A stretch of DNA of 57,478 bases. Origin: an uncultured Lachnospiraceae bacterium. Its GTDB lineage: Bacteria > Bacillota > Clostridia > Lachnospirales > Lachnospiraceae. Where the stretch lies: contig CALWHG010000009.1 in the NCBI GenBank assembly GCA_944380315.1, forward strand, positions 1 to 57,478, given 5' to 3'. This document shows, piece after piece, positions 1 through 57,478 of this stretch. Position 1 is the first letter of the stretch, and each line of letters begins with the position of its first letter. The notes under the pieces were generated by a model, which saw only the letters and a list, made by a program, of their open reading frames with translations, searched no databases and was not told the DNA's origin. The position numbers and the translations under genes are program-made.

Positions 1-91
1 GGGCATCAAGTACCCAACTTATACGATAAAAGAGCTTTCCTACAGCTTTATATCAAGGCAGCTTCAGGCTATCCTTCAATAAAAAACCACG

Positions 92-123
92 AAAAAAGAG
101 CGGCAACCGCAAGGCTGCCGCTC
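92..123 (-). terminator. Intrinsic terminator after hsp20
   Basis: Minus-strand hairpin with 8-bp arms (98-105 paired with 116-123, GAGCGGCA/TGCCGCTC) followed by six T on the minus strand (A-run 92-97). It lies 34 bp beyond the hsp20 stop codon. Nothing recognisable is seen in bases 1-91. Confidence 0.85.
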
Positions 124-156
124 TCATCATATACATATGTCACACCCAAAGGCTTA

Positions 157-588
157 TCAGTCGATGGAGATGTACTTCTTCTCAGGCACCTTCCTTGCAT
201 CCTTTTTGGGGATATCCAGTTTCAGGATACCATTTTCATACTTGGCGTGGATGTCCTCCTCAGTAAGAGCCTTGCCTACATAGAAGCTCCTCTGCATGTT
301 GCCTACCACACGCTCACGTCTGATATAGTTGCCCTTGCTCTCATCTTCCTTGCCCAGAGACTTCACAGCGCTGATGGTCAGTGTACCGTCATTGAGCTCA
401 AGACGTATGTCCTCCTTGTGGAAGCCAGGCAGGTCGACCATGACCTCATATCTGTCCTCAAGCTCCTTGACATCAGTCTTCATGATGTTCTGAGCCCTCT
501 TGCCATAAAGCTCCTTATCGATATCAGGAAATGAAAAATCCATAAAATCATCAAACAGATTGCCATTAAAAATGCTGGGTACTAACAT
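157..588 (-). CDS. hsp20: Small heat-shock protein, Hsp20/alpha-crystallin family
   Basis: ATP-independent holdase chaperone of the cytoplasm that keeps unfolding proteins soluble for refolding by DnaK/ClpB-type machines (family knowledge). The 143 residues match the usual length. The alpha-crystallin domain covers roughly residues 35-130, with the conserved VDLPGF, DI.LEL..G.L and ENGILKLDIPK segments; the C-terminus ends in ISI, the I-x-I anchor that binds neighbouring subunits. The start has a strong ribosome site (GAGGAGGT, 596-603). The gene is monocistronic between its own promoter/CIRCE and a terminator. It uses ATC rather than ATA for isoleucine, unlike most neighbours, as expected for a highly expressed gene. 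Confidence 0.95.
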   Translation of the reverse strand: MLVPSIFNGNLFDDFMDFSFPDIDKELYGKRAQNIMKTDVKELEDRYEVMVDLPGFHKEDIRLELNDGTLTISAVKSLGKEDESKGNYIRRERVVGNMQRSFYVGKALTEEDIHAKYENGILKLDIPKKDARKVPEKKYISID

Positions 589-665
589 AATGCTTACCTC
601 CTCTATATGCCTGCCGCAGCTCCGGATATCTCCGGCCCTCGGCTCCTCTTTTTCTTTACGCCTAT

Positions 666-694
666 GTTATAGCACTGTTTGTTAGCACTGTCAA
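666..694 (-). promoter_or_regulatory. Sigma-A promoter of hsp20
   Basis: Reading the minus strand: TTGACA (689-694), 17-bp spacer, TATAAC (666-671). The -35 box lies inside the CIRCE palindrome, so repressor binding would block polymerase. Confidence 0.85.
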
Positions 695-708
695 GCGTTG
701 AGTGCTGA
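682..708. promoter_or_regulatory. CIRCE element (HrcA operator)
   Basis: TTAGCACTG (682-690), nine-base spacer, GAGTGCTGA (700-708). The known CIRCE consensus is TTAGCACTC-N9-GAGTGCTAA, so 16 of 18 arm positions match and the spacer length is exact. CIRCE is the binding site of the heat-shock repressor HrcA, which predicts HrcA control of hsp20 here; control of an hsp20 is less usual than of groES or dnaK operons. Confidence 0.9.
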
Positions 709-812
709 TAATCATATAAAATTTTTATAAACTTACTTGAACCTCACAAGCTTCTTTTCTTGCTTCAGATATGCTATCATGGCTATGCAGTCATGTTACC
801 AAGGAGCTTAGC

Positions 813-2249
813 ATGAAAGAATTTATCCGGTTTATAAAGAAACATTCCGTCCTTTCCATATATACCACTATCATCACCATCCTGTCCTACGGAGGCTTCT
901 GGCTCAATTCAGGCGACATACTCACAGATACCGAGACCTACATCACCCATCCTGCAGATACCATCAATGTATTTCTCAGGGTAGGCAGATTTGGGCTGGT
1001 CCTTACAAAGAAGCTCTTTTCCACTGAGGTGTATTCCTCCTCCATGGCAGTGCTCTATATGATGGCAGCGATGGTGCTCCTTTGTCTGGTATTTGACTTC
1101 TGTATCAATAAGCTTGTGGATAAGAAGCACAGGGATGGTCTGCTTCCGTTTTTCCTGGTATTCAACGGGCTGTACATCAACTCACCCGTGCTTATACATC
1201 AGTTTTATTTTACATATCAGGCCTTTGAGATGGTCTTTGCCTTCCTGCTTTCAGTCATCTCTGCCTATCTCATATTTGGCTGGGCGATCAGAGTAAGTAA
1301 AAAAGGCCTCAAGGTTGAGACCTCACTTATAGCCGGCATGTCGGTGCCTGAGCTCCCTTGGATATCTGGCTCTGTCAAAGGCGATCATATACGTGCGCTT
1401 CGGGACCTTCAGGACCTATCTTACTGACAGCTATATGTCCTGGGGCAATGTACCCCTCGCTCAGTGTATCTCAAATATCCTTGGCGACATAAGACGATTG
1501 GTCTTCAGGGAGCTTCCGGTCTACAGCAGGCTATATGTGCCCGTGACCTTTGGTGCAGTCATGCTCAGCATATACAGAGGCCTAAGACTAAAAAGGAAGG
1601 GAACTCTCTGACTCATGGCAGGACTGCTGGTCATGATATGCTCCTGCTTCTTCATGACCTTCGTGCTCGGCAACTATCAGGTGCTCAGGGCAAATATGAC
1701 AGAGCCTCTGACCTTTGCATTTTCTTCAGCGCTCCTCTGCCTGCTGCTCCGAAATCTTGAGGCCTGGAGCCTGGTAAAGAGGCTCAGAGCCGGATATCTT
1801 CTCAGATATGGCTGTCTCCTGTTGCTTGCCATGGGCCTCATGTCACAGCTTGATATGACAAACCGCTACGTGGAGCTCATACATCATGTGGCAGAGGCAG
1901 ATGTGCGCATGGCCGAAACATATATGGCAGTACCGTCTCCATGAGAGGACCAGGAAATGAAGGCCAGACTCCCATGGTATTTGTGGGTTCCTGGAGTCCT
2001 GAGCTCCAGGGTACTGGAGTACAGCCCTGGGATGCTACAGGCATATCCTTTTTTACCATCGACAGCAGCAACGTGCAGGGCTCCGCAAGGATAGCCAGGC
2101 TCATGAACATACTTGGCCTTGAAACAGCCGAGCCGAATGCTGACCAGTATGCCATGGCTCTAGAAGCCGCAAAGAACATGCCCTGCTGGCCCGCCGATGG
2201 CTCCTGCATATATAAGGATGGCGTGATCGTAGTAAAGCTGAGCCAGTGA
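813..2249 (+). pseudogene. Decayed GtrII-like membrane glucosyltransferase
   Basis: One polytopic membrane protein is spread over two frames. Codons from ATG 813 (ribosome site AAGGAG, 801) run to about 1350, encoding an N-terminus with a DTETY motif and membrane helices. Reading then continues in another frame (about 1360-1920, with LTDSYMSWGN and LRANMTEP), interrupted by an in-frame TGA at 1609-1611, and returns to the first frame near 1920 for a soluble C-terminal tail (PMVFVGSW, DSSNVQGSARI) up to the stop at 2249. The order of segments resembles the GtrII/glucosyltransferase-domain family that transfers glucose from a lipid carrier during surface-polysaccharide modification. Two frameshifts plus one stop make function unlikely; sequencing error cannot be excluded. 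The second shift may be one extra AT in the ATATAT near 1921. Confidence 0.7.
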
Positions 2250-2313
2250 CCTGCCTTATCAGGTGCTGATCTCCTTGAAGCCATAATATCAGACTTAAGA
2301 TCAAGAGGCCTAC

Positions 2314-3654
2314 ATGAATTCACATAAGCTTTTTTCAGAGACATCACCGCTGAAGCTATTTTTCCTGGCATCAATACCCGGAGCCATAAGCATGCTGGCT
2401 TCAGCCTTATATCAAACCATAGACGGAGTTTTTGTAGGGCAGTTCCTGGGATCCACAGCCTTTGCTGCAGTCAATCTGGCCATGCCTTTCGTCATCATAA
2501 ACTTTTCTCTTGCAGACCTTATAGGCGTGGGAGCGTCAGTGCCCATATCCATAAGCCTTGGCAAGAAAGATGAGCAGAATGCCCATAACATATTTACCTG
2601 TGCCTGCATCATGATATTCCTTGCAGGCATAGCCATAGGCGCCCTGCTCTACGCTGCTGCGCCTATGCTCATAAAACTTATGGGGGCAGAGGGCGATTTT
2701 GCCAGGCTGGCAGTGCAGTATATAAGAGTCTACGCCATATGCTCACCGCTTACCACCATAGTCTTTGCCATGGATAACTTACTACGCATATGCGGCTTCA
2801 TAAGAGGGAGCATGTTCCTCAACATACTCATGTCAGTCCTCAGTGGAGTACTGGAGTTCCTGTTCCTCGGCGTATTTGGCTTCGGAGTCTGGGGAGCAGC
2901 CTTTGCCACCTGCTCAGGCATGATGGTCTGCGCCCTGCTGGCACTTACGCCCTTTATCCGTGGGAAAGCGCTGCTTCGCTTCGTAAGGCCCCGTTTCCAC
3001 GCCCGCATGATAAGGCAGATCATAAGCTGCGGCAGCCCCAACTTCCTCAACAACATAGCAGGCCGCATCACCTCCATATTGCTCAATGCCATACTGGTCA
3101 GGATCGGAGGCGAGCTTGCTGTCTCCATATACGGAGTACTCATGTACACGGAAGGCTTCATACAGCCTCTTCTTTATGGTATGTGTGATTCTCTTCAGCC
3201 CGCAGTAGGCTATAATCTTGGAGCAGGCAAGCTGTCAAGAGTCAGAGCCATAGAACGCTGCTGCTTTACCGCAAGCGCCGTAGTCTCTCTTCTTTCCGTA
3301 GCCATTATGCTGCTCATACCGGAGACCATCTCCCAGCTTTTCATGCCTGATGCAGATGCAGAAGGCCTTGCTATGACAGTGACTGCACTCAGATTTTTCG
3401 CTCTGACCTATGTGACACGCTGGTTCTCATTTGCCACCCAAAGCTTCATGCTGGCCATAGAACGTCCCAGAGAAGCAGCTTTCATATCAGTGTCTACGGC
3501 ACTGGTGTTTCCAGTCCTTCTTATATTGCTCCTGTGGCCTCTCGGCCTTACAGGCATATGGCTCAACTTTGCTGGCACCTCGATGCTTGCAGGCATCCTT
3601 GCCGCAGCTATACTTTTGAGGCTAAGGACTGAGCTTATAAAAGCTGACACCTGA
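2314..3654 (+). CDS. MATE family efflux transporter
   Basis: Twelve-helix inner-membrane exporter, 446 residues, the normal MATE length. Multidrug and toxin extrusion proteins expel cationic drugs or metabolites using a Na+ or H+ gradient. The N-terminal half shows PLKLFFLASIPGAISML and the loop YQTIDGVFVGQFLG, and the repeat in the C-terminal half has GYNLGAGK, all typical of the DinF/MepA-like branch. The substrate cannot be deduced. The gene stands alone between the decayed glucosyltransferase and a convergent phosphatase and ends in a shared bidirectional terminator. Isoleucine codons in the first 90 residues are nearly all ATA. Confidence 0.9.
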   Translation: MNSHKLFSETSPLKLFFLASIPGAISMLASALYQTIDGVFVGQFLGSTAFAAVNLAMPFVIINFSLADLIGVGASVPISISLGKKDEQNAHNIFTCACIMIFLAGIAIGALLYAAAPMLIKLMGAEGDFARLAVQYIRVYAICSPLTTIVFAMDNLLRICGFIRGSMFLNILMSVLSGVLEFLFLGVFGFGVWGAAFATCSGMMVCALLALTPFIRGKALLRFVRPRFHARMIRQIISCGSPNFLNNIAGRITSILLNAILVRIGGELAVSIYGVLMYTEGFIQPLLYGMCDSLQPAVGYNLGAGKLSRVRAIERCCFTASAVVSLLSVAIMLLIPETISQLFMPDADAEGLAMTVTALRFFALTYVTRWFSFATQSFMLAIERPREAAFISVSTALVFPVLLILLLWPLGLTGIWLNFAGTSMLAGILAAAILLRLRTELIKADT

Positions 3655-3701
3655 AAAACTGCGGTATCATTTACTAATAGTAGATGATATCCGCAGTTTT
3701 T
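3654..3701. terminator. Bidirectional terminator between MATE and phosphatase genes
   Basis: Arms 3654-3664 and 3691-3701 pair perfectly over 11 bp (AAAAACTGCGG/CCGCAGTTTTT) and a further 6 bp pair inside (3665-3670 with 3684-3689, one bulged T). A-run on one side and T-run on the other make it usable from both strands, fitting its place between convergent genes. Confidence 0.9.
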
Positions 3702-3736
3702 GTTATGATCTTTATATCGGCCTTTCAGGCAGGGTC

Positions 3737-4474
3737 TCAGTCCCTATCCACAAATATCTCACATAATCTCTGGAGCTCCTCCTTACTCAGTCCGCAGGCC
3801 CCAAGATATCCTGCAGCAGAGCCCCAGTTTTCCCTAATATAATCCATGGTAGTCCTCATATCCTGAGGTCTTGAGCCTAAAAGTACATCGGGAACTTCCA
3901 TGTTTGCCTCCTTGAACATCTCTCTGAGCTTATCAAAAATGGGCTTCATATTATGCTCGCTGACCTCATAATCTGCCACTATGATATCCTCCGGAACTCC
4001 ACATAGCCAGAGTATCAGCATGGCAGTGATTCCTGTCCTGTCCTTACCTACGGCACAGTGAAATACTGCCGGCCGGCCATTCCGCTCTATAAGTATGCGC
4101 ATGACCTTTGCAAAGCCCTCCTTATGGGTGTTAAGGATCACTTTATAGAGTTCGGCTATGGTATCAGGATATATCTCCTTGCCATCCTCCTCGCGAAGCC
4201 TGTCAGACATGGCTATGTGGTGATGCTCAAATTCCTCCGTAACAGCATCCGGCTTGGTCGTTGCCTCATTGTCGCTTCTGAGATCTATGACACAGCTTAT
4301 ACCATGCTCAAGCATCCACTGTCTGTCACTGTCTGTCAGAGACTGAAGTCCATCGGAGCGAAATATCACTCCTCTTTTTATATGTCCGCCCTCTGCCGGG
4401 TAGCCTCCAAGCTCCCTGAAATTCCTGGGGCCATCAAGAGCCACCGGCAGGTTTATGTTATATACTCCTGTCAT
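3737..4474 (-). CDS. PTP-like phosphatase (Y_phosphatase3 family)
   Basis: Cysteine-dependent phosphatase of 245 residues. The P-loop HCAVGKDRTG (139-148; nucleophile Cys140, Arg146) and the N-terminal RNFRELGGY are typical of the family once named IphP-like, whose members act on phosphotyrosine, phosphoinositides or other small phosphoesters. The general-acid Asp is not certain. It is the last gene of the minus-strand ABC operon, 30 bp after a permease gene, with ribosome site AGAGGAT. Together with the PHP-domain phosphoesterase at the head of the operon it suggests that the imported compound carries phosphate (inference); an unrelated protein-tyrosine phosphatase role is the alternative. 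Confidence 0.85.
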   Translation of the reverse strand: MTGVYNINLPVALDGPRNFRELGGYPAEGGHIKRGVIFRSDGLQSLTDSDRQWMLEHGISCVIDLRSDNEATTKPDAVTEEFEHHHIAMSDRLREEDGKEIYPDTIAELYKVILNTHKEGFAKVMRILIERNGRPAVFHCAVGKDRTGITAMLILWLCGVPEDIIVADYEVSEHNMKPIFDKLREMFKEANMEVPDVLLGSRPQDMRTTMDYIRENWGSAAGYLGACGLSKEELQRLCEIFVDRD

Positions 4475-4504
4475 ATATCTATCCTCTTCTTCAAATATAC
4501 GCTT

Positions 4505-5353
4505 TTATTTTCCTGCCTGCCATGCTTCTTCCTTCATGTTGCTCTTTATGTAGACCACGGCTCCGCCAAGGCAGATGATGAACATGAGCACCGAAAGTGC
4601 TGCCGCTCTCTGATAATCCAGATAGGTATTTACCTGCTGATACAGGAGTATGCCAAGCATCTTGGGATTGTTTGGGCCTGTCAGATAAGGTATGGTAAAT
4701 GCTCCTATCTGTCCCATGAGTATGAAGGTGGCTGCCACTATGACATCCTTATATACCAGAGGCCATATGATCTTTGTAAGTATCTTTCCCCAGCCACAGC
4801 CTGCATCCTTTGCGCTTTCCACATAGGAATCAGCAACATTTGAAAGGGCAGCTGAAAGGAGCATGGCGGAAAACGGTATATTGAACCACAGGTTGCATAT
4901 GACTATGCCCTTCATGTCATAAAGCAATCCAGGCTTGTACATGATGCCGAAAAGCTGAAGGAACCGGTTTATGAAGCCCGCATCCTTAATGATATTCATT
5001 ACCGCATAGACTGCGACTATGCCAGGGATAAATCTGGGCAGCAGATACAGTCTTCCTATTATACGGCTTATGCCGCTCTTTGAAAATCTCAGGTAGAGAG
5101 CCAGCAGGAAGCTGAATACCATGGCAAGCAGCATGGTGCTCAGTGCTTCTATGACTGTAAATACCAGGCTTTCAAAGGCCTCGTAGCTGGTCAGGAAATA
5201 CTGGTAATTTGCCAGTGTGAACTGACCGTCTGCCGTACTGAAGGACTGTGCGACAGTATTTAGTATGGGGAGTATGACCACCAGCAGCATGACAGTAAAT
5301 GCAGGCGCTACCATGAGGTAGGGCATCCAGGGTCTAACTTTTTTCTTATCCAT
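4505..5353 (-). CDS. ABC transporter permease (binding-protein-dependent, PotB-like)
   Basis: Inner-membrane channel subunit, 282 residues, six predicted helices starting at residue 12. The cytoplasmic coupling (EAA) loop is ESAKDAGCGWGKILTKIIWP, which docks to the ATPase. It belongs to the MetI-like fold used for sugars, polyamines, iron and phosphonates. It lies downstream of the binding-protein gene and upstream of the phosphatase; the partner permease is encoded at 7659-8480. Ribosome site AGAGGAAA before ATG. The sequence alone does not give the substrate. Confidence 0.85.
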   Translation of the reverse strand: MDKKKVRPWMPYLMVAPAFTVMLLVVILPILNTVAQSFSTADGQFTLANYQYFLTSYEAFESLVFTVIEALSTMLLAMVFSFLLALYLRFSKSGISRIIGRLYLLPRFIPGIVAVYAVMNIIKDAGFINRFLQLFGIMYKPGLLYDMKGIVICNLWFNIPFSAMLLSAALSNVADSYVESAKDAGCGWGKILTKIIWPLVYKDVIVAATFILMGQIGAFTIPYLTGPNNPKMLGILLYQQVNTYLDYQRAAALSVLMFIICLGGAVVYIKSNMKEEAWQAGK

Positions 5354-5430
5354 TTATATTTCCTCTTCAATGATCTTGTCCGCAACCTGCATGATGGATA
5401 CGGGCAGCCACTGCCTTATCAGTCAGAGCT

Positions 5431-6627
5431 TTATCTTGCAAGGCTTCCGATCTCCTCAGTCCAGCGCTCTCTGATGTCTGTCTGAAGGGTACCTATGGAG
5501 AAATAACGGAGGGTGCTCATATCAGTCTCATTGAGCCAGTCCTCATGCTCAAGACCTTCCATCTTGGAAGCGTCTACTACAGGTGAGGCAAACATAGTAT
5601 TCCAGTCTATGGCCTGGGCCTCATAGCTGAGATAATAGTCTATGACTGAAAGACATGCTTCCTTGTCACTGCCTATGGAGGGCATCATGAATCCTGCAAG
5701 TCCGCCAAGAAATGCTTCCTCAAGCTGTGTCATCTTTATGCTGTCAGGAAGTGTACCCATGTTCTTCTGGCTGAGTACCATATTTGCAAAAGCGGGCACC
5801 ATGTCGACCTGCTTGGTTGCCAGAAGATCAAGAGCTCCCTGATTCTTCATAGGGTACTGTACCTTTCCAGCTGTCTGATAGAGATAGGGATGGAGCTCTG
5901 CAAGGAGTGCAAATGCATTGTCCCATTCCTCCTGGTGCTCATCCCTCCACTTGGGATCATCAGATAAAGCAGCCTCCTCGGGAAGCTGGTTGTAAATGGT
6001 ATTTGCCACGAAAGAGAATCCTGCATTTCCCGTAGAAGGATCATTGTAGGTGAAGCGTCCAGGGTTGTCCTTTATCCACTGATAGAGCTCCTCTGCAGTC
6101 TTGGGAGGCTCAGGTACTACTTCTGAATCATATGCCAGAAATACGGATGTTCCTCTGTAGGGTATGAAGTTGGATCCGACTACATTGTCCTTGAAAATAA
6201 GGTTCTCATAGTTAGGTATCTTCGACGTGTCTATCTCATCAAAGAAATCTTCGCTGGTACGGGCTACGATATCAGCTATGGCACTGTCATCCAGGGCTAT
6301 AAGATCAAAATCAGTATCTGTCTGATCTGCCTGATATGCCGCTACGAGGCGGTCAGGAAGGCTCTGCTCACTGGTTCCGGATACAACGAACTGTATCTCC
6401 ACTCTTGCCTTTGTGTTGTAGTTGGGATCAGCATTGTGGGCATCGGCTATGGCCTGAAGGGCCTCACGGACCTCCTGTCCGCCTGAACTCCATATGGTGA
6501 CTGTAGGCACCTCTGCAGTCTCCTGAGATGAGCCTGAGCCTCCGCAGCCTGTAAGGCTCAGAGCAGCAAGGCTCATAGCCATAAGACCTGCAACTAATCT
6601 TATCTTCCTGTTTGATCTTTTCATCAT
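5431..6627 (-). CDS. ABC transporter substrate-binding lipoprotein
   Basis: Extracellular solute-binding protein, 398 residues, anchored by lipid: signal peptide with basic start (MMKRSNRKIR), hydrophobic stretch, lipobox LTGC and a Gly/Ser linker. The mature part begins TVTIWSSGG and has the two-lobe binding-protein pattern of the iron/thiamine/polyamine/2-aminoethylphosphonate group (for example FTYNDPSTGNAG, a segment shared with YnjB-like proteins). Ribosome site GAGGAG. It sits between ATPase and permease genes in the same operon, so it delivers ligand to permeases 4505-5353 and 7659-8480. Ligand unknown; a phosphorylated compound is inferred only from neighbours. Confidence 0.85.
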   Translation of the reverse strand: MMKRSNRKIRLVAGLMAMSLAALSLTGCGGSGSSQETAEVPTVTIWSSGGQEVREALQAIADAHNADPNYNTKARVEIQFVVSGTSEQSLPDRLVAAYQADQTDTDFDLIALDDSAIADIVARTSEDFFDEIDTSKIPNYENLIFKDNVVGSNFIPYRGTSVFLAYDSEVVPEPPKTAEELYQWIKDNPGRFTYNDPSTGNAGFSFVANTIYNQLPEEAALSDDPKWRDEHQEEWDNAFALLAELHPYLYQTAGKVQYPMKNQGALDLLATKQVDMVPAFANMVLSQKNMGTLPDSIKMTQLEEAFLGGLAGFMMPSIGSDKEACLSVIDYYLSYEAQAIDWNTMFASPVVDASKMEGLEHEDWLNETDMSTLRYFSIGTLQTDIRERWTEEIGSLAR

Positions 6628-6677
6628 TTTATTCTCCTCTTTTTCTTTACCTTATATAGCTCTGCCATGAACCTGAC

Positions 6678-7646
6678 TCAGGCAGCAAAGGTCTGTTTTC
6701 TGTTATATATGCAGTTTACCCTGTCTCCGGTGTCAAAATTCCTGGCGATGTCCTTCTCCATAAAGACCTTGAGCTCTCCTCCTACGGGCATCTCCACTAT
6801 GGCCTGGGTATAATGGCCCAGGGACATGAGCTCCAGTATGGTACAGTCTCCATCCGCGCTCTTTTCCATGGTTATGTCCTCAGGGCGAACCGCATATTCC
6901 TTTCCGCCTTCACTCAGGAAATTCATCTCTCCTATAAATTCTGCAACAAACCTAGTCCTGGGGTTATCATAGATATCCTCTGGACTTCCCACCTGATCCA
7001 TGAAGCCTCTTCTCATGACTGCTATCCTGTCTGATATAGCCATGGCTTCCTCCTGGTCATGGGTAACGAATATGACTGTAAGTCCAGCCTCACGCTGTAT
7101 ACGCTTCAGTTCCTCTCTCATCTGTCCTCTGATCTTTGCATCCAGAGCTGAGAAGGGCTCATCCAGCAGAAGCAGTGAGGGCTTGAGTACGAGAGCTCTT
7201 GCTATGGCTATCCTCTGCTGCTGTCCGCCTGAGAGCTGACCGGGATATTTCTTCTCCATGCCCTCCATGCGAACCAGTCTGAGCATCTCATTTATCTCTT
7301 CCTTCATCTGACTCTTGGAATGCTTTCTTATCTGAAGCCCGAAGGCCATGTTTTCATATACCGTCATATGCGGCCAGAGATTATAGCTCTGGAAAACCAT
7401 GCCTGTGGGTCTCTCCTCGGGAGGCATGTCCTGGATCTCATTTCCGTCAAGGATGATCTTTCCGGAATCGATCTTGTTGAAGCCTCCGATGGCTCTCAGT
7501 ATGGTCGTCTTGCCGCAGCCGGATGGGCCAAGAAGAGTAAGCAGCTCTCTCTCCTTTACTGAGATATTGATGTTCTCTACGCCCTCATTTTTGCTGAACT
7601 TCTTTGTAAGTCCGCTGATTATCAGTTTTTCCTTAGTCTCACTCAT
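6678..7646 (-). CDS. ABC transporter ATP-binding protein (PotA/FbpC-like)
   Basis: Cytoplasmic ATPase of the importer, 322 residues. Walker A GPSGCGKTT near residue 37, Q-loop in VFQSYNLWPHMTVYENMAFG, signature LSGGQQQR, Walker B LLLLDEPFSALD, switch FVTHDQEEA. A C-terminal TOBE-like regulatory domain follows residue 240 (YAVRPEDI). It energises the pair of permeases on either side in the operon: stop-to-start distance to the upstream permease is 12 bp. The domain layout matches the polyamine/iron/glycerol-phosphate class of importers rather than amino-acid importers. Confidence 0.9.
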   Translation of the reverse strand: MSETKEKLIISGLTKKFSKNEGVENINISVKERELLTLLGPSGCGKTTILRAIGGFNKIDSGKIILDGNEIQDMPPEERPTGMVFQSYNLWPHMTVYENMAFGLQIRKHSKSQMKEEINEMLRLVRMEGMEKKYPGQLSGGQQQRIAIARALVLKPSLLLLDEPFSALDAKIRGQMREELKRIQREAGLTVIFVTHDQEEAMAISDRIAVMRRGFMDQVGSPEDIYDNPRTRFVAEFIGEMNFLSEGGKEYAVRPEDITMEKSADGDCTILELMSLGHYTQAIVEMPVGGELKVFMEKDIARNFDTGDRVNCIYNRKQTFAA

Positions 7647-7658
7647 TTTTTACTCCAT

Positions 7659-8480
7659 TTACATCTTGAGTCCGTTGGACAGGGCCTCGGCACTCAGATA
7701 TTTTCTGAATACTATAAGCAATATCAGTGACGGTATGAGAAGTATGACTGCAAATACCGAGCCTGCAGTCTCCGGAAACGACATTATTATGCCGTAAAGC
7801 TCACTGGGCATGGTATGTACATTGGGAAGTCCTATGAGCAGTGATCCCTGTGCCTCCTCCATGGACCCAAGGAAGGTATAGAGGGAGGCAACTACTATGC
7901 CTGGCCAGGCCATGGGCATGGTTATCCTGAAGAACACCCTGAGAGGTGAGGCACCCACGTCCCTGGCACTCTCCTCCTGCTGCACATGAACCGTCCTGAA
8001 GGCTCCGCTTGGTATCCATACCATGAACATCATCGTATTTACTATATGCACGAGCACTACTCCGACAAAGGTACCCATGAGATTGAGCTTGTAGAAAATG
8101 ACCGCCATGGCAGTATAGATACCCATCTTGGGGAATGCATTGGTAAGCAGGAAGCTGAGCCTTACCAGGGAGCGTCCCCTGAACTTATATCTTGCTATAG
8201 CGTAGGCCGCAGGCAGACATATGAGAAGAGACACCAGTGTTACCACTACCGCCAGCACCAGAGACGTAAATATGGTATCCACCATCTGGCTCTTGGAAAG
8301 TATGTAATCCCACCACTTAAATCCATAGGATGTAGGCACTACATCAGGATATTCATAGTCTCCCGCAAAGGAAAGCACCACCATGTTCATCAGCGGGCCA
8401 TAGAAGAAAAGCACGAATACCGCAAAGAATATCCACTCCAGAAACTTTTTCTTACCCAGTCCATAATAAAGCCTCTTCAT
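7659..8480 (-). CDS. ABC transporter permease (PotC-like)
   Basis: Second inner-membrane channel subunit of the same importer, 273 residues and six predicted helices. EAA coupling loop EESARDVGASPLRVFFRITMP; final helix FAVILLIPSLILLIVF. The start has ribosome site AAGGAG 9 bp before ATG. The gene follows the PHP-domain gene by 6 bp and precedes the ATPase by 12 bp, so translation is probably coupled. Family members work as heterodimers, here with the product of 4505-5353. Confidence 0.87.
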   Translation of the reverse strand: MKRLYYGLGKKKFLEWIFFAVFVLFFYGPLMNMVVLSFAGDYEYPDVVPTSYGFKWWDYILSKSQMVDTIFTSLVLAVVVTLVSLLICLPAAYAIARYKFRGRSLVRLSFLLTNAFPKMGIYTAMAVIFYKLNLMGTFVGVVLVHIVNTMMFMVWIPSGAFRTVHVQQEESARDVGASPLRVFFRITMPMAWPGIVVASLYTFLGSMEEAQGSLLIGLPNVHTMPSELYGIIMSFPETAGSVFAVILLIPSLILLIVFRKYLSAEALSNGLKM

Positions 8481-8486
8481 GGACTA

Positions 8487-9455
8487 TCACTCCTTTCTGT
8501 CCTCAGCATATATGCCGGCTGCAAGCAGGGACGAAAACTCCTTATCTCCGTCATAGAGCCTGATCACTGCCCGTGAGGCGGCCTCGTCCATTCTTACTTC
8601 TATCTTCCCATCCTTTATATCAGGCTTTAAGCTGACCTCATGTCCAAGGTCATCTCTGATAACAAGTATGGGATCCACCTCCATATACTTTTTATTCCAG
8701 TCAAAGTAATTGGAGGAATTGTCCACGTCTATGCTTAGAGCTCCATCCCTGAATCTGGCATACATCATCGGCCCTCTGGTCACCAGCGTGCGCTGCCTCA
8801 GGATAGCTCCCAGGACTGCGTCAGCCCTGTTCCTTTCAGCCTCATCCTCATCAAGTATGGCATAAGTGACCATGCAGTTCTCATCCGCAGGCTCATTATG
8901 TATGTCCTTCCCAGTAACTGCAGCCAGCCTGAAGCCCTCCAACACTTTCTGTTCCCAGAATCCTAGAGCTGTTTCATTGCCTATGATCTTTTCACCATAT
9001 TCATTTATACCCGAGCTGGTATTGAATACCTCTATATAGTCTATACAGTTCCAGTCATGTATCTTCATGTCGAAGCGGCAGCCTGCCATGACAGGTCTTC
9101 CGAGACAGAATGGATGTGCCAGTCCTATGGCTGCAGCACCGTTTGCACGGAGCTTTTTGAAAAATCTCTCCGGGGCATTTGGATCCAGATCAGTAAAACT
9201 CACCATGCTGTTCATCCCGAGTGCAAGCACATGTCCGTAAAAGGTCGTAATCTCAACTCCCCTAATAAGATCCAGAGAAAGATTATCATCCTTTATGCAG
9301 GCCTCTGCCAGCCTGTGCCCCGAACAGGTATTGTGATCAGTAAGCGAGATCACCCCATATCCATGCTTATCGGCCCATTGCATGAGCTTAGTGACAGTCA
9401 TACTTCCATCTGATTCTACGGTATGATTGTGCAACTCTGCTCTCTGATATATCAT
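8487..9455 (-). CDS. PHP-domain metal-dependent phosphoesterase
   Basis: 322 residues. Metal-binding motifs of the polymerase-and-histidinol-phosphatase fold are clear: HNH (9-11), TDH (39-41), and later HPF near 130 and a conserved TGKDIHN. The layout resembles CehA/McbA-like and TrpH-like PHP proteins, which hydrolyse phosphomonoesters or (cyclic) phosphodiesters with two or three metal ions. No signal peptide, so cytoplasmic. Its ATG overlaps the preceding stop by four bases (ATGA, 9452-9455) and a strong ribosome site AAAGGAGG lies inside the upstream gene. Encoded with an importer and a PTP-like phosphatase, it may cleave the imported phosphoester first (inference). Confidence 0.83.
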   Translation of the reverse strand: MIYQRAELHNHTVESDGSMTVTKLMQWADKHGYGVISLTDHNTCSGHRLAEACIKDDNLSLDLIRGVEITTFYGHVLALGMNSMVSFTDLDPNAPERFFKKLRANGAAAIGLAHPFCLGRPVMAGCRFDMKIHDWNCIDYIEVFNTSSGINEYGEKIIGNETALGFWEQKVLEGFRLAAVTGKDIHNEPADENCMVTYAILDEDEAERNRADAVLGAILRQRTLVTRGPMMYARFRDGALSIDVDNSSNYFDWNKKYMEVDPILVIRDDLGHEVSLKPDIKDGKIEVRMDEAASRAVIRLYDGDKEFSSLLAAGIYAEDRKE

Positions 9456-9910
9456 CTCCGGGCCTCCTTTCCTATTACAGTAAGCTCATACGGCGTCTCC
9501 TCATTAAGTATCTGATATACATGGAGCACTATCTTGAGCACGCCGCCCCTGAAGCTCCAGGGTATGAAACCCTCAGAGGCTTCCCTTGGAGAAATAACTG
9601 CAGTCCGGTCAGTTTCATCCCTGTGGGCACATCCAATATAGGCATCATTGTGAAAGACCGAAACATTTATTTCAGTTTTTTCCATACCTATGAGCCTGTC
9701 GATCTCCTCAAAGGATGCTTCCCTTCCCATGTTTCTGATCCAGGCCTCACCGGCCTCGTTTCTGTCCTGATCACCCGGATCCTCCATGAGCCTTTTCCCA
9801 AAGGTAAATCTCAGCTCTATGCCTTCGTTGTCCTCCGGAAGTATGGTCTCATAACTGATATGTCCAAGAAAACCCTTTGGGAGCTCTCCCTTTACCTGAT
9901 ATGCGTTCAT
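9452..9910 (-). CDS. Unknown protein, first gene of ABC/phosphoesterase operon
   Basis: 152 residues, no family recognised. I place the start at ATG 9910 because GGGAGGA lies 7-13 bp upstream; the open frame continues 39 codons further up but through an intrinsic terminator. The protein is soluble, acidic, with short alternating hydrophobic stretches (GIELRFTFG, EINVSVFHND, GGVLKIVLHVYQIL, YELTVIG) that suggest an all-beta fold such as a ligand-binding or carbohydrate-binding sandwich. No signal peptide. Its stop overlaps the PHP gene start, so the two products are likely made together and may interact. Confidence 0.65.
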   Translation of the reverse strand: MNAYQVKGELPKGFLGHISYETILPEDNEGIELRFTFGKRLMEDPGDQDRNEAGEAWIRNMGREASFEEIDRLIGMEKTEINVSVFHNDAYIGCAHRDETDRTAVISPREASEGFIPWSFRGGVLKIVLHVYQILNEETPYELTVIGKEARR

Positions 9911-9946
9911 CAAATATCCTCCCTGATTTCGTAAACATTTTAAGGT

Positions 9947-9984
9947 AAAAAAAAGAAGCTTTCCCGCATATTTCGGAAAAGCTT
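9947..9984 (-). terminator. Intrinsic terminator / attenuator ahead of the ABC operon
   Basis: Minus-strand hairpin: arm 9975-9984 pairs with 9956-9965 (ten positions, one mismatch) and is followed by eight T (9947-9954). It ends only 37 bp before the first start codon and begins about 13 nt after the predicted transcription start, so it would stop nascent operon transcripts unless bypassed. It could also end rarA transcripts arriving from 10140. Confidence 0.7.
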
Positions 9985-10003
9985 TGACAAAGTATGTAGA
10001 ATA

Positions 10004-10032
10004 ATTGTAAGGTCTTAAGCAGCCCATGTCAG
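10004..10032 (-). promoter_or_regulatory. Predicted sigma-A promoter of ABC/phosphoesterase operon
   Basis: Minus strand: CTGACA (10027-10032), 17-bp spacer, TACAAT (10004-10009). Five of six matches in each box. Transcription would start near 9997, directly before the hairpin at 9947-9984. Confidence 0.65.
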
Positions 10033-10139
10033 CACAGTAAAGTCCTTTATCAGGAAAATGTAAAACCTCAGGAAAGATCGTGTCATGTATTTAAGAAAAT
10101 GCATATCATTTCTAATAAATATTTGCTTCTACTGAAATT

Positions 10140-11483
10140 TCAGAACCCTTTTGCTCCGTGCTGATGCTTCCAGTCCTTTATGGCCCGGAGACGCTCCGCA
10201 TAGTTCTTTTCCAGGCCCTGAGAGGTAGGACGATAATATTCCCGGCCAAGGAGCGAATCCGGCAGGCATTGCATGTCAGTAAGCTTGTCCTCAAAATCAT
10301 GAGCGTATTTATAATCCCTGCCATAGCCCTCCTCCCGCATGAGCCTGGTCACTCCGTTCCTGATGTTGAGAGGCACAGGCTCCGACAGCATGGAAAGAGC
10401 ATCCTTTTTTGCATGCTCGTAGGCCATATAGATGGCATTTGACTTGGGAGCCAGGGACATGTATACCACTGCCTCACTTAGCGCCAGACAGCACTCGGGC
10501 ATGCCTATGTAGTGACAGGCCTGATAGGCTGCCACGGCCGTCTGTAGTGCCCTGGGATCTGCCATACCCACATCCTCGGAGGCAAAGCGTATGACTCGCC
10601 TTGCCACATATAAAGGATCCTCTCCCGCCTCAAGCATACGTGACAGCCAGTAAACTGCCGCATCGGGATCTGAATTGCGCATGGATTTATGGAGGGCAGA
10701 TATGAGATTATAATGCTCCTCTCCATCCTTGTCATAGAGGAGGGATTTACGCTGGGTACACTGCTCCACTGTCTCAAGGCTGACGGTCACGGAGCCGTCC
10801 TCTGAAAGCTCCCCGTTAAGCACCGCCATCTCAAGAGTGGAAAGGGCCGCTCTGGCATCCCCGTTTGCAAATACGGCTATAATGTCGAGCACCTCATCTG
10901 ATATGCTGACCTTCTGGTCTCCAAGCCCTCTGCTGTCACGCAGGGCACGTCTCAGGAGCTCAAGTATGTCCTCCTTTGAAAGGGGCTTAAGTACAAATAC
11001 CCGGCACCTGGAAAGGAGAGCACCATTTACCTCAAAGGAGGGATTTTCCGTAGTGGCACCTATAAGTATGATGCTTCCCTTCTCCACGAAGGGCAGGAAG
11101 GCATCCTGCTGGGCCTTGTTGAAGCGGTGTATCTCGTCCACAAAGACTATGGTGCGCTGGCCGAAGCGGCGGGCCTCGTCAGCCTGCTGCATGACAGTAC
11201 GGATCTCCTTTATGCCGCTGGTCACTGCAGAGAAATTTATGAAGCTTGACCTGGTATGATTGGCTATGACATGAGCTATGGTAGTCTTGCCCACCCCGGG
11301 AGGTCCCCAAAATATCATGGAGGACACCTGATCCTGCTCTATGATACGTCTCAGCACCCTGCCCTCTCCCAGCAGATGCTGCTGTCCCACTATGTCATCT
11401 ATGCTTTCAGGTCTCATCCTGGCAGCCAGAGGCTGATAGCCTCCGCCGTCAAACATGCTGATCTGTCCGTTTCCTTCCATCAT
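10140..11483 (-). CDS. rarA: Replication-associated recombination protein A (RarA/MgsA)
   Basis: AAA+ ATPase acting at stalled replication forks, related to the clamp loader and RuvB. 447 residues, normal length. Walker A GPPGVGKTT (near 60), Walker B IVFVDEIHRF, sensor ATTENPSFEVN, arginine-finger LLSRCRVF; the C-terminal MgsA_C tetramerisation domain contains ARRVIRFASEDVG and YEHAKKDALSM. The N-terminus PLAARMRPESIDDIVGQ is diagnostic. Starts at either of two adjacent Met codons. It follows the esterase gene by 13 bp and may be cotranscribed with it. Confidence 0.96.
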   Translation of the reverse strand: MMEGNGQISMFDGGGYQPLAARMRPESIDDIVGQQHLLGEGRVLRRIIEQDQVSSMIFWGPPGVGKTTIAHVIANHTRSSFINFSAVTSGIKEIRTVMQQADEARRFGQRTIVFVDEIHRFNKAQQDAFLPFVEKGSIILIGATTENPSFEVNGALLSRCRVFVLKPLSKEDILELLRRALRDSRGLGDQKVSISDEVLDIIAVFANGDARAALSTLEMAVLNGELSEDGSVTVSLETVEQCTQRKSLLYDKDGEEHYNLISALHKSMRNSDPDAAVYWLSRMLEAGEDPLYVARRVIRFASEDVGMADPRALQTAVAAYQACHYIGMPECCLALSEAVVYMSLAPKSNAIYMAYEHAKKDALSMLSEPVPLNIRNGVTRLMREEGYGRDYKYAHDFEDKLTDMQCLPDSLLGREYYRPTSQGLEKNYAERLRAIKDWKHQHGAKGF

Positions 11484-11496
11484 GGTCTTCCTTCCC

Positions 11497-12159
11497 TCAC
11501 TGAAGCAGCCAGGCTATGGCCCTGGCGGTACGAAGCTCCGGCTCCCTAAAATGGTTCCCGGGGTTTTCCTCATATATACTGCTTATGCCTTCATGCTCAT
11601 ATAGCTCCTTGAGCCTTCTGGTCCGCTCTCCGACCGTCCTCATGACAGGATTTTTCGTATGCTCCTCCCGATCTCCCAGAGACAGATATATCCTTTCCGG
11701 CGTCCTCCTGGGAGCATGGCTTCCGGCAAACTCCATAAAGCCAGGATACCAGAGGGATCCTGACACGCTTGCCGCACTGCTGAACATATCCGTCTCATAA
11801 AGTGCATAGAGGGCAAAGAGCCCCGCAAGCGAATAGCCTGCTATGGCAAGCCGCTCCGGCCTGAGGCCTCCTGAGCGGAGCACCTCCGGTATCACATGCT
11901 CCGTAAGCTCCCGAAGATACTCGCCTGCACCTCCAGAAAAGCTGTCTCCACCCTTAAAGACGGCCTCCGAGGGCCAGGGAGACAGGTCCCTGTTCCAGTC
12001 GAGCCCGCTTATGCATATGAGTCCAAAGTCTTTTTCTGTAAGGCCTCTGACAAGCCCTGCTATCTCTCTTCCTGTGTCCTCCACAGAGTTAAGCACTACC
12101 ATGGGAGAGGGGCTGTTCCCGGGCTCTATGAGGCTTATGGTCTTCTTTATGTCCTTCAT
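11497..12159 (-). CDS. Alpha/beta-hydrolase, Fes/IroE-like esterase
   Basis: About 220 residues. Nucleophile elbow GYSLAG (G-x-S-x-x-G, D/E-type GxSxG) and a late His in NPGNHFREPEL give a serine-hydrolase triad; the segment SGSLWYPGFMEF and LSLGDREEHTKNP recur in enterobactin-esterase/putative esterase relatives. No signal peptide seen. Substrate unknown. I prefer the ATG at 12159; an upstream in-frame ATG (12213) sits inside the T-run of the preceding terminator. The ribosome site is weak (TTTAGG). It lies between an ABC operon terminator and rarA, so it probably depends on readthrough or a local promoter. Confidence 0.7.
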   Translation of the reverse strand: MKDIKKTISLIEPGNSPSPMVVLNSVEDTGREIAGLVRGLTEKDFGLICISGLDWNRDLSPWPSEAVFKGGDSFSGGAGEYLRELTEHVIPEVLRSGGLRPERLAIAGYSLAGLFALYALYETDMFSSAASVSGSLWYPGFMEFAGSHAPRRTPERIYLSLGDREEHTKNPVMRTVGERTRRLKELYEHEGISSIYEENPGNHFREPELRTARAIAWLLQ

Positions 12160-12203
12160 ACCTAAATGATACTTATATGCGGAGATAAATTCAAGCTGAG
12201 CAT

Positions 12204-12236
12204 AAAAAAACACGGCAGATGCTGTGATCTGCCGTG
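12204..12236 (-). terminator. Intrinsic terminator of the ade/ABC operon
   Basis: Perfect 10-bp stem (12227-12236 with 12211-12220, CACGGCAGAT/ATCTGCCGTG), six-base loop, then seven T on the minus strand (12204-12210). It follows the binding-protein stop by 18 bp. Confidence 0.93.
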
Positions 12237-12253
12237 CATGTATGGACCTGTCA

Positions 12254-13396
12254 TCAGTCGATGTTTACTGTCCTCTGGAAGGTGTCTATCCACTCCTCCT
12301 TGTTCTCATTGATGGCTGTCTCATCAAACTCCTTGAGAGCTGCCATGGAGTCCTCTCCTGTAGCCAGGTATGCCTGAAGCTCCTCGGGAACGGTGACATT
12401 TTTGTTTACGGGAGCCTCGTTGAGCACCTCAGCTATCTTGTTCTGAGTATCCTCACAGATGAGGTACTCTACAAAGAGCTGGGCAAGCTCGGAATTCTGA
12501 CATCCCTTTACTACGTTTACGGTAGCAGGAGCAGCGAAGGATCCCTCCTCTGCATCTACCCATGCTATGTTAAGTCCGCTGTCTATGAGGCTGGGCATGT
12601 TGATGTCCATAAATACGGTTATGCAGTCCTCCCCGGTGGTGAAGGCATTTACCACATCAGAGTTGGTGGTGTACCAGAGATTGATGTTGTCCTTCTTCTC
12701 CTGCATGAGCTCCATGGCAGGTGTCACATCATCAGCGCTTCCGCCAAGGGCCTCAGCCATGGCTACCAGGAGATAAGGGCCTGCAGTTGAGGTCATGTCA
12801 GGAAGAGTGACCATGCCTGCATACTGATCATCAAAAAGCTCTACATAGGATGTAGGCACGGGAAGTCCTGCTGCCTCAAGTGCATCCACATCATACATGA
12901 TGCCATAACGGCAGAGTGAATAGCAGGGGCCATATCCCTCTTCATCTATGGCTATGTCATAAAGATCAGGTATGCTGGTAACGATGCTGGTGTCTATGGT
13001 CTCAAAGAGTCCTTCTGCCTTACCCATGTCAGCGTAGTTCTTGGTCAGGAGCGCCACATCGGCGGTAGGAGCATTCTTCTCAGCCATGAGCTTGTTGAGT
13101 CTGTCGCCGTTGCCGCTGGTGGGATCAGTGACTATGGTACAGTTGTAGGTCTCCTCAAAGTCTGCTGCAAGCTCCTTGAGTCCTGCCTCTGCCCATCCCC
13201 AGGTAGCAACTACCAGCTCTGCGCCCTCAAAGTCCTTTGCTGCGGCATCAGCCTCTGCTGCGGCCTCTCCGCCCTCCTCTGAAGCTGCTGCCTCCGTAGC
13301 TGCTGCAGTGGTCTCCTCTGAGGAGCCTCCACAGGCTGCAAGTGAGAGTGCAAGTGCTGCACTGAGCATGAGTGATGTCAGCTTTCTCTTCTGCAT
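12254..13396 (-). CDS. ABC transporter substrate-binding lipoprotein (PotD/Fbp-like)
   Basis: 380-residue extracellular binding protein. Signal peptide MQKRKLTSLMLSAALALSLAAC with lipobox LAAC, then an acidic Ala/Glu-rich linker (about residues 23-52) typical of Clostridia lipoproteins. The mature part starts LVVATWGW and contains FEETYNCTIV, a DPTSGNG loop and IMYDVDALEAAGLPVPTSY, the pattern of the type-2 periplasmic-binding fold for spermidine/putrescine, iron or similar small ligands. Last gene of the operon with ade, two permeases and an ATPase; strong terminator follows. Linkage with adenine deaminase hints at a purine-related or nitrogenous ligand, but this is inference only. Confidence 0.85.
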   Translation of the reverse strand: MQKRKLTSLMLSAALALSLAACGGSSEETTAAATEAAASEEGGEAAAEADAAAKDFEGAELVVATWGWAEAGLKELAADFEETYNCTIVTDPTSGNGDRLNKLMAEKNAPTADVALLTKNYADMGKAEGLFETIDTSIVTSIPDLYDIAIDEEGYGPCYSLCRYGIMYDVDALEAAGLPVPTSYVELFDDQYAGMVTLPDMTSTAGPYLLVAMAEALGGSADDVTPAMELMQEKKDNINLWYTTNSDVVNAFTTGEDCITVFMDINMPSLIDSGLNIAWVDAEEGSFAAPATVNVVKGCQNSELAQLFVEYLICEDTQNKIAEVLNEAPVNKNVTVPEELQAYLATGEDSMAALKEFDETAINENKEEWIDTFQRTVNID

Positions 13397-13432
13397 TTTT
13401 CAGTTTCCTCCCTTTTCATGTACGATGAAAAA

Positions 13433-14536
13433 TTAGTTTTTATATATACAGAGCTTGTCGGCAGGCAGGTGGAGCATGATCTCCCCTCCCTGTCCGGGCC
13501 CGGTATAATCTATGGGTGCCGGATATACAGGCTCGGCAAAGCAGCCTGATACCTCTATCCTGGTGCTGTGTCCCTTGTAGGTCACGCTCTCCACTCTACC
13601 CTTCAGGGTATTTTCCTGAGCGGAAAGTGCATTTTTATCATATGCCAGCTTCTCCATGTCCTCATCGGAAAGGATGGCTATATTTTCTGATCTTATGGCC
13701 AGTGTGCAGTTGTCTCCCTCGGAGACCTCCCTGCCCTCAGGTCTTGTCACGCAGATGTCTCTGCCGCTGCAGTCAACTATGAGCCTGTCGGGGAGCTCCA
13801 GCTTGACCTTGCCCTTTATGAATGTGGAAAAGCCCATGAAGTCAGCCACGAACTGTGAGTTGGGATGATCGAATACCTCCTTGGGAGTCCCCACCTGAAG
13901 TATCCTTCCGGCATTCATGACTATGACTCTGTCCGCCAGGGACACCGCCTCCTCATGGTCATGGGTGACTATGATGGTGGTTATGCCCAGCTTCTTCTGT
14001 ATGCGCTTGATCTCCACCTGCATCTCCACACGGAGCTTGGCATCCAGATTTGAAAGGGGCTCATCAAGGAGCAGTATGGAGGGTCTGGTGACCAGGGCCC
14101 TGGCCAGGGCGACTCTCTGCTGCTGGCCTCCTGAGAGCTCTCTGGGATAGCGCTTCTCCATGCCGAAGAGCCTTACGAGGGCCAGGATATGATCCACCCT
14201 CTCCTTGATCTCAGCCTTGGGCAGCTTCTGTATCTTAAGGCCAAAGGCAACATTTTCATAAACTGTCATGTGGGGGAAGAGAGCATAGTTCTGGAAAAAG
14301 ATTCCCACGTTGCGCTTGTAGGCAGGTACCTTTCCTATATCCTTGCCGTCCACCAGTATGCTTCCGGAAAAGGGCTCAGTAAAGCCGGCTATCATACGGA
14401 GGGTCGTGGTCTTTCCGCAGCCGCTGCCTCCAAGCAGGGCTATCATCTCACCGTCCTCCACCTGCAGGTTCATGCCGTCAACGGCGGTAAAATCGCCGAA
14501 CTTCTTTGTAAGGTCCTTGAGCTCCAAAGTTGCCAT
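13433..14536 (-). CDS. ABC transporter ATP-binding protein (PotA-like)
   Basis: 367 residues. Walker A GGSGCGKTTT near 35-43, Q-loop FFQNYALFPHMTVYENVAFG, signature LSGGQQQR, Walker B ILLLDEPLSNLDAKL, switch IVTHDHEEA, then a C-terminal TOBE_2 domain from about residue 245 (CTLAIRSENI). Drives the two permeases encoded just upstream, whose nearer stop is 4 bp away. The layout is that of polyamine/iron/thiamine importers. Confidence 0.92.
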   Translation of the reverse strand: MATLELKDLTKKFGDFTAVDGMNLQVEDGEMIALLGGSGCGKTTTLRMIAGFTEPFSGSILVDGKDIGKVPAYKRNVGIFFQNYALFPHMTVYENVAFGLKIQKLPKAEIKERVDHILALVRLFGMEKRYPRELSGGQQQRVALARALVTRPSILLLDEPLSNLDAKLRVEMQVEIKRIQKKLGITTIIVTHDHEEAVSLADRVIVMNAGRILQVGTPKEVFDHPNSQFVADFMGFSTFIKGKVKLELPDRLIVDCSGRDICVTRPEGREVSEGDNCTLAIRSENIAILSDEDMEKLAYDKNALSAQENTLKGRVESVTYKGHSTRIEVSGCFAEPVYPAPIDYTGPGQGGEIMLHLPADKLCIYKN

Positions 14537-14540
14537 TTTA

Positions 14541-15335
14541 TCACCTCATAAACATATCGAGTCCCACAAATTTCTCCATGAGTACTACGAGTATAAGCGA
14601 ACAAAGTATCAAAAGTGTGGATATTGCTGCCAGAGTCGGATCAAAGCTCATCTCCATGTAGTTCATGATACGTATGGGCAGAGTCACGAATCTGGGGGTC
14701 GAAAGCAGGCTCGAAAGGGCCACCTCATCAAAGGAATAGAGGAAGGCCAGCAGAGCGCCTGCCAGTATGCCGGGCTTGGCCAGAGGTATGGTCACCTTGA
14801 AAAATACCTGTACCGGGTTAGCACCCAGTGATGTGGCCGCATCCTCCAGTGTCCAGTTGAATACGTGAAGCACCGACACGGTGTTCCTTATGATATAGGG
14901 AAGTATGATGATAAAATGGCCTATGAATATGCGGGCCCAGCCAGGCACTCCGCCCACCTGGCTGTATACCTGGAGCAGCACGAAGGCAAAGGATACTCCC
15001 GGCACATACATGGGCGAGGTGAAGTAGTTGAGCAGCATGTTCTTGCCCTTGAAATCATAACGACATATGGCCAGTGAGGCAGTGACACCTATGAAGATGT
15101 CGAGCACCGTGGCCCCGAGCCCTATCTTGAGGCTGTTTGCCAGTCCGCTTATGAAATTGTTTGACTTGCTGAATATGTTTGCATACCACTCCAGGGAAAA
15201 GCCCTTCGGAGGGAAGGTGATCAGGGCTGTGGGCGTAAAGGACGCCAGTATGATCACCACCAGCGGCGCTATCAAAAACAGCATGATCAGCACCGCCACT
15301 ATGGCGCAGAGTGGATTTGATCTTTTGTCACGCAT
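14541..15335 (-). CDS. ABC transporter permease (PotC-like)
   Basis: 264 residues, six predicted membrane helices, coupling loop LEDAATSLGANPVQVFFKVTIP. Partner of the permease encoded at 15328-16164, with which it overlaps by 8 bp, showing tight translational coupling. It belongs to the MetI-like inner-membrane fold of polyamine-type importers; PotC-like proteins are the second permease, as the gene order here also shows. Confidence 0.9.
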   Translation of the reverse strand: MRDKRSNPLCAIVAVLIMLFLIAPLVVIILASFTPTALITFPPKGFSLEWYANIFSKSNNFISGLANSLKIGLGATVLDIFIGVTASLAICRYDFKGKNMLLNYFTSPMYVPGVSFAFVLLQVYSQVGGVPGWARIFIGHFIIILPYIIRNTVSVLHVFNWTLEDAATSLGANPVQVFFKVTIPLAKPGILAGALLAFLYSFDEVALSSLLSTPRFVTLPIRIMNYMEMSFDPTLAAISTLLILCSLILVVLMEKFVGLDMFMR

Positions 15336-16164
15336 TTTTTCCGCCTCCCATACGCTTCATGTATCTCGATGTGCCAAGGACTATGATCAGCTGAGCCAGA
15401 AGTATGGCAGCCATGAGTATATAGCTTATGGCTGAAGCTGCTCCCCAGTCGAAGTTGACATTTATCTCCTGCACTACCATAGTGGCCATCATACGGAACT
15501 TGGAGCCTCCAAGGAGCTTGGGAGTAGCATAGCTGGTCATGCTCATGGTAAATACCAGCACGCAGCCTGATATGATGCCTGGAAGAGACAGGGGAAATAC
15601 CACCTTGAGGAAGGTCTCGAAGGGCGATGCCCCCAGGCTCTCCGCTGCATATTCCACGTTGGGGTCTATGCTCTGAAGCACGCCTATGAGCGACAGTATC
15701 ATGTAGGGTATGAGCAGATGGATCATGCCTATGATGACGGCAGTCTCGGTGTTGAGTATCTCCAGGGGATCGCTTATAAGGCCTATGGCCTCAAGGAGCT
15801 GATTGAGCAGTCCGTTCTTTCCGAGTATGACCATCCATCCGTAGGCGCGGACTACAGCGCTGACCAGGAAGGGGAAAAGTATGATGATCATCATCACGTT
15901 TTTAAGCCTCGATCTGGTCCTGGCCATATAATAGGCCGTGGGATATCCCAGGATCAGTGAAACTGCGGTAGATAAAAGCGATACTCTGACCGTGGTCCAG
16001 AGTATGTCAAGATAGAATGGATCTGAAAAGAAATCCAAAAAGTCAGAAAAACCATTTTCTCCTATGGTCTTTACAAGTATGTATACCATAGGGCAGACAA
16101 AAAACAGGAAAAGCGCCAATGCTGCCGGCAGTGCCAGCAGCATCGCGGATCTTTTACGCTCCAT
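15328..16164 (-). CDS. ABC transporter permease (PotB-like)
   Basis: 278 residues from ATG 16164, chosen because GGAGG lies 9 bp upstream; an in-frame ATG at 16185 lacks a ribosome site. Six predicted helices, coupling loop VEYAAESLGASPFETFLKVVFP. The start overlaps the end of ade by 11 bp, placing the transporter and adenine deaminase in one operon. PotB-like proteins form the membrane channel together with the PotC-like partner. Confidence 0.9.
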   Translation of the reverse strand: MERKRSAMLLALPAALALFLFFVCPMVYILVKTIGENGFSDFLDFFSDPFYLDILWTTVRVSLLSTAVSLILGYPTAYYMARTRSRLKNVMMIIILFPFLVSAVVRAYGWMVILGKNGLLNQLLEAIGLISDPLEILNTETAVIIGMIHLLIPYMILSLIGVLQSIDPNVEYAAESLGASPFETFLKVVFPLSLPGIISGCVLVFTMSMTSYATPKLLGGSKFRMMATMVVQEINVNFDWGAASAISYILMAAILLAQLIIVLGTSRYMKRMGGGKNA

Positions 16165-17932
16165 GGGTCTGATCCTCCATGACATTTTCTATGATAGGCA
16201 TGAAGCTCTTGTGAGCCACATCTATGAGTCCCTTGTCTGAAAGCTTGATCTGGGGAGATACGGCCAGGGCCATGAGGGTAAAGAAAGAGCTCAGGTCCTT
16301 GTGCTCAAAACCCATATCCCTGCAGTTTGAAAGCAGCTTCTCCACTCTGGGCAGCAGCTCCTCAGGCTCCTCCTCGGAAAGCAGGCCTGCCACCGGAAGG
16401 GGTATAAGGTCAGTCACTCTGCCATCCCTTGCGGCACACATGCCGCCGCCAGCCTCTATGAGTGCGTTGGCTGCAGCTGCCATGTCCCTGGGATCGCTTC
16501 CAAATACGGAAAGGTTGTGGGCATCGTGGCTGTAGGTTATGGCCATGGCGCCCCTGGGGCTGCCCATGCCCTCTATGAGTCCGAGGCTGTGCTGGTCCTT
16601 GCCATAGCGGTTGAATACTGCCATGCGCATATAGCCCTCAGTATCGACCTCTGCATATCCATCATTTTCAGCAGAAAGGCTGAGCTCTCTCTGCACATGC
16701 TTCGTAAATACGCTCCTGCCATCCTCCTGGATGATGTTTACAAGGGCCTTGCCGCCTCTGAAGCCCGCCTGCACTGGAGTACGGAGCACGAACATGTCCT
16801 CTGTGACAGGCTTTACATGCATGGTACCATAGAGGGTCTCAGGCACCTCCATGGCCGGCAGCTTCTCAAGCATCCTGCCGTCCCTTGCGACCACTGCACC
16901 CTTGCAGAGCACCATATGGGCCCTGGGATGCTTTATGTCCTTCATGAGCTGGATGTCGGCCACCATGCCGGGAGCTATGGCGCCTATGTCATAGCGTCTC
17001 AGTCTGACTGCACCGTTGATGGTGGCAGCCCTGAGGGCAAACATGGGATCCAGGCCGTTTTCGATGGCCTGCTCCACTACAAAGTTGAGATGGCCCTCAG
17101 TCATGAGCCTGTTGAGGGGCACATCATCCGTGACCAGACATATCCTGTCCTTTACGGGAGCCTCGTTTATGGCCTGCATCATCTCCGGGGTGATCTTGCT
17201 GAGCTGCACCTGTATGGTAAAGCCGAGAGCCAGCTCCTGACGGAGCTTGTCCGGGTCTCCTATGGTATGGTCGCTGTCTATGCCTGCGGCCCTGAATACC
17301 TGCAGCCTGTCTCCCTCAAGGAGAGCCACATGTCCGTCCAGTATGCAGCCTGTCCTCCTGGCAGCCTCAACTATGGAAAGTATGTTTTCCTCACAGTCAG
17401 CCACTCCGTTGAAGTCCATGACCTCTCCCAGGCCATATACTCCGTCCATGGAGAGCAGCTCCTCCATCTCCCTCTCGTCCATGACATAGCCCGAGTCCTC
17501 AAAGCCGGGGGCTGAGGGTATGGTAGAGGGAGCCATCATAAATACACGAAGAGGAAGCCTCTTGCAGGCCTCTATGAGATAGGCTATACCTGTTTTTCCT
17601 GAAACATTGGCGATCTCGTGCGGATCAGCACATACGGTAGTGGTACCGAGAGAGATAAGACGTGAAGCAAAATGCTCCGGTATGAGCATACTGCTCTCAA
17701 GATGCATATGGGAATCCACAAAGCCCGGAACTGCATACGCAGACTCTCCGTCTATGACCTCCTTTGCAGACATCCCCTCTTTCCAGTCTCCCACATAGGC
17801 TATACGTCCATCTGCTATGCCTATGCTGCCCTCAATGATGGAATCATTGAATACATTTACTATCCTGACATCGCGGATAGCAAGATCGAACTGCAGCTTT
17901 CCTGCCGCAGCCAGTACCGTCCTGTTCAGCAA
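16154..17932 (-). CDS. ade: Adenine deaminase
   Basis: Hydrolyses adenine to hypoxanthine and ammonia in purine salvage; cytoplasmic metalloenzyme. 592 residues against about 588 for E. coli Ade. Metal ligands in DSHMHLESSM (HMH at 75-77), TTTVCADPHEIANV, DGHVALLEGDRL and the C-terminal Ade domain with GAMAITYSHDAHNLSVFG are all conserved. The start is TTG at 17930-17932 with GGAGG 7 bp before it. First gene of an operon with a polyamine-type ABC importer, whose permease gene begins inside its last codons; a complete promoter lies 54-82 bp upstream. No purine riboswitch was recognised in the leader. Confidence 0.95.
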   Translation of the reverse strand: MLNRTVLAAAGKLQFDLAIRDVRIVNVFNDSIIEGSIGIADGRIAYVGDWKEGMSAKEVIDGESAYAVPGFVDSHMHLESSMLIPEHFASRLISLGTTTVCADPHEIANVSGKTGIAYLIEACKRLPLRVFMMAPSTIPSAPGFEDSGYVMDEREMEELLSMDGVYGLGEVMDFNGVADCEENILSIVEAARRTGCILDGHVALLEGDRLQVFRAAGIDSDHTIGDPDKLRQELALGFTIQVQLSKITPEMMQAINEAPVKDRICLVTDDVPLNRLMTEGHLNFVVEQAIENGLDPMFALRAATINGAVRLRRYDIGAIAPGMVADIQLMKDIKHPRAHMVLCKGAVVARDGRMLEKLPAMEVPETLYGTMHVKPVTEDMFVLRTPVQAGFRGGKALVNIIQEDGRSVFTKHVQRELSLSAENDGYAEVDTEGYMRMAVFNRYGKDQHSLGLIEGMGSPRGAMAITYSHDAHNLSVFGSDPRDMAAAANALIEAGGGMCAARDGRVTDLIPLPVAGLLSEEEPEELLPRVEKLLSNCRDMGFEHKDLSSFFTLMALAVSPQIKLSDKGLIDVAHKSFMPIIENVMEDQTHGA

Positions 17933-17985
17933 TTCGTCACCTCCGGAAAAGCACTCCGAGCAATATATGTCAAATATCTGTAAAA

Positions 17986-18014
17986 ATTGTAGCTTTTCCG
18001 TAAACCCTTGTCAA
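17986..18014 (-). promoter_or_regulatory. Sigma-A promoter of the ade/ABC operon
   Basis: Minus strand: TTGACA (18009-18014, perfect), 17-bp spacer, TACAAT (17986-17991). The leader to the TTG start is about 47 nt, too short for a purine riboswitch plus expression platform. Confidence 0.85.
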
Positions 18015-18120
18015 CAAAGAGCTTGCAAAGCAGGAGCGATTTGTATAACATAATTAAATGTAGCATTTAAAACAAAATAGTCATTGTCAGGTTTTTCCAT
18101 AGAAAGGAGAGATCAGTCCT

Positions 18121-19287
18121 ATGTTTTCACAGAAGGTCCTTGACCTGGAGCAGGAGATGATAGATCTGAGGCGTAAGCTCCATGCAGATCCGGAGCTGTC
18201 ATTTAAGGAGTTTCATACTACAGAGCTCCTGATATCCGAGCTTCAGAAGATCCCCGGCCTTGAGATCCAGAGGCCCACTAAGACAGGAGTAGTAGCCGTC
18301 CTTAAGGGAGGAGCCGGGGAAGGACGCACCATAGCTCTCAGGGCCGATATAGACGCCCTCCCCATAACCGAGGAGACGGATGTGCCCTTTGCCTCCAAAA
18401 ATCCCGGAGTCATGCATGCCTGCGGCCATGACGGTCATACGGTCATGCTGCTCTATGCCGCCAGACTTCTGGCAGAGGAAAGGGATAAGCTTAAGGGTGA
18501 GATACGCTTCATCTTCCAGCATGCAGAGGAGCTTCCTCCTGGAGGCGCCATAGAGATGCAGAAGGCAGGAGTCACAAAGGGCGTGGATGAGATCTATGGC
18601 ATACATCTCCAGTCAGGCATACCCACAGGAGTCTTTGGGTCCCGCAAGGGAGCCCTCACCAGCGCTACGGACAGATTTGACATAAAGATCATAGGCAAGG
18701 GGGGACATTCTGCATTTCCCGAGACCTGCGTGGATCCCATGATAGTAGCCGGAGAGCTCATAGGCTCCCTTCAGACCCTGGTCTCCAGGAGCATAGCCGC
18801 AGTGGAGCCCGCAGTGGTATCGATCTGCATGATCTCCGCAGGCTCCGCCTATAACATCATACCCGGCGAGGTCAGCATCACAGGCTCCACCCGTACCTTC
18901 AGCCGCGAGACCAGGGCCAAACTCCCGGGGCTCATGGAGCGTATAGTAAAGGGCCTCTGCGACGCCCACGGAGCCACCTATGAGTTCAGCTTCAGCGAGG
19001 GCTATGCCTCCGTCATAAATGATCCCGAGCTCACCCGCATAGCCTCCGGTATCATCAGGCAGAGCTTCGGCGAGGACCACTACAGGGAGATAGACCCGCT
19101 GATGCCTGGAGAGGATTTCTCCGCATTCCTTCTGGACTGCCCCGGCTTCTTTGCAGATCTTGGCACCTTCAACGGAGATCCCAGGTACGGCGTGCCCCAT
19201 CACAACAAGCTCTACTGCATGGATGAGTCGTCCCTCAAATACGGAGTGCAGTTCTTCTATGATCTGGTAAGGGAAAGGCTGTCATAA
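18121..19287 (+). CDS. M20 family amidohydrolase (hippurate/N-acyl-amino-acid hydrolase type)
   Basis: Cytoplasmic zinc hydrolase that removes acyl groups from amino acids or similar amides; 388 residues, usual length. Metal ligands: HACGHDGHT (HxCGHDxH near 99-106), HAEELPPGGA with the catalytic Glu, and the C-terminal MPGEDFSAFL. The N-terminus LRRKLHADPELSFKE is diagnostic for the hippurate hydrolase / IAA-amino-acid hydrolase branch (peptidase M20D). Substrate not resolvable. Ribosome site GAAAGGAG. Divergent from ade, and followed by the palindromic repeat cluster. It is unusually rich in GC and in ATA/ATC mixtures but otherwise like its neighbours. Confidence 0.92.
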   Translation: MFSQKVLDLEQEMIDLRRKLHADPELSFKEFHTTELLISELQKIPGLEIQRPTKTGVVAVLKGGAGEGRTIALRADIDALPITEETDVPFASKNPGVMHACGHDGHTVMLLYAARLLAEERDKLKGEIRFIFQHAEELPPGGAIEMQKAGVTKGVDEIYGIHLQSGIPTGVFGSRKGALTSATDRFDIKIIGKGGHSAFPETCVDPMIVAGELIGSLQTLVSRSIAAVEPAVVSICMISAGSAYNIIPGEVSITGSTRTFSRETRAKLPGLMERIVKGLCDAHGATYEFSFSEGYASVINDPELTRIASGIIRQSFGEDHYREIDPLMPGEDFSAFLLDCPGFFADLGTFNGDPRYGVPHHNKLYCMDESSLKYGVQFFYDLVRERLS

Positions 19288-19300
19288 CAGCAGCAGATAA

Positions 19301-19444
19301 CAGATAAATACATAAGCCCGTGTATACCCCAGGGCCCTTTGCCTCTGCGAGGCGGCAGACACCAGATAAATACACAAGCCCGTATGTACCCCAGGGCCTT
19401 TTGCCTCTGCGAGGCGGCAGACACCCTGGGGTATACACGGGCTT
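19301..19444 (+). repeat. Tandem-duplicated palindromic repeat element (copies A and B)
   Basis: A 62-bp unit occurs twice in tandem (19301-19362 and 19363-19424, four differences), followed by a right arm (19425-19444). Each unit holds a left arm beginning AAGCCCGT and a 32-bp core beginning GGGCCCTTTGCCTC (19332-19363 in copy A). The right arm pairs perfectly over 20 bp with the far left arm (19314-19333) but with two mismatches to the near one (19376-19395). Inside the core GCCTC-TGC-GAGGC can fold. The element begins 13 bp after the M20 amidohydrolase stop and may act as its terminator. Confidence 0.9.
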
Positions 19445-19479
19445 TTATACTTATATGCTATCTGCAGATTCAATAGAGA

Positions 19480-19547
19480 AAGCCCATATATGTTCCGGAG
19501 TGTCTGCCGCCTCGCAGAGGCAAAGGGCCCCGGACATATATGGGCTT
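19480..19547 (-). repeat. Palindromic repeat element, copy C (inverted orientation)
   Basis: Same core as copies A/B but reversed (19499-19529), enclosed by different arms: AAGCCCATATATGT... (19480-19498) and its complement (19530-19547), with one extra T in the left arm. It lies downstream of the minus-strand oadB-oadG-like pair, facing copies A/B between convergent genes. Confidence 0.88.
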
Positions 19548-19572
19548 CTTATATTGATTATGAGTATCTTAA

Positions 19573-19689
19573 TTACTTATTTAGGGTCTTTCCAAGGAAA
19601 TAAACTATGGCGGCTATGATGATCATGACCACGAAGAGTCCCAGCATGCCCTGCCACATCATCGTAAGAGCTGTTCCAAGATTTGTCAT
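19573..19689 (-). CDS. OadG-like small membrane subunit (38 aa)
   Basis: Thirty-eight codons from ATG 19689 to TAA 19573: a short N-terminus (MTNLGTALTMMWQGMLGL), one membrane helix (FVVMIIIAAIVYFL) and a basic tail (GKTLNK). A strong ribosome site GGGAGGA lies 7 bp before the ATG, and the start is 18 bp after the oadB-like stop. Single-helix OadG/gamma-type subunits accompany the beta subunit of Na+-translocating decarboxylases and help assemble the complex; this one is much shorter than classical OadG (about 80 residues). It is shorter than most gene finders accept. Confidence 0.75.
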   Translation of the reverse strand: MTNLGTALTMMWQGMLGLFVVMIIIAAIVYFLGKTLNK

Positions 19690-19707
19690 CTCACTGTCCT
19701 CCCTTCA

Positions 19708-20844
19708 TCATCTGAAGAATCCGAGTATGATACCGCCGGCTACTGCGGAGGCTATCTGACCGGAAACATTTGCGCCTATGGCATGCATAAGCAGGTGATT
19801 TGTGGGATCCTCTGCAAGTCCAAGCTTCTGCACTACTCTTGCAGACATGGGAAATGCAGATATACCGGCAGCTCCTATCATGGGGTTGATCTTCTGCTTG
19901 CTGAATATGTTTATGAGCTTTGCAAGCAGGCATCCGCCTATGGTATCAAATACGAAGGCGAAAAGACCCAGCAGCATGATGAGTATGGTAGTAGGCTGTA
20001 CGAACTGCTCAGCCCTCATGCTGAAGCTGATGGTGATACCAAGCAGCAGGGTGATGAGGTTTGCAAGCCCGTTCTGTGCCGTATCGGAAAGAGAATGAAG
20101 CACTCCGCACTCCCTTATGAGGTTTCCGAACATGATCATACCTACGAGAGATATGGAGTCGGGAGCCACAAATCCGGCTATGAAGGTAACTATGATGGGG
20201 AATGCTATCCTCATGGACTTGGATACCTCTCCTCCGGTATAGGGCATCCTGATCATACGCTCCTTCCTGGTAGTGACTGCCTTGATGGCAAGGGGCTGTA
20301 TGATTGGCACCAGTGCCATGTATGAGTAGGCTGCCACGGCTATGGGGCCTATGTAGTTTGACTTGAGCACCTGCGATACCAGTATGGAGGTGGGGCCGTC
20401 AGCCGCTCCGATGATGCCTATAGAGGCAGCATCCTTCATGTCAAAGCCCAGGAGCACTGCAAATACTATGGTAAAGAATATACCAAACTGCGCAGCCGCT
20501 CCGAAAAGGAACATCTTGGGGTTTGAAAGCAGGGGGCCGAAGTCGATCATGGCTCCTATGCCTATGAACAGCAGCAGGGGAAATGCCTCTGATGCCTCTA
20601 TGCCTGTCTCAAACAGCCACTGTACTATACCATGGGTCTCTCCCACTCCCTCCATCATCTGATTGATGGCTGAGGATCCGGGTATGTTGACCAGTATGGC
20701 ACCGAATCCCATGGGCAGGAGCAGTGAAGGCTCATACTCCTTTTTGATAGCGAGCCAGATGAGGATGATACCTACCACATACATCACGATCTGCTGAGGC
20801 GTGATGGATAGGATACCCTCCCAAAGAAAGCTTAATCCGTCCAT
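19708..20844 (-). CDS. oadB: Sodium-ion-translocating decarboxylase, beta subunit (OadB/GcdB-like)
   Basis: 378-residue polytopic membrane protein. In the Na+-pumping decarboxylases (oxaloacetate, glutaconyl-CoA, methylmalonyl-CoA, malonate) the beta subunit couples decarboxylation of carboxybiotin to export of Na+. The segment GAADGPTSILVSQ contains the conserved Asp of the ion path; FGPLLSNPKMFLFGAAAQFGIF and SARVVQKLGLAEDPTNHLLMHAIGANVSGQI are family hallmarks. It is followed by a small OadG-like gene, but no alpha (carboxyltransferase) or biotin-carrier gene lies nearby, so the decarboxylase type remains open. Confidence 0.92.
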   Translation of the reverse strand: MDGLSFLWEGILSITPQQIVMYVVGIILIWLAIKKEYEPSLLLPMGFGAILVNIPGSSAINQMMEGVGETHGIVQWLFETGIEASEAFPLLLFIGIGAMIDFGPLLSNPKMFLFGAAAQFGIFFTIVFAVLLGFDMKDAASIGIIGAADGPTSILVSQVLKSNYIGPIAVAAYSYMALVPIIQPLAIKAVTTRKERMIRMPYTGGEVSKSMRIAFPIIVTFIAGFVAPDSISLVGMIMFGNLIRECGVLHSLSDTAQNGLANLITLLLGITISFSMRAEQFVQPTTILIMLLGLFAFVFDTIGGCLLAKLINIFSKQKINPMIGAAGISAFPMSARVVQKLGLAEDPTNHLLMHAIGANVSGQIASAVAGGIILGFFR

Positions 20845-20916
20845 TAATTAACGTTCCTCCGTTAAATATAAATAAATAATTACAATTATTAAGACATTAT
20901 AAAATGCCCTGTGCAG

Positions 20917-20925
20917 ATTATAGCA
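20917..20925 (-). promoter_or_regulatory. Extended -10 promoter of oadB-like operon
   Basis: Minus strand TGCTATAAT: a perfect TATAAT (20917-20922) preceded by TG one base upstream, an extended -10. No good -35 is seen. Leader about 66 nt. The remainder of 20845-21055 holds nothing else I can support. Confidence 0.5.
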
Positions 20926-21055
20926 TATCTAAGCCTGACACGCTATCAATGTTTCAATTTTAATGCCATCTTTATACTAAGACATGAACTTAGTTGGGTG
21001 ATCCAGTAAATCTTTGGAGGCAGCAGGCCCTTTGTGGGGGCAAGATGCTGATACA

Positions 21056-22276
21056 TCATTCATATCTCAGGGCTATGATGGGATCACGCTCTGCTGCCTT
21101 TTTGGCAGGATAGATGCCAAAAAATATGCCTACGACCGCAGAAAAGCCGACTGCCATAAGCACCACGAAGGGCTTGATGACCACTGGCAGGGAAAAAAGT
21201 GCCCCAAGTATGGATACCAGTGTGGCAGCCAGGGCTATGCCTATGATGCCGCCTATGGCTGAAAGGACTGCTGACTCCGTCAGGAACTGGATCATGATGT
21301 CTCTCGTAGTGGCTCCCAGAGCCTTCCTGGTGCCTATCTCCCGTGTACGCTCCGTCACGCTGACCAGCATGATATTCATGATGCCTATGCCTCCCACCAG
21401 GAGGGATATGGCCGCTATGCCTGCCACGGCAGCGGATACTCCCGACAGCATGCTGTCCACGGTGCTCATCTCCGACTGAGCGGTTATGACATAAAAGTCC
21501 TCAGGCTGTCTGTTCTTCGTCCTGGCCACATAGGCTGCAAACTCCTCATTGAACTGGGCCAGCTCCTCGGCTGTCATATCCGGATCGGCAAAGAAATGGC
21601 ACTGATATATACGGTCATTTGGCCAGGTGAGCAGAGTCCAGGGTATGTAGGCCTCACCATTTGCACTGGAGCCGGTCATGAGTGCGGTAAATGCAGACTG
21701 CTCCTTTTCAAACACTCCTATGATATTGAACTCGGTCACATTGCCATAGACAGTGATCCTGAAGGTCCTTCCCACGGCTGCTGCCGCGCTGCCATAGAGC
21801 TCCTCCGCAGAGGCCCGGTCTATGACACAGTTCGGCTTCCTGGCCAGCACATCCGCCTCGTTTAAGTAGCGTCCATAAACGATGTTTACGGGCTGCACAT
21901 CTATGTAGTTATAGTCTATGCCATAAAAATAAAAGTTTTTCTTTGTGATGTCCGTGGCTATCTCCCCGGTGACGGAGCTTCCGCTGTCCACATAGGCCAA
22001 CTTATCACCAAAGACCTCCTTGTAGGTCTCCATATCGTCCATGGTAAAGTAGTCGCTGTCCCTGACCTCCTCTATCCAGTAGCCTATGGATATGTAGCCC
22101 TGGGTCACGCCCACGTCCTGATAGATGTCGGAAAACATCTTGCGCATGGTGTCTCCCACCGAGGTGATGGCTATGACCGAGCCTATGCCTATGATTATGC
22201 CCAACATGGTCAGGAAGGAGCGCATCTTATTTGCCCTGAGAGCGCTCAGGGCCATCTTCATGTTTTCAAGAAGCAT
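21056..22276 (-). CDS. ABC exporter permease, MacB/FtsX family
   Basis: 406 residues: N-terminal helix (MLLENMKMALSALRANKMRSFLTMLGIIIGIGSVIA), a large extracellular MacB_PCD domain (about 45-270) and three C-terminal helices with the conserved ERTREIGTRKALGAT turn. Mechanotransmission-type exporter that moves peptides, antibiotics or lipoproteins rather than importing. Its ATG overlaps the ATPase stop by one base (22276). Together with the HlyD-like adaptor and ATPase upstream it forms a complete tripartite-like MacA-MacB set as found in Gram-positive bacteria, without an outer-membrane partner. Confidence 0.92.
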   Translation of the reverse strand: MLLENMKMALSALRANKMRSFLTMLGIIIGIGSVIAITSVGDTMRKMFSDIYQDVGVTQGYISIGYWIEEVRDSDYFTMDDMETYKEVFGDKLAYVDSGSSVTGEIATDITKKNFYFYGIDYNYIDVQPVNIVYGRYLNEADVLARKPNCVIDRASAEELYGSAAAAVGRTFRITVYGNVTEFNIIGVFEKEQSAFTALMTGSSANGEAYIPWTLLTWPNDRIYQCHFFADPDMTAEELAQFNEEFAAYVARTKNRQPEDFYVITAQSEMSTVDSMLSGVSAAVAGIAAISLLVGGIGIMNIMLVSVTERTREIGTRKALGATTRDIMIQFLTESAVLSAIGGIIGIALAATLVSILGALFSLPVVIKPFVVLMAVGFSAVVGIFFGIYPAKKAAERDPIIALRYE

Positions 22277-23013
22277 CAGCTCATCCTCCTTCCAAGGCCT
22301 GCATCCGCCTCGGATATCTCTGTGGGCGTCTCATTGATACGATCGCCTATGAGCCTTCCGTCATTGAAGGTGATGATGCGGTGCGTATATGCGGCGATAT
22401 TTTCCTCATGGGTGACTACCACCACGGTGGCGCCGTCCCTGTGCAGCCTTGCAAAGAGCTCCATGATCTCTATGGAGGCCTGGCTGTCCAGATTTCCCGT
22501 AGGCTCGTCCGCCAGTATGAGTGGCGGATCGTTGGCCAGGGCCCTGGCTATGGCCACACGCTGGCGCTGTCCTCCCGAGAGCTCATTTGGCTGATGATCG
22601 ACTCTGGCTGAAAGTCCCACAAGATCCAGAAGCTCCAGGGCCCGCTTCCTCCGCTCCGAGGGCCTGACTCTGGCATAGGTAAGGGGCACCTCCACATTTT
22701 TAAGTATGGTCATGCGGCTTATGAGATTGAAGGACTGGAATACGAAGCCTATCTTCCTGTTGCGTATGCGGGAGAGCTCATTTGGGCTCATGCCTGCCAC
22801 GTCCACCCCATCCAGATAATATTTCCCAAGGGTCGGTGTATCCAGACAGCCGAGTATGTTCATGAGGGTTGATTTTCCGGAGCCCGAATGGCCCATGATG
22901 GCCACGAACTCTCCTCTGTTTATGGTCAGGTTTATCTTATCGAGTCCCAGCACTCGAAGACTGCCCGTATCGTATATCTTGACCAGGTTTTCAAGTCTTA
23001 TGAGCTCACTCAT
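22276..23013 (-). CDS. ABC exporter ATP-binding protein, MacB/LolD type
   Basis: 245 residues from ATG 23013. Walker A GHSGSGKST, Q-loop VFQSFNLISRMTILKNVEVPL, signature LSGGQRQR, Walker B LILADEPTGNLDSQ, switch VVTHEENIA: the LolD/MacB ATPase pattern (ADEPTGNLDS is diagnostic). The start overlaps the end of the adaptor gene by 8 bp (ATGAGTGA), an arrangement typical of translational coupling; a longer upstream in-frame start lies wholly inside the adaptor gene and is rejected. Confidence 0.92.
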   Translation of the reverse strand: MSELIRLENLVKIYDTGSLRVLGLDKINLTINRGEFVAIMGHSGSGKSTLMNILGCLDTPTLGKYYLDGVDVAGMSPNELSRIRNRKIGFVFQSFNLISRMTILKNVEVPLTYARVRPSERRKRALELLDLVGLSARVDHQPNELSGGQRQRVAIARALANDPPLILADEPTGNLDSQASIEIMELFARLHRDGATVVVVTHEENIAAYTHRIITFNDGRLIGDRINETPTEISEADAGLGRRMS

Positions 23014-24466
23014 GGTCAGTCCCCGTCGCCGGCATGATGAAGCTGACCTCCATGCCATCCGCATATGCAGGCTGATAGCTGGTCATATATATCGGCTGAT
23101 AGTCCACATCATAGACGAGCGTGGGATCCTCCAGTATCTCCACGTCTATGTCGCTCTCTATGCCTGTCTCCACCGTCACCGTCTGTATCGTTCCCGTCAC
23201 CGGAGTGCCGGGAGCAGTGTCCGTGCCAGCACTGGACAATATAAGCTGCATGACGCTCTGGCCCGTCGCAGGGTCCGTGCCCACCGCTGAGATGGGCACC
23301 ACCAGGGTGTCCTCCTTTTCCTCAAGGATGATCTGGGCCCTGGCAGTTATACCGGCCATGAGTCCTGAGTCCTCCTCCGTCACCCTTATCTTTGTGGGGA
23401 TGACACGCTCCGTGGAGCCGCCTCCCTTTTCCTCTCCGGTGGGGCTGATGCTCTCTATGACTCCGCTTTCGGAGTTGCCTTCTCCCAGGATGTCCGCAGT
23501 GATGATGACCTTCTGTCCCGGATGTACCTGTCCTATGCTGTACTCGCTGACCTTTATCTCCATATTGAGCTGATCCAGGTTCTCTATGGTAAGTATGGGA
23601 GCAGAGTTTTCTATGTCATCCGCAAACTGTCCCACCTTGGTATTGACTCTGGTCACCGTGCCCGTGATGGGTGCCAGGATGGTGGCATTTTGAAGGTTCT
23701 TCTCTGCCGCATCCAGCTCAAGCTTCGCCGACTGTATCTTTATGTCCAGAGACTCATCGGGTATGACCTTCCCATCCTCGGCCTCGTATGCTCCCAGCGC
23801 CCTTTCAGCATCATTGAGAGCGGCCTGGGCAGTCTCCAGCTCCACCCTTGATGCATTGCCTGAGTCATAGAGAGCCTTTGTCCTGTTGTACTGGTCCCTG
23901 GCAGTGCTGAGATCCTGAAGGGCCTTGTCATAGCTGAGCTGAGCATTCCTGGTCTGTGTATCCTTGTCACTGACGGCCAGATCGTAGTTGCTCCTTGCCA
24001 GGTCATACTTTGACTGGAGCTCCTCCGGGTCGATCTCAAGGAGCACTGTCTCTCCTGCCACTACCCTGTCGCCTTCCTTCACATTGAGGGAGGTGATCTT
24101 TGCATGTATGTTTGAGGTCACGTCCACGCTGTCCGTACCCTCCACAGGGCCTGTGATGCTCAGAGTATCGGCTATATATCCTCTGGAGATGATCCCGGAG
24201 TCCACTGACACGGTACCACCTCCGGAAAAGAGCAGAAGCTTAGCCAGGATCAGCAGGATGAGCACTATGGCTATGCCTATGATGATCCTCCTTTTCCTTT
24301 TACCCTTCTTTTTCGGAGACCCAGGTTTTCCCTCCTCCATGAGCTCCTTTATCTGCTGGTCAAGCTCCTGCTCCTCCTGCCGGGAGGCCTCCTGTATCTC
24401 CTGTCCTGAGGCTTCCTGCTCCTCCACATTTTCTGTCTCTTTTTTCAAGTCCTTGTCGTTTTCCAT
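23006..24466 (-). CDS. HlyD/MacA-like efflux adaptor
   Basis: 486-residue membrane-fusion protein. A charged, Glu-rich cytoplasmic N-terminus (1-55) precedes one membrane helix (IIIGIAIVLILLILAKLLLF), then barrel-sandwich lipoyl halves (VDVTSNIHAKITSLNVKEGD and ATILAPITGTVTRV) flanking a coiled-coil hairpin (about 150-245), then a beta-barrel domain. Gram-positive MacA-like adaptors span the cell wall and pass substrate from the MacB-type transporter. First gene of the three-gene operon. A promoter (24505-24533) with a direct-repeat motif just upstream suggests response-regulator control. Confidence 0.88.
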   Translation of the reverse strand: MENDKDLKKETENVEEQEASGQEIQEASRQEEQELDQQIKELMEEGKPGSPKKKGKRKRRIIIGIAIVLILLILAKLLLFSGGGTVSVDSGIISRGYIADTLSITGPVEGTDSVDVTSNIHAKITSLNVKEGDRVVAGETVLLEIDPEELQSKYDLARSNYDLAVSDKDTQTRNAQLSYDKALQDLSTARDQYNRTKALYDSGNASRVELETAQAALNDAERALGAYEAEDGKVIPDESLDIKIQSAKLELDAAEKNLQNATILAPITGTVTRVNTKVGQFADDIENSAPILTIENLDQLNMEIKVSEYSIGQVHPGQKVIITADILGEGNSESGVIESISPTGEEKGGGSTERVIPTKIRVTEEDSGLMAGITARAQIILEEKEDTLVVPISAVGTDPATGQSVMQLILSSAGTDTAPGTPVTGTIQTVTVETGIESDIDVEILEDPTLVYDVDYQPIYMTSYQPAYADGMEVSFIMPATGTDHE

Positions 24467-24504
24467 ATATTACCTGCCTGCATATAAATTCAAGATCTTA
24501 GCAC

Positions 24505-24533
24505 ATTATACAGACCCGGCCTCTGGCAGTAAA
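24505..24533 (-). promoter_or_regulatory. Sigma-A promoter of the MacAB-type operon
   Basis: Minus strand: TTTACT (24528-24533), 17-bp spacer, TATAAT (24505-24510). Leader about 32 nt to the adaptor start. Confidence 0.7.
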
Positions 24534-24539
24534 CAAATC

Positions 24540-24554
24540 TTAAGGAGATTTAAG
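24540..24554. promoter_or_regulatory. Direct repeat TTAAG-N5-TTAAG upstream of MacAB promoter
   Basis: On the plus strand TTAAG at 24540-24544 and again at 24550-24554, ten bases start to start, 7 bp upstream of the -35 box. Half-sites spaced by one helical turn are the usual target of OmpR-family response-regulator dimers. Binding protein unknown. Confidence 0.5.
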
Positions 24555-24565
24555 CTAAAAATAAG

Positions 24566-24639
24566 AAGACCCGCTATATACCTTAGGGCCCTTTGCCTCT
24601 TTGAGGCGGCAGACACCCATAAGGTATATAGCGGGTCTT
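24566..24639 (+). repeat. Palindromic repeat element, copy D
   Basis: Arms AAGACCCGCTATATACCTTA (24566-24585) and its perfect complement (24620-24639) enclose the same 32-bp core as copies A-C (24586-24617), here with loop TTT instead of TGC between GCCTC and GAGGC. Lies between the 5'-nucleotidase stop and the MacAB promoter; the T-rich minus-strand flank makes a terminator role possible. Confidence 0.9.
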
Positions 24640-24663
24640 ATATGATTATGAAAGAATGTTTTG

Positions 24664-26487
24664 TTACTTTATCGTTATCCTTCCCTGTCCGTGAGGATCT
24701 GCATACTCTGCTCCTACGGATCCGCCAAGGTTCTCATTTATGTAAGCTGAGAGTGCGTCAACGTCCGTGGACACCTCATCTCTGATGATGTTGCTGCCCA
24801 TGAACATGTTCATGCCGTCTCCGCCATCCTTAAGGAGATAGTTGTGAGAAGCCAGTGTATAGGTCTTGTTCACATCAAGAGGCTCTCCGCCTACCATGAT
24901 GTCGTTGACTCTGTAGGCTCCGGTGACTCCGGTGAAGTTGCCCTGGGCATCGGTAGTCACTGAGCTGGGTACTGAGCTGTCCACCGTATAGGTAAGACCT
25001 GAAACATGCTGGAAGCCGCCGCTCTCCTCAGGATAGTTCCTTACGCCCATCTCAAGGCAGTCCTTGATCTGCTGACCTGTTACCTCGGCCACGCATACCA
25101 TGTTGCCATAGGGGAATACACTCAGGGTATCCTTGTAGGTGATGTTTCCTGCAGCGATATCAGCCCTTATGCCTCCGCCGTTCTGCATGCCTATGTCTGC
25201 TCCGGTCTGGATCCTGTAGGCATCGGCGCAGAGGTCTCCAAGGTTGGTCTCAGCCTTCCTTACTGCCCTCTGTCCCGTAGCGGGATCAAGAGTGGTGAGA
25301 TCTACTGAGGTGTGGCCCAGCACGGTCTCGAGAGAAGCCTCATACTGGGACTCTATACCGTCTATGTATGCCTGCATATAGGCATCCACGTTCCTGCCGT
25401 CCTCTGTTACTATGCTGCCTCCGGGGATGGTCAGTACCATGCCGGGAGTGATGATGTTGGGGTCCTTGATCTGTACCCTGTTGGCATCATAGATGACATT
25501 CCAGAGCTCATAGGAGCCAAGCACCCTCTTGGCTATACGGTTGAGGCTGTCGCCCTTCTGTACCGTATATGCGCTGCCTGCATCCGCACTTGCGGGCACC
25601 TCGGTCACAAGCTCAGTCGTGATGGTGCCGTCAGTCTTTATGGTCACCTTTCCTATGGAAGCAAGCTTGGTGCCTGTCTGTATCACGGGCACTGCCTTGC
25701 CGTCCTTGTTGTTGCAGGTCTTGGTATAGGTCTCGTGGCTGTGTCCGTCTATAAATGCATCTATGCCATTTGTATTGGCTATGACTGCCTCTGAGCTCCA
25801 CTGCTGATGTACGCCCTCGGTGCCCAGATGGCCTACCACTATGACATACTCAGCTCCTGCTGCCCTGGCTGCATCGACTGCAGACTGTACTGCGGCATAG
25901 AGAGCTGCGCCTGTAGCATCCTCACAGAAGCCATATATGTAGTTTCCTGCTCCATCCTGGAAATAAGCCGGTGATGACTTCGTAAAGCTCTCAGGAGTGG
26001 TGACTCCTACCATAGCCACATCCGTATCCTCATAGGTAAACATACGATATGCGGGGAATACCAGACTGTTGGTAGCAAGGCTAGTAAAGTTACAGGAGGT
26101 ATATCCGCAGTCAAGCTCTCCTGCCAGCTCAAGGAAGCGCGCCATGCCATAGTCGAACTCGTGGTTTCCGGGTATGGCAAAGTCATAGCCCATCTCATTC
26201 ATGATGTCCACAAGGTAGCCTCCGTCCGAAAGGGTACCTATGGGAGCACCCTGTATGGAATCTCCCGCATCCACCAGCATGACATAGGGCGTCTGCTGCT
26301 TCATCTCCTTTTCATAGAGAGCCAGGCCTGCGTAGCCTATATTGTCCTCAACTCCGCAGTGTACATCGTTGGTGTTGAGGATGATGATGTCCTGAGACGC
26401 CGCAAATGCCATGAAGGCGGAGGACAGGCTCAGGGCCGCTGCAAGCATGAGCTTTGCAGCCATAGATCTCATGGGTCTCTTTAACAT
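24664..26487 (-). CDS. Secreted 5'-nucleotidase/2',3'-cyclic phosphodiesterase with internal LysM domain
   Basis: 607 residues from ATG 26487 (ribosome site GAAAGGAG). Signal peptide to about residue 29 (ending AFMAFA). Metallophosphatase domain 33-290: NTNDVHCG, DAGDSIQG, PGNHEFDYG, GHLGTEG, DGHSHE, all metal or phosphate ligands of the UshA/CpdB superfamily. A LysM peptidoglycan-binding module sits at 306-356 (YTVQKGDSLNRIA ... NIITPGMVLTIPG). The 5'-nucleotidase C-terminal substrate domain follows (375-607). LysM between the two catalytic halves would tether the enzyme to the wall. It likely strips phosphate from extracellular nucleotides. Minus-strand gene upstream of the MacAB set, with a repeat element between. 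Confidence 0.93.
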   Translation of the reverse strand: MLKRPMRSMAAKLMLAAALSLSSAFMAFAASQDIIILNTNDVHCGVEDNIGYAGLALYEKEMKQQTPYVMLVDAGDSIQGAPIGTLSDGGYLVDIMNEMGYDFAIPGNHEFDYGMARFLELAGELDCGYTSCNFTSLATNSLVFPAYRMFTYEDTDVAMVGVTTPESFTKSSPAYFQDGAGNYIYGFCEDATGAALYAAVQSAVDAARAAGAEYVIVVGHLGTEGVHQQWSSEAVIANTNGIDAFIDGHSHETYTKTCNNKDGKAVPVIQTGTKLASIGKVTIKTDGTITTELVTEVPASADAGSAYTVQKGDSLNRIAKRVLGSYELWNVIYDANRVQIKDPNIITPGMVLTIPGGSIVTEDGRNVDAYMQAYIDGIESQYEASLETVLGHTSVDLTTLDPATGQRAVRKAETNLGDLCADAYRIQTGADIGMQNGGGIRADIAAGNITYKDTLSVFPYGNMVCVAEVTGQQIKDCLEMGVRNYPEESGGFQHVSGLTYTVDSSVPSSVTTDAQGNFTGVTGAYRVNDIMVGGEPLDVNKTYTLASHNYLLKDGGDGMNMFMGSNIIRDEVSTDVDALSAYINENLGGSVGAEYADPHGQGRITIK

Positions 26488-26552
26488 CCTGATCTCCTTT
26501 CCTGGCAGAAGGCCAAAGGACATACCCTTAACAGCCTTTGCCCGATATCATG

Positions 26553-26561
26553 ATTATATCA
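26553..26561 (-). promoter_or_regulatory. Extended -10 promoter of the 5'-nucleotidase gene
   Basis: Minus strand TGATATAAT: TATAAT (26553-26558) with TG upstream; a TTGAGA lies 19 bp further up. Leader about 60 nt. Confidence 0.5.
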
Positions 26562-26656
26562 CAAAGACTTAGTGTTTTCTCAAAAATACTTGCCATTTTT
26601 CTAAATGGGGTATATCCTAAGATAACTTATAAAAATGTGTAAAGGAAGGGTAAAGG

Positions 26657-27244
26657 ATGGACAAGCATTTCTCTACCATAAGGATGACGCAGCTTGCGCT
26701 GCTCATAGCCATAGAGCTGATCATGGCAGTAACGCCGCTTGGTTATATCATGATCCCGCCCATATCAGCTACTCTCATGCATATACCGGTCATAGTAGGA
26801 GCCCTGGTCATGGGGCCCAAGGCAGGAGCCGCCCTCGGCACCGTATTTGGACTGACCTCCCTGTGGAAGGCCAGCACCCAGGCAACAAGCCCCGTAGACC
26901 TTGCCTTCAGCCCCTTTGTCAGCGGCAAGCCCATACAGAGCCTGATCATGTGCATGGGTCCCCGTATACTGCTGGGAGTCATAGCTGCGCTGCTGTTTAA
27001 GGCATTCATAAAGACCTTCCACGGTAAGGAGCGCATATCCATAGGACTTTCGGCTGTCCTTGCCACCATCTGTCACACAGTCATGGTGCTCGGGCTCCTG
27101 GCCATCTTCTTCAGCGAGTTCGGCATGGGAGTCATGACAGTGGTACTGTCACTGGTGACCGTATCCTCTGCCTGTGAGATGCTCGTGGCAGCCATCATAT
27201 CAGTGGCGGTATGCATACCCCTCAGACGCTCTCTGGGTCAGTAA
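26657..27244 (+). CDS. ECF transporter S component
   Basis: Substrate-binding membrane subunit of an energy-coupling-factor vitamin importer, 195 residues with about six helices. Hallmarks: an N-terminal LALLIAIELIMAVTPLGY helix, the loop IPPISATLMHIPVIVGALVMGPKAGAALGTVFGLTSLW typical of ECF S-units. It binds a vitamin and works with a shared EcfA-EcfA'-EcfT module, which is not in this window. The vitamin cannot be named; no riboswitch was recognised in the 133 bp upstream. Ribosome site AAGGAAGGG, and a strong terminator follows. Confidence 0.88.
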   Translation: MDKHFSTIRMTQLALLIAIELIMAVTPLGYIMIPPISATLMHIPVIVGALVMGPKAGAALGTVFGLTSLWKASTQATSPVDLAFSPFVSGKPIQSLIMCMGPRILLGVIAALLFKAFIKTFHGKERISIGLSAVLATICHTVMVLGLLAIFFSEFGMGVMTVVLSLVTVSSACEMLVAAIISVAVCIPLRRSLGQ

Positions 27245-27274
27245 AAACATTTATATATCATGCGATAAGACAGA

Positions 27275-27303
27275 CCAGGCGCGAGACAGCGCCTGGCCTT
27301 TTT
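27275..27303 (+). terminator. Intrinsic terminator after ECF S gene
   Basis: Perfect 8-bp stem CCAGGCGC (27275-27282) / GCGCCTGG (27289-27296), loop GAGACA, then CC and five T (27299-27303). Confidence 0.93.
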
Positions 27304-27382
27304 ATATCCTGTATTGCTTTTCCCGCTGTCAGTTCTTAAAATATGATCAGACACATCCATACAGAAACGGGGAGGAGCTATC

Positions 27383-28252
27383 ATGGAACTGAGAGTACTT
27401 AGATATTTTCTGGCAGTGGCCAGGGAGGAAAACATCACCCGGGCTGCACGCCTCCTTCATCTGTCTCAGCCCACCCTTTCCAGACAGCTCATGCAGCTGG
27501 AGGAGGAGCTTGGAGTCAAGCTGTTCCTCCGCACAAGGCACCATATCAGTCTCACTGAGGAGGGCTATCTGCTGAAGCGCAGGGCCGAGGAGATCATCAC
27601 ACTGGCTGACAGGACCAGCTATGAGCTCAGCCAGGACGGCCATAAGCTCTCGGGCACCATAGCCATAGGAAGCGGCGAGCTCCAGAGCTCTGCCTGGTTA
27701 TCCGGGCTGATCGCCTCCTTTCATGAGGCTCATCCCGAGGTCTCCTTCAGCATTTTCAGTGGCAGCTCCGACAGCATAAAGGAACAGATAGAAAACGGCA
27801 TACTTGATCTCGGCCTTCTGCAGGAGCCGGTGGATGTCTCAAGCTACAGCTTCCTGCGTACTCCCATATGTGAGCGCTGGGGCATACTCGCTCCTGACGG
27901 CATGTGGCCGGAGCCCGAAAAAAAGGCCCGGGCTGAGGATGTAAGCCGGCTGCCTCTCATCCTCCCCGGACGTGAGCATGTGCAGCATGAGCTGCTCAAC
28001 TGGTTCGGGGCCCATGCCGGCTCCCTCGACATCCTGGCAACAGGCAACCTTCAGTACAACCAGGCCATACTCGCAAAGGCGACAGGAGCCTGCGTGCTCA
28101 CCATAGATCTGGGCTGCCGCTATGAGGGCATGAGCTTCATACCTCTCGACCCGCCCCTGCTTTCCCGTACCCTGCTGGTATGGAAGAAGGATCAGCCAAG
28201 CTCTGCTGCCGTGTCAGCATTCCTCACTCACATAAAAAATGCATCTGAGTAA
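27383..28252 (+). CDS. LysR family transcriptional regulator
   Basis: 289 residues. Winged helix at 1-60 (LRYFLAVAREENITRAARLLHLSQPTLSRQLMQLEEELGVKLF) and an effector-binding domain of two lobes from about 90 (GTIAIGSGELQS). Ribosome site GGGGAGGAG. LysR proteins are tetrameric regulators that usually control an adjacent gene; the next gene, 124 bp downstream in the same direction, carries a 22-bp palindrome in its upstream region, so it is the most likely target. Effector unknown. Confidence 0.92.
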   Translation: MELRVLRYFLAVAREENITRAARLLHLSQPTLSRQLMQLEEELGVKLFLRTRHHISLTEEGYLLKRRAEEIITLADRTSYELSQDGHKLSGTIAIGSGELQSSAWLSGLIASFHEAHPEVSFSIFSGSSDSIKEQIENGILDLGLLQEPVDVSSYSFLRTPICERWGILAPDGMWPEPEKKARAEDVSRLPLILPGREHVQHELLNWFGAHAGSLDILATGNLQYNQAILAKATGACVLTIDLGCRYEGMSFIPLDPPLLSRTLLVWKKDQPSSAAVSAFLTHIKNASE

Positions 28253-28299
28253 TGATCCAGCATCGCATATAGGCATTGGACATAAGAGCCCTTTGGGAT

Positions 28300-28321
28300 T
28301 AATATCATTTACAGGATATTA
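28300..28321. promoter_or_regulatory. Palindromic operator candidate upstream of CMD-like gene
   Basis: TAATATC (28300-28306), eight-base spacer, GATATTA (28315-28321): perfect 7-bp arms centred about 67 bp before the ATG at 28377. Size and symmetry suit a LysR-type site; the LysR gene ends 48 bp upstream. Confidence 0.5.
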
Positions 28322-28376
28322 GATCCTCCGTACGGAGATGATCCAGACAGACAACATATAAAGGAGCAGAGATATC

Positions 28377-29075
28377 ATGATAAATTTCAGAGAGACAGAT
28401 CCGGAATTTTCAGAAAGATTTGAGCATTTCATATATGATACGGTACCCAACGAGCCCGGACAGCAGCTCGACCCGGTGACAAGGCATATGGTCATACTTG
28501 CTGCCCTCCTCGGCTGCCAGGGCACGGACATGTTCTGGGAGGTGATACCCGATGCCATCAGGGCAGGGGTGACACCGGTCATAATAAAGGAGATAGTATA
28601 TCAGGCAGTGGACTACCTTGGTATAGGCAGGGTGCTGCCCTTCCTCGACATCACGACTGAAGCCTTTGAACAGATGAACATAAAACACCCTCTTCCGGGA
28701 CAGGCTACCACTACCATGGAGGACCGTCTGGAAAAGGGCATAAAGGTACAGGCCGAAATATTTGGAGACCGTATGCTGGAGGCCTGGAAGACTGGCCACA
28801 TAAACCGCTGGCTCGCTGAAAACTGCTTCGGAGATTATTATACCAGGAGGGGCCTGGACCTTAAGCAGCGCGAGCTCATAACCTTCTGCTTCCTGGCTGC
28901 CCAGGGAGGCTGCGAGCCCCAGCTCACGAGCCATGCAAAGGGCAACATGAATCTGGGCAATGACAGAGAGCTCCTCATGAAGGTAGTCTCCCAGTGCCTG
29001 CCCTATATCGGCTACCCCCGCAGCCTCAATGCCATAAGCTGCATAGAGAAGGCGGCTGAGTTGGCCAGAAAATAA
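28377..29075 (+). CDS. Carboxymuconolactone-decarboxylase family protein (two CMD domains)
   Basis: 232 residues with two tandem CMD/AhpD-fold halves: about 20-110 (LDPVTRHMVILAALLGCQGTD ... GVTPVIIKEIVYQAVDYLGIGR) and 130-225 (LDLKQRELITFCFLAAQGGCEPQLTSHAKGNMNLG ... PYIGYPRSLNAIS). The AhpD-type Cys-x-x-Cys redox pair is not obvious, so peroxidase activity is doubtful; a gamma-carboxymuconolactone-decarboxylase-like fold of unknown reaction is the safe description. Probably controlled by the LysR protein encoded upstream. Ribosome site AAAGGAG. Confidence 0.87.
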   Translation: MINFRETDPEFSERFEHFIYDTVPNEPGQQLDPVTRHMVILAALLGCQGTDMFWEVIPDAIRAGVTPVIIKEIVYQAVDYLGIGRVLPFLDITTEAFEQMNIKHPLPGQATTTMEDRLEKGIKVQAEIFGDRMLEAWKTGHINRWLAENCFGDYYTRRGLDLKQRELITFCFLAAQGGCEPQLTSHAKGNMNLGNDRELLMKVVSQCLPYIGYPRSLNAISCIEKAAELARK

Positions 29076-29517
29076 AGCTGGGCCCGCAGCATCAAAGTAT
29101 CCTCCTAATAAAAAATGACGTTCTGCCTTTCGACAGGGCGTCACAAGCATTTGAATCCCGAACATTTATAAGCCGCATATCAGGGAGCGAACAATATTTT
29201 ATCGGGGGATCTTCCCCTTCTGCCAGAATTATATGTGGATGCGTCACTTTATGTCAACATCGATCTACAATTCTTTAAAAAGCATTTTTGCAACTTCTTA
29301 CATTTTTCTAATTTAAGATTTAAGGATTTATAATATACATGAAGTTTTATCAGACACTGCCTGTTGAATTAATTTGGTTGTCCAAATGAAGTGCCGGGTC
29401 GCAGTTCAATTTGTCAGACAATGTCTGGCATTTTCCATATTTGAAGAAACCTTTTTCAAAATCATATCCCTATCAGAATGGGTTTAATAAAGCTTGAAAA
29501 TCCCGTATAATAAGGAA

Positions 29518-29622
29518 GTACACATACAACATCGAAAGTATGTAGCAACACAAAAATCAACATCAGAAAACTAAACCTAATCAGAGGGCCAGAGAATTAT
29601 ATACTCCGGCCCTCTGATCTTT
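29518..29622 (+). ncRNA. Candidate small RNA (promoter -10 plus strong terminator)
   Basis: A perfect TATAAT (29506-29511) is followed by about 105 bp without an open frame and then a terminator: 11-bp perfect stem (29580-29590 with 29608-29618, ATCAGAGGGCC/GGCCCTCTGAT), inner GAG/CTC pairs, then CTTTT. A second hairpin ACATAC/GTATGT lies at 29522-29542. No family recognised; the -35 region is poor, so expression is uncertain. Confidence 0.35.
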
Positions 29623-29623
29623 T
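29580..29623 (+). terminator. Intrinsic terminator of candidate small RNA
   Basis: Eleven-base-pair perfect stem 29580-29590 / 29608-29618 with three further pairs inside, followed by CTTTTG. No gene ends within 500 bp on the plus strand, which is what suggests an RNA gene. Confidence 0.7.
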
Positions 29624-29693
29624 GTGGCTCTGATGGAAGTAAACTTTACTTTCACACTAATCTTATCAATAAAACGAGTACGAAGGTAAAATC

Positions 29694-29718
29694 AAAAATA
29701 GCCTATACATCCTACTTC
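29694..29718. repeat. Imperfect direct repeat, left copy (flanks DUF4143 gene)
   Basis: Shares GCCTATACAT and CCTACTTC with 31343-31368; the right copy has an added AT between them and one other substitution. Both lie just outside the DUF4143 ATPase gene. Confidence 0.6.
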
Positions 29719-29763
29719 ATTCCGGAGTGTTATGCTTATTGCATACCCAAAACGAAGTCATTT

Positions 29764-31224
29764 TTACATTTTCCCGTTTTGTTCTTCTGCTTCTGCTTTC
29801 CCTAAAATATAAAGGAAAGCAGTGGCTGGAACACGTAGAATGGGTATCATTGTTTCGTGATTGGTGACTCCAAAATCATCAAGCCGTTTTGTGACCAAAA
29901 AGGCATCTGTGACTTTGGATCTTTCATCCTGACACAGCTCGACAATGGCATCCGTTGCCGCAATGCGAGAATTGTTACGGTATTTCACTTCGCAAAGGAT
30001 CTTCTGGCGAGGCAGCTCTACTACCACATCTACCTCCTTCTGATTATCTTTTGCCTTTCTGAAATAGCCAAGGCTCGCAGGACTTCCCTGAAAAAACGAA
30101 ACCATATGCTTATAGACTGTCGTTTCCACCATTGCGCCAAGCTCCTTTTCATCGGAAAGTACATCGTCGATCATCAGCACAGCATTACGGATAGCCGCAT
30201 CTGCAATAAAAATTTTAGGTTTCCCTTTCAGAGCACCTTTACTTCCCACATCCATCGGCTTTGCCAAATAAATAAGATTGGACATTTCAAGCGCCTTTAT
30301 GTAGCTTTCAATTGTTACGATAGAGGTATTCTCCAGCTCTTTTGCTGCTGTTGTTGCATTAAAAATCTTTGTGGAGTTCATGCACAGATAGAGAAACAGC
30401 TTTTCCATCAACAATGGGCTCCGGATATTAAAGAGCGACAACACATCCCGCTTGATCACCTTATCCACCACATCTTCCCGGAGCATTCTTTGCGCGTAGG
30501 CGTCATCATCCGATAGCACCAATTCCGGAAAACCTCCAATCATAAGATATCGGTTAAAATGCTTTTGCAGCGGGGTGAATTTGTCAAATAGATCGCCAAG
30601 CTGTGCTGGATCCATATTTTTTAGCTCCGATAAGCGTAAATCATCCGGAAGGACAGGAAGGTCTAAATCAAGCAATCTGCAATATTCATAAAAAGACATA
30701 GTGGGAATTTTGAGAATGCTCCACCGTCCCGTACCACTGTCTGCGGATCCCTTTTCTAAGACAGGGCTGGCGGATCCCGTGGCAATCAGTCGAATATCTT
30801 TTCGCCTGTCATAGATCACTTTCATCCAAAGTTCCCAATTATCTGTGTATTGCACCTCGTCAAAGAATATATATCTTGTACCGGTGATGGGATACATCGA
30901 TTCATAGATAGACAGCACATTCTCCACATTGACAAGTTTCAGAATCGGATTATCAAATGTGGCATACAGGATATTTCTGGGGTTTATACCTTCGTCAATA
31001 AGATGGTCAATGATCTGATACAGGATCGTCGTCTTGCCCACACGTCTCATACCGGATAAAACAGCAAACCTGCGGATGCTCTTATGGGTGATAGTTTTCA
31101 AAGCCTCATAATAGGCCAACCTCTTTTGTGGCTTACTTTCTTCCTTGATGGCAGAAGGTGTGCGCCACCACGGGTTATACTGCCGTAATACTTTCATGAC
31201 CTGTTCATCATTTACGATCGCCAT
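29764..31224 (-). CDS. AAA ATPase with DUF4143 domain
   Basis: 486 residues from ATG 31224 (ribosome site GGAGGTG). N-terminal AAA_14-type ATPase: Walker A GMRRVGKTTI near 55-64, Walker B IFFDEVQYTDNWELW, sensor LIATGSASPVL. C-terminal DUF4143 with a nuclease-like EVDVVVELPRQKILCEVKYRNN (PD-(D/E)xK-like E..K pattern). These proteins are widespread, patchy and of unknown role. The gene is distinctly more AT-rich, uses ATT/ATC more than ATA, and is bracketed by direct repeats, which suggests acquisition by transfer. It interrupts the space behind the amino-acid ABC operon. Confidence 0.9.
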   Translation of the reverse strand: MAIVNDEQVMKVLRQYNPWWRTPSAIKEESKPQKRLAYYEALKTITHKSIRRFAVLSGMRRVGKTTILYQIIDHLIDEGINPRNILYATFDNPILKLVNVENVLSIYESMYPITGTRYIFFDEVQYTDNWELWMKVIYDRRKDIRLIATGSASPVLEKGSADSGTGRWSILKIPTMSFYEYCRLLDLDLPVLPDDLRLSELKNMDPAQLGDLFDKFTPLQKHFNRYLMIGGFPELVLSDDDAYAQRMLREDVVDKVIKRDVLSLFNIRSPLLMEKLFLYLCMNSTKIFNATTAAKELENTSIVTIESYIKALEMSNLIYLAKPMDVGSKGALKGKPKIFIADAAIRNAVLMIDDVLSDEKELGAMVETTVYKHMVSFFQGSPASLGYFRKAKDNQKEVDVVVELPRQKILCEVKYRNNSRIAATDAIVELCQDERSKVTDAFLVTKRLDDFGVTNHETMIPILRVPATAFLYILGKAEAEEQNGKM

Positions 31225-31342
31225 AATACACCTCCATAATACTATGTTCTTTAACGAAACTCTCAATTATACTATCGATTTTAGCACGGAGTTCACAAAG
31301 TATATTATAGCAACAGCAATTACCAATTGCAAATCATAATAG

Positions 31343-31368
31343 AAAATGGCCTATACATATCCTACTTC
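31343..31368. repeat. Imperfect direct repeat, right copy (flanks DUF4143 gene)
   Basis: Counterpart of 29694-29718 in the same orientation. Its CCTACTTC end contains the stop codon of the small coupled gene at 31362-31502. Confidence 0.6.
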
Positions 31369-31502
31369 CCATCGATACAGATCGACCGCTCCTCGATCTC
31401 CCTTGGTGCACAAGCCTCCCTGAAATTCACACAGGCATACACCGCCCTGAGATTCTCAGCCGTCATACGCCAAAAGGGATATTTGATGATGACCGGTGTC
31501 AT
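31362..31502 (-). CDS. Small protein coupled to amino-acid ABC operon (46 aa)
   Basis: Forty-six codons whose ATG (31500-31502) overlaps the binding-protein stop as ATGA, the same coupling used by the gene before it. The product is soluble and contains three Cys (AVYACVNFREACAP ... SICIDG), with a charged PREIEERS segment. No family recognised. Third-position GC and codon choice look like the operon, not like the AT-rich neighbour. It may be a true small gene or the first part of one cut short when the region to its right in transcription was replaced. Confidence 0.45.
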   Translation of the reverse strand: MTPVIIKYPFWRMTAENLRAVYACVNFREACAPREIEERSICIDGK

Positions 31503-32332
31503 TCTGCCTTTGATATATCCGTTCCAAAGTATTTCTCTGACAGCTCAGTAAGCTCTCCTGCCTCCGAAAGCTCGGCTATGGCCTGATCTATGGCCGCCCT
31601 CAGGCTCTCGGTCTCCTCGCCCTTCCTCATGGGTATGGCCACTTCTGTCACCTCAGGGTCCAGACAGGCTATCCTGAGGTCCGCATCAGGGTGAGCCTTC
31701 ATATAGTCATAATAGGTCACCTCTGCATTGAGGGTGGCATCTATCCTGTCGCTGAGCAGCAGCTCAAAGGTCTGATTGAGGTCATCCACTCCGGTGACCT
31801 CCGCACCATAGCTCTCTGCCTTTTCCGCATAGGTGCTGGATATGGTGTTGGCTGTATGCTTTCCTGCAAGGTCCTCCATGGTCTTGATATCCTCGTTATC
31901 TCCACGGACTATGACAGCCATACGGTTGTAGGCATAGGGGATGGAAAAATCATAGGCCTCCTGACGCTCCGGAGTCACATCCACTCCGTTTATCATGATG
32001 TCATATCTTCCTGCATCTATACCGGCCAGGAGCCCGTCCCAGGCACCCTCCACAAATACAGGCTCAACTCCGAGCTTCTCCGCTATGAGCCTTCCGACCT
32101 CCACATCGTAGCCTACCAGCTCATCCTCCTCATCATGGTAGGTCCAGGGTGCCCAGGTGCCCTCCATGGCTATGACTATCTCTCCCTTTTCCTGTATCCG
32201 TGAGAGCAGGTCACCTGAAGCAGCATTTTCCTGAACCGTATCTGACGTTTTTCCCCCTGAACAGCCCGAAAACAGCAGAGCTGATGCGGTGACTGCAATC
32301 AAGGCAAGCCTGGCTATATATGATCTTTTCAT
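31499..32332 (-). CDS. Polar amino-acid ABC transporter, substrate-binding lipoprotein
   Basis: 277 residues. Signal peptide with lipobox LFSGC (Cys24). Type-2 binding fold of the SBP_bac_3 family: [39 protein letters not shown], then a [36 protein letters not shown] segment, both hallmarks of amino-acid/opine binding. The Asp/Arg ligand residues are consistent with an amino acid but cannot select one. Overlaps the ATPase stop by four bases (ATGA, 32329-32332). Confidence 0.93.
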
Positions 32333-33075
32333 GCTTTCTCCTCCTCTATGATCCTCAAAAACTCCCTAGTCCTTTCCTCTTTGGGAGCTTCAAATATATC
32401 TGCTGAGCTTCCGCTCTCGACTACTGCTCCATGCTCCATAAAAATGACCTTGTTCGATACATTTCGGGCAAATCCCATCTCATGAGTCACCACCAGCATG
32501 GTCATCCCTTCCTCCGCCAGCTCTCTCATGACCGCAAGGACTTCACCCGTAAGCTCAGGATCCAGGGCCGAGGTCGGCTCATCAAAAAATATGATCTCAG
32601 GGTCCGTGGCGAGCGCCCGGGCTATGGCCACTCTCTGCTGCTGTCCCCCTGACAGCTGACTGGGATAATGATCATATCTGTCGGAAAGTCCCACCTTATC
32701 AAGCGCTGCGCGTCCCTTCTGCTCCGCAAGCTCCCTCGGCATCTTCCTGGCTATGATCAGCCCCTCAGTCACATTTTGAAGGGCAGTCTTGTTTAGGAAC
32801 AGATTGTAGTTTTGAAATACGAAGCCGGTCCTCTTCCTGAAAGCAGCCTGCTCCCTGCGACTCACATGTCCAAACTCGTAGGTACTGCCATCAAAGAGCA
32901 TGCTCCCTCCATCTGCCTCCTCAAGGAAGTTGATGCACCGAAGCATGGTGGTCTTTCCCGATCCGCTGGGCCCCAGCACTGCTATGACATCGCCCTTTTC
33001 CACACTGAGGTCGACTCCCTTGAGGACCTCCAGCTCGCCGTAGCTCTTTCTGAGTCCCTTAATCTCAAGCATCAT
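32329..33075 (-). CDS. Polar amino-acid ABC transporter, ATP-binding protein (GlnQ-like)
   Basis: 248 residues from ATG 33075, chosen for GGAGG 7 bp upstream; an adjacent ATG (33072) is also possible. Walker [11 protein letters not shown]-loop [17 protein letters not shown], signature LSGGQQQR, Walker [16 protein letters not shown], switch VVTHEMGFA. The DPELTGEVL stretch and lack of a TOBE domain mark the GlnQ/HisP class. Starts 4 bp after the permease stop. Confidence 0.94.
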
Positions 33076-33079
33076 ATCA

Positions 33080-33757
33080 TCACCTCCTGGCCATGCCTCT
33101 GGCATTGAGCCTTTTCTCTCCCAGGCTCTGAAGCTTCGTAAGGACAGTACAGAAAAGCAGGTAGATCAGTCCCACCTCTATATAAAGTATGAGAGGCTCA
33201 TAGGTCCTGGCCACTATGCGCCTGGTGACCATAAACATCTCAGTCACGGTTATATTTGCAGCCAGGGAGGTGTCCTTGACCATGGCTATCAGAGAGTTTG
33301 CCAGCGTGGGAAATGCAGTCCTCATGGCCTGGGGCAGCACTATGCGTCTGATGATCTGCATATAGCTCATGCCCACGCACTGTCCGGCCTCCATCTGTCC
33401 CGAGGGTACTGACTCAAGGGCTGCCCTGATGGTCTCTGCACAGTAAGCCCCCTCATTTATGGAAAATACTATGATGGCCGCAGGAAGAGGATCCAGGCGT
33501 ATACCTGCATTTGGCAGGCCATAAAATACTATGAAAAGCTGTACCAGGAGCGGAGTGCCTCTCACTACCCATATGTAAAACCTCGCCAGCTGTCTGAGTC
33601 CCCTGATGCCTGCAAACTGCACAAGCGCCACTGCTATGGCTATGACCATGGCTATGGCAAAGGATATGGCCGTAAGGGGTATGGTCACCGTAAGTCCCGG
33701 GATCAGTATATCCCAAAATGAATCTATGATGATCTCTGCTATCCTGCTTTCCGTCAA
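33080..33757 (-). CDS. Polar amino-acid ABC transporter, permease (GlnP/HisM-like)
   Basis: 225 residues, five predicted helices. HisM/HisQ-family signature: [25 protein letters not shown] followed by the coupling loop [22 protein letters not shown]. The initiator is TTG (33755-33757) with AGGAGG 8 bp upstream; the nearby ATG reads into an immediate stop. A single permease suggests a homodimeric channel. First gene of the operon. Confidence 0.92.
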
Positions 33758-33835
33758 GCCTTCATCCTCCTTTTGACATGGCCCTGAGTCTGCATGCGCC
33801 TCCGATCACGGATGCCATCCGGGCCCACTTCTTGT

Positions 33836-33863
33836 CTTATACCGTAAAGTAGTATATGTTCAA
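33836..33863 (-). promoter_or_regulatory. Promoter candidate of the amino-acid ABC operon
   Basis: Minus strand TTGAAC (33858-33863), 16-bp spacer, TATAAG (33836-33841). Leader about 70 nt. Moderate match. Confidence 0.45.
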
Positions 33864-33921
33864 ACCCGGCAAATGGCAAATACTTATTTCAAATGCTGTT
33901 TTATAGATATGAGCTATGGAT

Positions 33922-33948
33922 AAAAAAAACAGCAGCCAAGGCTGCTGT
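33922..33948 (-). terminator. Intrinsic terminator after XRE regulator
   Basis: Nine-base arms ACAGCAGCC (33929-33937) / GGCTGCTGT (33940-33948), tight loop, followed by eight T on the minus strand (33922-33929). Confidence 0.85.
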
Positions 33949-33984
33949 CCTGCTTCATATATGAGTGATGCCGTCTATCCGCCT

Positions 33985-34380
33985 TCAGTCCCCGGAGCTC
34001 TCTGCAGCTCCCGGAGCTGTCTCCTGGCTTACGGCCCTGGTAAGGTCTCCGAGTGCGTCCAGTATCCTTTCACGCTCACTAAGGCTGTAGGGCTTCATGG
34101 AGTCATAAAACCGCTTCCACCCCCCCCGGGTGGTTCCGTCACCATATGTCCTGCTGTACTCAGGGAAAACATCCTCTACGCCCACGTCAAGCATGGATAT
34201 GATATCCAGGAGCGAATATATTCCTACCATGGATTTGCCGCTCTCCAGGGTGGATATGACAGACGGTGATACTGCCAGGGCAGCAGCTATCTCGCTCTGG
34301 CTAAGGCCCTTTTTCTTCCTGAAATACCTGATCCTTTCACCTATCCTTCTGTTGATCTCCTTGTTGTCTACGTGCTTCAT
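33985..34380 (-). CDS. XRE-family HTH transcriptional regulator
   Basis: 131 residues from ATG 34380 (AAGGA 10 bp upstream); a TTG eight codons earlier lacks a ribosome site. HTH_3 domain at about 10-65: IGERIRYFRKKKGLSQSEIAAALAVSPSVISTLESGKSMVGIYSLLDIISMLDV. The remainder is a helical tail (YDSMKPYSLSERERILDALGDL) without recognised ligand domain. Own terminator; no obvious target. It lies between the amino-acid ABC operon and ppdK, both of which are candidates. Confidence 0.9.
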   Translation of the reverse strand: MKHVDNKEINRRIGERIRYFRKKKGLSQSEIAAALAVSPSVISTLESGKSMVGIYSLLDIISMLDVGVEDVFPEYSRTYGDGTTRGGWKRFYDSMKPYSLSERERILDALGDLTRAVSQETAPGAAESSGD

Positions 34381-34507
34381 GTCTCTGCCATCCTTGTTTG
34401 ACAAAATTTGTTTATTGCTTACAATTTTAATGCATTACATGCGTATTTATCAACTGACTAAACAAGAAGATTTCTACATGTTTTTCTGAATTACTCAATT
34501 ATTTCGT

Positions 34508-34544
34508 AAAAAATGACCCCGGCCACTTACGTGGTCAGGGTCAT
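34508..34544 (-). terminator. Intrinsic terminator of ppdK
   Basis: Arms ATGACCC (34513-34519) / GGGTCAT (34538-34544) with inner CCAC/GTGG pairs; five-A run on the plus strand (34508-34513) gives the T-tract on the minus strand. Confidence 0.8.
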
Positions 34545-34578
34545 CATGATTCATATAAGCTTACCTTGTATCAGCGGC

Positions 34579-37212
34579 TCAGGCCTTGCCTTCACGCTTA
34601 ATGGCTGCCTGTGCAGCGGCCAAGCGGGCTATGGGCACACGGAAAGGTGAGCAGGATACATAGTTAAGTCCGATGCTGTCGCAGAACTCAACGGTAGAAG
34701 GATCTCCGCCGTGCTCTCCGCAGATACCGCACTTAAGGTCAGGACGGGTAGCCCTTCCCTTTTCAACTGCCATCTTAACGAGCTGGCCTACACCTGCCTG
34801 ATCAAGCTTTGCAAAAGGATCAGACTCGTAGATCTTAGCCTTGTAGTAAGCATCCAGGAACTTACCAGCATCATCTCTGGAGAATCCAAAGGTCATCTGG
34901 GTAAGGTCGTTGGTACCGAATGAGAAGAACTCAGCCTCCTCAGCGATCTCGTTTGCAAGCAGAGCTGCTCTAGGGATCTCGATCATGGTACCGATGTGGT
35001 ACTGCATGTCGGAGTTCTTTTCCTTCTTGACCTTCTCAGCTTCCTCAACGACTACGTCCTTGACGAACTTGAGCTCCTTCTTCTCGCCTACGAGAGGGAT
35101 CATGATCTCGGGAACTATGGTCTTGCCAGTCTCAGCCTGAACCTCTATAGCAGCCTCCATAACGGCTCTGGTCTGCATCCTTGCGATCTCAGGATAGGTA
35201 ACTGCCAGACGGCATCCTCTGTGTCCCATCATAGGGTTGAACTCGTGCAGGCTGTCGCAGACTGCCTTTACGTGCTCGGGAGTAAGTCCCATATCCTTTG
35301 CAAGCTCATCGATCTCTTCCTGAGTCTTGGGTACGAACTCGTGAAGAGGAGGATCGATGAATCTGATGGTCATGGGTCTTCCGTCAAGAGCCTTGTACAT
35401 AGCCTTGAAGTCGCCCTTCTGATAAGGAAGGAGCTCTGCAAGAGCTGCCTCTCTGGCCTCTACGGTCTCGGAAAGGATCATCTTACGGATCTTGGGTATA
35501 CGCTCTGCATCGAAGAACATATGCTCTGTACGGCAAAGTCCTATGCCCTCTGCTCCGAGCTCGATAGCCTTAAGTGTATCTCTGGGAGTATCAGCATTTG
35601 TACGAACGCTGAGCTTTCTGTTAGCGTCAGCCCATGCCATGATACGTCCGAAGTCTCCGCCTACGGTAGCATCCTGGGTCTCGATGTCGCCATCGTAGAT
35701 CTTACCTGTGCTTCCATCAAGTGAGATATAGTCTCCCTCGTGGTAGGTCTTGCCGTTGAGCTCGAACTGCTTGTGCTCCTCATCCATCTTGATGGCATCG
35801 CATCCGGATACGCAGCAGGTTCCCATGCCTCTTGCAACAACGGCTGCGTGAGAGGTCATACCGCCTCTGACAGTCAGGATACCCTCTGAAGCCTGCATAC
35901 CCTCGATGTCCTCGGGTGAAGTCTCAAGTCTTACAAGGATGACTCTCTCGCCCTTGGCGTGAGCAGCCTTAGCCTCCTCAGCTGTGAAGTATACCTTACC
36001 TGCAGCAGCTCCGGGAGATGCGGGAAGTGCCTCGCCCATGACCTTGCCTGCCTTAAGAGCCTCAGGAACGAAGGTGGGATGAAGCAGCTGGTCCAGAGAC
36101 TTAGCCTCTATACGGCATACAGCCTCCTCAGGAGTGATCTTGCCCTCGTCAACGAGGTCACATGCGATCTTGATGGCAGCCTGTGCAGTCCTCTTACCAT
36201 TTCTGGTCTGAAGGAAGAACAGCTTGCCCTCCTGGATGGTGAACTCCATATCCTGCATATCACGATAGTGCTCCTCAAGCTTCATGGCAAGCTCCATGAA
36301 CTGCTTGTAGCACTCAGGAAGATCCTGCTCAAGCTTTGTGATGGGGCTGGGAGTACGAACACCTGCAACGACGTCCTCACCCTGTGCATTGATGAGGTAC
36401 TCACCATAGATGCCCTTCTCACCGGTGGAAGGATTACGTGTAAATGCAACGCCGGTACCGGAGGTATTGCCCATGTTTCCGAATACCATGGTCTGTACGT
36501 TTACGGCTGTGCCCCAGTCTCCGGGGATATCGTTCATACGACGATAAACGATGGCACGAGGGTTGTTCCAGGAACGGAATACGGCCTTAACAGCCTCCAT
36601 GAGCTGAACCATGGGATCCTGAGGGAACTCCTCACCCTTCTGCTCCATGTAGTAAGCCTTGAAGCGCTTGATGAGCTCCTTCATGTCATCAGCATCAAGC
36701 TCTATATCGTACTTAACGCCCTTCTCTTCCTTTACAGCGTCGATGATCTTCTCAAATGTAGACTTGGGGATCTCCATAACTACGTCAGAGAACATCTGTA
36801 TGAATCTTCTGTAGGAATCGTAAGCAAATCTGGGGTTGCCTGTCTTTGCAGCAAAGCCCTCTACAGCCTGATCGTTAAGGCCGAGGTTAAGGATGGTATC
36901 CATCATACCAGGCATGGAAGCACGTGCACCGGAACGAACCGATACGAGCAGGGGATCTGCGTTGTCGCCGAACTTCTTGCCGTTGATCTCCTCTACCTTC
37001 TTGAGAGCCTCAAGGATCTGCTCATTGATCTCATCGGAGATCTTGCCTCCCTGTGTGTAGTAGTCGGTACATGCTTCGGTGGTAACGGTGAATCCCTGAG
37101 GGATCGGAAGGCCCAAATTCGTCATCTCGGCGAGGTTGGCACCCTTACCGCCCAGAAGGTTACGCATGTCTGCATTACCCTCTTTGAACATATACACCCA
37201 TTTGTGTGCCAT
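34579..37212 (-). CDS. ppdK: Pyruvate, phosphate dikinase
   Basis: Interconverts pyruvate, ATP and phosphate with PEP, AMP and pyrophosphate; a pyrophosphate-linked alternative to pyruvate kinase in many anaerobes. 877 residues from ATG 37212 (ribosome site AAGGAGGA), the family length. N-terminal nucleotide domain (MFKEGNADMRNLLGGKGANLAEM), swivelling His domain (GGMTSHAAVVARGMGTCCVSG, phosphorylated His near 450) and C-terminal TIM barrel (CRTEHMFF; GTNDLTQMTFGFSRDD; CGICGEHGGDP) are intact. Mostly ATC for Ile, unlike neighbours, so highly expressed. The upstream region holds a palindrome over the -35 and a leader hairpin. Confidence 0.97.
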   Translation of the reverse strand: MAHKWVYMFKEGNADMRNLLGGKGANLAEMTNLGLPIPQGFTVTTEACTDYYTQGGKISDEINEQILEALKKVEEINGKKFGDNADPLLVSVRSGARASMPGMMDTILNLGLNDQAVEGFAAKTGNPRFAYDSYRRFIQMFSDVVMEIPKSTFEKIIDAVKEEKGVKYDIELDADDMKELIKRFKAYYMEQKGEEFPQDPMVQLMEAVKAVFRSWNNPRAIVYRRMNDIPGDWGTAVNVQTMVFGNMGNTSGTGVAFTRNPSTGEKGIYGEYLINAQGEDVVAGVRTPSPITKLEQDLPECYKQFMELAMKLEEHYRDMQDMEFTIQEGKLFFLQTRNGKRTAQAAIKIACDLVDEGKITPEEAVCRIEAKSLDQLLHPTFVPEALKAGKVMGEALPASPGAAAGKVYFTAEEAKAAHAKGERVILVRLETSPEDIEGMQASEGILTVRGGMTSHAAVVARGMGTCCVSGCDAIKMDEEHKQFELNGKTYHEGDYISLDGSTGKIYDGDIETQDATVGGDFGRIMAWADANRKLSVRTNADTPRDTLKAIELGAEGIGLCRTEHMFFDAERIPKIRKMILSETVEAREAALAELLPYQKGDFKAMYKALDGRPMTIRFIDPPLHEFVPKTQEEIDELAKDMGLTPEHVKAVCDSLHEFNPMMGHRGCRLAVTYPEIARMQTRAVMEAAIEVQAETGKTIVPEIMIPLVGEKKELKFVKDVVVEEAEKVKKEKNSDMQYHIGTMIEIPRAALLANEIAEEAEFFSFGTNDLTQMTFGFSRDDAGKFLDAYYKAKIYESDPFAKLDQAGVGQLVKMAVEKGRATRPDLKCGICGEHGGDPSTVEFCDSIGLNYVSCSPFRVPIARLAAAQAAIKREGKA

Positions 37213-37356
37213 GTTAATCATCCTCCTTAAAATATGCATAAAAGCTTGTGTATGGTATATTCCCTTTTGGGGAAAACACTCATATAACCGCACAAAAGGA
37301 AATGCCAGCAGCCCTTGGGTCCTGTGCATTTCGCCGTATCGGTCATTTATGAGTTT

Positions 37357-37398
37357 ATTCTAACACAACAAAGCGCTCAATAAAAGTACTTTATTGAG
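37357..37398 (-). promoter_or_regulatory. ppdK promoter region with overlapping palindrome
   Basis: Minus strand -10 candidate TAGAAT (37357-37362). The place of the -35 box is covered by the inverted repeat CTCAATAAA / TTTATTGAG (37376-37384 and 37390-37398), which looks like an operator. The -35 itself is poor, as in activated or repressed promoters. Leader about 138 nt, with a hairpin GAAATGC/GCATTTC (37299-37332). Confidence 0.5.
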
Positions 37399-37436
37399 AC
37401 CATTGAAGTATAAATGCCACTTTTTGAAGATAAATC

Positions 37437-37465
37437 AAAAGGCCTCCCGCCACCGCGGAAGGCCT
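37437..37465 (-). terminator. Intrinsic terminator after response regulator gene
   Basis: Eleven-pair stem (37440-37450 with 37455-37465; one G-T pair), four-base loop, then TTTTGATTT on the minus strand. Ends the long glyS-kinase-regulator transcript. Confidence 0.88.
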
Positions 37466-37478
37466 CTGCTCGTCTCTG

Positions 37479-38174
37479 TCAGACCTTAAAGCGATACCCT
37501 ACGCCCCATATAGTTTCGATATACTGGGGTTTTGCAGTATTGTACTCGATCTTTTCTCTGATTTTTTTGATATGTACGGTCACAGTAGCAATATCTCCTA
37601 TGGAATCCATGTCCCAGATCTCCCTGAAGAGCTCCTCCTTGGTAAAGACATGGTTGGGGTGCTCCGCAAGGAAGGTAAGGCGATCTAACTCCTTGGTGGT
37701 GAACTGCTCCCCCACTCCGTTGCCCCAGACCCTGCGGGCCGTCTTGTCTATCTTAAGTCCCCTGATCTCTATGATATCGTTGCGGTTCTTCTCGCTGCCA
37801 GTAAGCCTTTCATAGCGGCTGAGATGCGCCTTGACCCTGGCCACCAGCTCAGAGGGCGAGAATGGCTTTGTGATATAGTCGTCTGCCCCCAGGCCCAGGC
37901 CTCTGATCTTGTCTATATCCTCCTTCTTGGCGGTGACCATAAGTATGGGGGTGTCCTTCTTTTCTCTTACTCTGCGGCATATCTCAAAGCCATCTGTGCC
38001 GGGAAGCATGATATCGAGTATGAGCAGGTCATAATCCTTCTCAAGGGCTGCCTCAAGCCCCTTGTCCCCATCCGACTCTATGTCCACCTCAAACCCCGAC
38101 AGGGCCAGATAGTCCCTCTCAAGCTCAGCTATACTGATCTCATCCTCTACTATAAGTATCTTTTTTCCTGCCAT
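37479..38174 (-). CDS. OmpR-family response regulator
   Basis: 231 residues. Receiver domain 1-120 with acidic pocket ED (10-11), phosphoacceptor Asp54 in LLILDIMLPGTDG, Thr/Lys switch (VTAKK, ITKPFS). C-terminal winged-helix DNA-binding domain (about 130-230) ending VTVHIKKIREKIEYN...IETIWGVGYRFKV. Encoded 23 bp after its probable kinase. OmpR-type proteins bind direct repeats; the TTAAG repeat before the MacAB operon is one candidate target in the window, but this is speculation. Confidence 0.95.
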   Translation of the reverse strand: MAGKKILIVEDEISIAELERDYLALSGFEVDIESDGDKGLEAALEKDYDLLILDIMLPGTDGFEICRRVREKKDTPILMVTAKKEDIDKIRGLGLGADDYITKPFSPSELVARVKAHLSRYERLTGSEKNRNDIIEIRGLKIDKTARRVWGNGVGEQFTTKELDRLTFLAEHPNHVFTKEELFREIWDMDSIGDIATVTVHIKKIREKIEYNTAKPQYIETIWGVGYRFKV

Positions 38175-38197
38175 AAGAAACTCCTTCTCCTTAAAGC

Positions 38198-39229
38198 TTA
38201 AAGCTGTGCCTCCATGTATTTCCTCAGGAGGAAATGTATGGTCAGGCCTTCATTTTCCACGCTGGAGGCCCATATCCTTCCTCCGTGGTCCTCTATGATC
38301 TTCCTGACTATGGACAGTCCTATGCCGGAGCCTCCCCGCATGGAGTTGCGGCTCTGGTCCGTACGGTAGAACCTCTCAAATATCCTTGTCAGATCCTTCT
38401 TTGCCACACCGCAGCCATTGTCGCTCAGATCACACTCTATGAAATCTCCTATGTCCGTCACCTTTATGGCTATATGTCCGGGCTTCTTGTCCAGATACTT
38501 GACGGAATTGCCCACTATGTTGTTTATGACCTTGCGCAGCTGCTCAGGATCCGCTATGACCAGCGTGTCATCGGCCACCCGGCTTTCATATTCAAACTCT
38601 ATGCCCCTGGACTCCATGTCGAGGCCTATCTCCTCGGCACAGTCATCAAAATACTCCCTGACATTGAGCTTTTTATAGTTGTAGGGGATCCTGTTGGTGT
38701 CGATCTTGGAATAATAGGTCAGCTCATCTATGAGACGGGCCATGTCGTTGGCCTTATTGTAGATGGTCTTTACATATTTTTCCATCATCTCCTGGCTGGA
38801 GGCCACGCCGTCCAGCAGTCCCTCCGCATAGCCCTGTATGGCCGTGATGGGGGTCTTGAGATCATGGGCTATGTTGCTTATGAGCTCCTTGGATTCATTT
38901 TCAGAGCGCATCTTCTCCTCCTGAGACTCCTTGAGCCGAAGGCGCATCTCCTCAAAATCCTCCGTGAGCTGCCCTATCTCATCGTCACTGTCGGTCTCAA
39001 GGGTGAAATTGAGATCCCCGTCCTTGATCTTCTGGGTAGCCCGTCTGAGGTCATCCAGGGGCCTCAGTATGGAGGAATAAATCCAAGAGAGCAGGACAAA
39101 GCCTGCTCCCACAAGTATGATTATATCAGTATTGAAATCTGTCCTGCCCGTAAGCGTCAGGTACATGAGCACCAGCGGAAGCACTGTGCTTATGCAGAAC
39201 ATGACCGCAAGTCTCGTAAACAGTTTCAT
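38198..39229 (-). CDS. Sensor histidine kinase
   Basis: 343 residues from ATG 39229, which begins one base after the glyS stop (TGA-T-ATG); a TTG at 39253 inside glyS is an alternative. Two membrane helices (6-27, 35-52) with almost no external loop, so it senses the membrane or a partner rather than an external ligand. HAMP about 53-105; phosphoacceptor His122 in NIAHDLKTPITAIQGY; ATPase motifs NIVGNSVKY, DNGCGV, FERFYRTD, GGSGIGLSIV. Intramembrane-sensing kinases often respond to cell-wall antibiotics, compatible with a MacAB-type target. Confidence 0.93.
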   Translation of the reverse strand: MKLFTRLAVMFCISTVLPLVLMYLTLTGRTDFNTDIIILVGAGFVLLSWIYSSILRPLDDLRRATQKIKDGDLNFTLETDSDDEIGQLTEDFEEMRLRLKESQEEKMRSENESKELISNIAHDLKTPITAIQGYAEGLLDGVASSQEMMEKYVKTIYNKANDMARLIDELTYYSKIDTNRIPYNYKKLNVREYFDDCAEEIGLDMESRGIEFEYESRVADDTLVIADPEQLRKVINNIVGNSVKYLDKKPGHIAIKVTDIGDFIECDLSDNGCGVAKKDLTRIFERFYRTDQSRNSMRGGSGIGLSIVRKIIEDHGGRIWASSVENEGLTIHFLLRKYMEAQL

Positions 39230-39230
39230 A

Positions 39231-40631
39231 TCAGAAATCGAACTTTCCGTCAAAGTAGTTAAGGAGCTCGTCTATCTTCACTCTCTCCTGCTCCATGCTG
39301 TCGCGGTGACGTATGGTCACGGAGCCGTCCTGCTCTGAATCGAAATCATAGGTGATGCAGAAAGGCGTACCTATCTCATCCTGACGTCTGTAGCGCTTTC
39401 CTATGCTGCCTCTGTCGTCAAACTCGCAGTAATACTTGTTGAGCAGCATGTCGAAGACCTTCTCTGCACCCTCGTTGAGCTTCTTTGAAAGAGGGAGCAC
39501 TGCGATCTTGACGGGAGCAAGCGCAGGATGGAAATGCATGACCGTCCTCTTGTCTCCGCCCTCAAGCTCCTCCTCATCGTATGCAGAGCAGAGGAATGCA
39601 AGGGTGACTCTGTCAGCTCCCAGTGAGGGCTCGATGACATAGGGTATGTACCTCTCATTTGTCTCATCGTCAAGGTAGGTGAGATCCTGCTTTGATACCT
39701 CCATGTGGCGGCTGAGGTCATAATCTGTCCTGTCTGCTATGCCCCAGAGCTCTCCCCATCCGAAGGGGAACAGGAACTCAAGGTCCGTAGTAGCCTTTGA
39801 ATAGAAGGACAGCTCCTCAGGGCTGTGGTCCCTGGCACGGAGCTCCTCGTCCTTTATGCCCAGATCCCTGAGCCACTTTATGCAGAACTCCTTCCAGTAG
39901 GCAAACCACTCCAGGTCGGTGTCGGGCTTGCAGAAGAACTCCAGCTCCATCTGCTCGAACTCTCTGGTCCTGAAGGTAAAGTTGCCGGGAGTGATCTCGT
40001 TGCGGAAGGACTTTCCTATCTGTCCTATACCGAAAGGAAGCTTCTTCCTTGAGGTCCTCTGTACGTTCTTGAAGTTGACAAATATGCCCTGTGCTGTCTC
40101 AGGCCTCAGGTATACCGTGTTCTTGGCATCCTCGGTCACTCCCTGGAAGGTCTTGAACATGAGGTTGAAGCTCCTTATGGGAGTCCAGTCATGGCCTCCG
40201 CAGCTGGGGCAGGGGATGTTGTGATCTGCTATGAACTTCTCCATCTCCACGTTTGACATGCCGTCAGCCGAATCGTTGGGAAGCTTTATGCCCTGGGCCT
40301 CGCAGAAGTCCTCTATGAGCTTGTCAGCACGGAAACGCTCATGGCACTTGCGGCAGTCCATCAGGGGATCTGAAAAGCCTGCCAGATGTCCTGAAGCCAC
40401 CCAGGTCTGGGGGTTCATGAGTATGGCGCAGTCCACACCTACGTTGTATCTTGAGCCCTCCACGAACTTCTTCCACCAGGCCTTCTTGACATTGTTCTTG
40501 AGCTCCACGCCCAGATTGCCGTAGTCCCAGGTATTTGCCAGGCCGCCGTATATCTCTGAGCCCGGGAAGATGAAGCCTCTGTTCTTGCAGAGAGCGATGA
40601 TATCATCCATCTTTATCTTAGATCTGTCCAT
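39231..40631 (-). CDS. glyS: Glycyl-tRNA synthetase (single-chain, alpha2 type)
   Basis: 466 residues from ATG 40631 (ribosome site GAGGAG 9 bp upstream), the length of the dimeric GlyRS found in archaea, eukaryotes and part of the Firmicutes. Class II core: motif 1 region [22 protein letters not shown], motif 2 [24 protein letters not shown], motif 3 [12 protein letters not shown], and a C-terminal anticodon domain ([11 protein letters not shown]). Zinc-like Cys pairs occur at CRKCHERF and CPSCGGHDW. No T-box leader lies in the 65 bp upstream, unlike many Firmicutes glyS genes; it is cotranscribed with recO. Confidence 0.96.
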
Positions 40632-40696
40632 TTTACTGTTCTCCTCTATATATAGACGTACCCAAAGTATAAACCATGAGTCTGCCTTTCGCAATA

Positions 40697-41347
40697 CTAA
40701 AGCAGGCTGAGGGATCTGAAGCTGTGTCTGCACATGCTTCTGAACATGGCCTCCGCCTCTCTTATGAAGCTCTCCGAGGCCACCTCATCCCCATAGGATC
40801 CCGGGGCATAAAGCCTTGAAAGTGGGGAGGCTATGACATGGCTCCATATCCTGGTCATGCCCTCTGGGCCTGTGCCTGCAGGGTTCTCCTCATATTCTCC
40901 CTCTATGACCAGGAGCCGTAGCTCATATACGGCCCTGATGAGCTCTCTTTCAAGCTCCTTTTTCCTCAGAGCAGACAGAGCCACATAAAGAAGGTTCAGC
41001 ATGCTCCTGGCCTCTCCCTCCTCCATGCCCTCCTGAGCATAGTATTCGGCAGCCTCCAGCATATACATGCCGTAAAGCGTGTCCTCAAGGTCTCCCGTCA
41101 GCTCAGAAAAGGGGTCTATCAGGTCTATGCCGTGAAGGTTGTAGGCAGACCTTCCCTTTGACAGCCTGAAGGTGGCCATGGTCATGGGGCGGAGCTTGCC
41201 TATGAGCCTGGAGCCCTGCTTTGCAGCCCCCTGGGCAAATACGCATATCTTGCCGAGCCTGTCCGTTATGAGCATGACTCTCTTGTTGTACTCTGACTGA
41301 GGCGCGACTGAAAGCACTATGCCCTTTACGCTTATGTCATCGGTCAT
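40697..41347 (-). CDS. recO: DNA repair protein RecO (short form without zinc cysteines)
   Basis: 216 residues. OB-fold N-terminus ([38 protein letters not shown]) and a helical C-terminal domain ([27 protein letters not shown]). RecO anneals complementary strands and loads RecA with RecR. Usual RecO proteins run to about 240-250 residues and carry four zinc-binding Cys in the C-terminal half; here only two isolated Cys exist and no CxxC, so the zinc site is lost. Start 15 bp after era, the normal era-recO order. Good confidence from both sequence and synteny. Confidence 0.9.
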
Positions 41348-41362
41348 ATGCCACGCTCCATC

Positions 41363-42265
41363 CTACATCTTCCTCAGATCATAGCCGAAGTTGCGCATGA
41401 AGCCCTCGTTGTCACGCCAGTCCTTCCTGACCTTGACAAAGAGCCTCAGGTCCACCCTGGCCTCCAGCTGGGCCTCGATCTCAAGCCTTGCGGCAGTACC
41501 TATGCTTTTCAGCATGCGGCCTCCCTTGCCTATGATCATGCCCTTGTGGGAATCCCTTTCGCAGATTATGTCCGCCTCTATGGCATAAAGGCCGGGACGC
41601 TTCTCCTTGAAGCTCTCCACAACCACGGCTATGCCATGGGGTATCTCATCAGAGAGCTGCCTCAGGGCCTGCTCCCTTATGAGCTCCTCAGCTATGGTCC
41701 TCATGGGGATCATGGTCACTGTATCCTCGTCATAATAAAGGGGGCCCTCCGGAAGGTACCCGTAGATACGGTCCAGCAGCTCATCCGTATTTTTCCCTTC
41801 CTTGGCCGATACGGCTATGATCTTATCGAAATCAGCCTTTTCCCTGTAGGCCTTCTTTACTGGCTCGAGCTCTGAGCTGTCCTTGAGCCTGTCGCATTTG
41901 TTTATGACCAGCAGCACCGGACGTCCCGCCTTGTTCCTGGTACGAAGCAGCTCTGCTATGCGATCCTCCCCGGCACCTATATACGTGACAGGCTCCACTA
42001 TCCATACGATCAGATCCGCCTCTGAAAATGTCTTTTCAGCCACGGTATCCATATATTCTCCCAGCCTGTTTTTGGCTCTGTGTATGCCCGGTGTATCCAG
42101 GAACACCACCTGTCCTCTCTCGTCCGTATATACGGTCTCTATACGGCTCCTGGTGGTCTGGGGCTTCCTGGAGGTGATGGCTATCTTCTGTCCTATGAGC
42201 TCATTCATGAGGGTGGACTTGCCCACATTTGGCCTGCCTATGAGTGCTACGTATCCCGACTTCAT
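41363..42265 (-). CDS. era: GTPase Era
   Basis: Ribosome-assembly GTPase that binds the 3' end of 16S rRNA. 300 residues. G1 GRPNVGKS (10-17), G2 region TTRS, G3 DTPGIHRAK, G4 NKCD, G5 SAKEG; C-terminal KH domain with GKGGRMLKSIGTAARLEIE. The start overlaps the end of the M16C peptidase gene by four bases. Conserved neighbour of recO. Confidence 0.97.
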   Translation of the reverse strand: MKSGYVALIGRPNVGKSTLMNELIGQKIAITSRKPQTTRSRIETVYTDERGQVVFLDTPGIHRAKNRLGEYMDTVAEKTFSEADLIVWIVEPVTYIGAGEDRIAELLRTRNKAGRPVLLVINKCDRLKDSSELEPVKKAYREKADFDKIIAVSAKEGKNTDELLDRIYGYLPEGPLYYDEDTVTMIPMRTIAEELIREQALRQLSDEIPHGIAVVVESFKEKRPGLYAIEADIICERDSHKGMIIGKGGRMLKSIGTAARLEIEAQLEARVDLRLFVKVRKDWRDNEGFMRNFGYDLRKM

Positions 42266-45171
42266 AGATAGAGCTCCCTGAGAGATCTGAACCTGTCCTG
42301 ATCCCTCTCTATGACACCTGCATTTCCTATGGCGCAGATATAGTCCTCTGAAAGCAGCTTCTCTATATAGGGCGCCAGCTCCCTTAGCTTTTCACAGGTA
42401 CATCCAAGGACCTCGCGCCTCTCTCTGTCCCGGTCCTCCTTTGTCACTCCTGACATGTAAGCGGACAGAGCATCCCTTGCCTTCATGGAGGCGGTCAGGG
42501 GACGATCCAGATCCGATATGGCTCCGATGATATATTTGTTGACATCCCTGTCATCCAGCTCAAGTGACCTCAGATATGCAGGCAGAGCCTTATAAATGTC
42601 ATCGGTCTTGGCTACCTCAGGATCCCTGTAGGATACCATATAGGCCTTGCCCGACCTGGTGAAGCCGGACATACAGCCGTAGGCTCCGCCCTTGACTCTC
42701 AGGTTCTGCCACAGATATTCATAATTGAGCAGTACCCTGAGCACATTGAGCTCTCCTCTGTAGGGAAGCTCCCTGATGGAGCCTGTCCTTGCCACATAGT
42801 TGACCATGGATGTCGTCTTTATGCCCTCGTTGAGCCTTCCCAGAGGCCTGGTGGTGCCAGTCCCCATGGCAGTTCCCTCAGGAAGAGCCTCATAGAAGCT
42901 CTCTGAAAGCTCCTCAGCCTTCCTGGCCATGTCATCAGGGCAGGCAGCATAGAAGCTTACTCTCTCCTTTGTAAACAGCTTATCAGCCACGGCCCTGAGG
43001 GAGGCTATGAATCTCTTTTTATGCACCGGTTCCCTGTAAAACTTTGAAGCAGCATTTAAGAAATCATAGAAGGCTATGCCCTCCGTCAGATCGTCGAACC
43101 TGGATGCTGCGTCAAAATATGATGCGGCTCTGGTGACTGCGGTGCTGTGGGATGCCCCGTCTATACGGGCCTGCATCCGGCTCTTTGTCTCGTTGAGCTT
43201 TTCTCCTATGCGGTCTGCATCATCAAAAAGCGTCTCTTTTATGATCTCAAGTCCTGTATCGAAGCCAAAGCCGAGCTTTTCCTCCAGCACCCTGAAATCC
43301 AGGTAGAGGAATCCCTTCAGAGCTCCCGTATGGTCAGTCGCAGGATAGGCCACCGTATCAAAGTCCAGTCCTCCGGAATTGAGCAGCACGAGGTCGCTGA
43401 GCTCCGAATATGTATGGCGTGAGGTATTCAGCTCTCCCAGCAGGCAGCTCAGGAAGGAAGCCATCTGAAGCTCCTCCTCAGAAAGTCCCTCCGTATCAAA
43501 GAGGGCTCTCACATAGGCTATGCCGTTTGAATCCACAGCTGCATGTATGAAACGGCCGGTCTTCGTGGTCCTGGTCACTGCAGCCTCGGGAGTACTTTCA
43601 GGTATGTCGCTTATATGCAGGATCGGTATCCTTTCCAGGGCCTCAGGGCCGTCCTTTTCATCCTGATAGGCCTTGAGCTCTATGGCCTCCCGGCCTATGG
43701 CCTGAAGCTCCTCAGGGGACAGGCTTTCCCTGAAGCTGCGGAGCTTCTCTGCGGTCTTCCTTTCATTTTCTGCAAGCAGGCCCTTCTTCGGTACTATGTC
43801 CACCGATGCGGAAAAGCGGTTGTCCAGAAGGTACCTCTCTATCAGCTCCTCAAAGTACCTTCCCTCGGCCTTTTCCTTGAGCTCTGAAAGCACTCTGAGG
43901 CTGTGCAGATGCATCATGGGATCTGCATCATAAAGCCAGGAATCGAAGGCGTTGAGTCCGTATACCAGGCCCTGAGGCGTCCTGCCATAGTCAGCCTCCC
44001 TGGTCTTGAATTCCAGATAATTTATGGCGGCATAGAGGCTCTGCTTGCTTATGCCCTCGGCACAGAGCTTCCTGAGGGTGGAATCTATGATCTCCTCGAA
44101 GCGCTGCCTGTCCTCCTGGTCTGCATTTTTAGCCACTATGGAGAAATAGGGCTGGCGTATGCCGTTCTGATAGCCTCCCAGTATGTCCTCTCCTATGCCC
44201 GCCTTTATGAGGGCCTCTGAAAGAGGCGCGCCCGGAGCATCCAGGAGCAGGAAGCCCAGTATCTGAAATGCCGTATTGAGCACCGGATCCAGGGCTCCTC
44301 CTACCACGTAGTTCCTTGACAGATAAGTGTGCCTTGCCTCATCCTCCCCATCACTTATGGGATAGTACCAGGTCTCCTGCCTGGGCTCCTCAAAGGGCTC
44401 CTGCAGCCTGAGAGCTGAGTCCACATCCCTGTGCTCATAGCTGCTGAGATAATGCTCATCTATCCAGAGCAGCCTCTCCTCCATATCCATGTCTCCGTAA
44501 AGGTAGATATAGGAGTTTGAAGGGTGATAATAGGTCCTGTGGAACTCCAGGAAATCCTCATAGGTAAGAGAAGGTATGTCCTCCGGGTCTCCTCCGGACT
44601 CAAAGCCATAGGCAGTGTCCGGGAACAGGGCATGGGTAGTGCGTCTCTCCAGCACTGCATCAGGACTGGAAAATGCACCCTTCATCTCGTTGTACACCAC
44701 TCCGTTGTATATGAGCTCTCCCTTGTCATCGAGCTCATAATGCCAGCCCTCCTGCTCAAAGATCTTCCTTTCCCTGTATATATTGGGATCCAGGACCGCG
44801 TCCAGATACACATCCATAAGGTTGCGGAAGTCGGCCTCATTGCAGGATGCCACTGGGTATACGGTCTTGTCCGGATAGGTCATGGCGTTTAGGAAGGTGT
44901 TGAGAGAGCCCTTCACGAGCTCCACGAAGGGATCCTTGATGGGAAATTTCCCGGATCCGCAGAGCACGCTGTGCTCCATGATATGAGGCACTCCCGTGCT
45001 GTCCTTGGGAGTAGTACGGAAGCCTATCATGAACACCTTGTTTATGTCATCATTTTTGATGGTGAATATCCTGGCTCCGGTGGCCAGGTGCTCATAGACA
45101 GTGCCCACTCCGAGGCTTCCCTCGAGCTCCTGTCTGTCTGTCATCCTGTAGATCTCATCAAAAGTCTTCAA
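42262..45171 (-). CDS. M16C zinc peptidase (PreP/insulinase family)
   Basis: 969 residues, four-domain presequence-protease type that degrades short unfolded peptides in a closed chamber. Inverted zinc motif HIMEH (63-67) with the distal Glu in NEADFRNLMDVYLDAVLDP region about 75 residues on, the M16C spacing. Signature SLNTFLNAMTYPDKTVYPV is diagnostic. The C-terminal half has NYEYLWQNLRVKGGAYG, which lines the chamber. No signal peptide, so cytoplasmic. Starts 51 bp after the ydcF-like stop; ends overlapping era. Confidence 0.95.
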   Translation of the reverse strand: MKTFDEIYRMTDRQELEGSLGVGTVYEHLATGARIFTIKNDDINKVFMIGFRTTPKDSTGVPHIMEHSVLCGSGKFPIKDPFVELVKGSLNTFLNAMTYPDKTVYPVASCNEADFRNLMDVYLDAVLDPNIYRERKIFEQEGWHYELDDKGELIYNGVVYNEMKGAFSSPDAVLERRTTHALFPDTAYGFESGGDPEDIPSLTYEDFLEFHRTYYHPSNSYIYLYGDMDMEERLLWIDEHYLSSYEHRDVDSALRLQEPFEEPRQETWYYPISDGEDEARHTYLSRNYVVGGALDPVLNTAFQILGFLLLDAPGAPLSEALIKAGIGEDILGGYQNGIRQPYFSIVAKNADQEDRQRFEEIIDSTLRKLCAEGISKQSLYAAINYLEFKTREADYGRTPQGLVYGLNAFDSWLYDADPMMHLHSLRVLSELKEKAEGRYFEELIERYLLDNRFSASVDIVPKKGLLAENERKTAEKLRSFRESLSPEELQAIGREAIELKAYQDEKDGPEALERIPILHISDIPESTPEAAVTRTTKTGRFIHAAVDSNGIAYVRALFDTEGLSEEELQMASFLSCLLGELNTSRHTYSELSDLVLLNSGGLDFDTVAYPATDHTGALKGFLYLDFRVLEEKLGFGFDTGLEIIKETLFDDADRIGEKLNETKSRMQARIDGASHSTAVTRAASYFDAASRFDDLTEGIAFYDFLNAASKFYREPVHKKRFIASLRAVADKLFTKERVSFYAACPDDMARKAEELSESFYEALPEGTAMGTGTTRPLGRLNEGIKTTSMVNYVARTGSIRELPYRGELNVLRVLLNYEYLWQNLRVKGGAYGCMSGFTRSGKAYMVSYRDPEVAKTDDIYKALPAYLRSLELDDRDVNKYIIGAISDLDRPLTASMKARDALSAYMSGVTKEDRDRERREVLGCTCEKLRELAPYIEKLLSEDYICAIGNAGVIERDQDRFRSLRELYL

Positions 45172-45222
45172 TTCCCTTATCTCCTTGATATGCTAACTGT
45201 TTTATGCAGACTGTGCATTTCC

Positions 45223-46020
45223 TCAGAGGCGGCCCGTCAGCATGTCTCCCACCAGAGCGCAGGTCTCCCTTACGCATTCATGGGGGTAGAGCACCAGATC
45301 GGTCCTGGTGCTTATGCCATAGACCTCAGGGTAGCCGTCCTTCCTTGCATATCTCATGGATCTGTACATATTGAAATCACTTGTCAGTATGCCTATCCTG
45401 AGATCCTCCGGCTTCCTCCTGAGTCCGGGAAGCACGTCCCTGTTCCTCCTCTGAAGGTCCTGCTCTATGATATCCAGGGAAAATCTTATGTTTTCTCTGG
45501 TATTTTCCGAATCCATCTCCATGACCATGTTCTGCTCCGGCACTCCCCGGAAGCGAAGATAGTTGTACATGGCCAGGGCCTCGGGCACAGGATCACCCTC
45601 CTGCTGCCCTCCAGACAGCACAAGTATGGTCCTTCTGTTCTCCACAAAATACTGCACCGCCCGGTCCAGCTTGAGCCTCAGTGCTGTGGATATGCCATCG
45701 GCATAGACCCTGTCCCCCACTATGACCACATAGTCAAGGTCAGCCTCCGTTCTCCTTTCCCTGCCCGATATGACCAGGGACATGGCGGCTATGGACACTA
45801 CCATGGCGAGCACGAAGCTCGTATATACAAATATGGGAAGCCTCCTGGGCATGCCGTCCTTCCTGCCGCGGCTCCTTGCCCTGAAGCATCCCATAACTAT
45901 AAATACCGCAGCCAGCAGAAGCCAGATACCACAGTAGGCCGTGGATATCCCGCTATAGGCTACGATGATGATGAAGTATATGAAGCATATGCCCGCAAGG
46001 GAAAACATGATGAGCTCCAT
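45223..46020 (-). CDS. YdcF-like membrane protein (DUF218)
   Basis: 265 residues with three N-terminal helices (about 5-80) and a DUF218/YdcF domain from about 95: LDYVVIVGDRVYADGIST, ILVLSGGQQEGDPVPEA, MEMDSENTRENIRFS, GILTSDFNMYRSMRYARK. Some relatives (SanA, ElyC) act in envelope or peptidoglycan metabolism; the biochemical reaction is not established. Follows the U32 peptidase gene by 6 bp, thus in the same operon. Confidence 0.87.
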   Translation of the reverse strand: MELIMFSLAGICFIYFIIIVAYSGISTAYCGIWLLLAAVFIVMGCFRARSRGRKDGMPRRLPIFVYTSFVLAMVVSIAAMSLVISGRERRTEADLDYVVIVGDRVYADGISTALRLKLDRAVQYFVENRRTILVLSGGQQEGDPVPEALAMYNYLRFRGVPEQNMVMEMDSENTRENIRFSLDIIEQDLQRRNRDVLPGLRRKPEDLRIGILTSDFNMYRSMRYARKDGYPEVYGISTRTDLVLYPHECVRETCALVGDMLTGRL

Positions 46021-46026
46021 GATCCC

Positions 46027-47295
46027 TTACCCCCGGGCCTCTGCTCTCAGGAGCTCTCCTCTTTCAGGAAGCTCCGAAAGCCTTACATAGATCTTCTGCT
46101 TTGCATGGGGGCATGAGTCCATATGCTCTCCGGTCTCCGCATCGAGGATGTCCAGTACCCTGACGGTCTGGTCCCTGAGGCCTCTGTGCATGAGCTCTAT
46201 CTCATCTCCCACTGAAAACTTGTTTTTCTGTACCAGGGCAAAGTAGCCTTCCGGAGCCTTAGGAAGCCCCAGCTCTGCCGCCTCCGCCACGGTGCCCAGA
46301 TATACATGATCCCTTACATAGGTGCTGCTGTCATATATCTGAGCCTCAGCACCCGGGTAGCCGAAAAAGAAGCCGGTGGTATATTCCCGGTGTGTGCATT
46401 TTCCTATCTCTTCCCTGTAAAGGGGCAAATTCTGTCTGTAAAGCTCCGGATCCTCATAATAGTCGTCCAGCGCCCTGCGGTAGCAGCGAGCTGCAGTGGC
46501 CACGTAGAGCTCCGTCTTCATCCTGCCCTCTATCTTGAAGCTGTCTATACCGGCCTCACAGAGCTCAGGTATATGCTCTATCATACAGAGATCCCTGGAA
46601 TTGAGTATGTATGTGCCCCTGTCATCCTCCTCTATGGGGAAATACTGGCCCTCCCTCTTCTCCTCGCAGAGGGCGTATTTCCAGCGGCAGGGATGGGTAC
46701 ATGCGCCCCTGTTGGCATCCCTCCCGGTCATGAAGGCTGAAAGCAGGCATCTGCCTGAATATGAGATGCACATGGCTCCGTGTACGAAGGTCTCTATCTC
46801 CATGTCCTCGGGTATGCGCTCCCTTATGGTCCTCAGCTCCGAAAGGCTCAGCTCCCTTGCGCTGACCACTCTCTTTGCTCCAAGCCCGTGCCAGAAGAGA
46901 TAGTCCCTGTAGTTGGTATTGTTCATCTGGGTGGAGACATGAAGCTCCAGCTCAGGCGCAAGCTCCCTTGCCATGGAAAATATGCCAGGATCCGAAACTA
47001 TGATCGCATCCGGCCTTACGTCTGAAAGCAGCCGAAGATACGGCTCCACTCTCTCTATATCTGAGTTGTGTGCAAATATATTTACGGTCACATATACCTT
47101 GGCCCCATGCTCATGGGCATAGGAAACAGCCTCCCGAAGCCCGGCCTCGTCAAAGTTGTCGGCCTTGGCTCTCAGGGAAAATGCCTCTCCGCCTATGTAT
47201 ACCGCATCCGCGCCATAGTATATGGCTGTCCTGAGTGTATCCAGATTTCCCGCCGGCAGCAATAGCTCCGGCTTCCTTCCTGATCTCATAATCAT
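46027..47295 (-). CDS. U32-family protein, tRNA uridine-34 hydroxylation factor (TrhP-like)
   Basis: 422 residues. U32 signature ETFVHGAMCISYSGRCLLS followed by GRDANRGACTHPCRWKY, with the Cys set that anchors an Fe-S cluster in TrhP/YegQ; FKIEGRMKTELYVATAARCYRRALDDYY and a C-terminal Peptidase_U32_C beta domain complete it. TrhP hydroxylates uridine-34 of tRNAs using prephenate, and TrmR then methylates it to 5-methoxyuridine; the trmR homologue lies directly upstream and overlaps by four bases, as in Bacillus yrrM-yrrN-yrrO. Here one gene replaces the Bacillus pair, so assignment rests on sequence and synteny. Confidence 0.88.
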   Translation of the reverse strand: MIMRSGRKPELLLPAGNLDTLRTAIYYGADAVYIGGEAFSLRAKADNFDEAGLREAVSYAHEHGAKVYVTVNIFAHNSDIERVEPYLRLLSDVRPDAIIVSDPGIFSMARELAPELELHVSTQMNNTNYRDYLFWHGLGAKRVVSARELSLSELRTIRERIPEDMEIETFVHGAMCISYSGRCLLSAFMTGRDANRGACTHPCRWKYALCEEKREGQYFPIEEDDRGTYILNSRDLCMIEHIPELCEAGIDSFKIEGRMKTELYVATAARCYRRALDDYYEDPELYRQNLPLYREEIGKCTHREYTTGFFFGYPGAEAQIYDSSTYVRDHVYLGTVAEAAELGLPKAPEGYFALVQKNKFSVGDEIELMHRGLRDQTVRVLDILDAETGEHMDSCPHAKQKIYVRLSELPERGELLRAEARG

Positions 47296-47924
47296 CTCCG
47301 TACCGATATGCTCACCCCGTCTCCTATGGGGAGCACCGAGCTTTCAAGTCTTTCATCATGCTTTATGGCATGAAGGAACTCTCTCATGCGGCTGTGGGTC
47401 GTCCTCTCCCTGCGTTCCACCGTAAATCTCGACTCCAGCACCGTAAGGTCCTGAAGCACGTTGTCCGCAAAAAGTATGGCTCCCCGATCCATGAGCCTCA
47501 CTATGTCCGGGAGCCAGTTTATATACTGGCCCTTGGCCGCATCCAGGAAGATAAAATCGAAGCTTCCTGAAAGTCCCGCAAGCAGCTCTCCCGCGTCGCC
47601 CTCCATAAGCCGTATACGCTCAGAAAGGCCTGCCCTCTCTATGTTTGACCTGGCTATGGGGATACGCTTCTCGTAATTTTCCATGGTCAGTATATCGCCG
47701 CCCGTGCAGCCCGCCATGACCAGAGCACTGTAGCCTATGGCCGTGCCTATCTCCAGTATGTGCTTCGGATCCCTGGCCCTTATGAGTGTCCGAAGGAGGC
47801 TCTCCGTCTCCCGTCTGATGATGGGCACTCTTTCCGCCTTCGCATAGGCCCTCAGCTCCTCAAGCCGCTCATCGGGCTCAGGCTCCAGGCTGTACAGATA
47901 ATCCCTTATCCTTCCGTAGTCCAT
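47292..47924 (-). CDS. trmR: tRNA 5-hydroxyuridine methyltransferase (TrmR/YrrM-like O-methyltransferase)
   Basis: 210-residue class I SAM methyltransferase of the O-methyltransferase_3 family. Motif I ILEIGTAIGYSALVMA, acidic residue MEN, DAGELL, and the metal-binding DFIFLDAAKGQYINW and FADNVL. In Bacillus subtilis TrmR (YrrM) methylates 5-hydroxyuridine-34 of tRNA to mo5U; gene order MltG-like, TrmR, U32 peptidase is the same here. A catechol-type small-molecule methyltransferase would look alike, but the neighbours favour TrmR. Starts 19 bp inside the MltG-like gene. Confidence 0.85.
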   Translation of the reverse strand: MDYGRIRDYLYSLEPEPDERLEELRAYAKAERVPIIRRETESLLRTLIRARDPKHILEIGTAIGYSALVMAGCTGGDILTMENYEKRIPIARSNIERAGLSERIRLMEGDAGELLAGLSGSFDFIFLDAAKGQYINWLPDIVRLMDRGAILFADNVLQDLTVLESRFTVERRERTTHSRMREFLHAIKHDERLESSVLPIGDGVSISVRR

Positions 47925-48442
47925 GTCTCTTCCACGCTTTCTGTGGCAGCCAGGGACTCGGCCTCGCTCTCGCTTATGATATCGGCCTCATCACCGCCTC
48001 CGATCACGTCGGGGCTCTGTGAGGTCTCTGCAGCCTCGCTGGCTGCAAGCCTTCTCTGGTATTCCTCCTCAGAGATGTTGAGCTCGCTCAGTATCTCCTT
48101 CGTGGTCATGGAGGTGTTGAGGGTATACTCTCCGGGATAGACATTTACCTCGTAGAGCTCCTCCTGTATGGCAAAGGCACTGCCATCCCTTATGATACCC
48201 TCCTGCTCAAGGAGCTCCGCCACGCTCTGGGCATCGCTTCCCTCAGGTATGGTTATGACTATGTCAGTGCCGGGCTCCGTCTCCATGGGCTCCTGATAAA
48301 ATATGGAACGGCCGAAGCTGAAGCAGAAGCTGCCCAGCTCAAAGGCTATCAATATAAGGAGCGCCGCCACGATCACTCTTCCGGCGGCGCCTCCCAATAT
48401 GTCTGCTGCTCTCCCTATGAAGGAGCTTTCCTTTTTATCCAT
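47906..48442 (-). CDS. Short MltG-like membrane protein lacking the catalytic domain
   Basis: 178 residues. One membrane helix (about 22-45), then a LysM-like segment (DIVITIPEGSDAQSVAELLEQEGIIRDGSAFAIQEELYEVNVYPGEYTLNTSMTTKEILSELN) equivalent to the N-terminal subdomain of the endolytic transglycosylase MltG, then an acidic Ser/Glu-rich tail (110-178). The catalytic YceG core with its conserved Glu is absent. Position between RNase J/DUF1292 and trmR corresponds to yrrL (mltG) of Bacillus, so it is probably a reduced descendant that may regulate rather than cut glycan strands. Its ATG overlaps the rnj stop by one base. Confidence 0.8.
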   Translation of the reverse strand: MDKKESSFIGRAADILGGAAGRVIVAALLILIAFELGSFCFSFGRSIFYQEPMETEPGTDIVITIPEGSDAQSVAELLEQEGIIRDGSAFAIQEELYEVNVYPGEYTLNTSMTTKEILSELNISEEEYQRRLAASEAAETSQSPDVIGGGDEADIISESEAESLAATESVEETWTTEG

Positions 48443-50373
48443 CAGACCTCCGATATGACTGGAAGTATCATGGGATTACGCTTCATTTTCTTCCATATGA
48501 AGTCGCTGAGCGTGTCCCTTATGACATTTTTGATCTTACCCCAGTCGCTCACATGATGTATGAGACAGTCATCCACTGCGTCTGCCACCACGACCCTTGC
48601 CTGATCCATCAGATCCTCGCTCTCCCGTACATAGACGAAACCTCTGCTGACTATGTCCGGTCCGGACACGAGCCTGCCCGAATACTTCTCAAGAGCCATG
48701 ACGACTATAATGATACCATTCTGAGCCAGGTTCTGTCTATCTCTCATGACGATATTGCCCACATCGCCTATGCCAAGCCCGTCCACCATGACAGGTCCTG
48801 CCTGCACATGTCCGCTTATGCTGTAGCCATCGTGACAGAGGTCTATGACATCACCTGACTGAGCCATGATGATGTTGTCCGGAGACACACATACATCCTC
48901 CGCTATGGTCTTCTGGGCAAGCCTGTGCCTGTACTCACCATGGATGGGTATGGCAAACTCGGGACGTACCAGGGCATATATGAGCTTCAGATCCTCCTGA
49001 CAAGCGTGTCCTGATACATGGGTATCCTGATTTATGACCTCAGCCTGCCTCTGGACCAGCTCGTTTATGATCTTGGCCACTGCCTTTTCGTTGCCGGGGA
49101 TGGGGGTGGAGCTGAGCACTACCACGTCATTGGGGCCTATGCTCACCTTCCTGTGCTGTCCGCTGGCCATCCTGGAAAGGGAAGCCATGGGCTCTCCCTG
49201 ACTGCCGGTGGTGACCAGCACCATCTTGTCGTCAGGATAATTTTTTATCTGATCTATGTCTACCAGTGTGCCCTCTTTTATGCGTATGTATCCCAGCTCT
49301 GCTGCCGTGCCTATGACATTGACCATGGACCTTCCGTCTATGACCACCTTACGGCCGTACTTCTCCGCATCGTTTATGATCTGCTGTACCCTGTCCACAT
49401 TTGATGCGAAGGTAGCCACTATGATCCTCTTTCCCTGGTGGGCCGCAAATATGGCATCGAAGGTCCTGCCCACGGTGCGCTCAGACATGGTGAAGCCGCT
49501 CCTCAGGGCATTTGTGGAGTCGGCCATAAGGGCCAGCACGCCCTCCTTTCCGAGCTCAGCAAAGCGCTGAAGATCTATGGGATCTCCGTAGACCGGAGTA
49601 TAATCCACCTTAAAGTCTCCCGTATGGAGTATGGTGCCCGCAGGACACCTTATGGCCAGGGCCGAGGCATCCTGTATGGAATGGTTCGTCTTTATGAATT
49701 CCACACTGAAGGCTCCCGCCTTTATGACATCCCCGTGCTGTACCACGTTCAGCTTGGCGCTCTCCAGGAGCCCTGCCTCCCTGAGCTTGTTGGATATCAG
49801 GGCTATGGTCAGCCTGGTGCTGTATACGGGAAGGTTGAGATTGCGAAGCACATAGGGCAGTGCTCCTATATGGTCCTCGTGTCCATGGGTTATGAAAAAT
49901 GCCCTTACCTTTGATTCGTTTTCACGCAGATAGGTGATATCCGGGATGACCAGGTCTATGCCCAGCATCTCCTCCTCTGGAAATGACATGCCACAGTCCA
50001 CGACTATGATATCATCACCATACTCAAAGGCGGTGATGTTCATGCCGATCTCCTCAAGTCCTCCCAGTGGTATGATCTTTACGTGCTCTGCTGCCTTTTT
50101 CTGTCCTCTCTTAAGGAAGCCTCTGGTCTTTTTGGCCGGAGCCTTTGACCTCTGTCCGCTCTGGGCTGTCCTTCCCTGAGTCTTTCCCTGATCCTTCGTA
50201 CGGGACTGAGACCTGGTCTCAGGGCTCTCACCGGCCTTATCTGCAGGAGCGGAGCTCTTCTTCACGTCCCTGGTCCTGCCCTCCTGCTTCGTCTCGGTCC
50301 TCTTCCTGGGCCTTCCGGCCGTCCTGCTGTCCTTTTTCTTTTCCGTTCCGTTATCCTTTTTCTTCTCTTCCAT
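48442..50373 (-). CDS. rnj: Ribonuclease J
   Basis: 5'-3' exo/endoribonuclease for mRNA decay and rRNA maturation. 643 residues from ATG 50373 (GAGGA just upstream). Metallo-beta-lactamase motifs: HGHEDHIGAL (163-172), HTGDFK, and the beta-CASP block with ATFASNVDRVQQI and VSGHACQEDLKLIYALVRPEFAIPIHGEYRH. A C-terminal domain follows 450. An N-terminal extension of about 95 residues, almost only Lys, Arg, Ser, Thr, Gly and Gln, makes it longer than usual (about 555) and could bind RNA. Sits between DUF1292 and the MltG-like gene, overlapping the latter. Confidence 0.95.
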   Translation of the reverse strand: MEEKKKDNGTEKKKDSRTAGRPRKRTETKQEGRTRDVKKSSAPADKAGESPETRSQSRTKDQGKTQGRTAQSGQRSKAPAKKTRGFLKRGQKKAAEHVKIIPLGGLEEIGMNITAFEYGDDIIVVDCGMSFPEEEMLGIDLVIPDITYLRENESKVRAFFITHGHEDHIGALPYVLRNLNLPVYSTRLTIALISNKLREAGLLESAKLNVVQHGDVIKAGAFSVEFIKTNHSIQDASALAIRCPAGTILHTGDFKVDYTPVYGDPIDLQRFAELGKEGVLALMADSTNALRSGFTMSERTVGRTFDAIFAAHQGKRIIVATFASNVDRVQQIINDAEKYGRKVVIDGRSMVNVIGTAAELGYIRIKEGTLVDIDQIKNYPDDKMVLVTTGSQGEPMASLSRMASGQHRKVSIGPNDVVVLSSTPIPGNEKAVAKIINELVQRQAEVINQDTHVSGHACQEDLKLIYALVRPEFAIPIHGEYRHRLAQKTIAEDVCVSPDNIIMAQSGDVIDLCHDGYSISGHVQAGPVMVDGLGIGDVGNIVMRDRQNLAQNGIIIVVMALEKYSGRLVSGPDIVSRGFVYVRESEDLMDQARVVVADAVDDCLIHHVSDWGKIKNVIRDTLSDFIWKKMKRNPMILPVISEV

Positions 50374-50383
50374 CGTTCCTCTT

Positions 50384-50653
50384 TTACTGTTTCTCAATAC
50401 TTATCTCGTCCTTCAGCATCTCTTCAAATATATTCATGACTGCCTCACGCTCCTCTTCGTCCTCCACGTCCACATAGAGAGCTTCTTCATCCTCGGGCTC
50501 AGACATATCCTTCATGAGGTAGCATTCTCCGTCCTCATCCTCAGGAGCATCAGTCACAAGTATATAATCCACTCCTCCCAGAGAAGTGGTCTCAAGCACC
50601 GTAAACTCTGCCTCGGTGCCGTCATCCATGATCATGATTATCTTATCTTCCAT
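50384..50653 (-). CDS. DUF1292 protein (YrzB-like)
   Basis: 89 residues, strongly acidic. DUF1292 pattern: MEDKIIMIMDDGTEAEFTVLETTSLGGVDYILVTD...ECYLMKDMSEP, with a C-terminal helix (ERE.VMNIFEEMLKDE). Function unknown across the family. The start overlaps ruvX by 11 bp. The order IreB, RuvX, DUF1292 is the conserved yrzL-yrrK-yrzB cluster of Firmicutes. Confidence 0.93.
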   Translation of the reverse strand: MEDKIIMIMDDGTEAEFTVLETTSLGGVDYILVTDAPEDEDGECYLMKDMSEPEDEEALYVDVEDEEEREAVMNIFEEMLKDEISIEKQ

Positions 50654-51095
50654 CCTTCTTGTCTCCGTTTTTCATATAATCTTCCAGTATCAGCGCTGCC
50701 GCTATCCTGTCCACATAGGTCTTGCGCTCCTGAGCAGGCACCCCTGACTCAGAGAGTATGTCCATGGCCTCCATCGTGGAAAGCCTCTCGTCCCACAGCA
50801 CGATCCCGGGGCTCAGCCCCTCCGACTCAAGGCGCGAAAGGAGCAGGTCCCGGAAATCCTCGGTCTTCCTGACCCTCTCTCCCTCGGTCCCATCCATATG
50901 AAGCGGGTACCCGAGCACTATCAGCTCCACTGACTCCTCCCTGCATATCTCAGTGATACGCCTGAGGGTAGGTCTCAGCTTCCCTTCCTTTTCTCTTGTG
51001 ATAGTCTCATACGGCGACGCGATAAGTCCGAGGGCATCGCTTAAAGCCACTCCGACTGTCCTGCTGCCATAATCGAGGCCCATGATCCTTCCCAT
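50643..51095 (-). CDS. ruvX: Putative pre-16S rRNA nuclease / Holliday-junction resolvase-like RuvX (YqgF)
   Basis: 150 residues from ATG 51095, which aligns with the family start (MGRIMGLDYGSRTVGVALSD; relatives begin M-x-I-[LM]-GLD). RNase H-like fold with catalytic Asp7 in GLDYG, the VLGYPLHMDGTEG loop and the final acidic VDRIAAALILEDY. YqgF matures the 5' end of 16S rRNA in E. coli. There is no clear ribosome site: an intrinsic terminator ends seven bases before the ATG, so either readthrough or a very short leader must serve the gene. Confidence 0.92.
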   Translation of the reverse strand: MGRIMGLDYGSRTVGVALSDALGLIASPYETITREKEGKLRPTLRRITEICREESVELIVLGYPLHMDGTEGERVRKTEDFRDLLLSRLESEGLSPGIVLWDERLSTMEAMDILSESGVPAQERKTYVDRIAAALILEDYMKNGDKKDGR

Positions 51096-51102
51096 ATGAC
51101 AC

Positions 51103-51133
51103 AAAAACGACATGCCGGCAGATACCGGCATGT
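51103..51133 (-). terminator. Intrinsic terminator directly before ruvX
   Basis: Perfect 9-bp stem ACATGCCGG / CCGGCATGT (51110-51118 with 51125-51133), loop of six, then CG and five T on the minus strand (51103-51107). It ends ireB transcripts or attenuates ruvX. Confidence 0.85.
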
Positions 51134-51210
51134 TGAAAAAATCAAATATATCCCGCTCACATCCTGCCTGCAGCAGAAGGGCCTTCCGGGCGTCACGCCC
51201 TGTCCGGCTC

Positions 51211-51474
51211 TCAGGAGAGCCTGCTCTCCACGTATGCTGCCATCAGCTCCTCAAGGATCTCGTCACGCTCTACTTTCATTATGAGGCTCCTTGCGTTTTT
51301 ATGGCTGGTGATATAAGTAGGATCTCCCGACATGATATATCCAACGATCTGATTGATGGGGTTATAGCCCTTTTCAACAAGAGCACCATAAACCTGCGCA
51401 AGCACATCGCTCACGTTGGGCTTTGCTACTTCCTTTATCTGACCTATGATCTGTGTGTTCTGAATATCGCTCAT
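51211..51474 (-). CDS. ireB: IreB family regulatory phosphoprotein (DUF965)
   Basis: 87 residues from ATG 51474 (AAGGA 9 bp upstream); E. faecalis IreB has 89. Typical N-terminus with phosphorylatable Thr ([16 protein letters not shown]) and the core [32 protein letters not shown]. In enterococci IreB is phosphorylated by the PASTA kinase IreK and lowers cephalosporin resistance. It is the first gene of the conserved ireB-ruvX-DUF1292 cluster. Confidence 0.95.
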
Positions 51475-51506
51475 GTCATCACGTCCTTTTTCCAACTGAA
51501 ATAATT

Positions 51507-52913
51507 TTAAACCAAAACTATATATTCGTCTATAGCTTTTTCATTAAATATTTCTTTCGCAGTTCCGGATATGAGTTCATTTTGACCAATGTCTCCCGCC
51601 TCCATGAGGCATCTGAGGTACTCCCTCGTATATCCGCTTATGTACTGACGGCCTCCTATGCAGACCTTTTCCTCCGTCAGGATCTCAAGCCTCCTGCCAA
51701 GGAACTGCTCCCTGTAATCGTGGGAAAGCTCATCCGCTATGGCTATGAGCCTTTCGCTCCTTCTGGTCTTTATGTCCTCGGGCACCTGGCCCTCCATCCT
51801 GTCAGCCCTGGTCCCTGCCCTTCTTGAAAACTTGAATATGTTTGCCTCATAAAAGCCCATGCGTCTCATGAAGCTCTCTGTCTCGCAAAATTCCTCCTCG
51901 GTCTCTCCGGGAAAGCCCACTATGATGTCCGTGGTTATGGCAGGATCCCTGAAATACTTACGGAGCAGGCCGCAGCTTTGCTCATATTCTGCCGTGGTAT
52001 AGTGTCTGTTCATGCGTCTCAGCACGCTGTCCGAGCCTGACTGAAGGGACAGATGGAAGCTGGGACATAGCTTTTCTATGCCCGAAAGCTCACGCACGAA
52101 GCCCTCGCTCATGAGCCTGGGCTCGAGAGAGCCAAGGCGTATGCGTCTTATGCCCGGTATCCTGTCAAGCTCCCTCACCACCGAGATGAGCGGTGCATCA
52201 GGACCGCTGAGTATGTCGTCACTCATGCGTCCGGAGACATTTTCCCTGCCTGACTCCTCCGAAGGCGCGCCTGCAAGCAGATCCTTGCCATAGGAGCTCA
52301 GATGTATGCCTGACAGCACGATCTCGCTTATGCCGCTGTCAGAAAGCCTCCTGGCCTCCTCCACTATGTCCTCAAGAGGCCTGGTATGTATCCTGCCCCT
52401 CACATAAGGGATGATGCAATAGCTGCAGAACTGGTTGCAGCCGTCCTGTATCTTCATGAAGGCTCTGGTATGTCCGCTGATCCTGGATATGCCGAAGCCC
52501 TGCTCCGCTGCCACAGGCTCAGGAGCTGCCACAAAGCTGCCGCAGGCCCTGTCTCCGAGCCTCTGTTCTATGAGCTCAGGTATGGAGGCCTTGTCCTTGT
52601 TTGATACGAAGATGTCCACCGAGCTGTCTGAAAGCAGGCTCTTCATGCTGTCATTCTGCAGGGCAGCATTCACATAGCAGCCTGCCGCCACTATCAGGGC
52701 GTCCGGATTCTTCTTCCTGGCACGGTGGAGCATCTGCCGGGATTTTTTGTCTGCCACGTTCGTCACGGTGCAGGTGTTTATGATATATACATCAGCGCTT
52801 TCGGAAAAATCCTTCTTTACGAAGCCCCTTTCCTCCAGGGCCTCGCATATGGCGTCTGATTCATAGGTGTTGACCTTGCACCCGAGGGTGTGTATGGCAT
52901 AGGTATGGTTCAT
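51507..52913 (-). CDS. mtaB: tRNA t6A37 methylthiotransferase MtaB
   Basis: Radical-SAM enzyme that converts t6A-37 of tRNA-Lys into ms2t6A. 468 residues from ATG 52913 (weak ribosome site); an ATG 24 bases earlier is possible. N-terminal UPF0004 domain with three cluster Cys ([19 protein letters not shown]), radical-SAM motif in [20 protein letters not shown] (CxxxCxxC), C-terminal TRAM-like domain ([15 protein letters not shown]). An insertion near 225-245 ([16 protein letters not shown]) is not usual. Divergent from the HPr-like gene, and followed 32 bp on by ireB. Confidence 0.93.
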
Positions 52914-52946
52914 GATATTGCACCCGTTTTTGTCCATAATAAAATG

Positions 52947-52974
52947 TTGACTTTACCCCTCTACATGGTAAAAT
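52947..52974 (+). promoter_or_regulatory. Sigma-A promoter of the HPr-like gene
   Basis: TTGACT (52947-52952), 16-bp spacer, TAAAAT (52969-52974) on the plus strand; leader about 44 nt to the ATG at 53025. Confidence 0.7.
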
Positions 52975-53024
52975 TTAGTCAGGTAAAGTTTTTCAAAATA
53001 CTTAATAATGCACGGAGGTAAGAC

Positions 53025-53258
53025 ATGAAAACCGTTAAGATCTCACTCAACTCCATCGATCGTGTAAAGTCTTTCGTTAATGATATAAATCGCTATGACT
53101 GCGACTTTGATCTTGTAAGCGGACGTTATATCATCGATGCCAAGTCGATCATGGGCATTTTTTCACTGGATCTCTCCAAGCCCATATCACTCAACATACA
53201 CGCTGACAAGGAGCTCGATGAGATCCTTGAGGTGCTGAAGCCCTACATCATAGAGTAA
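53025..53258 (+). CDS. HPr-like protein without the phosphocarrier histidine
   Basis: 77 residues of the PTS-HPr fold. The Ser46 region is present (YIIDAKSIMGIFSLDLSKPI), as is the C-terminal helix (ELDEILEVLKPYI). The catalytic loop around His15 (normally GxHARPA) reads NSIDRVKSFVND and has no His, so it cannot carry phosphate from enzyme I. This resembles Crh, which acts only through Ser46 phosphorylation in catabolite repression, although the His position here is not Gln as in Crh. Good ribosome site GGAGG. Monocistronic; its stop lies 3 bp from the end of the convergent thiI. Confidence 0.9.
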   Translation: MKTVKISLNSIDRVKSFVNDINRYDCDFDLVSGRYIIDAKSIMGIFSLDLSKPISLNIHADKELDEILEVLKPYIIE

Positions 53259-53261
53259 GAC

Positions 53262-54446
53262 TTATTTATCGCACCAGATGATCTCATCGCTTTCTATAGC
53301 CTTTTCAAAGAGTTCGTCGATACGCTCGGCGAGCTTTTTTTCTGACTTCTGGATGGACTTGAGGTTCGGCTTCGTCACGGGATGCTTGGCCACAAATATG
53401 GTACAGCAGTCCTCGTAGGGCAGTATGCTGGTCTCAAAGGTCCCTATCTTTTCTGCCAGGTCCACTATCTCCTGCTTGTCAAAGCCTATGACGGGTCTGT
53501 ATACGGGAAGCTCGCAGACCTCGTCCGTGACACGGAGCGAAAACATGGTCTGGGATGCCACCTGTCCTATGGATTCACCGGTTATGAGGCCTATGCAGTC
53601 ATCTGCCTCTGCCAGACGCTCCGCTATGCGCATCATATAGCGGCGCATGATGATGGTGAGCTCGTCATGGGGGCACTGCTCATATATATAGAGCTGGATG
53701 TCCGTAAAGTTGATGACATGGAGTTTGATGGGGCCTGAATACCTGGCCACCAGCCTTGCCAGCTCCACCACCTTTTCCTTGGCTCTCTCGGAGGTGTAGG
53801 GCGGAGCATGGAAATATACGGCCTCTATGACCACGCCCCTCTTGGCTATCATATAGCCTGCCACGGGGCTGTCTATGCCTCCTGAAAGCAGGAGCATGGC
53901 CTTGCCGTTGGTGCCCATGGGCATGCCGCCGGCTCCGGGTATGACCCTGGTATAGACATTTATCTTCTGCCTGACCTCGATATAGACTATGAAGTCCGGG
54001 TGATGCACATCCACCCTCGCCTCAGGATAGGCACAGAGTATGTCATAGCCCACATCCGCATTTATGATATCGGAGTTGACCGGATAATGCTTATCAGCCC
54101 TCCTTGCATGGACCTTGAAGCTGAAGCTCTGCTCGGGATGCTCCTCCTTCACGAACTCCAGCACCCTCTGTCTGAGCTCCTCATAGTCGCATTTGTCTAT
54201 CTGCATCATGGGGCAGATGGAGGTTATACCGAAGACCCTCTGGAGAGCGTCTATGACATCGCCGTACTCATATTCTGTCTTGGCATTGACGTATATGCGT
54301 CCCTGCTCCTTCTGTATGGCAAATTCTCCCTCTACCTTGTCAAGCTTATGCCTGATGTCATGCATCAGCGCATCCTCAAAGATGTAACGGTTCTTGCCCT
54401 TGGTGCCTATCTCGGCATATTTGATCAAAAAGCTGTGATAAAACAT
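53262..54446 (-). CDS. thiI: tRNA 4-thiouridine synthase ThiI (no rhodanese domain)
   Basis: 394 residues. Ferredoxin-like and THUMP RNA-binding domains (about 1-165), then the adenylating PP-loop SGGIDS (188-193) and a C-terminal helix (EKIGTFETSILPYEDCCTIFVAKHP). It adenylates U8 of tRNA and adds sulfur. The Gram-positive form lacks the rhodanese domain and takes sulfur directly from a partner cysteine desulfurase, which is the neighbouring gene, 7 bp upstream: the Bacillus nifZ-thiI pairing. It ends directly against the convergent HPr-like gene with no terminator visible. Confidence 0.96.
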   Translation of the reverse strand: MFYHSFLIKYAEIGTKGKNRYIFEDALMHDIRHKLDKVEGEFAIQKEQGRIYVNAKTEYEYGDVIDALQRVFGITSICPMMQIDKCDYEELRQRVLEFVKEEHPEQSFSFKVHARRADKHYPVNSDIINADVGYDILCAYPEARVDVHHPDFIVYIEVRQKINVYTRVIPGAGGMPMGTNGKAMLLLSGGIDSPVAGYMIAKRGVVIEAVYFHAPPYTSERAKEKVVELARLVARYSGPIKLHVINFTDIQLYIYEQCPHDELTIIMRRYMMRIAERLAEADDCIGLITGESIGQVASQTMFSLRVTDEVCELPVYRPVIGFDKQEIVDLAEKIGTFETSILPYEDCCTIFVAKHPVTKPNLKSIQKSEKKLAERIDELFEKAIESDEIIWCDK

Positions 54447-54453
54447 ATGTCTC

Positions 54454-55611
54454 CTATCTTCTTACAAATCTGCGAAGCATGGGCAGCAGCTCCGAAAGCA
54501 CGTCTGCACATATATCCGCATCCTCAGGCTCGCTGTAAAGCCCAAAGGAAAATCTGAGGGTACTGTCCAGCAGACTGCTCTCCAGTCCTATGGATCTGAG
54601 AGTGCCGCTGACTGCCGGGTGATTTGAGGAGCAGGCCGAGCCCGAGGACACGTATATGCCCCTGTCCTCCAGGGCATGAAGCAGCACCTCTGCCCTGACC
54701 CCTGAAAATGAAGCACTCACTATCTGGGGCGCAAAGCCCTCGTCCTTTCCGGTATTGACCCTGACTCCCTCCATGACGGAGAGCCTGTCTATGAGCCTGT
54801 CCCTTACGGAAATCAGCCTTTTCACATTTGCATCATGCTCCCTGTAGTAAAGCTCAGCAGCAAGTCCGAGACCCGCTATGCCGGGAACATTTTCCGTGCC
54901 CGAGCGCATGTCCCTCTCCTGCCCGCCTCCGAGTATGATGGGATGGAGCCTTGCCTTGTCACTTATATAGATGAAGCCGGCTCCCTTGGGCCCGTGGATC
55001 TTATGGGCGCTTACGGACAGCATGTCTATATGCTCCTCCCGTGGCCTTATCCTCAGCTTTCCATAGGCCTGTATGGTGTCCGTATGGAAATAGCACTCCG
55101 GGTTGGCCTCCTTTATGATCCGTCCTGCCTCAGCTATGGGCTCTATGCTGCCTATCTCATTGTTGACATACATGAGGCTGACCAGTATGGTATCGGGCCT
55201 GATGGCAGCACGAAGGTCCTCAAGGCTTATATGTCCCTTTTCATCCACAGGGAGTATGGTCACCTCAAAGCCCTGCTCCCTCAGAAGATCCAGAGGCTTA
55301 TAGACCGCCGCATGCTCTATGCCCGTGCTTATGATATGCCTGCCCCTCCTCTGTCTTGACAGGGCAGTGCCTATGAGGGCCAGATTGTTTGACTCGGTGC
55401 CTCCGGAGGTAAAATATATCTCCTTCGGATCCACCCTGAGGGTCCTGGCTATCTGCTCCCTGGCAGTCTTTATATACTTTTCCGCTTTAAGTCCCATGAT
55501 GTGTCTCGCCGAAGGATTTCCATAATCCTCGGTCATGACCTTCATCATAAGCTCCGCGACCTCAGGTCTTACCCTGGTGGTCGCGGCGTTGTCAAAATAT
55601 ATCTCTCTCAT
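54454..55611 (-). CDS. Cysteine desulfurase (NifS/NifZ-like)
   Basis: PLP enzyme of 385 residues that removes sulfur from cysteine. N-terminus IYFDNAATTRVRPEV; PLP-lysine in SVSAHKIHGPKGAGFIY; RSGTENVPGIAGLG; mobile loop with catalytic Cys in YVSSGSACSS. Length and short loop fit the NifS-type group II... (IscS-like class I) family used for thiolation. Because it is directly followed by thiI, it likely provides sulfur for tRNA 4-thiouridine, as Bacillus NifZ does (inference from order). Confidence 0.93.
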   Translation of the reverse strand: MREIYFDNAATTRVRPEVAELMMKVMTEDYGNPSARHIMGLKAEKYIKTAREQIARTLRVDPKEIYFTSGGTESNNLALIGTALSRQRRGRHIISTGIEHAAVYKPLDLLREQGFEVTILPVDEKGHISLEDLRAAIRPDTILVSLMYVNNEIGSIEPIAEAGRIIKEANPECYFHTDTIQAYGKLRIRPREEHIDMLSVSAHKIHGPKGAGFIYISDKARLHPIILGGGQERDMRSGTENVPGIAGLGLAAELYYREHDANVKRLISVRDRLIDRLSVMEGVRVNTGKDEGFAPQIVSASFSGVRAEVLLHALEDRGIYVSSGSACSSNHPAVSGTLRSIGLESSLLDSTLRFSFGLYSEPEDADICADVLSELLPMLRRFVRR

Positions 55612-55649
55612 CTATGATATATCCTCTTTCCTGCAGTCCCTGGCCCTTG

Positions 55650-56903
55650 TCAGTCCTCATAAAGCGGGTACTTTGAGCAGAGGCTGTGGACCTTGGCTAT
55701 GATCTCGTCCTTGCGGTCAAAATCAGTTATGACCATACGCATGCACTCAGCTATGACCGGCATATCCTCCTCCACGAAGCCTCTGGAGGTCACTGCTGCG
55801 GTACCTACACGCACTCCGCTCGTAACGAAGGGCGAACGGGGCTCATTGGGGATGGAGTTTTTGTTGAGGGTTATATGCACCTCATCACAGCGGTTCTGCA
55901 TATCCTTTCCGGAAATGTCAAAGTTCGTCAGATCCACAAGTATGAGATGATTGTCGGTGCCGCCGGACACGAGCCTGAAGCCCTGCTCCTTAAGTGCATC
56001 CGCCAGAGCGCTGCAGTTTTTAAGGAGCTGTGCCTGATACTCCCTGAAGGAGGGCTTAAGGGCCTCGCCGAAGCATACGGCCTTGGCCGCTATGATATTT
56101 TCCAGGGGGCCTCCCTGGATACCGGGAAATACTGCCTTGTTGAAGTTGAACCTCTCATTTGTGGCAGCATCAGAAAGTATGAAGCCGCCCCTGGGTCCCC
56201 TGAGGGTCTTATGAGTAGTGCTGGTCACCACATGGGCATAGGGTACCGGCGAGGGATGAAGTCCCGCAGCCACCAGACCTGCGATATGAGCCATGTCCAC
56301 CCACAGCACTGCTCCGCACTTGTCCGCGATCTCCCTGAACCTCTTGAAGTCTATGACACGAGGATAGGCTGAGGCTCCGGCACATATGAGCTTGGGCCTT
56401 TCAGCCATGGCTATACGCTCCACCTCATCATAGTCTATGTAGCCCTCCTCATCTACTCCGTAGGGCACTATCTTGAAATACTTTCCGGATATATTTACAG
56501 GAGATCCGTGAGTCAGATGTCCTCCGCAGTCCAGGCTCATGCCCATCATGGTATCACCGGGCTCCAGTATGGCAAACTGGACCGCCAGATTTGCCTGAGC
56601 TCCGGAATGGGGCTGTACATTTGCATAGTCGCAGCCAAAAAGCTTCCTGAGCCTGGCTATGGCCAGATCCTCGATCTCGTCGATAAATTCGCAGCCTCCA
56701 TAGTAGCGCTTTCCGCTGTAGCCCTCCGCATACTTGTTGGTGGGCACAGTGGCCATGGCCAGCATGACCGCCTCTGATACTATGTTTTCGGAAGCGATGA
56801 GCTCGATATTGTCTCGCTGCCTCCTGCATTCCCTCTCAACTGCTGCACCCAGCTCCTCATCACAGGACCTGACATAATGCATGATATCGTCGATTCTGGA
56901 CAT
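55650..56903 (-). CDS. glyA: Serine hydroxymethyltransferase
   Basis: Converts serine and tetrahydrofolate to glycine and methylene-THF. 417 residues, the common bacterial length. [47 protein letters not shown], and the PLP-lysine in [15 protein letters not shown] are all intact. Ribosome site AAGGAGGAG. Preceded by rsmE with a 3-bp gap and followed by the cysteine desulfurase gene. Confidence 0.97.
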
Positions 56904-56906
56904 TGA

Positions 56907-57478
56907 TCACTCCTCCTTATTGAACATGTTTTCCGCTATCTCAAGCCTTATCATGACCAGAGAAAGCACTGCTATGGCTGCGGTCTCCGTGCGCAGTATG
57001 CGCTTTCCCAGGGACACGGGCAGCACCCCCTTATGCTCTGCAAGCTTTATCTCAAGCCTGTCAAAGCCTCCCTCCGGGCCTATAAATATGCCTATGCGCC
57101 TTCCGGGTATGAAACCAGTTATGGCCTCGCAGAGGCTCTCTATGCCCTCCTCATGCTCGTAGGGTATGACAGAGACCTCAAAGCCCTCTGCAAGCTCCAG
57201 CGCCTCCGTAAACTTCATGGGCCCATGTATCTGCGGTATGACCGAGCGCTTTGACTGCTTGGCTGCCGCCTCTGCTATGGAGCTCCATCTGGAAAGCTTC
57301 TGGGGCAGCTTTCGCTCATCCAGCTTCACCACTGTATTTTTGGTCATGACCGGAACTATATGGCTGACCCTCAGCTCCGTGGCCTTCTGTATGATGAGCT
57401 CCAGCTTGTCGGACTTTGGCATCCCCGGAAACAGCCAGACCTCAGAGGACAGCTCATTGTCCGACCTGAGTCTTTCCC
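56907..57478 (-). CDS. rsmE: 16S rRNA m3U1498 methyltransferase RsmE (5' part outside the window)
   Basis: The frame stays open to the window edge (57478), so only the C-terminal ~190 residues are present of about 245. SPOUT-fold knot motifs: LPKSDKLE-like GMPKSDKLELIIQKATEL, IPVMTKNTVVK, IGPEGGFDRLEI, VSLGKRILRTETAAIAVLS. RsmE methylates uridine-1498 in the 16S rRNA. The first residues before MPKSDK (SSEVWLFPG) show that the ATG at 57422 is not the true start. Followed by glyA after 3 bp. Confidence 0.95.
   Translation of the reverse strand, partial: ERLRSDNELSSEVWLFPGMPKSDKLELIIQKATELRVSHIVPVMTKNTVVKLDERKLPQKLSRWSSIAEAAAKQSKRSVIPQIHGPMKFTEALELAEGFEVSVIPYEHEEGIESLCEAITGFIPGRRIGIFIGPEGGFDRLEIKLAEHKGVLPVSLGKRILRTETAAIAVLSLVMIRLEIAENMFNKEE

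Follow-up and report, generated by a model that had tools for sequence, protein, structure and literature searches.

A palindromic and possibly mobile element with a near-fixed core and covarying arms in two congeneric species of Clostridia

The window analysed here, a stretch of 57,478 nucleotides from an uncultured Lachnospiraceae bacterium, contains a long hairpin in three complete copies and a fourth, tandem copy that is truncated, and we propose, with about even confidence, that this hairpin is a non-autonomous palindromic mobile element of two congeneric species, of which one strand folds and which may also terminate transcription. The notion stems from the 29 copies found in the host assembly and the 9 found in a congener, from the narrow range, the covariation, an asymmetry between the strands, an extra base, an unbiased orientation, an inverted ortholog, the T tracts and a gene block bounded by two copies on contig C3; counting against it are the lack of a Y1_Tnp match, the lack of a readable target duplication, the retention of the core at orthologous sites and the low copy number. 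According to this proposal one strand would fold into a covarying arm of about 20 bp topped by the core GGCCCTTYGC ... GCNGCAGACACC and its covarying apical stem, with an extra base that usually sits in one of the arms, a few bp beneath the core. A putative trans-acting protein would recognise the folded core and would also copy or recombine the element, while the arms would mainly be required to pair and would otherwise be free in sequence. The copies may furthermore stop transcription both ways, as suggested by their siting mostly at gene 3' ends and their two-sided T tracts, and such two-way termination would account for their being tolerated by the host and for the persistence of pairing and of GC-rich feet. 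The initial annotation, which had offered a terminator, a small mobile palindromic element and a processing signal as candidates, is accordingly upheld in part: the architecture fits a terminator, the two-species range, the arm subfamilies in mostly unrelated flanks and an apparently gained block fit a mobile palindrome, and a processing signal or sense RNA is less favoured, given the unbiased orientation, one inverted ortholog and mismatches that favour the opposite strand.

The four cores reported for the window were all recovered in their places, at 19332 and 19394 on the plus strand, at 19500-19530 on the minus strand and at 24586 on the plus strand (Table 1). A 14-mer of the core, allowing at most two mismatches, has five matches in the window, where shuffled sequence has 0.62 on average and none of 100 shuffles reaches five; the fifth match, at 18382, lies within the 388-aa gene. 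The three complete copies fold with much greater stability than dinucleotide-shuffled sequence (z -7.74, -6.50/-7.02 for the respective strands, and -9.22), and the earlier statement that each arm pairs with its own partner is valid for these, but not for the copy at 19332 (z -0.60), which is a remnant made by the 62-bp tandem duplication. The left-arm stretch of this remnant is complementary to the following copy's right arm at 88% of 42 positions, as compared to 81% for that copy's own left-arm stretch. According to the gene calls the window copies are indeed intergenic and located at gene ends, and the suspicion that they belong to no named family is in agreement with Rfam 15, of which no family reaches its gathering cut-off anywhere in the window. 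When two element stretches were compared with Rfam, the matches were far under the cut-off and mostly to miRNA models, with some to sRNA or cis-regulatory models. Positions 19410-19514 match mir-670 with an E value of 3.3e-05 at 35 bits against a cut-off of 95, which is probably an effect of two long hairpins facing each other.

Table 1. Copies of the hairpin in the window and the genes next to them.
Feature	Coordinates	Strand	Remarks
Truncated tandem copy	19314..19363	+	left arm and core, no right arm of its own; fold alone z -0.60
62-bp tandem duplication	19290..19413	+	units 19290-19351 and 19352-19413, 89% identical
Complete copy 2	19374..19445	+	ortholog G001:C30:4310
Complete copy 3	19479..19549	-	orthologous copy G001:C30:4444
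Complete copy 4	24566..24638	+	pairing extends to 24640; antisense to its neighbours on either side
388-aa peptidase/amidohydrolase-type gene	18121..19287	+	ends shortly before copies 1 and 2; named by eye
39-aa small ORF	19573..19689	-	convergent; end about 20 nt from copy 3
619-aa 5'-nucleotidase-like gene	24664..26523	-	3' end faces copy 4; named by eye

Further copies, proposed from the start as a check on the family, exist in some number. In the host assembly of the window, G000 (2.19 Mb in 80 contigs, 95% complete), the core occurs 24 times with at most three mismatches and its reversed control not at all. A covariance model was built from 27 copies, 23 from G000 and 4 from G001, which is Candidatus Avilachnospira avicola, a congener of the window's species with an assembly that is 91% complete, and at an E value of 0.01 this model returned 30 rows in G000, where a single place appears twice, once for each strand, leaving 29 distinct copies, and 11 rows amounting to 9 distinct copies in G001. 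Included among the 29 are the truncated copy and C40:6339, which is degenerate; the score of the latter (25.7 bits, E 0.0096) is not above what intact copies reach when read on the wrong strand (19-32 bits). The genus to which both genomes belong is placed in Clostridia, Eubacteriales, and the element was found in 2 of its 25 genomes, the other 23, some of which are 53-87% complete, having no copy among the best 150 candidates scored per genome. No copy was found in 396 other genomes of the family, G000 being the only positive in a draw of 397 under stricter filters. In a genome collection of 84,980 species a loose core pattern matched seven stretches, four in A. avicola and one in each of three unrelated genomes, and these last three appear chance-like, since two of them score 15.7 and 13.9 bits and the third was unreported by the model, against 40.9-85.9 bits for the real copies there, of which the lowest is the truncated one. 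Viral contigs gave no match to the core pattern, and one plasmid collection and one phage collection, queried with one element, gave none either; a single viral match to a looser pattern was discarded, as it sits in DNA of 67% GC without such arms as judged by eye. As far as seen, the element thus appears to be confined to two congeneric species, and no published description of it was found by core words or by topic among the papers listed, judging from titles and the openings of abstracts.

The element is about 70-77 bp long and has arms of some 20 bp that are nearly constant in length, enclosing the near-fixed core parts GGCCCTTYGC and GCNGCAGACACC. In an alignment of 27 copies (A2), which leaves out the truncated copy and those found later, 20 of the 28 pairs are changed on both sides, the paired cells amount to 90.0% as compared to 72.2% when shuffled, and the covariation score is 0.464 against 0.151 when shuffled and 0.05-0.16 in slid controls, the register of the upper-arm pairs being approximate because MAFFT placed gaps in the arms. 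The covariation of the arms, which the initial annotation had read from a handful of copies and wished to see examined more broadly, is thus strong, and its contrast between covarying arms and a constant core holds insofar as the core is nearly fixed, but not for the apical stem between the two core parts, which covaries as well, one of its pairs being seen as T-A, C-G and G-C. This stem, taken to be a fixed GCCTC/GAGGC, is so within the window, but elsewhere it covaries, with the variants GCCCC/GGGGC, GCCGC/GCGGC, GCATC/GATGC and GCTTC/GAAGC, or is shortened, clearly so in three copies of G001 and by a single base at C8:10373 of G000. Certain sequence preferences recur in the arms, namely CC near the foot and TAT in mid-arm, the foot otherwise varying with a preference for C. 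Subfamilies of arms occur in mostly unrelated flanks, the exceptions being a duplication on C10 and the pair C79:3709/C4:14481, which has 161 bp in common. Three copies of one arm family (L131, L134 and L135, on C79, C4 and C20 of G000) have a gene with a weak match to PF12784 (Rpn-like) or remnants of such genes, two in number, nearby, together with partial left-arm repeats upstream, and this Rpn-like gene and the element may have moved together. A general tie to Rpn-type nuclease genes was considered and rejected, since there are only four PF12784 matches in G000 and the other copies have other neighbours.

The genes around the copies were called by a simple codon-usage script, as distinct from curated annotation, and on this basis 25 of the first 28 copies lie at most 100 nt from a gene 3' end; two more lie at 143-145 nt, and C6:32718 is the sole copy sited between divergent genes. 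In tandem contexts seven copies read with the genes and six against them, so that orientation is unbiased, and of the seven C3:30730 should rather be classed as convergent in view of a LysR gene next to it, and C10:668 and C10:8677 represent one duplicated segment. The remaining contexts comprise 12 copies between convergent genes, two without a called right neighbour and the divergent one. The fraction of T is 0.59 in the first 5 nt outside both feet and 0.28-0.29 at 40-60 nt, and at least five T in the 10 nt outside the foot are found in 78% of 37 copies on the core strand and in 70% on the other, against a window background of 8.6%. The feature of an intrinsic terminator, a stable hairpin followed by a T tract, is hence present on both strands, and since most copies sit near 3' ends and have T-rich DNA at both feet, they seem to be built as bidirectional intrinsic terminators and by their architecture look like predicted two-way transcription stops. 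They share with such terminators the GC-rich foot, the two-sided T tracts and the frequent position between convergent genes; ordinary termination, however, needs neither arms of a nearly constant length of about 20 bp nor a near-fixed, asymmetric core of 31 nt.

When left and right arms are compared on the core strand of 37 copies, there are 760 Watson-Crick pairs, 24 A.C, 9 G.U, 22 other mismatches and 31 gaps. Transitions are expected to make A.C and G.U about equally often, and the excess of A.C over G.U (24:9, p 0.0135, a signal drawn from 33 mismatches in copies of which some depend on one another) therefore suggests that the opposite strand either pairs better or mutates more as a single strand; two G.U pairs in the apical stem of C4:14481 would shift the tally to 24:11. 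Divided by transcription context, with labels assigned by hand, A.C to G.U is 5:1 for top-only, 1:0 for uncertain top-only, 6:1 for bottom-only, 2:0 for convergent and 10:7 for convergent/other. In 27 of the 28 gap events it is the right arm that carries the extra base, and 9 of the 37 copies have none. Taken together, the unbiased orientation, the inverted ortholog, the A.C excess and the one-sided extra base point to the recognition of one folded strand rather than to an element of the sense mRNA, and the folding strand is probably the complement of the one on which the core was read.

Seven pairs of copies in G000 and G001 have a common flank, and among these 8 of the 140 core positions are different, five of them within a single decayed pair, as compared to 41 of the 269 arm positions (Fisher p 0.006), a contrast that is biased by the core positions having been picked for conservation and two variable ones excluded. 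Copy 2 of the window has the same orientation as its ortholog, and 8 of the 40 arm positions that can be aligned between them have changed with pairing kept. Copy 3 and its ortholog have their flanks in common and arms that are nearly the same, but core and bulge face the opposite way; the apical stem of the latter ortholog is in addition shortened. A core that is held while the arms drift would be expected of a host function kept in place and not of a dead insertion, and this retention, its biased choice of positions notwithstanding, is an argument for regarding the hairpin as an RNA or terminator motif that the host maintains in its 3' UTRs, with a core that is protein-bound or forms a tertiary motif and arms that are free to covary. 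The siting of 25 of 28 copies near gene 3' ends, the T tracts and the covariation of the apical stem agree with such a motif as well. We nonetheless find it doubtful, since the orientation to transcription is unbiased (7:6), the inverted ortholog keeps its core, A.C outnumbers G.U on the core strand also in contexts where transcription seems restricted to that strand (5:1), and the motif would be present in only 2 of 25 genomes of the genus. At the site of copy 4 no copy was found in G001, G002 or G016 among the matches listed. The orthologous site in G001 (L162, G001:C30 9200-11700) has a 450-aa gene, MATE-type by eye, instead of the element, and the intergenic site has runs of 9 and 8 identical bases (C/G) at position 399 of L163 (G002 C103) and at position 523 of L164 (G016 C71). 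The element-free sites are too diverged for any target-site duplication to be read, and in the relatives examined they show no hairpin with the same arms as judged by eye.

Copies with at least 75% identity over 18 nt of the left arm were regarded as having the same arms, and 5 of the 21 pairs so defined are at most 10 kb apart (permutation p 0.0027; 3 of 18 and p 0.027 when contig C10 is left out), the other 16 being on different contigs; the contigs are short and claims of adjacency rest on a few kb. On C3 of G000 two inverted copies with identical arms bound a block of 3.35 kb, in which there are genes for a CitMHS transporter and an alpha/beta hydrolase as well as a LysR gene. In G001, G016 and G022 the genes outside the block lie next to each other and the element is missing between them, the left side in G002 is not collinear, and the block has no match in five relatives among the best 40 candidates scored, from which it appears to have been gained in G000. 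The intergenic DNA of G022 at this site (C67; L180, about 670-750) has three short CCTGCAG repeats about 33 nt apart. On C47 same-arm copies bound an ATPase_2/DUF234 gene, for which there is likewise no match in five relatives among the best 40 candidates scored. On C17 of G000 two copies lie around a 6.4-kb block of ABC-transporter genes, a metallo-beta-lactamase-fold gene and SurE, and G001 has the same outer genes with one copy between them that has the same arms. In G002 and G016 a SurE stretch is found beside a thrS-like gene (by eye, among the best 40 candidates scored), so that part of this block may be ancestral and lost in G001. On C10 of G000 (L125 668-883 and L132 2178-2394) a facing pair of elements that differ in their arms occurs twice at a distance of 8 kb, with about 150-160 bp of flank in common, and the two pairs lie around genes that by eye resemble those for sugar uptake and use.

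These blocks invite comparison with attC, that is, with a recombination site for exchanging gene blocks that acts as a folded strand with an extrahelical base, is sited where a gene block has its 3' end and flanks blocks by two sites. In favour of such exchange are the same-arm copies being nearer to each other than expected by chance, their flanking of the C3, C17, C47 and C10 blocks and the one-sidedness of the extra base; yet no array is seen, the fixed sequence lies in the apex, whereas that of attC lies in the foot, 16 of the 21 same-arm pairs are not close, the arrangement on C17 may stem from a loss in G001, and homologous recombination between identical repeats of 70 bp, which could have made the blocks, would yield similar ones, for which reasons we find the exchange of blocks improbable. 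That recombination takes place at the element as a folded single strand, in a site of a kind not described before, of which the apex is recognised and the arms are free and of which pairs add, remove or flip gene blocks between transcription units, seems to us improbable as well. Very improbable, furthermore, is that the core is a small insertion into pre-existing terminators that supplied the arms: arms differing among loci and followed by T tracts would suit it, but it is in poor agreement with a nearly constant arm length of about 20 bp, with the preferences for CC at the foot and TAT in mid-arm, with same-arm families at distant places and with element-free sites that by eye show no same-arm hairpin. 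Barely credible, lastly, is that the copies are REPs mobilised by a RAYT (Y1) transposase, which their palindromic, extragenic, often bulged and dispersed nature brings to mind, since neither G000 (95% complete) nor G001 (91%) has a match to PF01797, no GTAG/CGTC tag is common to one foot by eye, and the element is about twice the REP length of 20-40 bp.

The preferred reading, a mobile palindrome that folds as one strand, may nevertheless be set beside known systems. Palindromes of the REP/RAYT type, for REPs described as 20-40 bp in length, are reported to be bulged in some cases, to have complementary stem variants and to be thought of as recognised in the form of folded single strands (PMC3733652, PMC8266576). 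The element resembles them in being an extragenic palindrome, in some copies bulged, with complementary changes in the stem, but a REP has a tetranucleotide tag at one end and Y1 transposases, whereas the element is about 75 bp long with a conserved apex. Y1_Tnp (PF01797), also sought as the mobilising gene, has no match in G000 or G001, both of which are incomplete assemblies, and one is present in 15 of 25 genomes of the genus; the absence from either carrier led us to reject a RAYT/REP identity. Neither was a GTAG or CGTC foot, or any shared tetranucleotide beside the arms, found by eye in 38 copies. For attC sites it is described that structure is kept as sequence varies, that extrahelical bases occur on one arm and that one strand is preferred (PMC2727003). 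The element is similar in that its structure outlasts its sequence and in having an extra base on one arm, as found in 27 of 28 gap events and lacking in 9 of 37 copies, which is a resemblance and not a proof. It differs in that attC keeps its R boxes and varies at the top, whereas here the foot varies, the apex is fixed and no array is seen; boxes corresponding to R' and R'' were not found at the foot, which varies but for its preference for C. The element is finally like MITEs in being short, non-coding and dispersed with inverted repeats. The terminal repeats of MITEs are however common to the copies, and in the element it is the inverted repeats that are the variable part. By analogy it is perhaps akin to REP or attC as a folded-strand substrate.

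While REPs are tagged at one foot and attC sites are boxed at the foot, this family conserves the tip of a stem that covaries, and its 38 copies and seven orthologous pairs help to separate the parts that are candidates for recognition, the core and the extra base, from those that need only pair. Even if the element is merely an unusual terminator, strong covariation has arisen within a very narrow range, and caution is called for since searches for RNA motifs may collect mobile DNA. If a trans-acting protein is found, it would represent a new mode of recognising and moving folded strands, and if the recombination-site reading is true, the family would represent, in clostridia, a dispersed counterpart to the exchange of cassettes by integrons.
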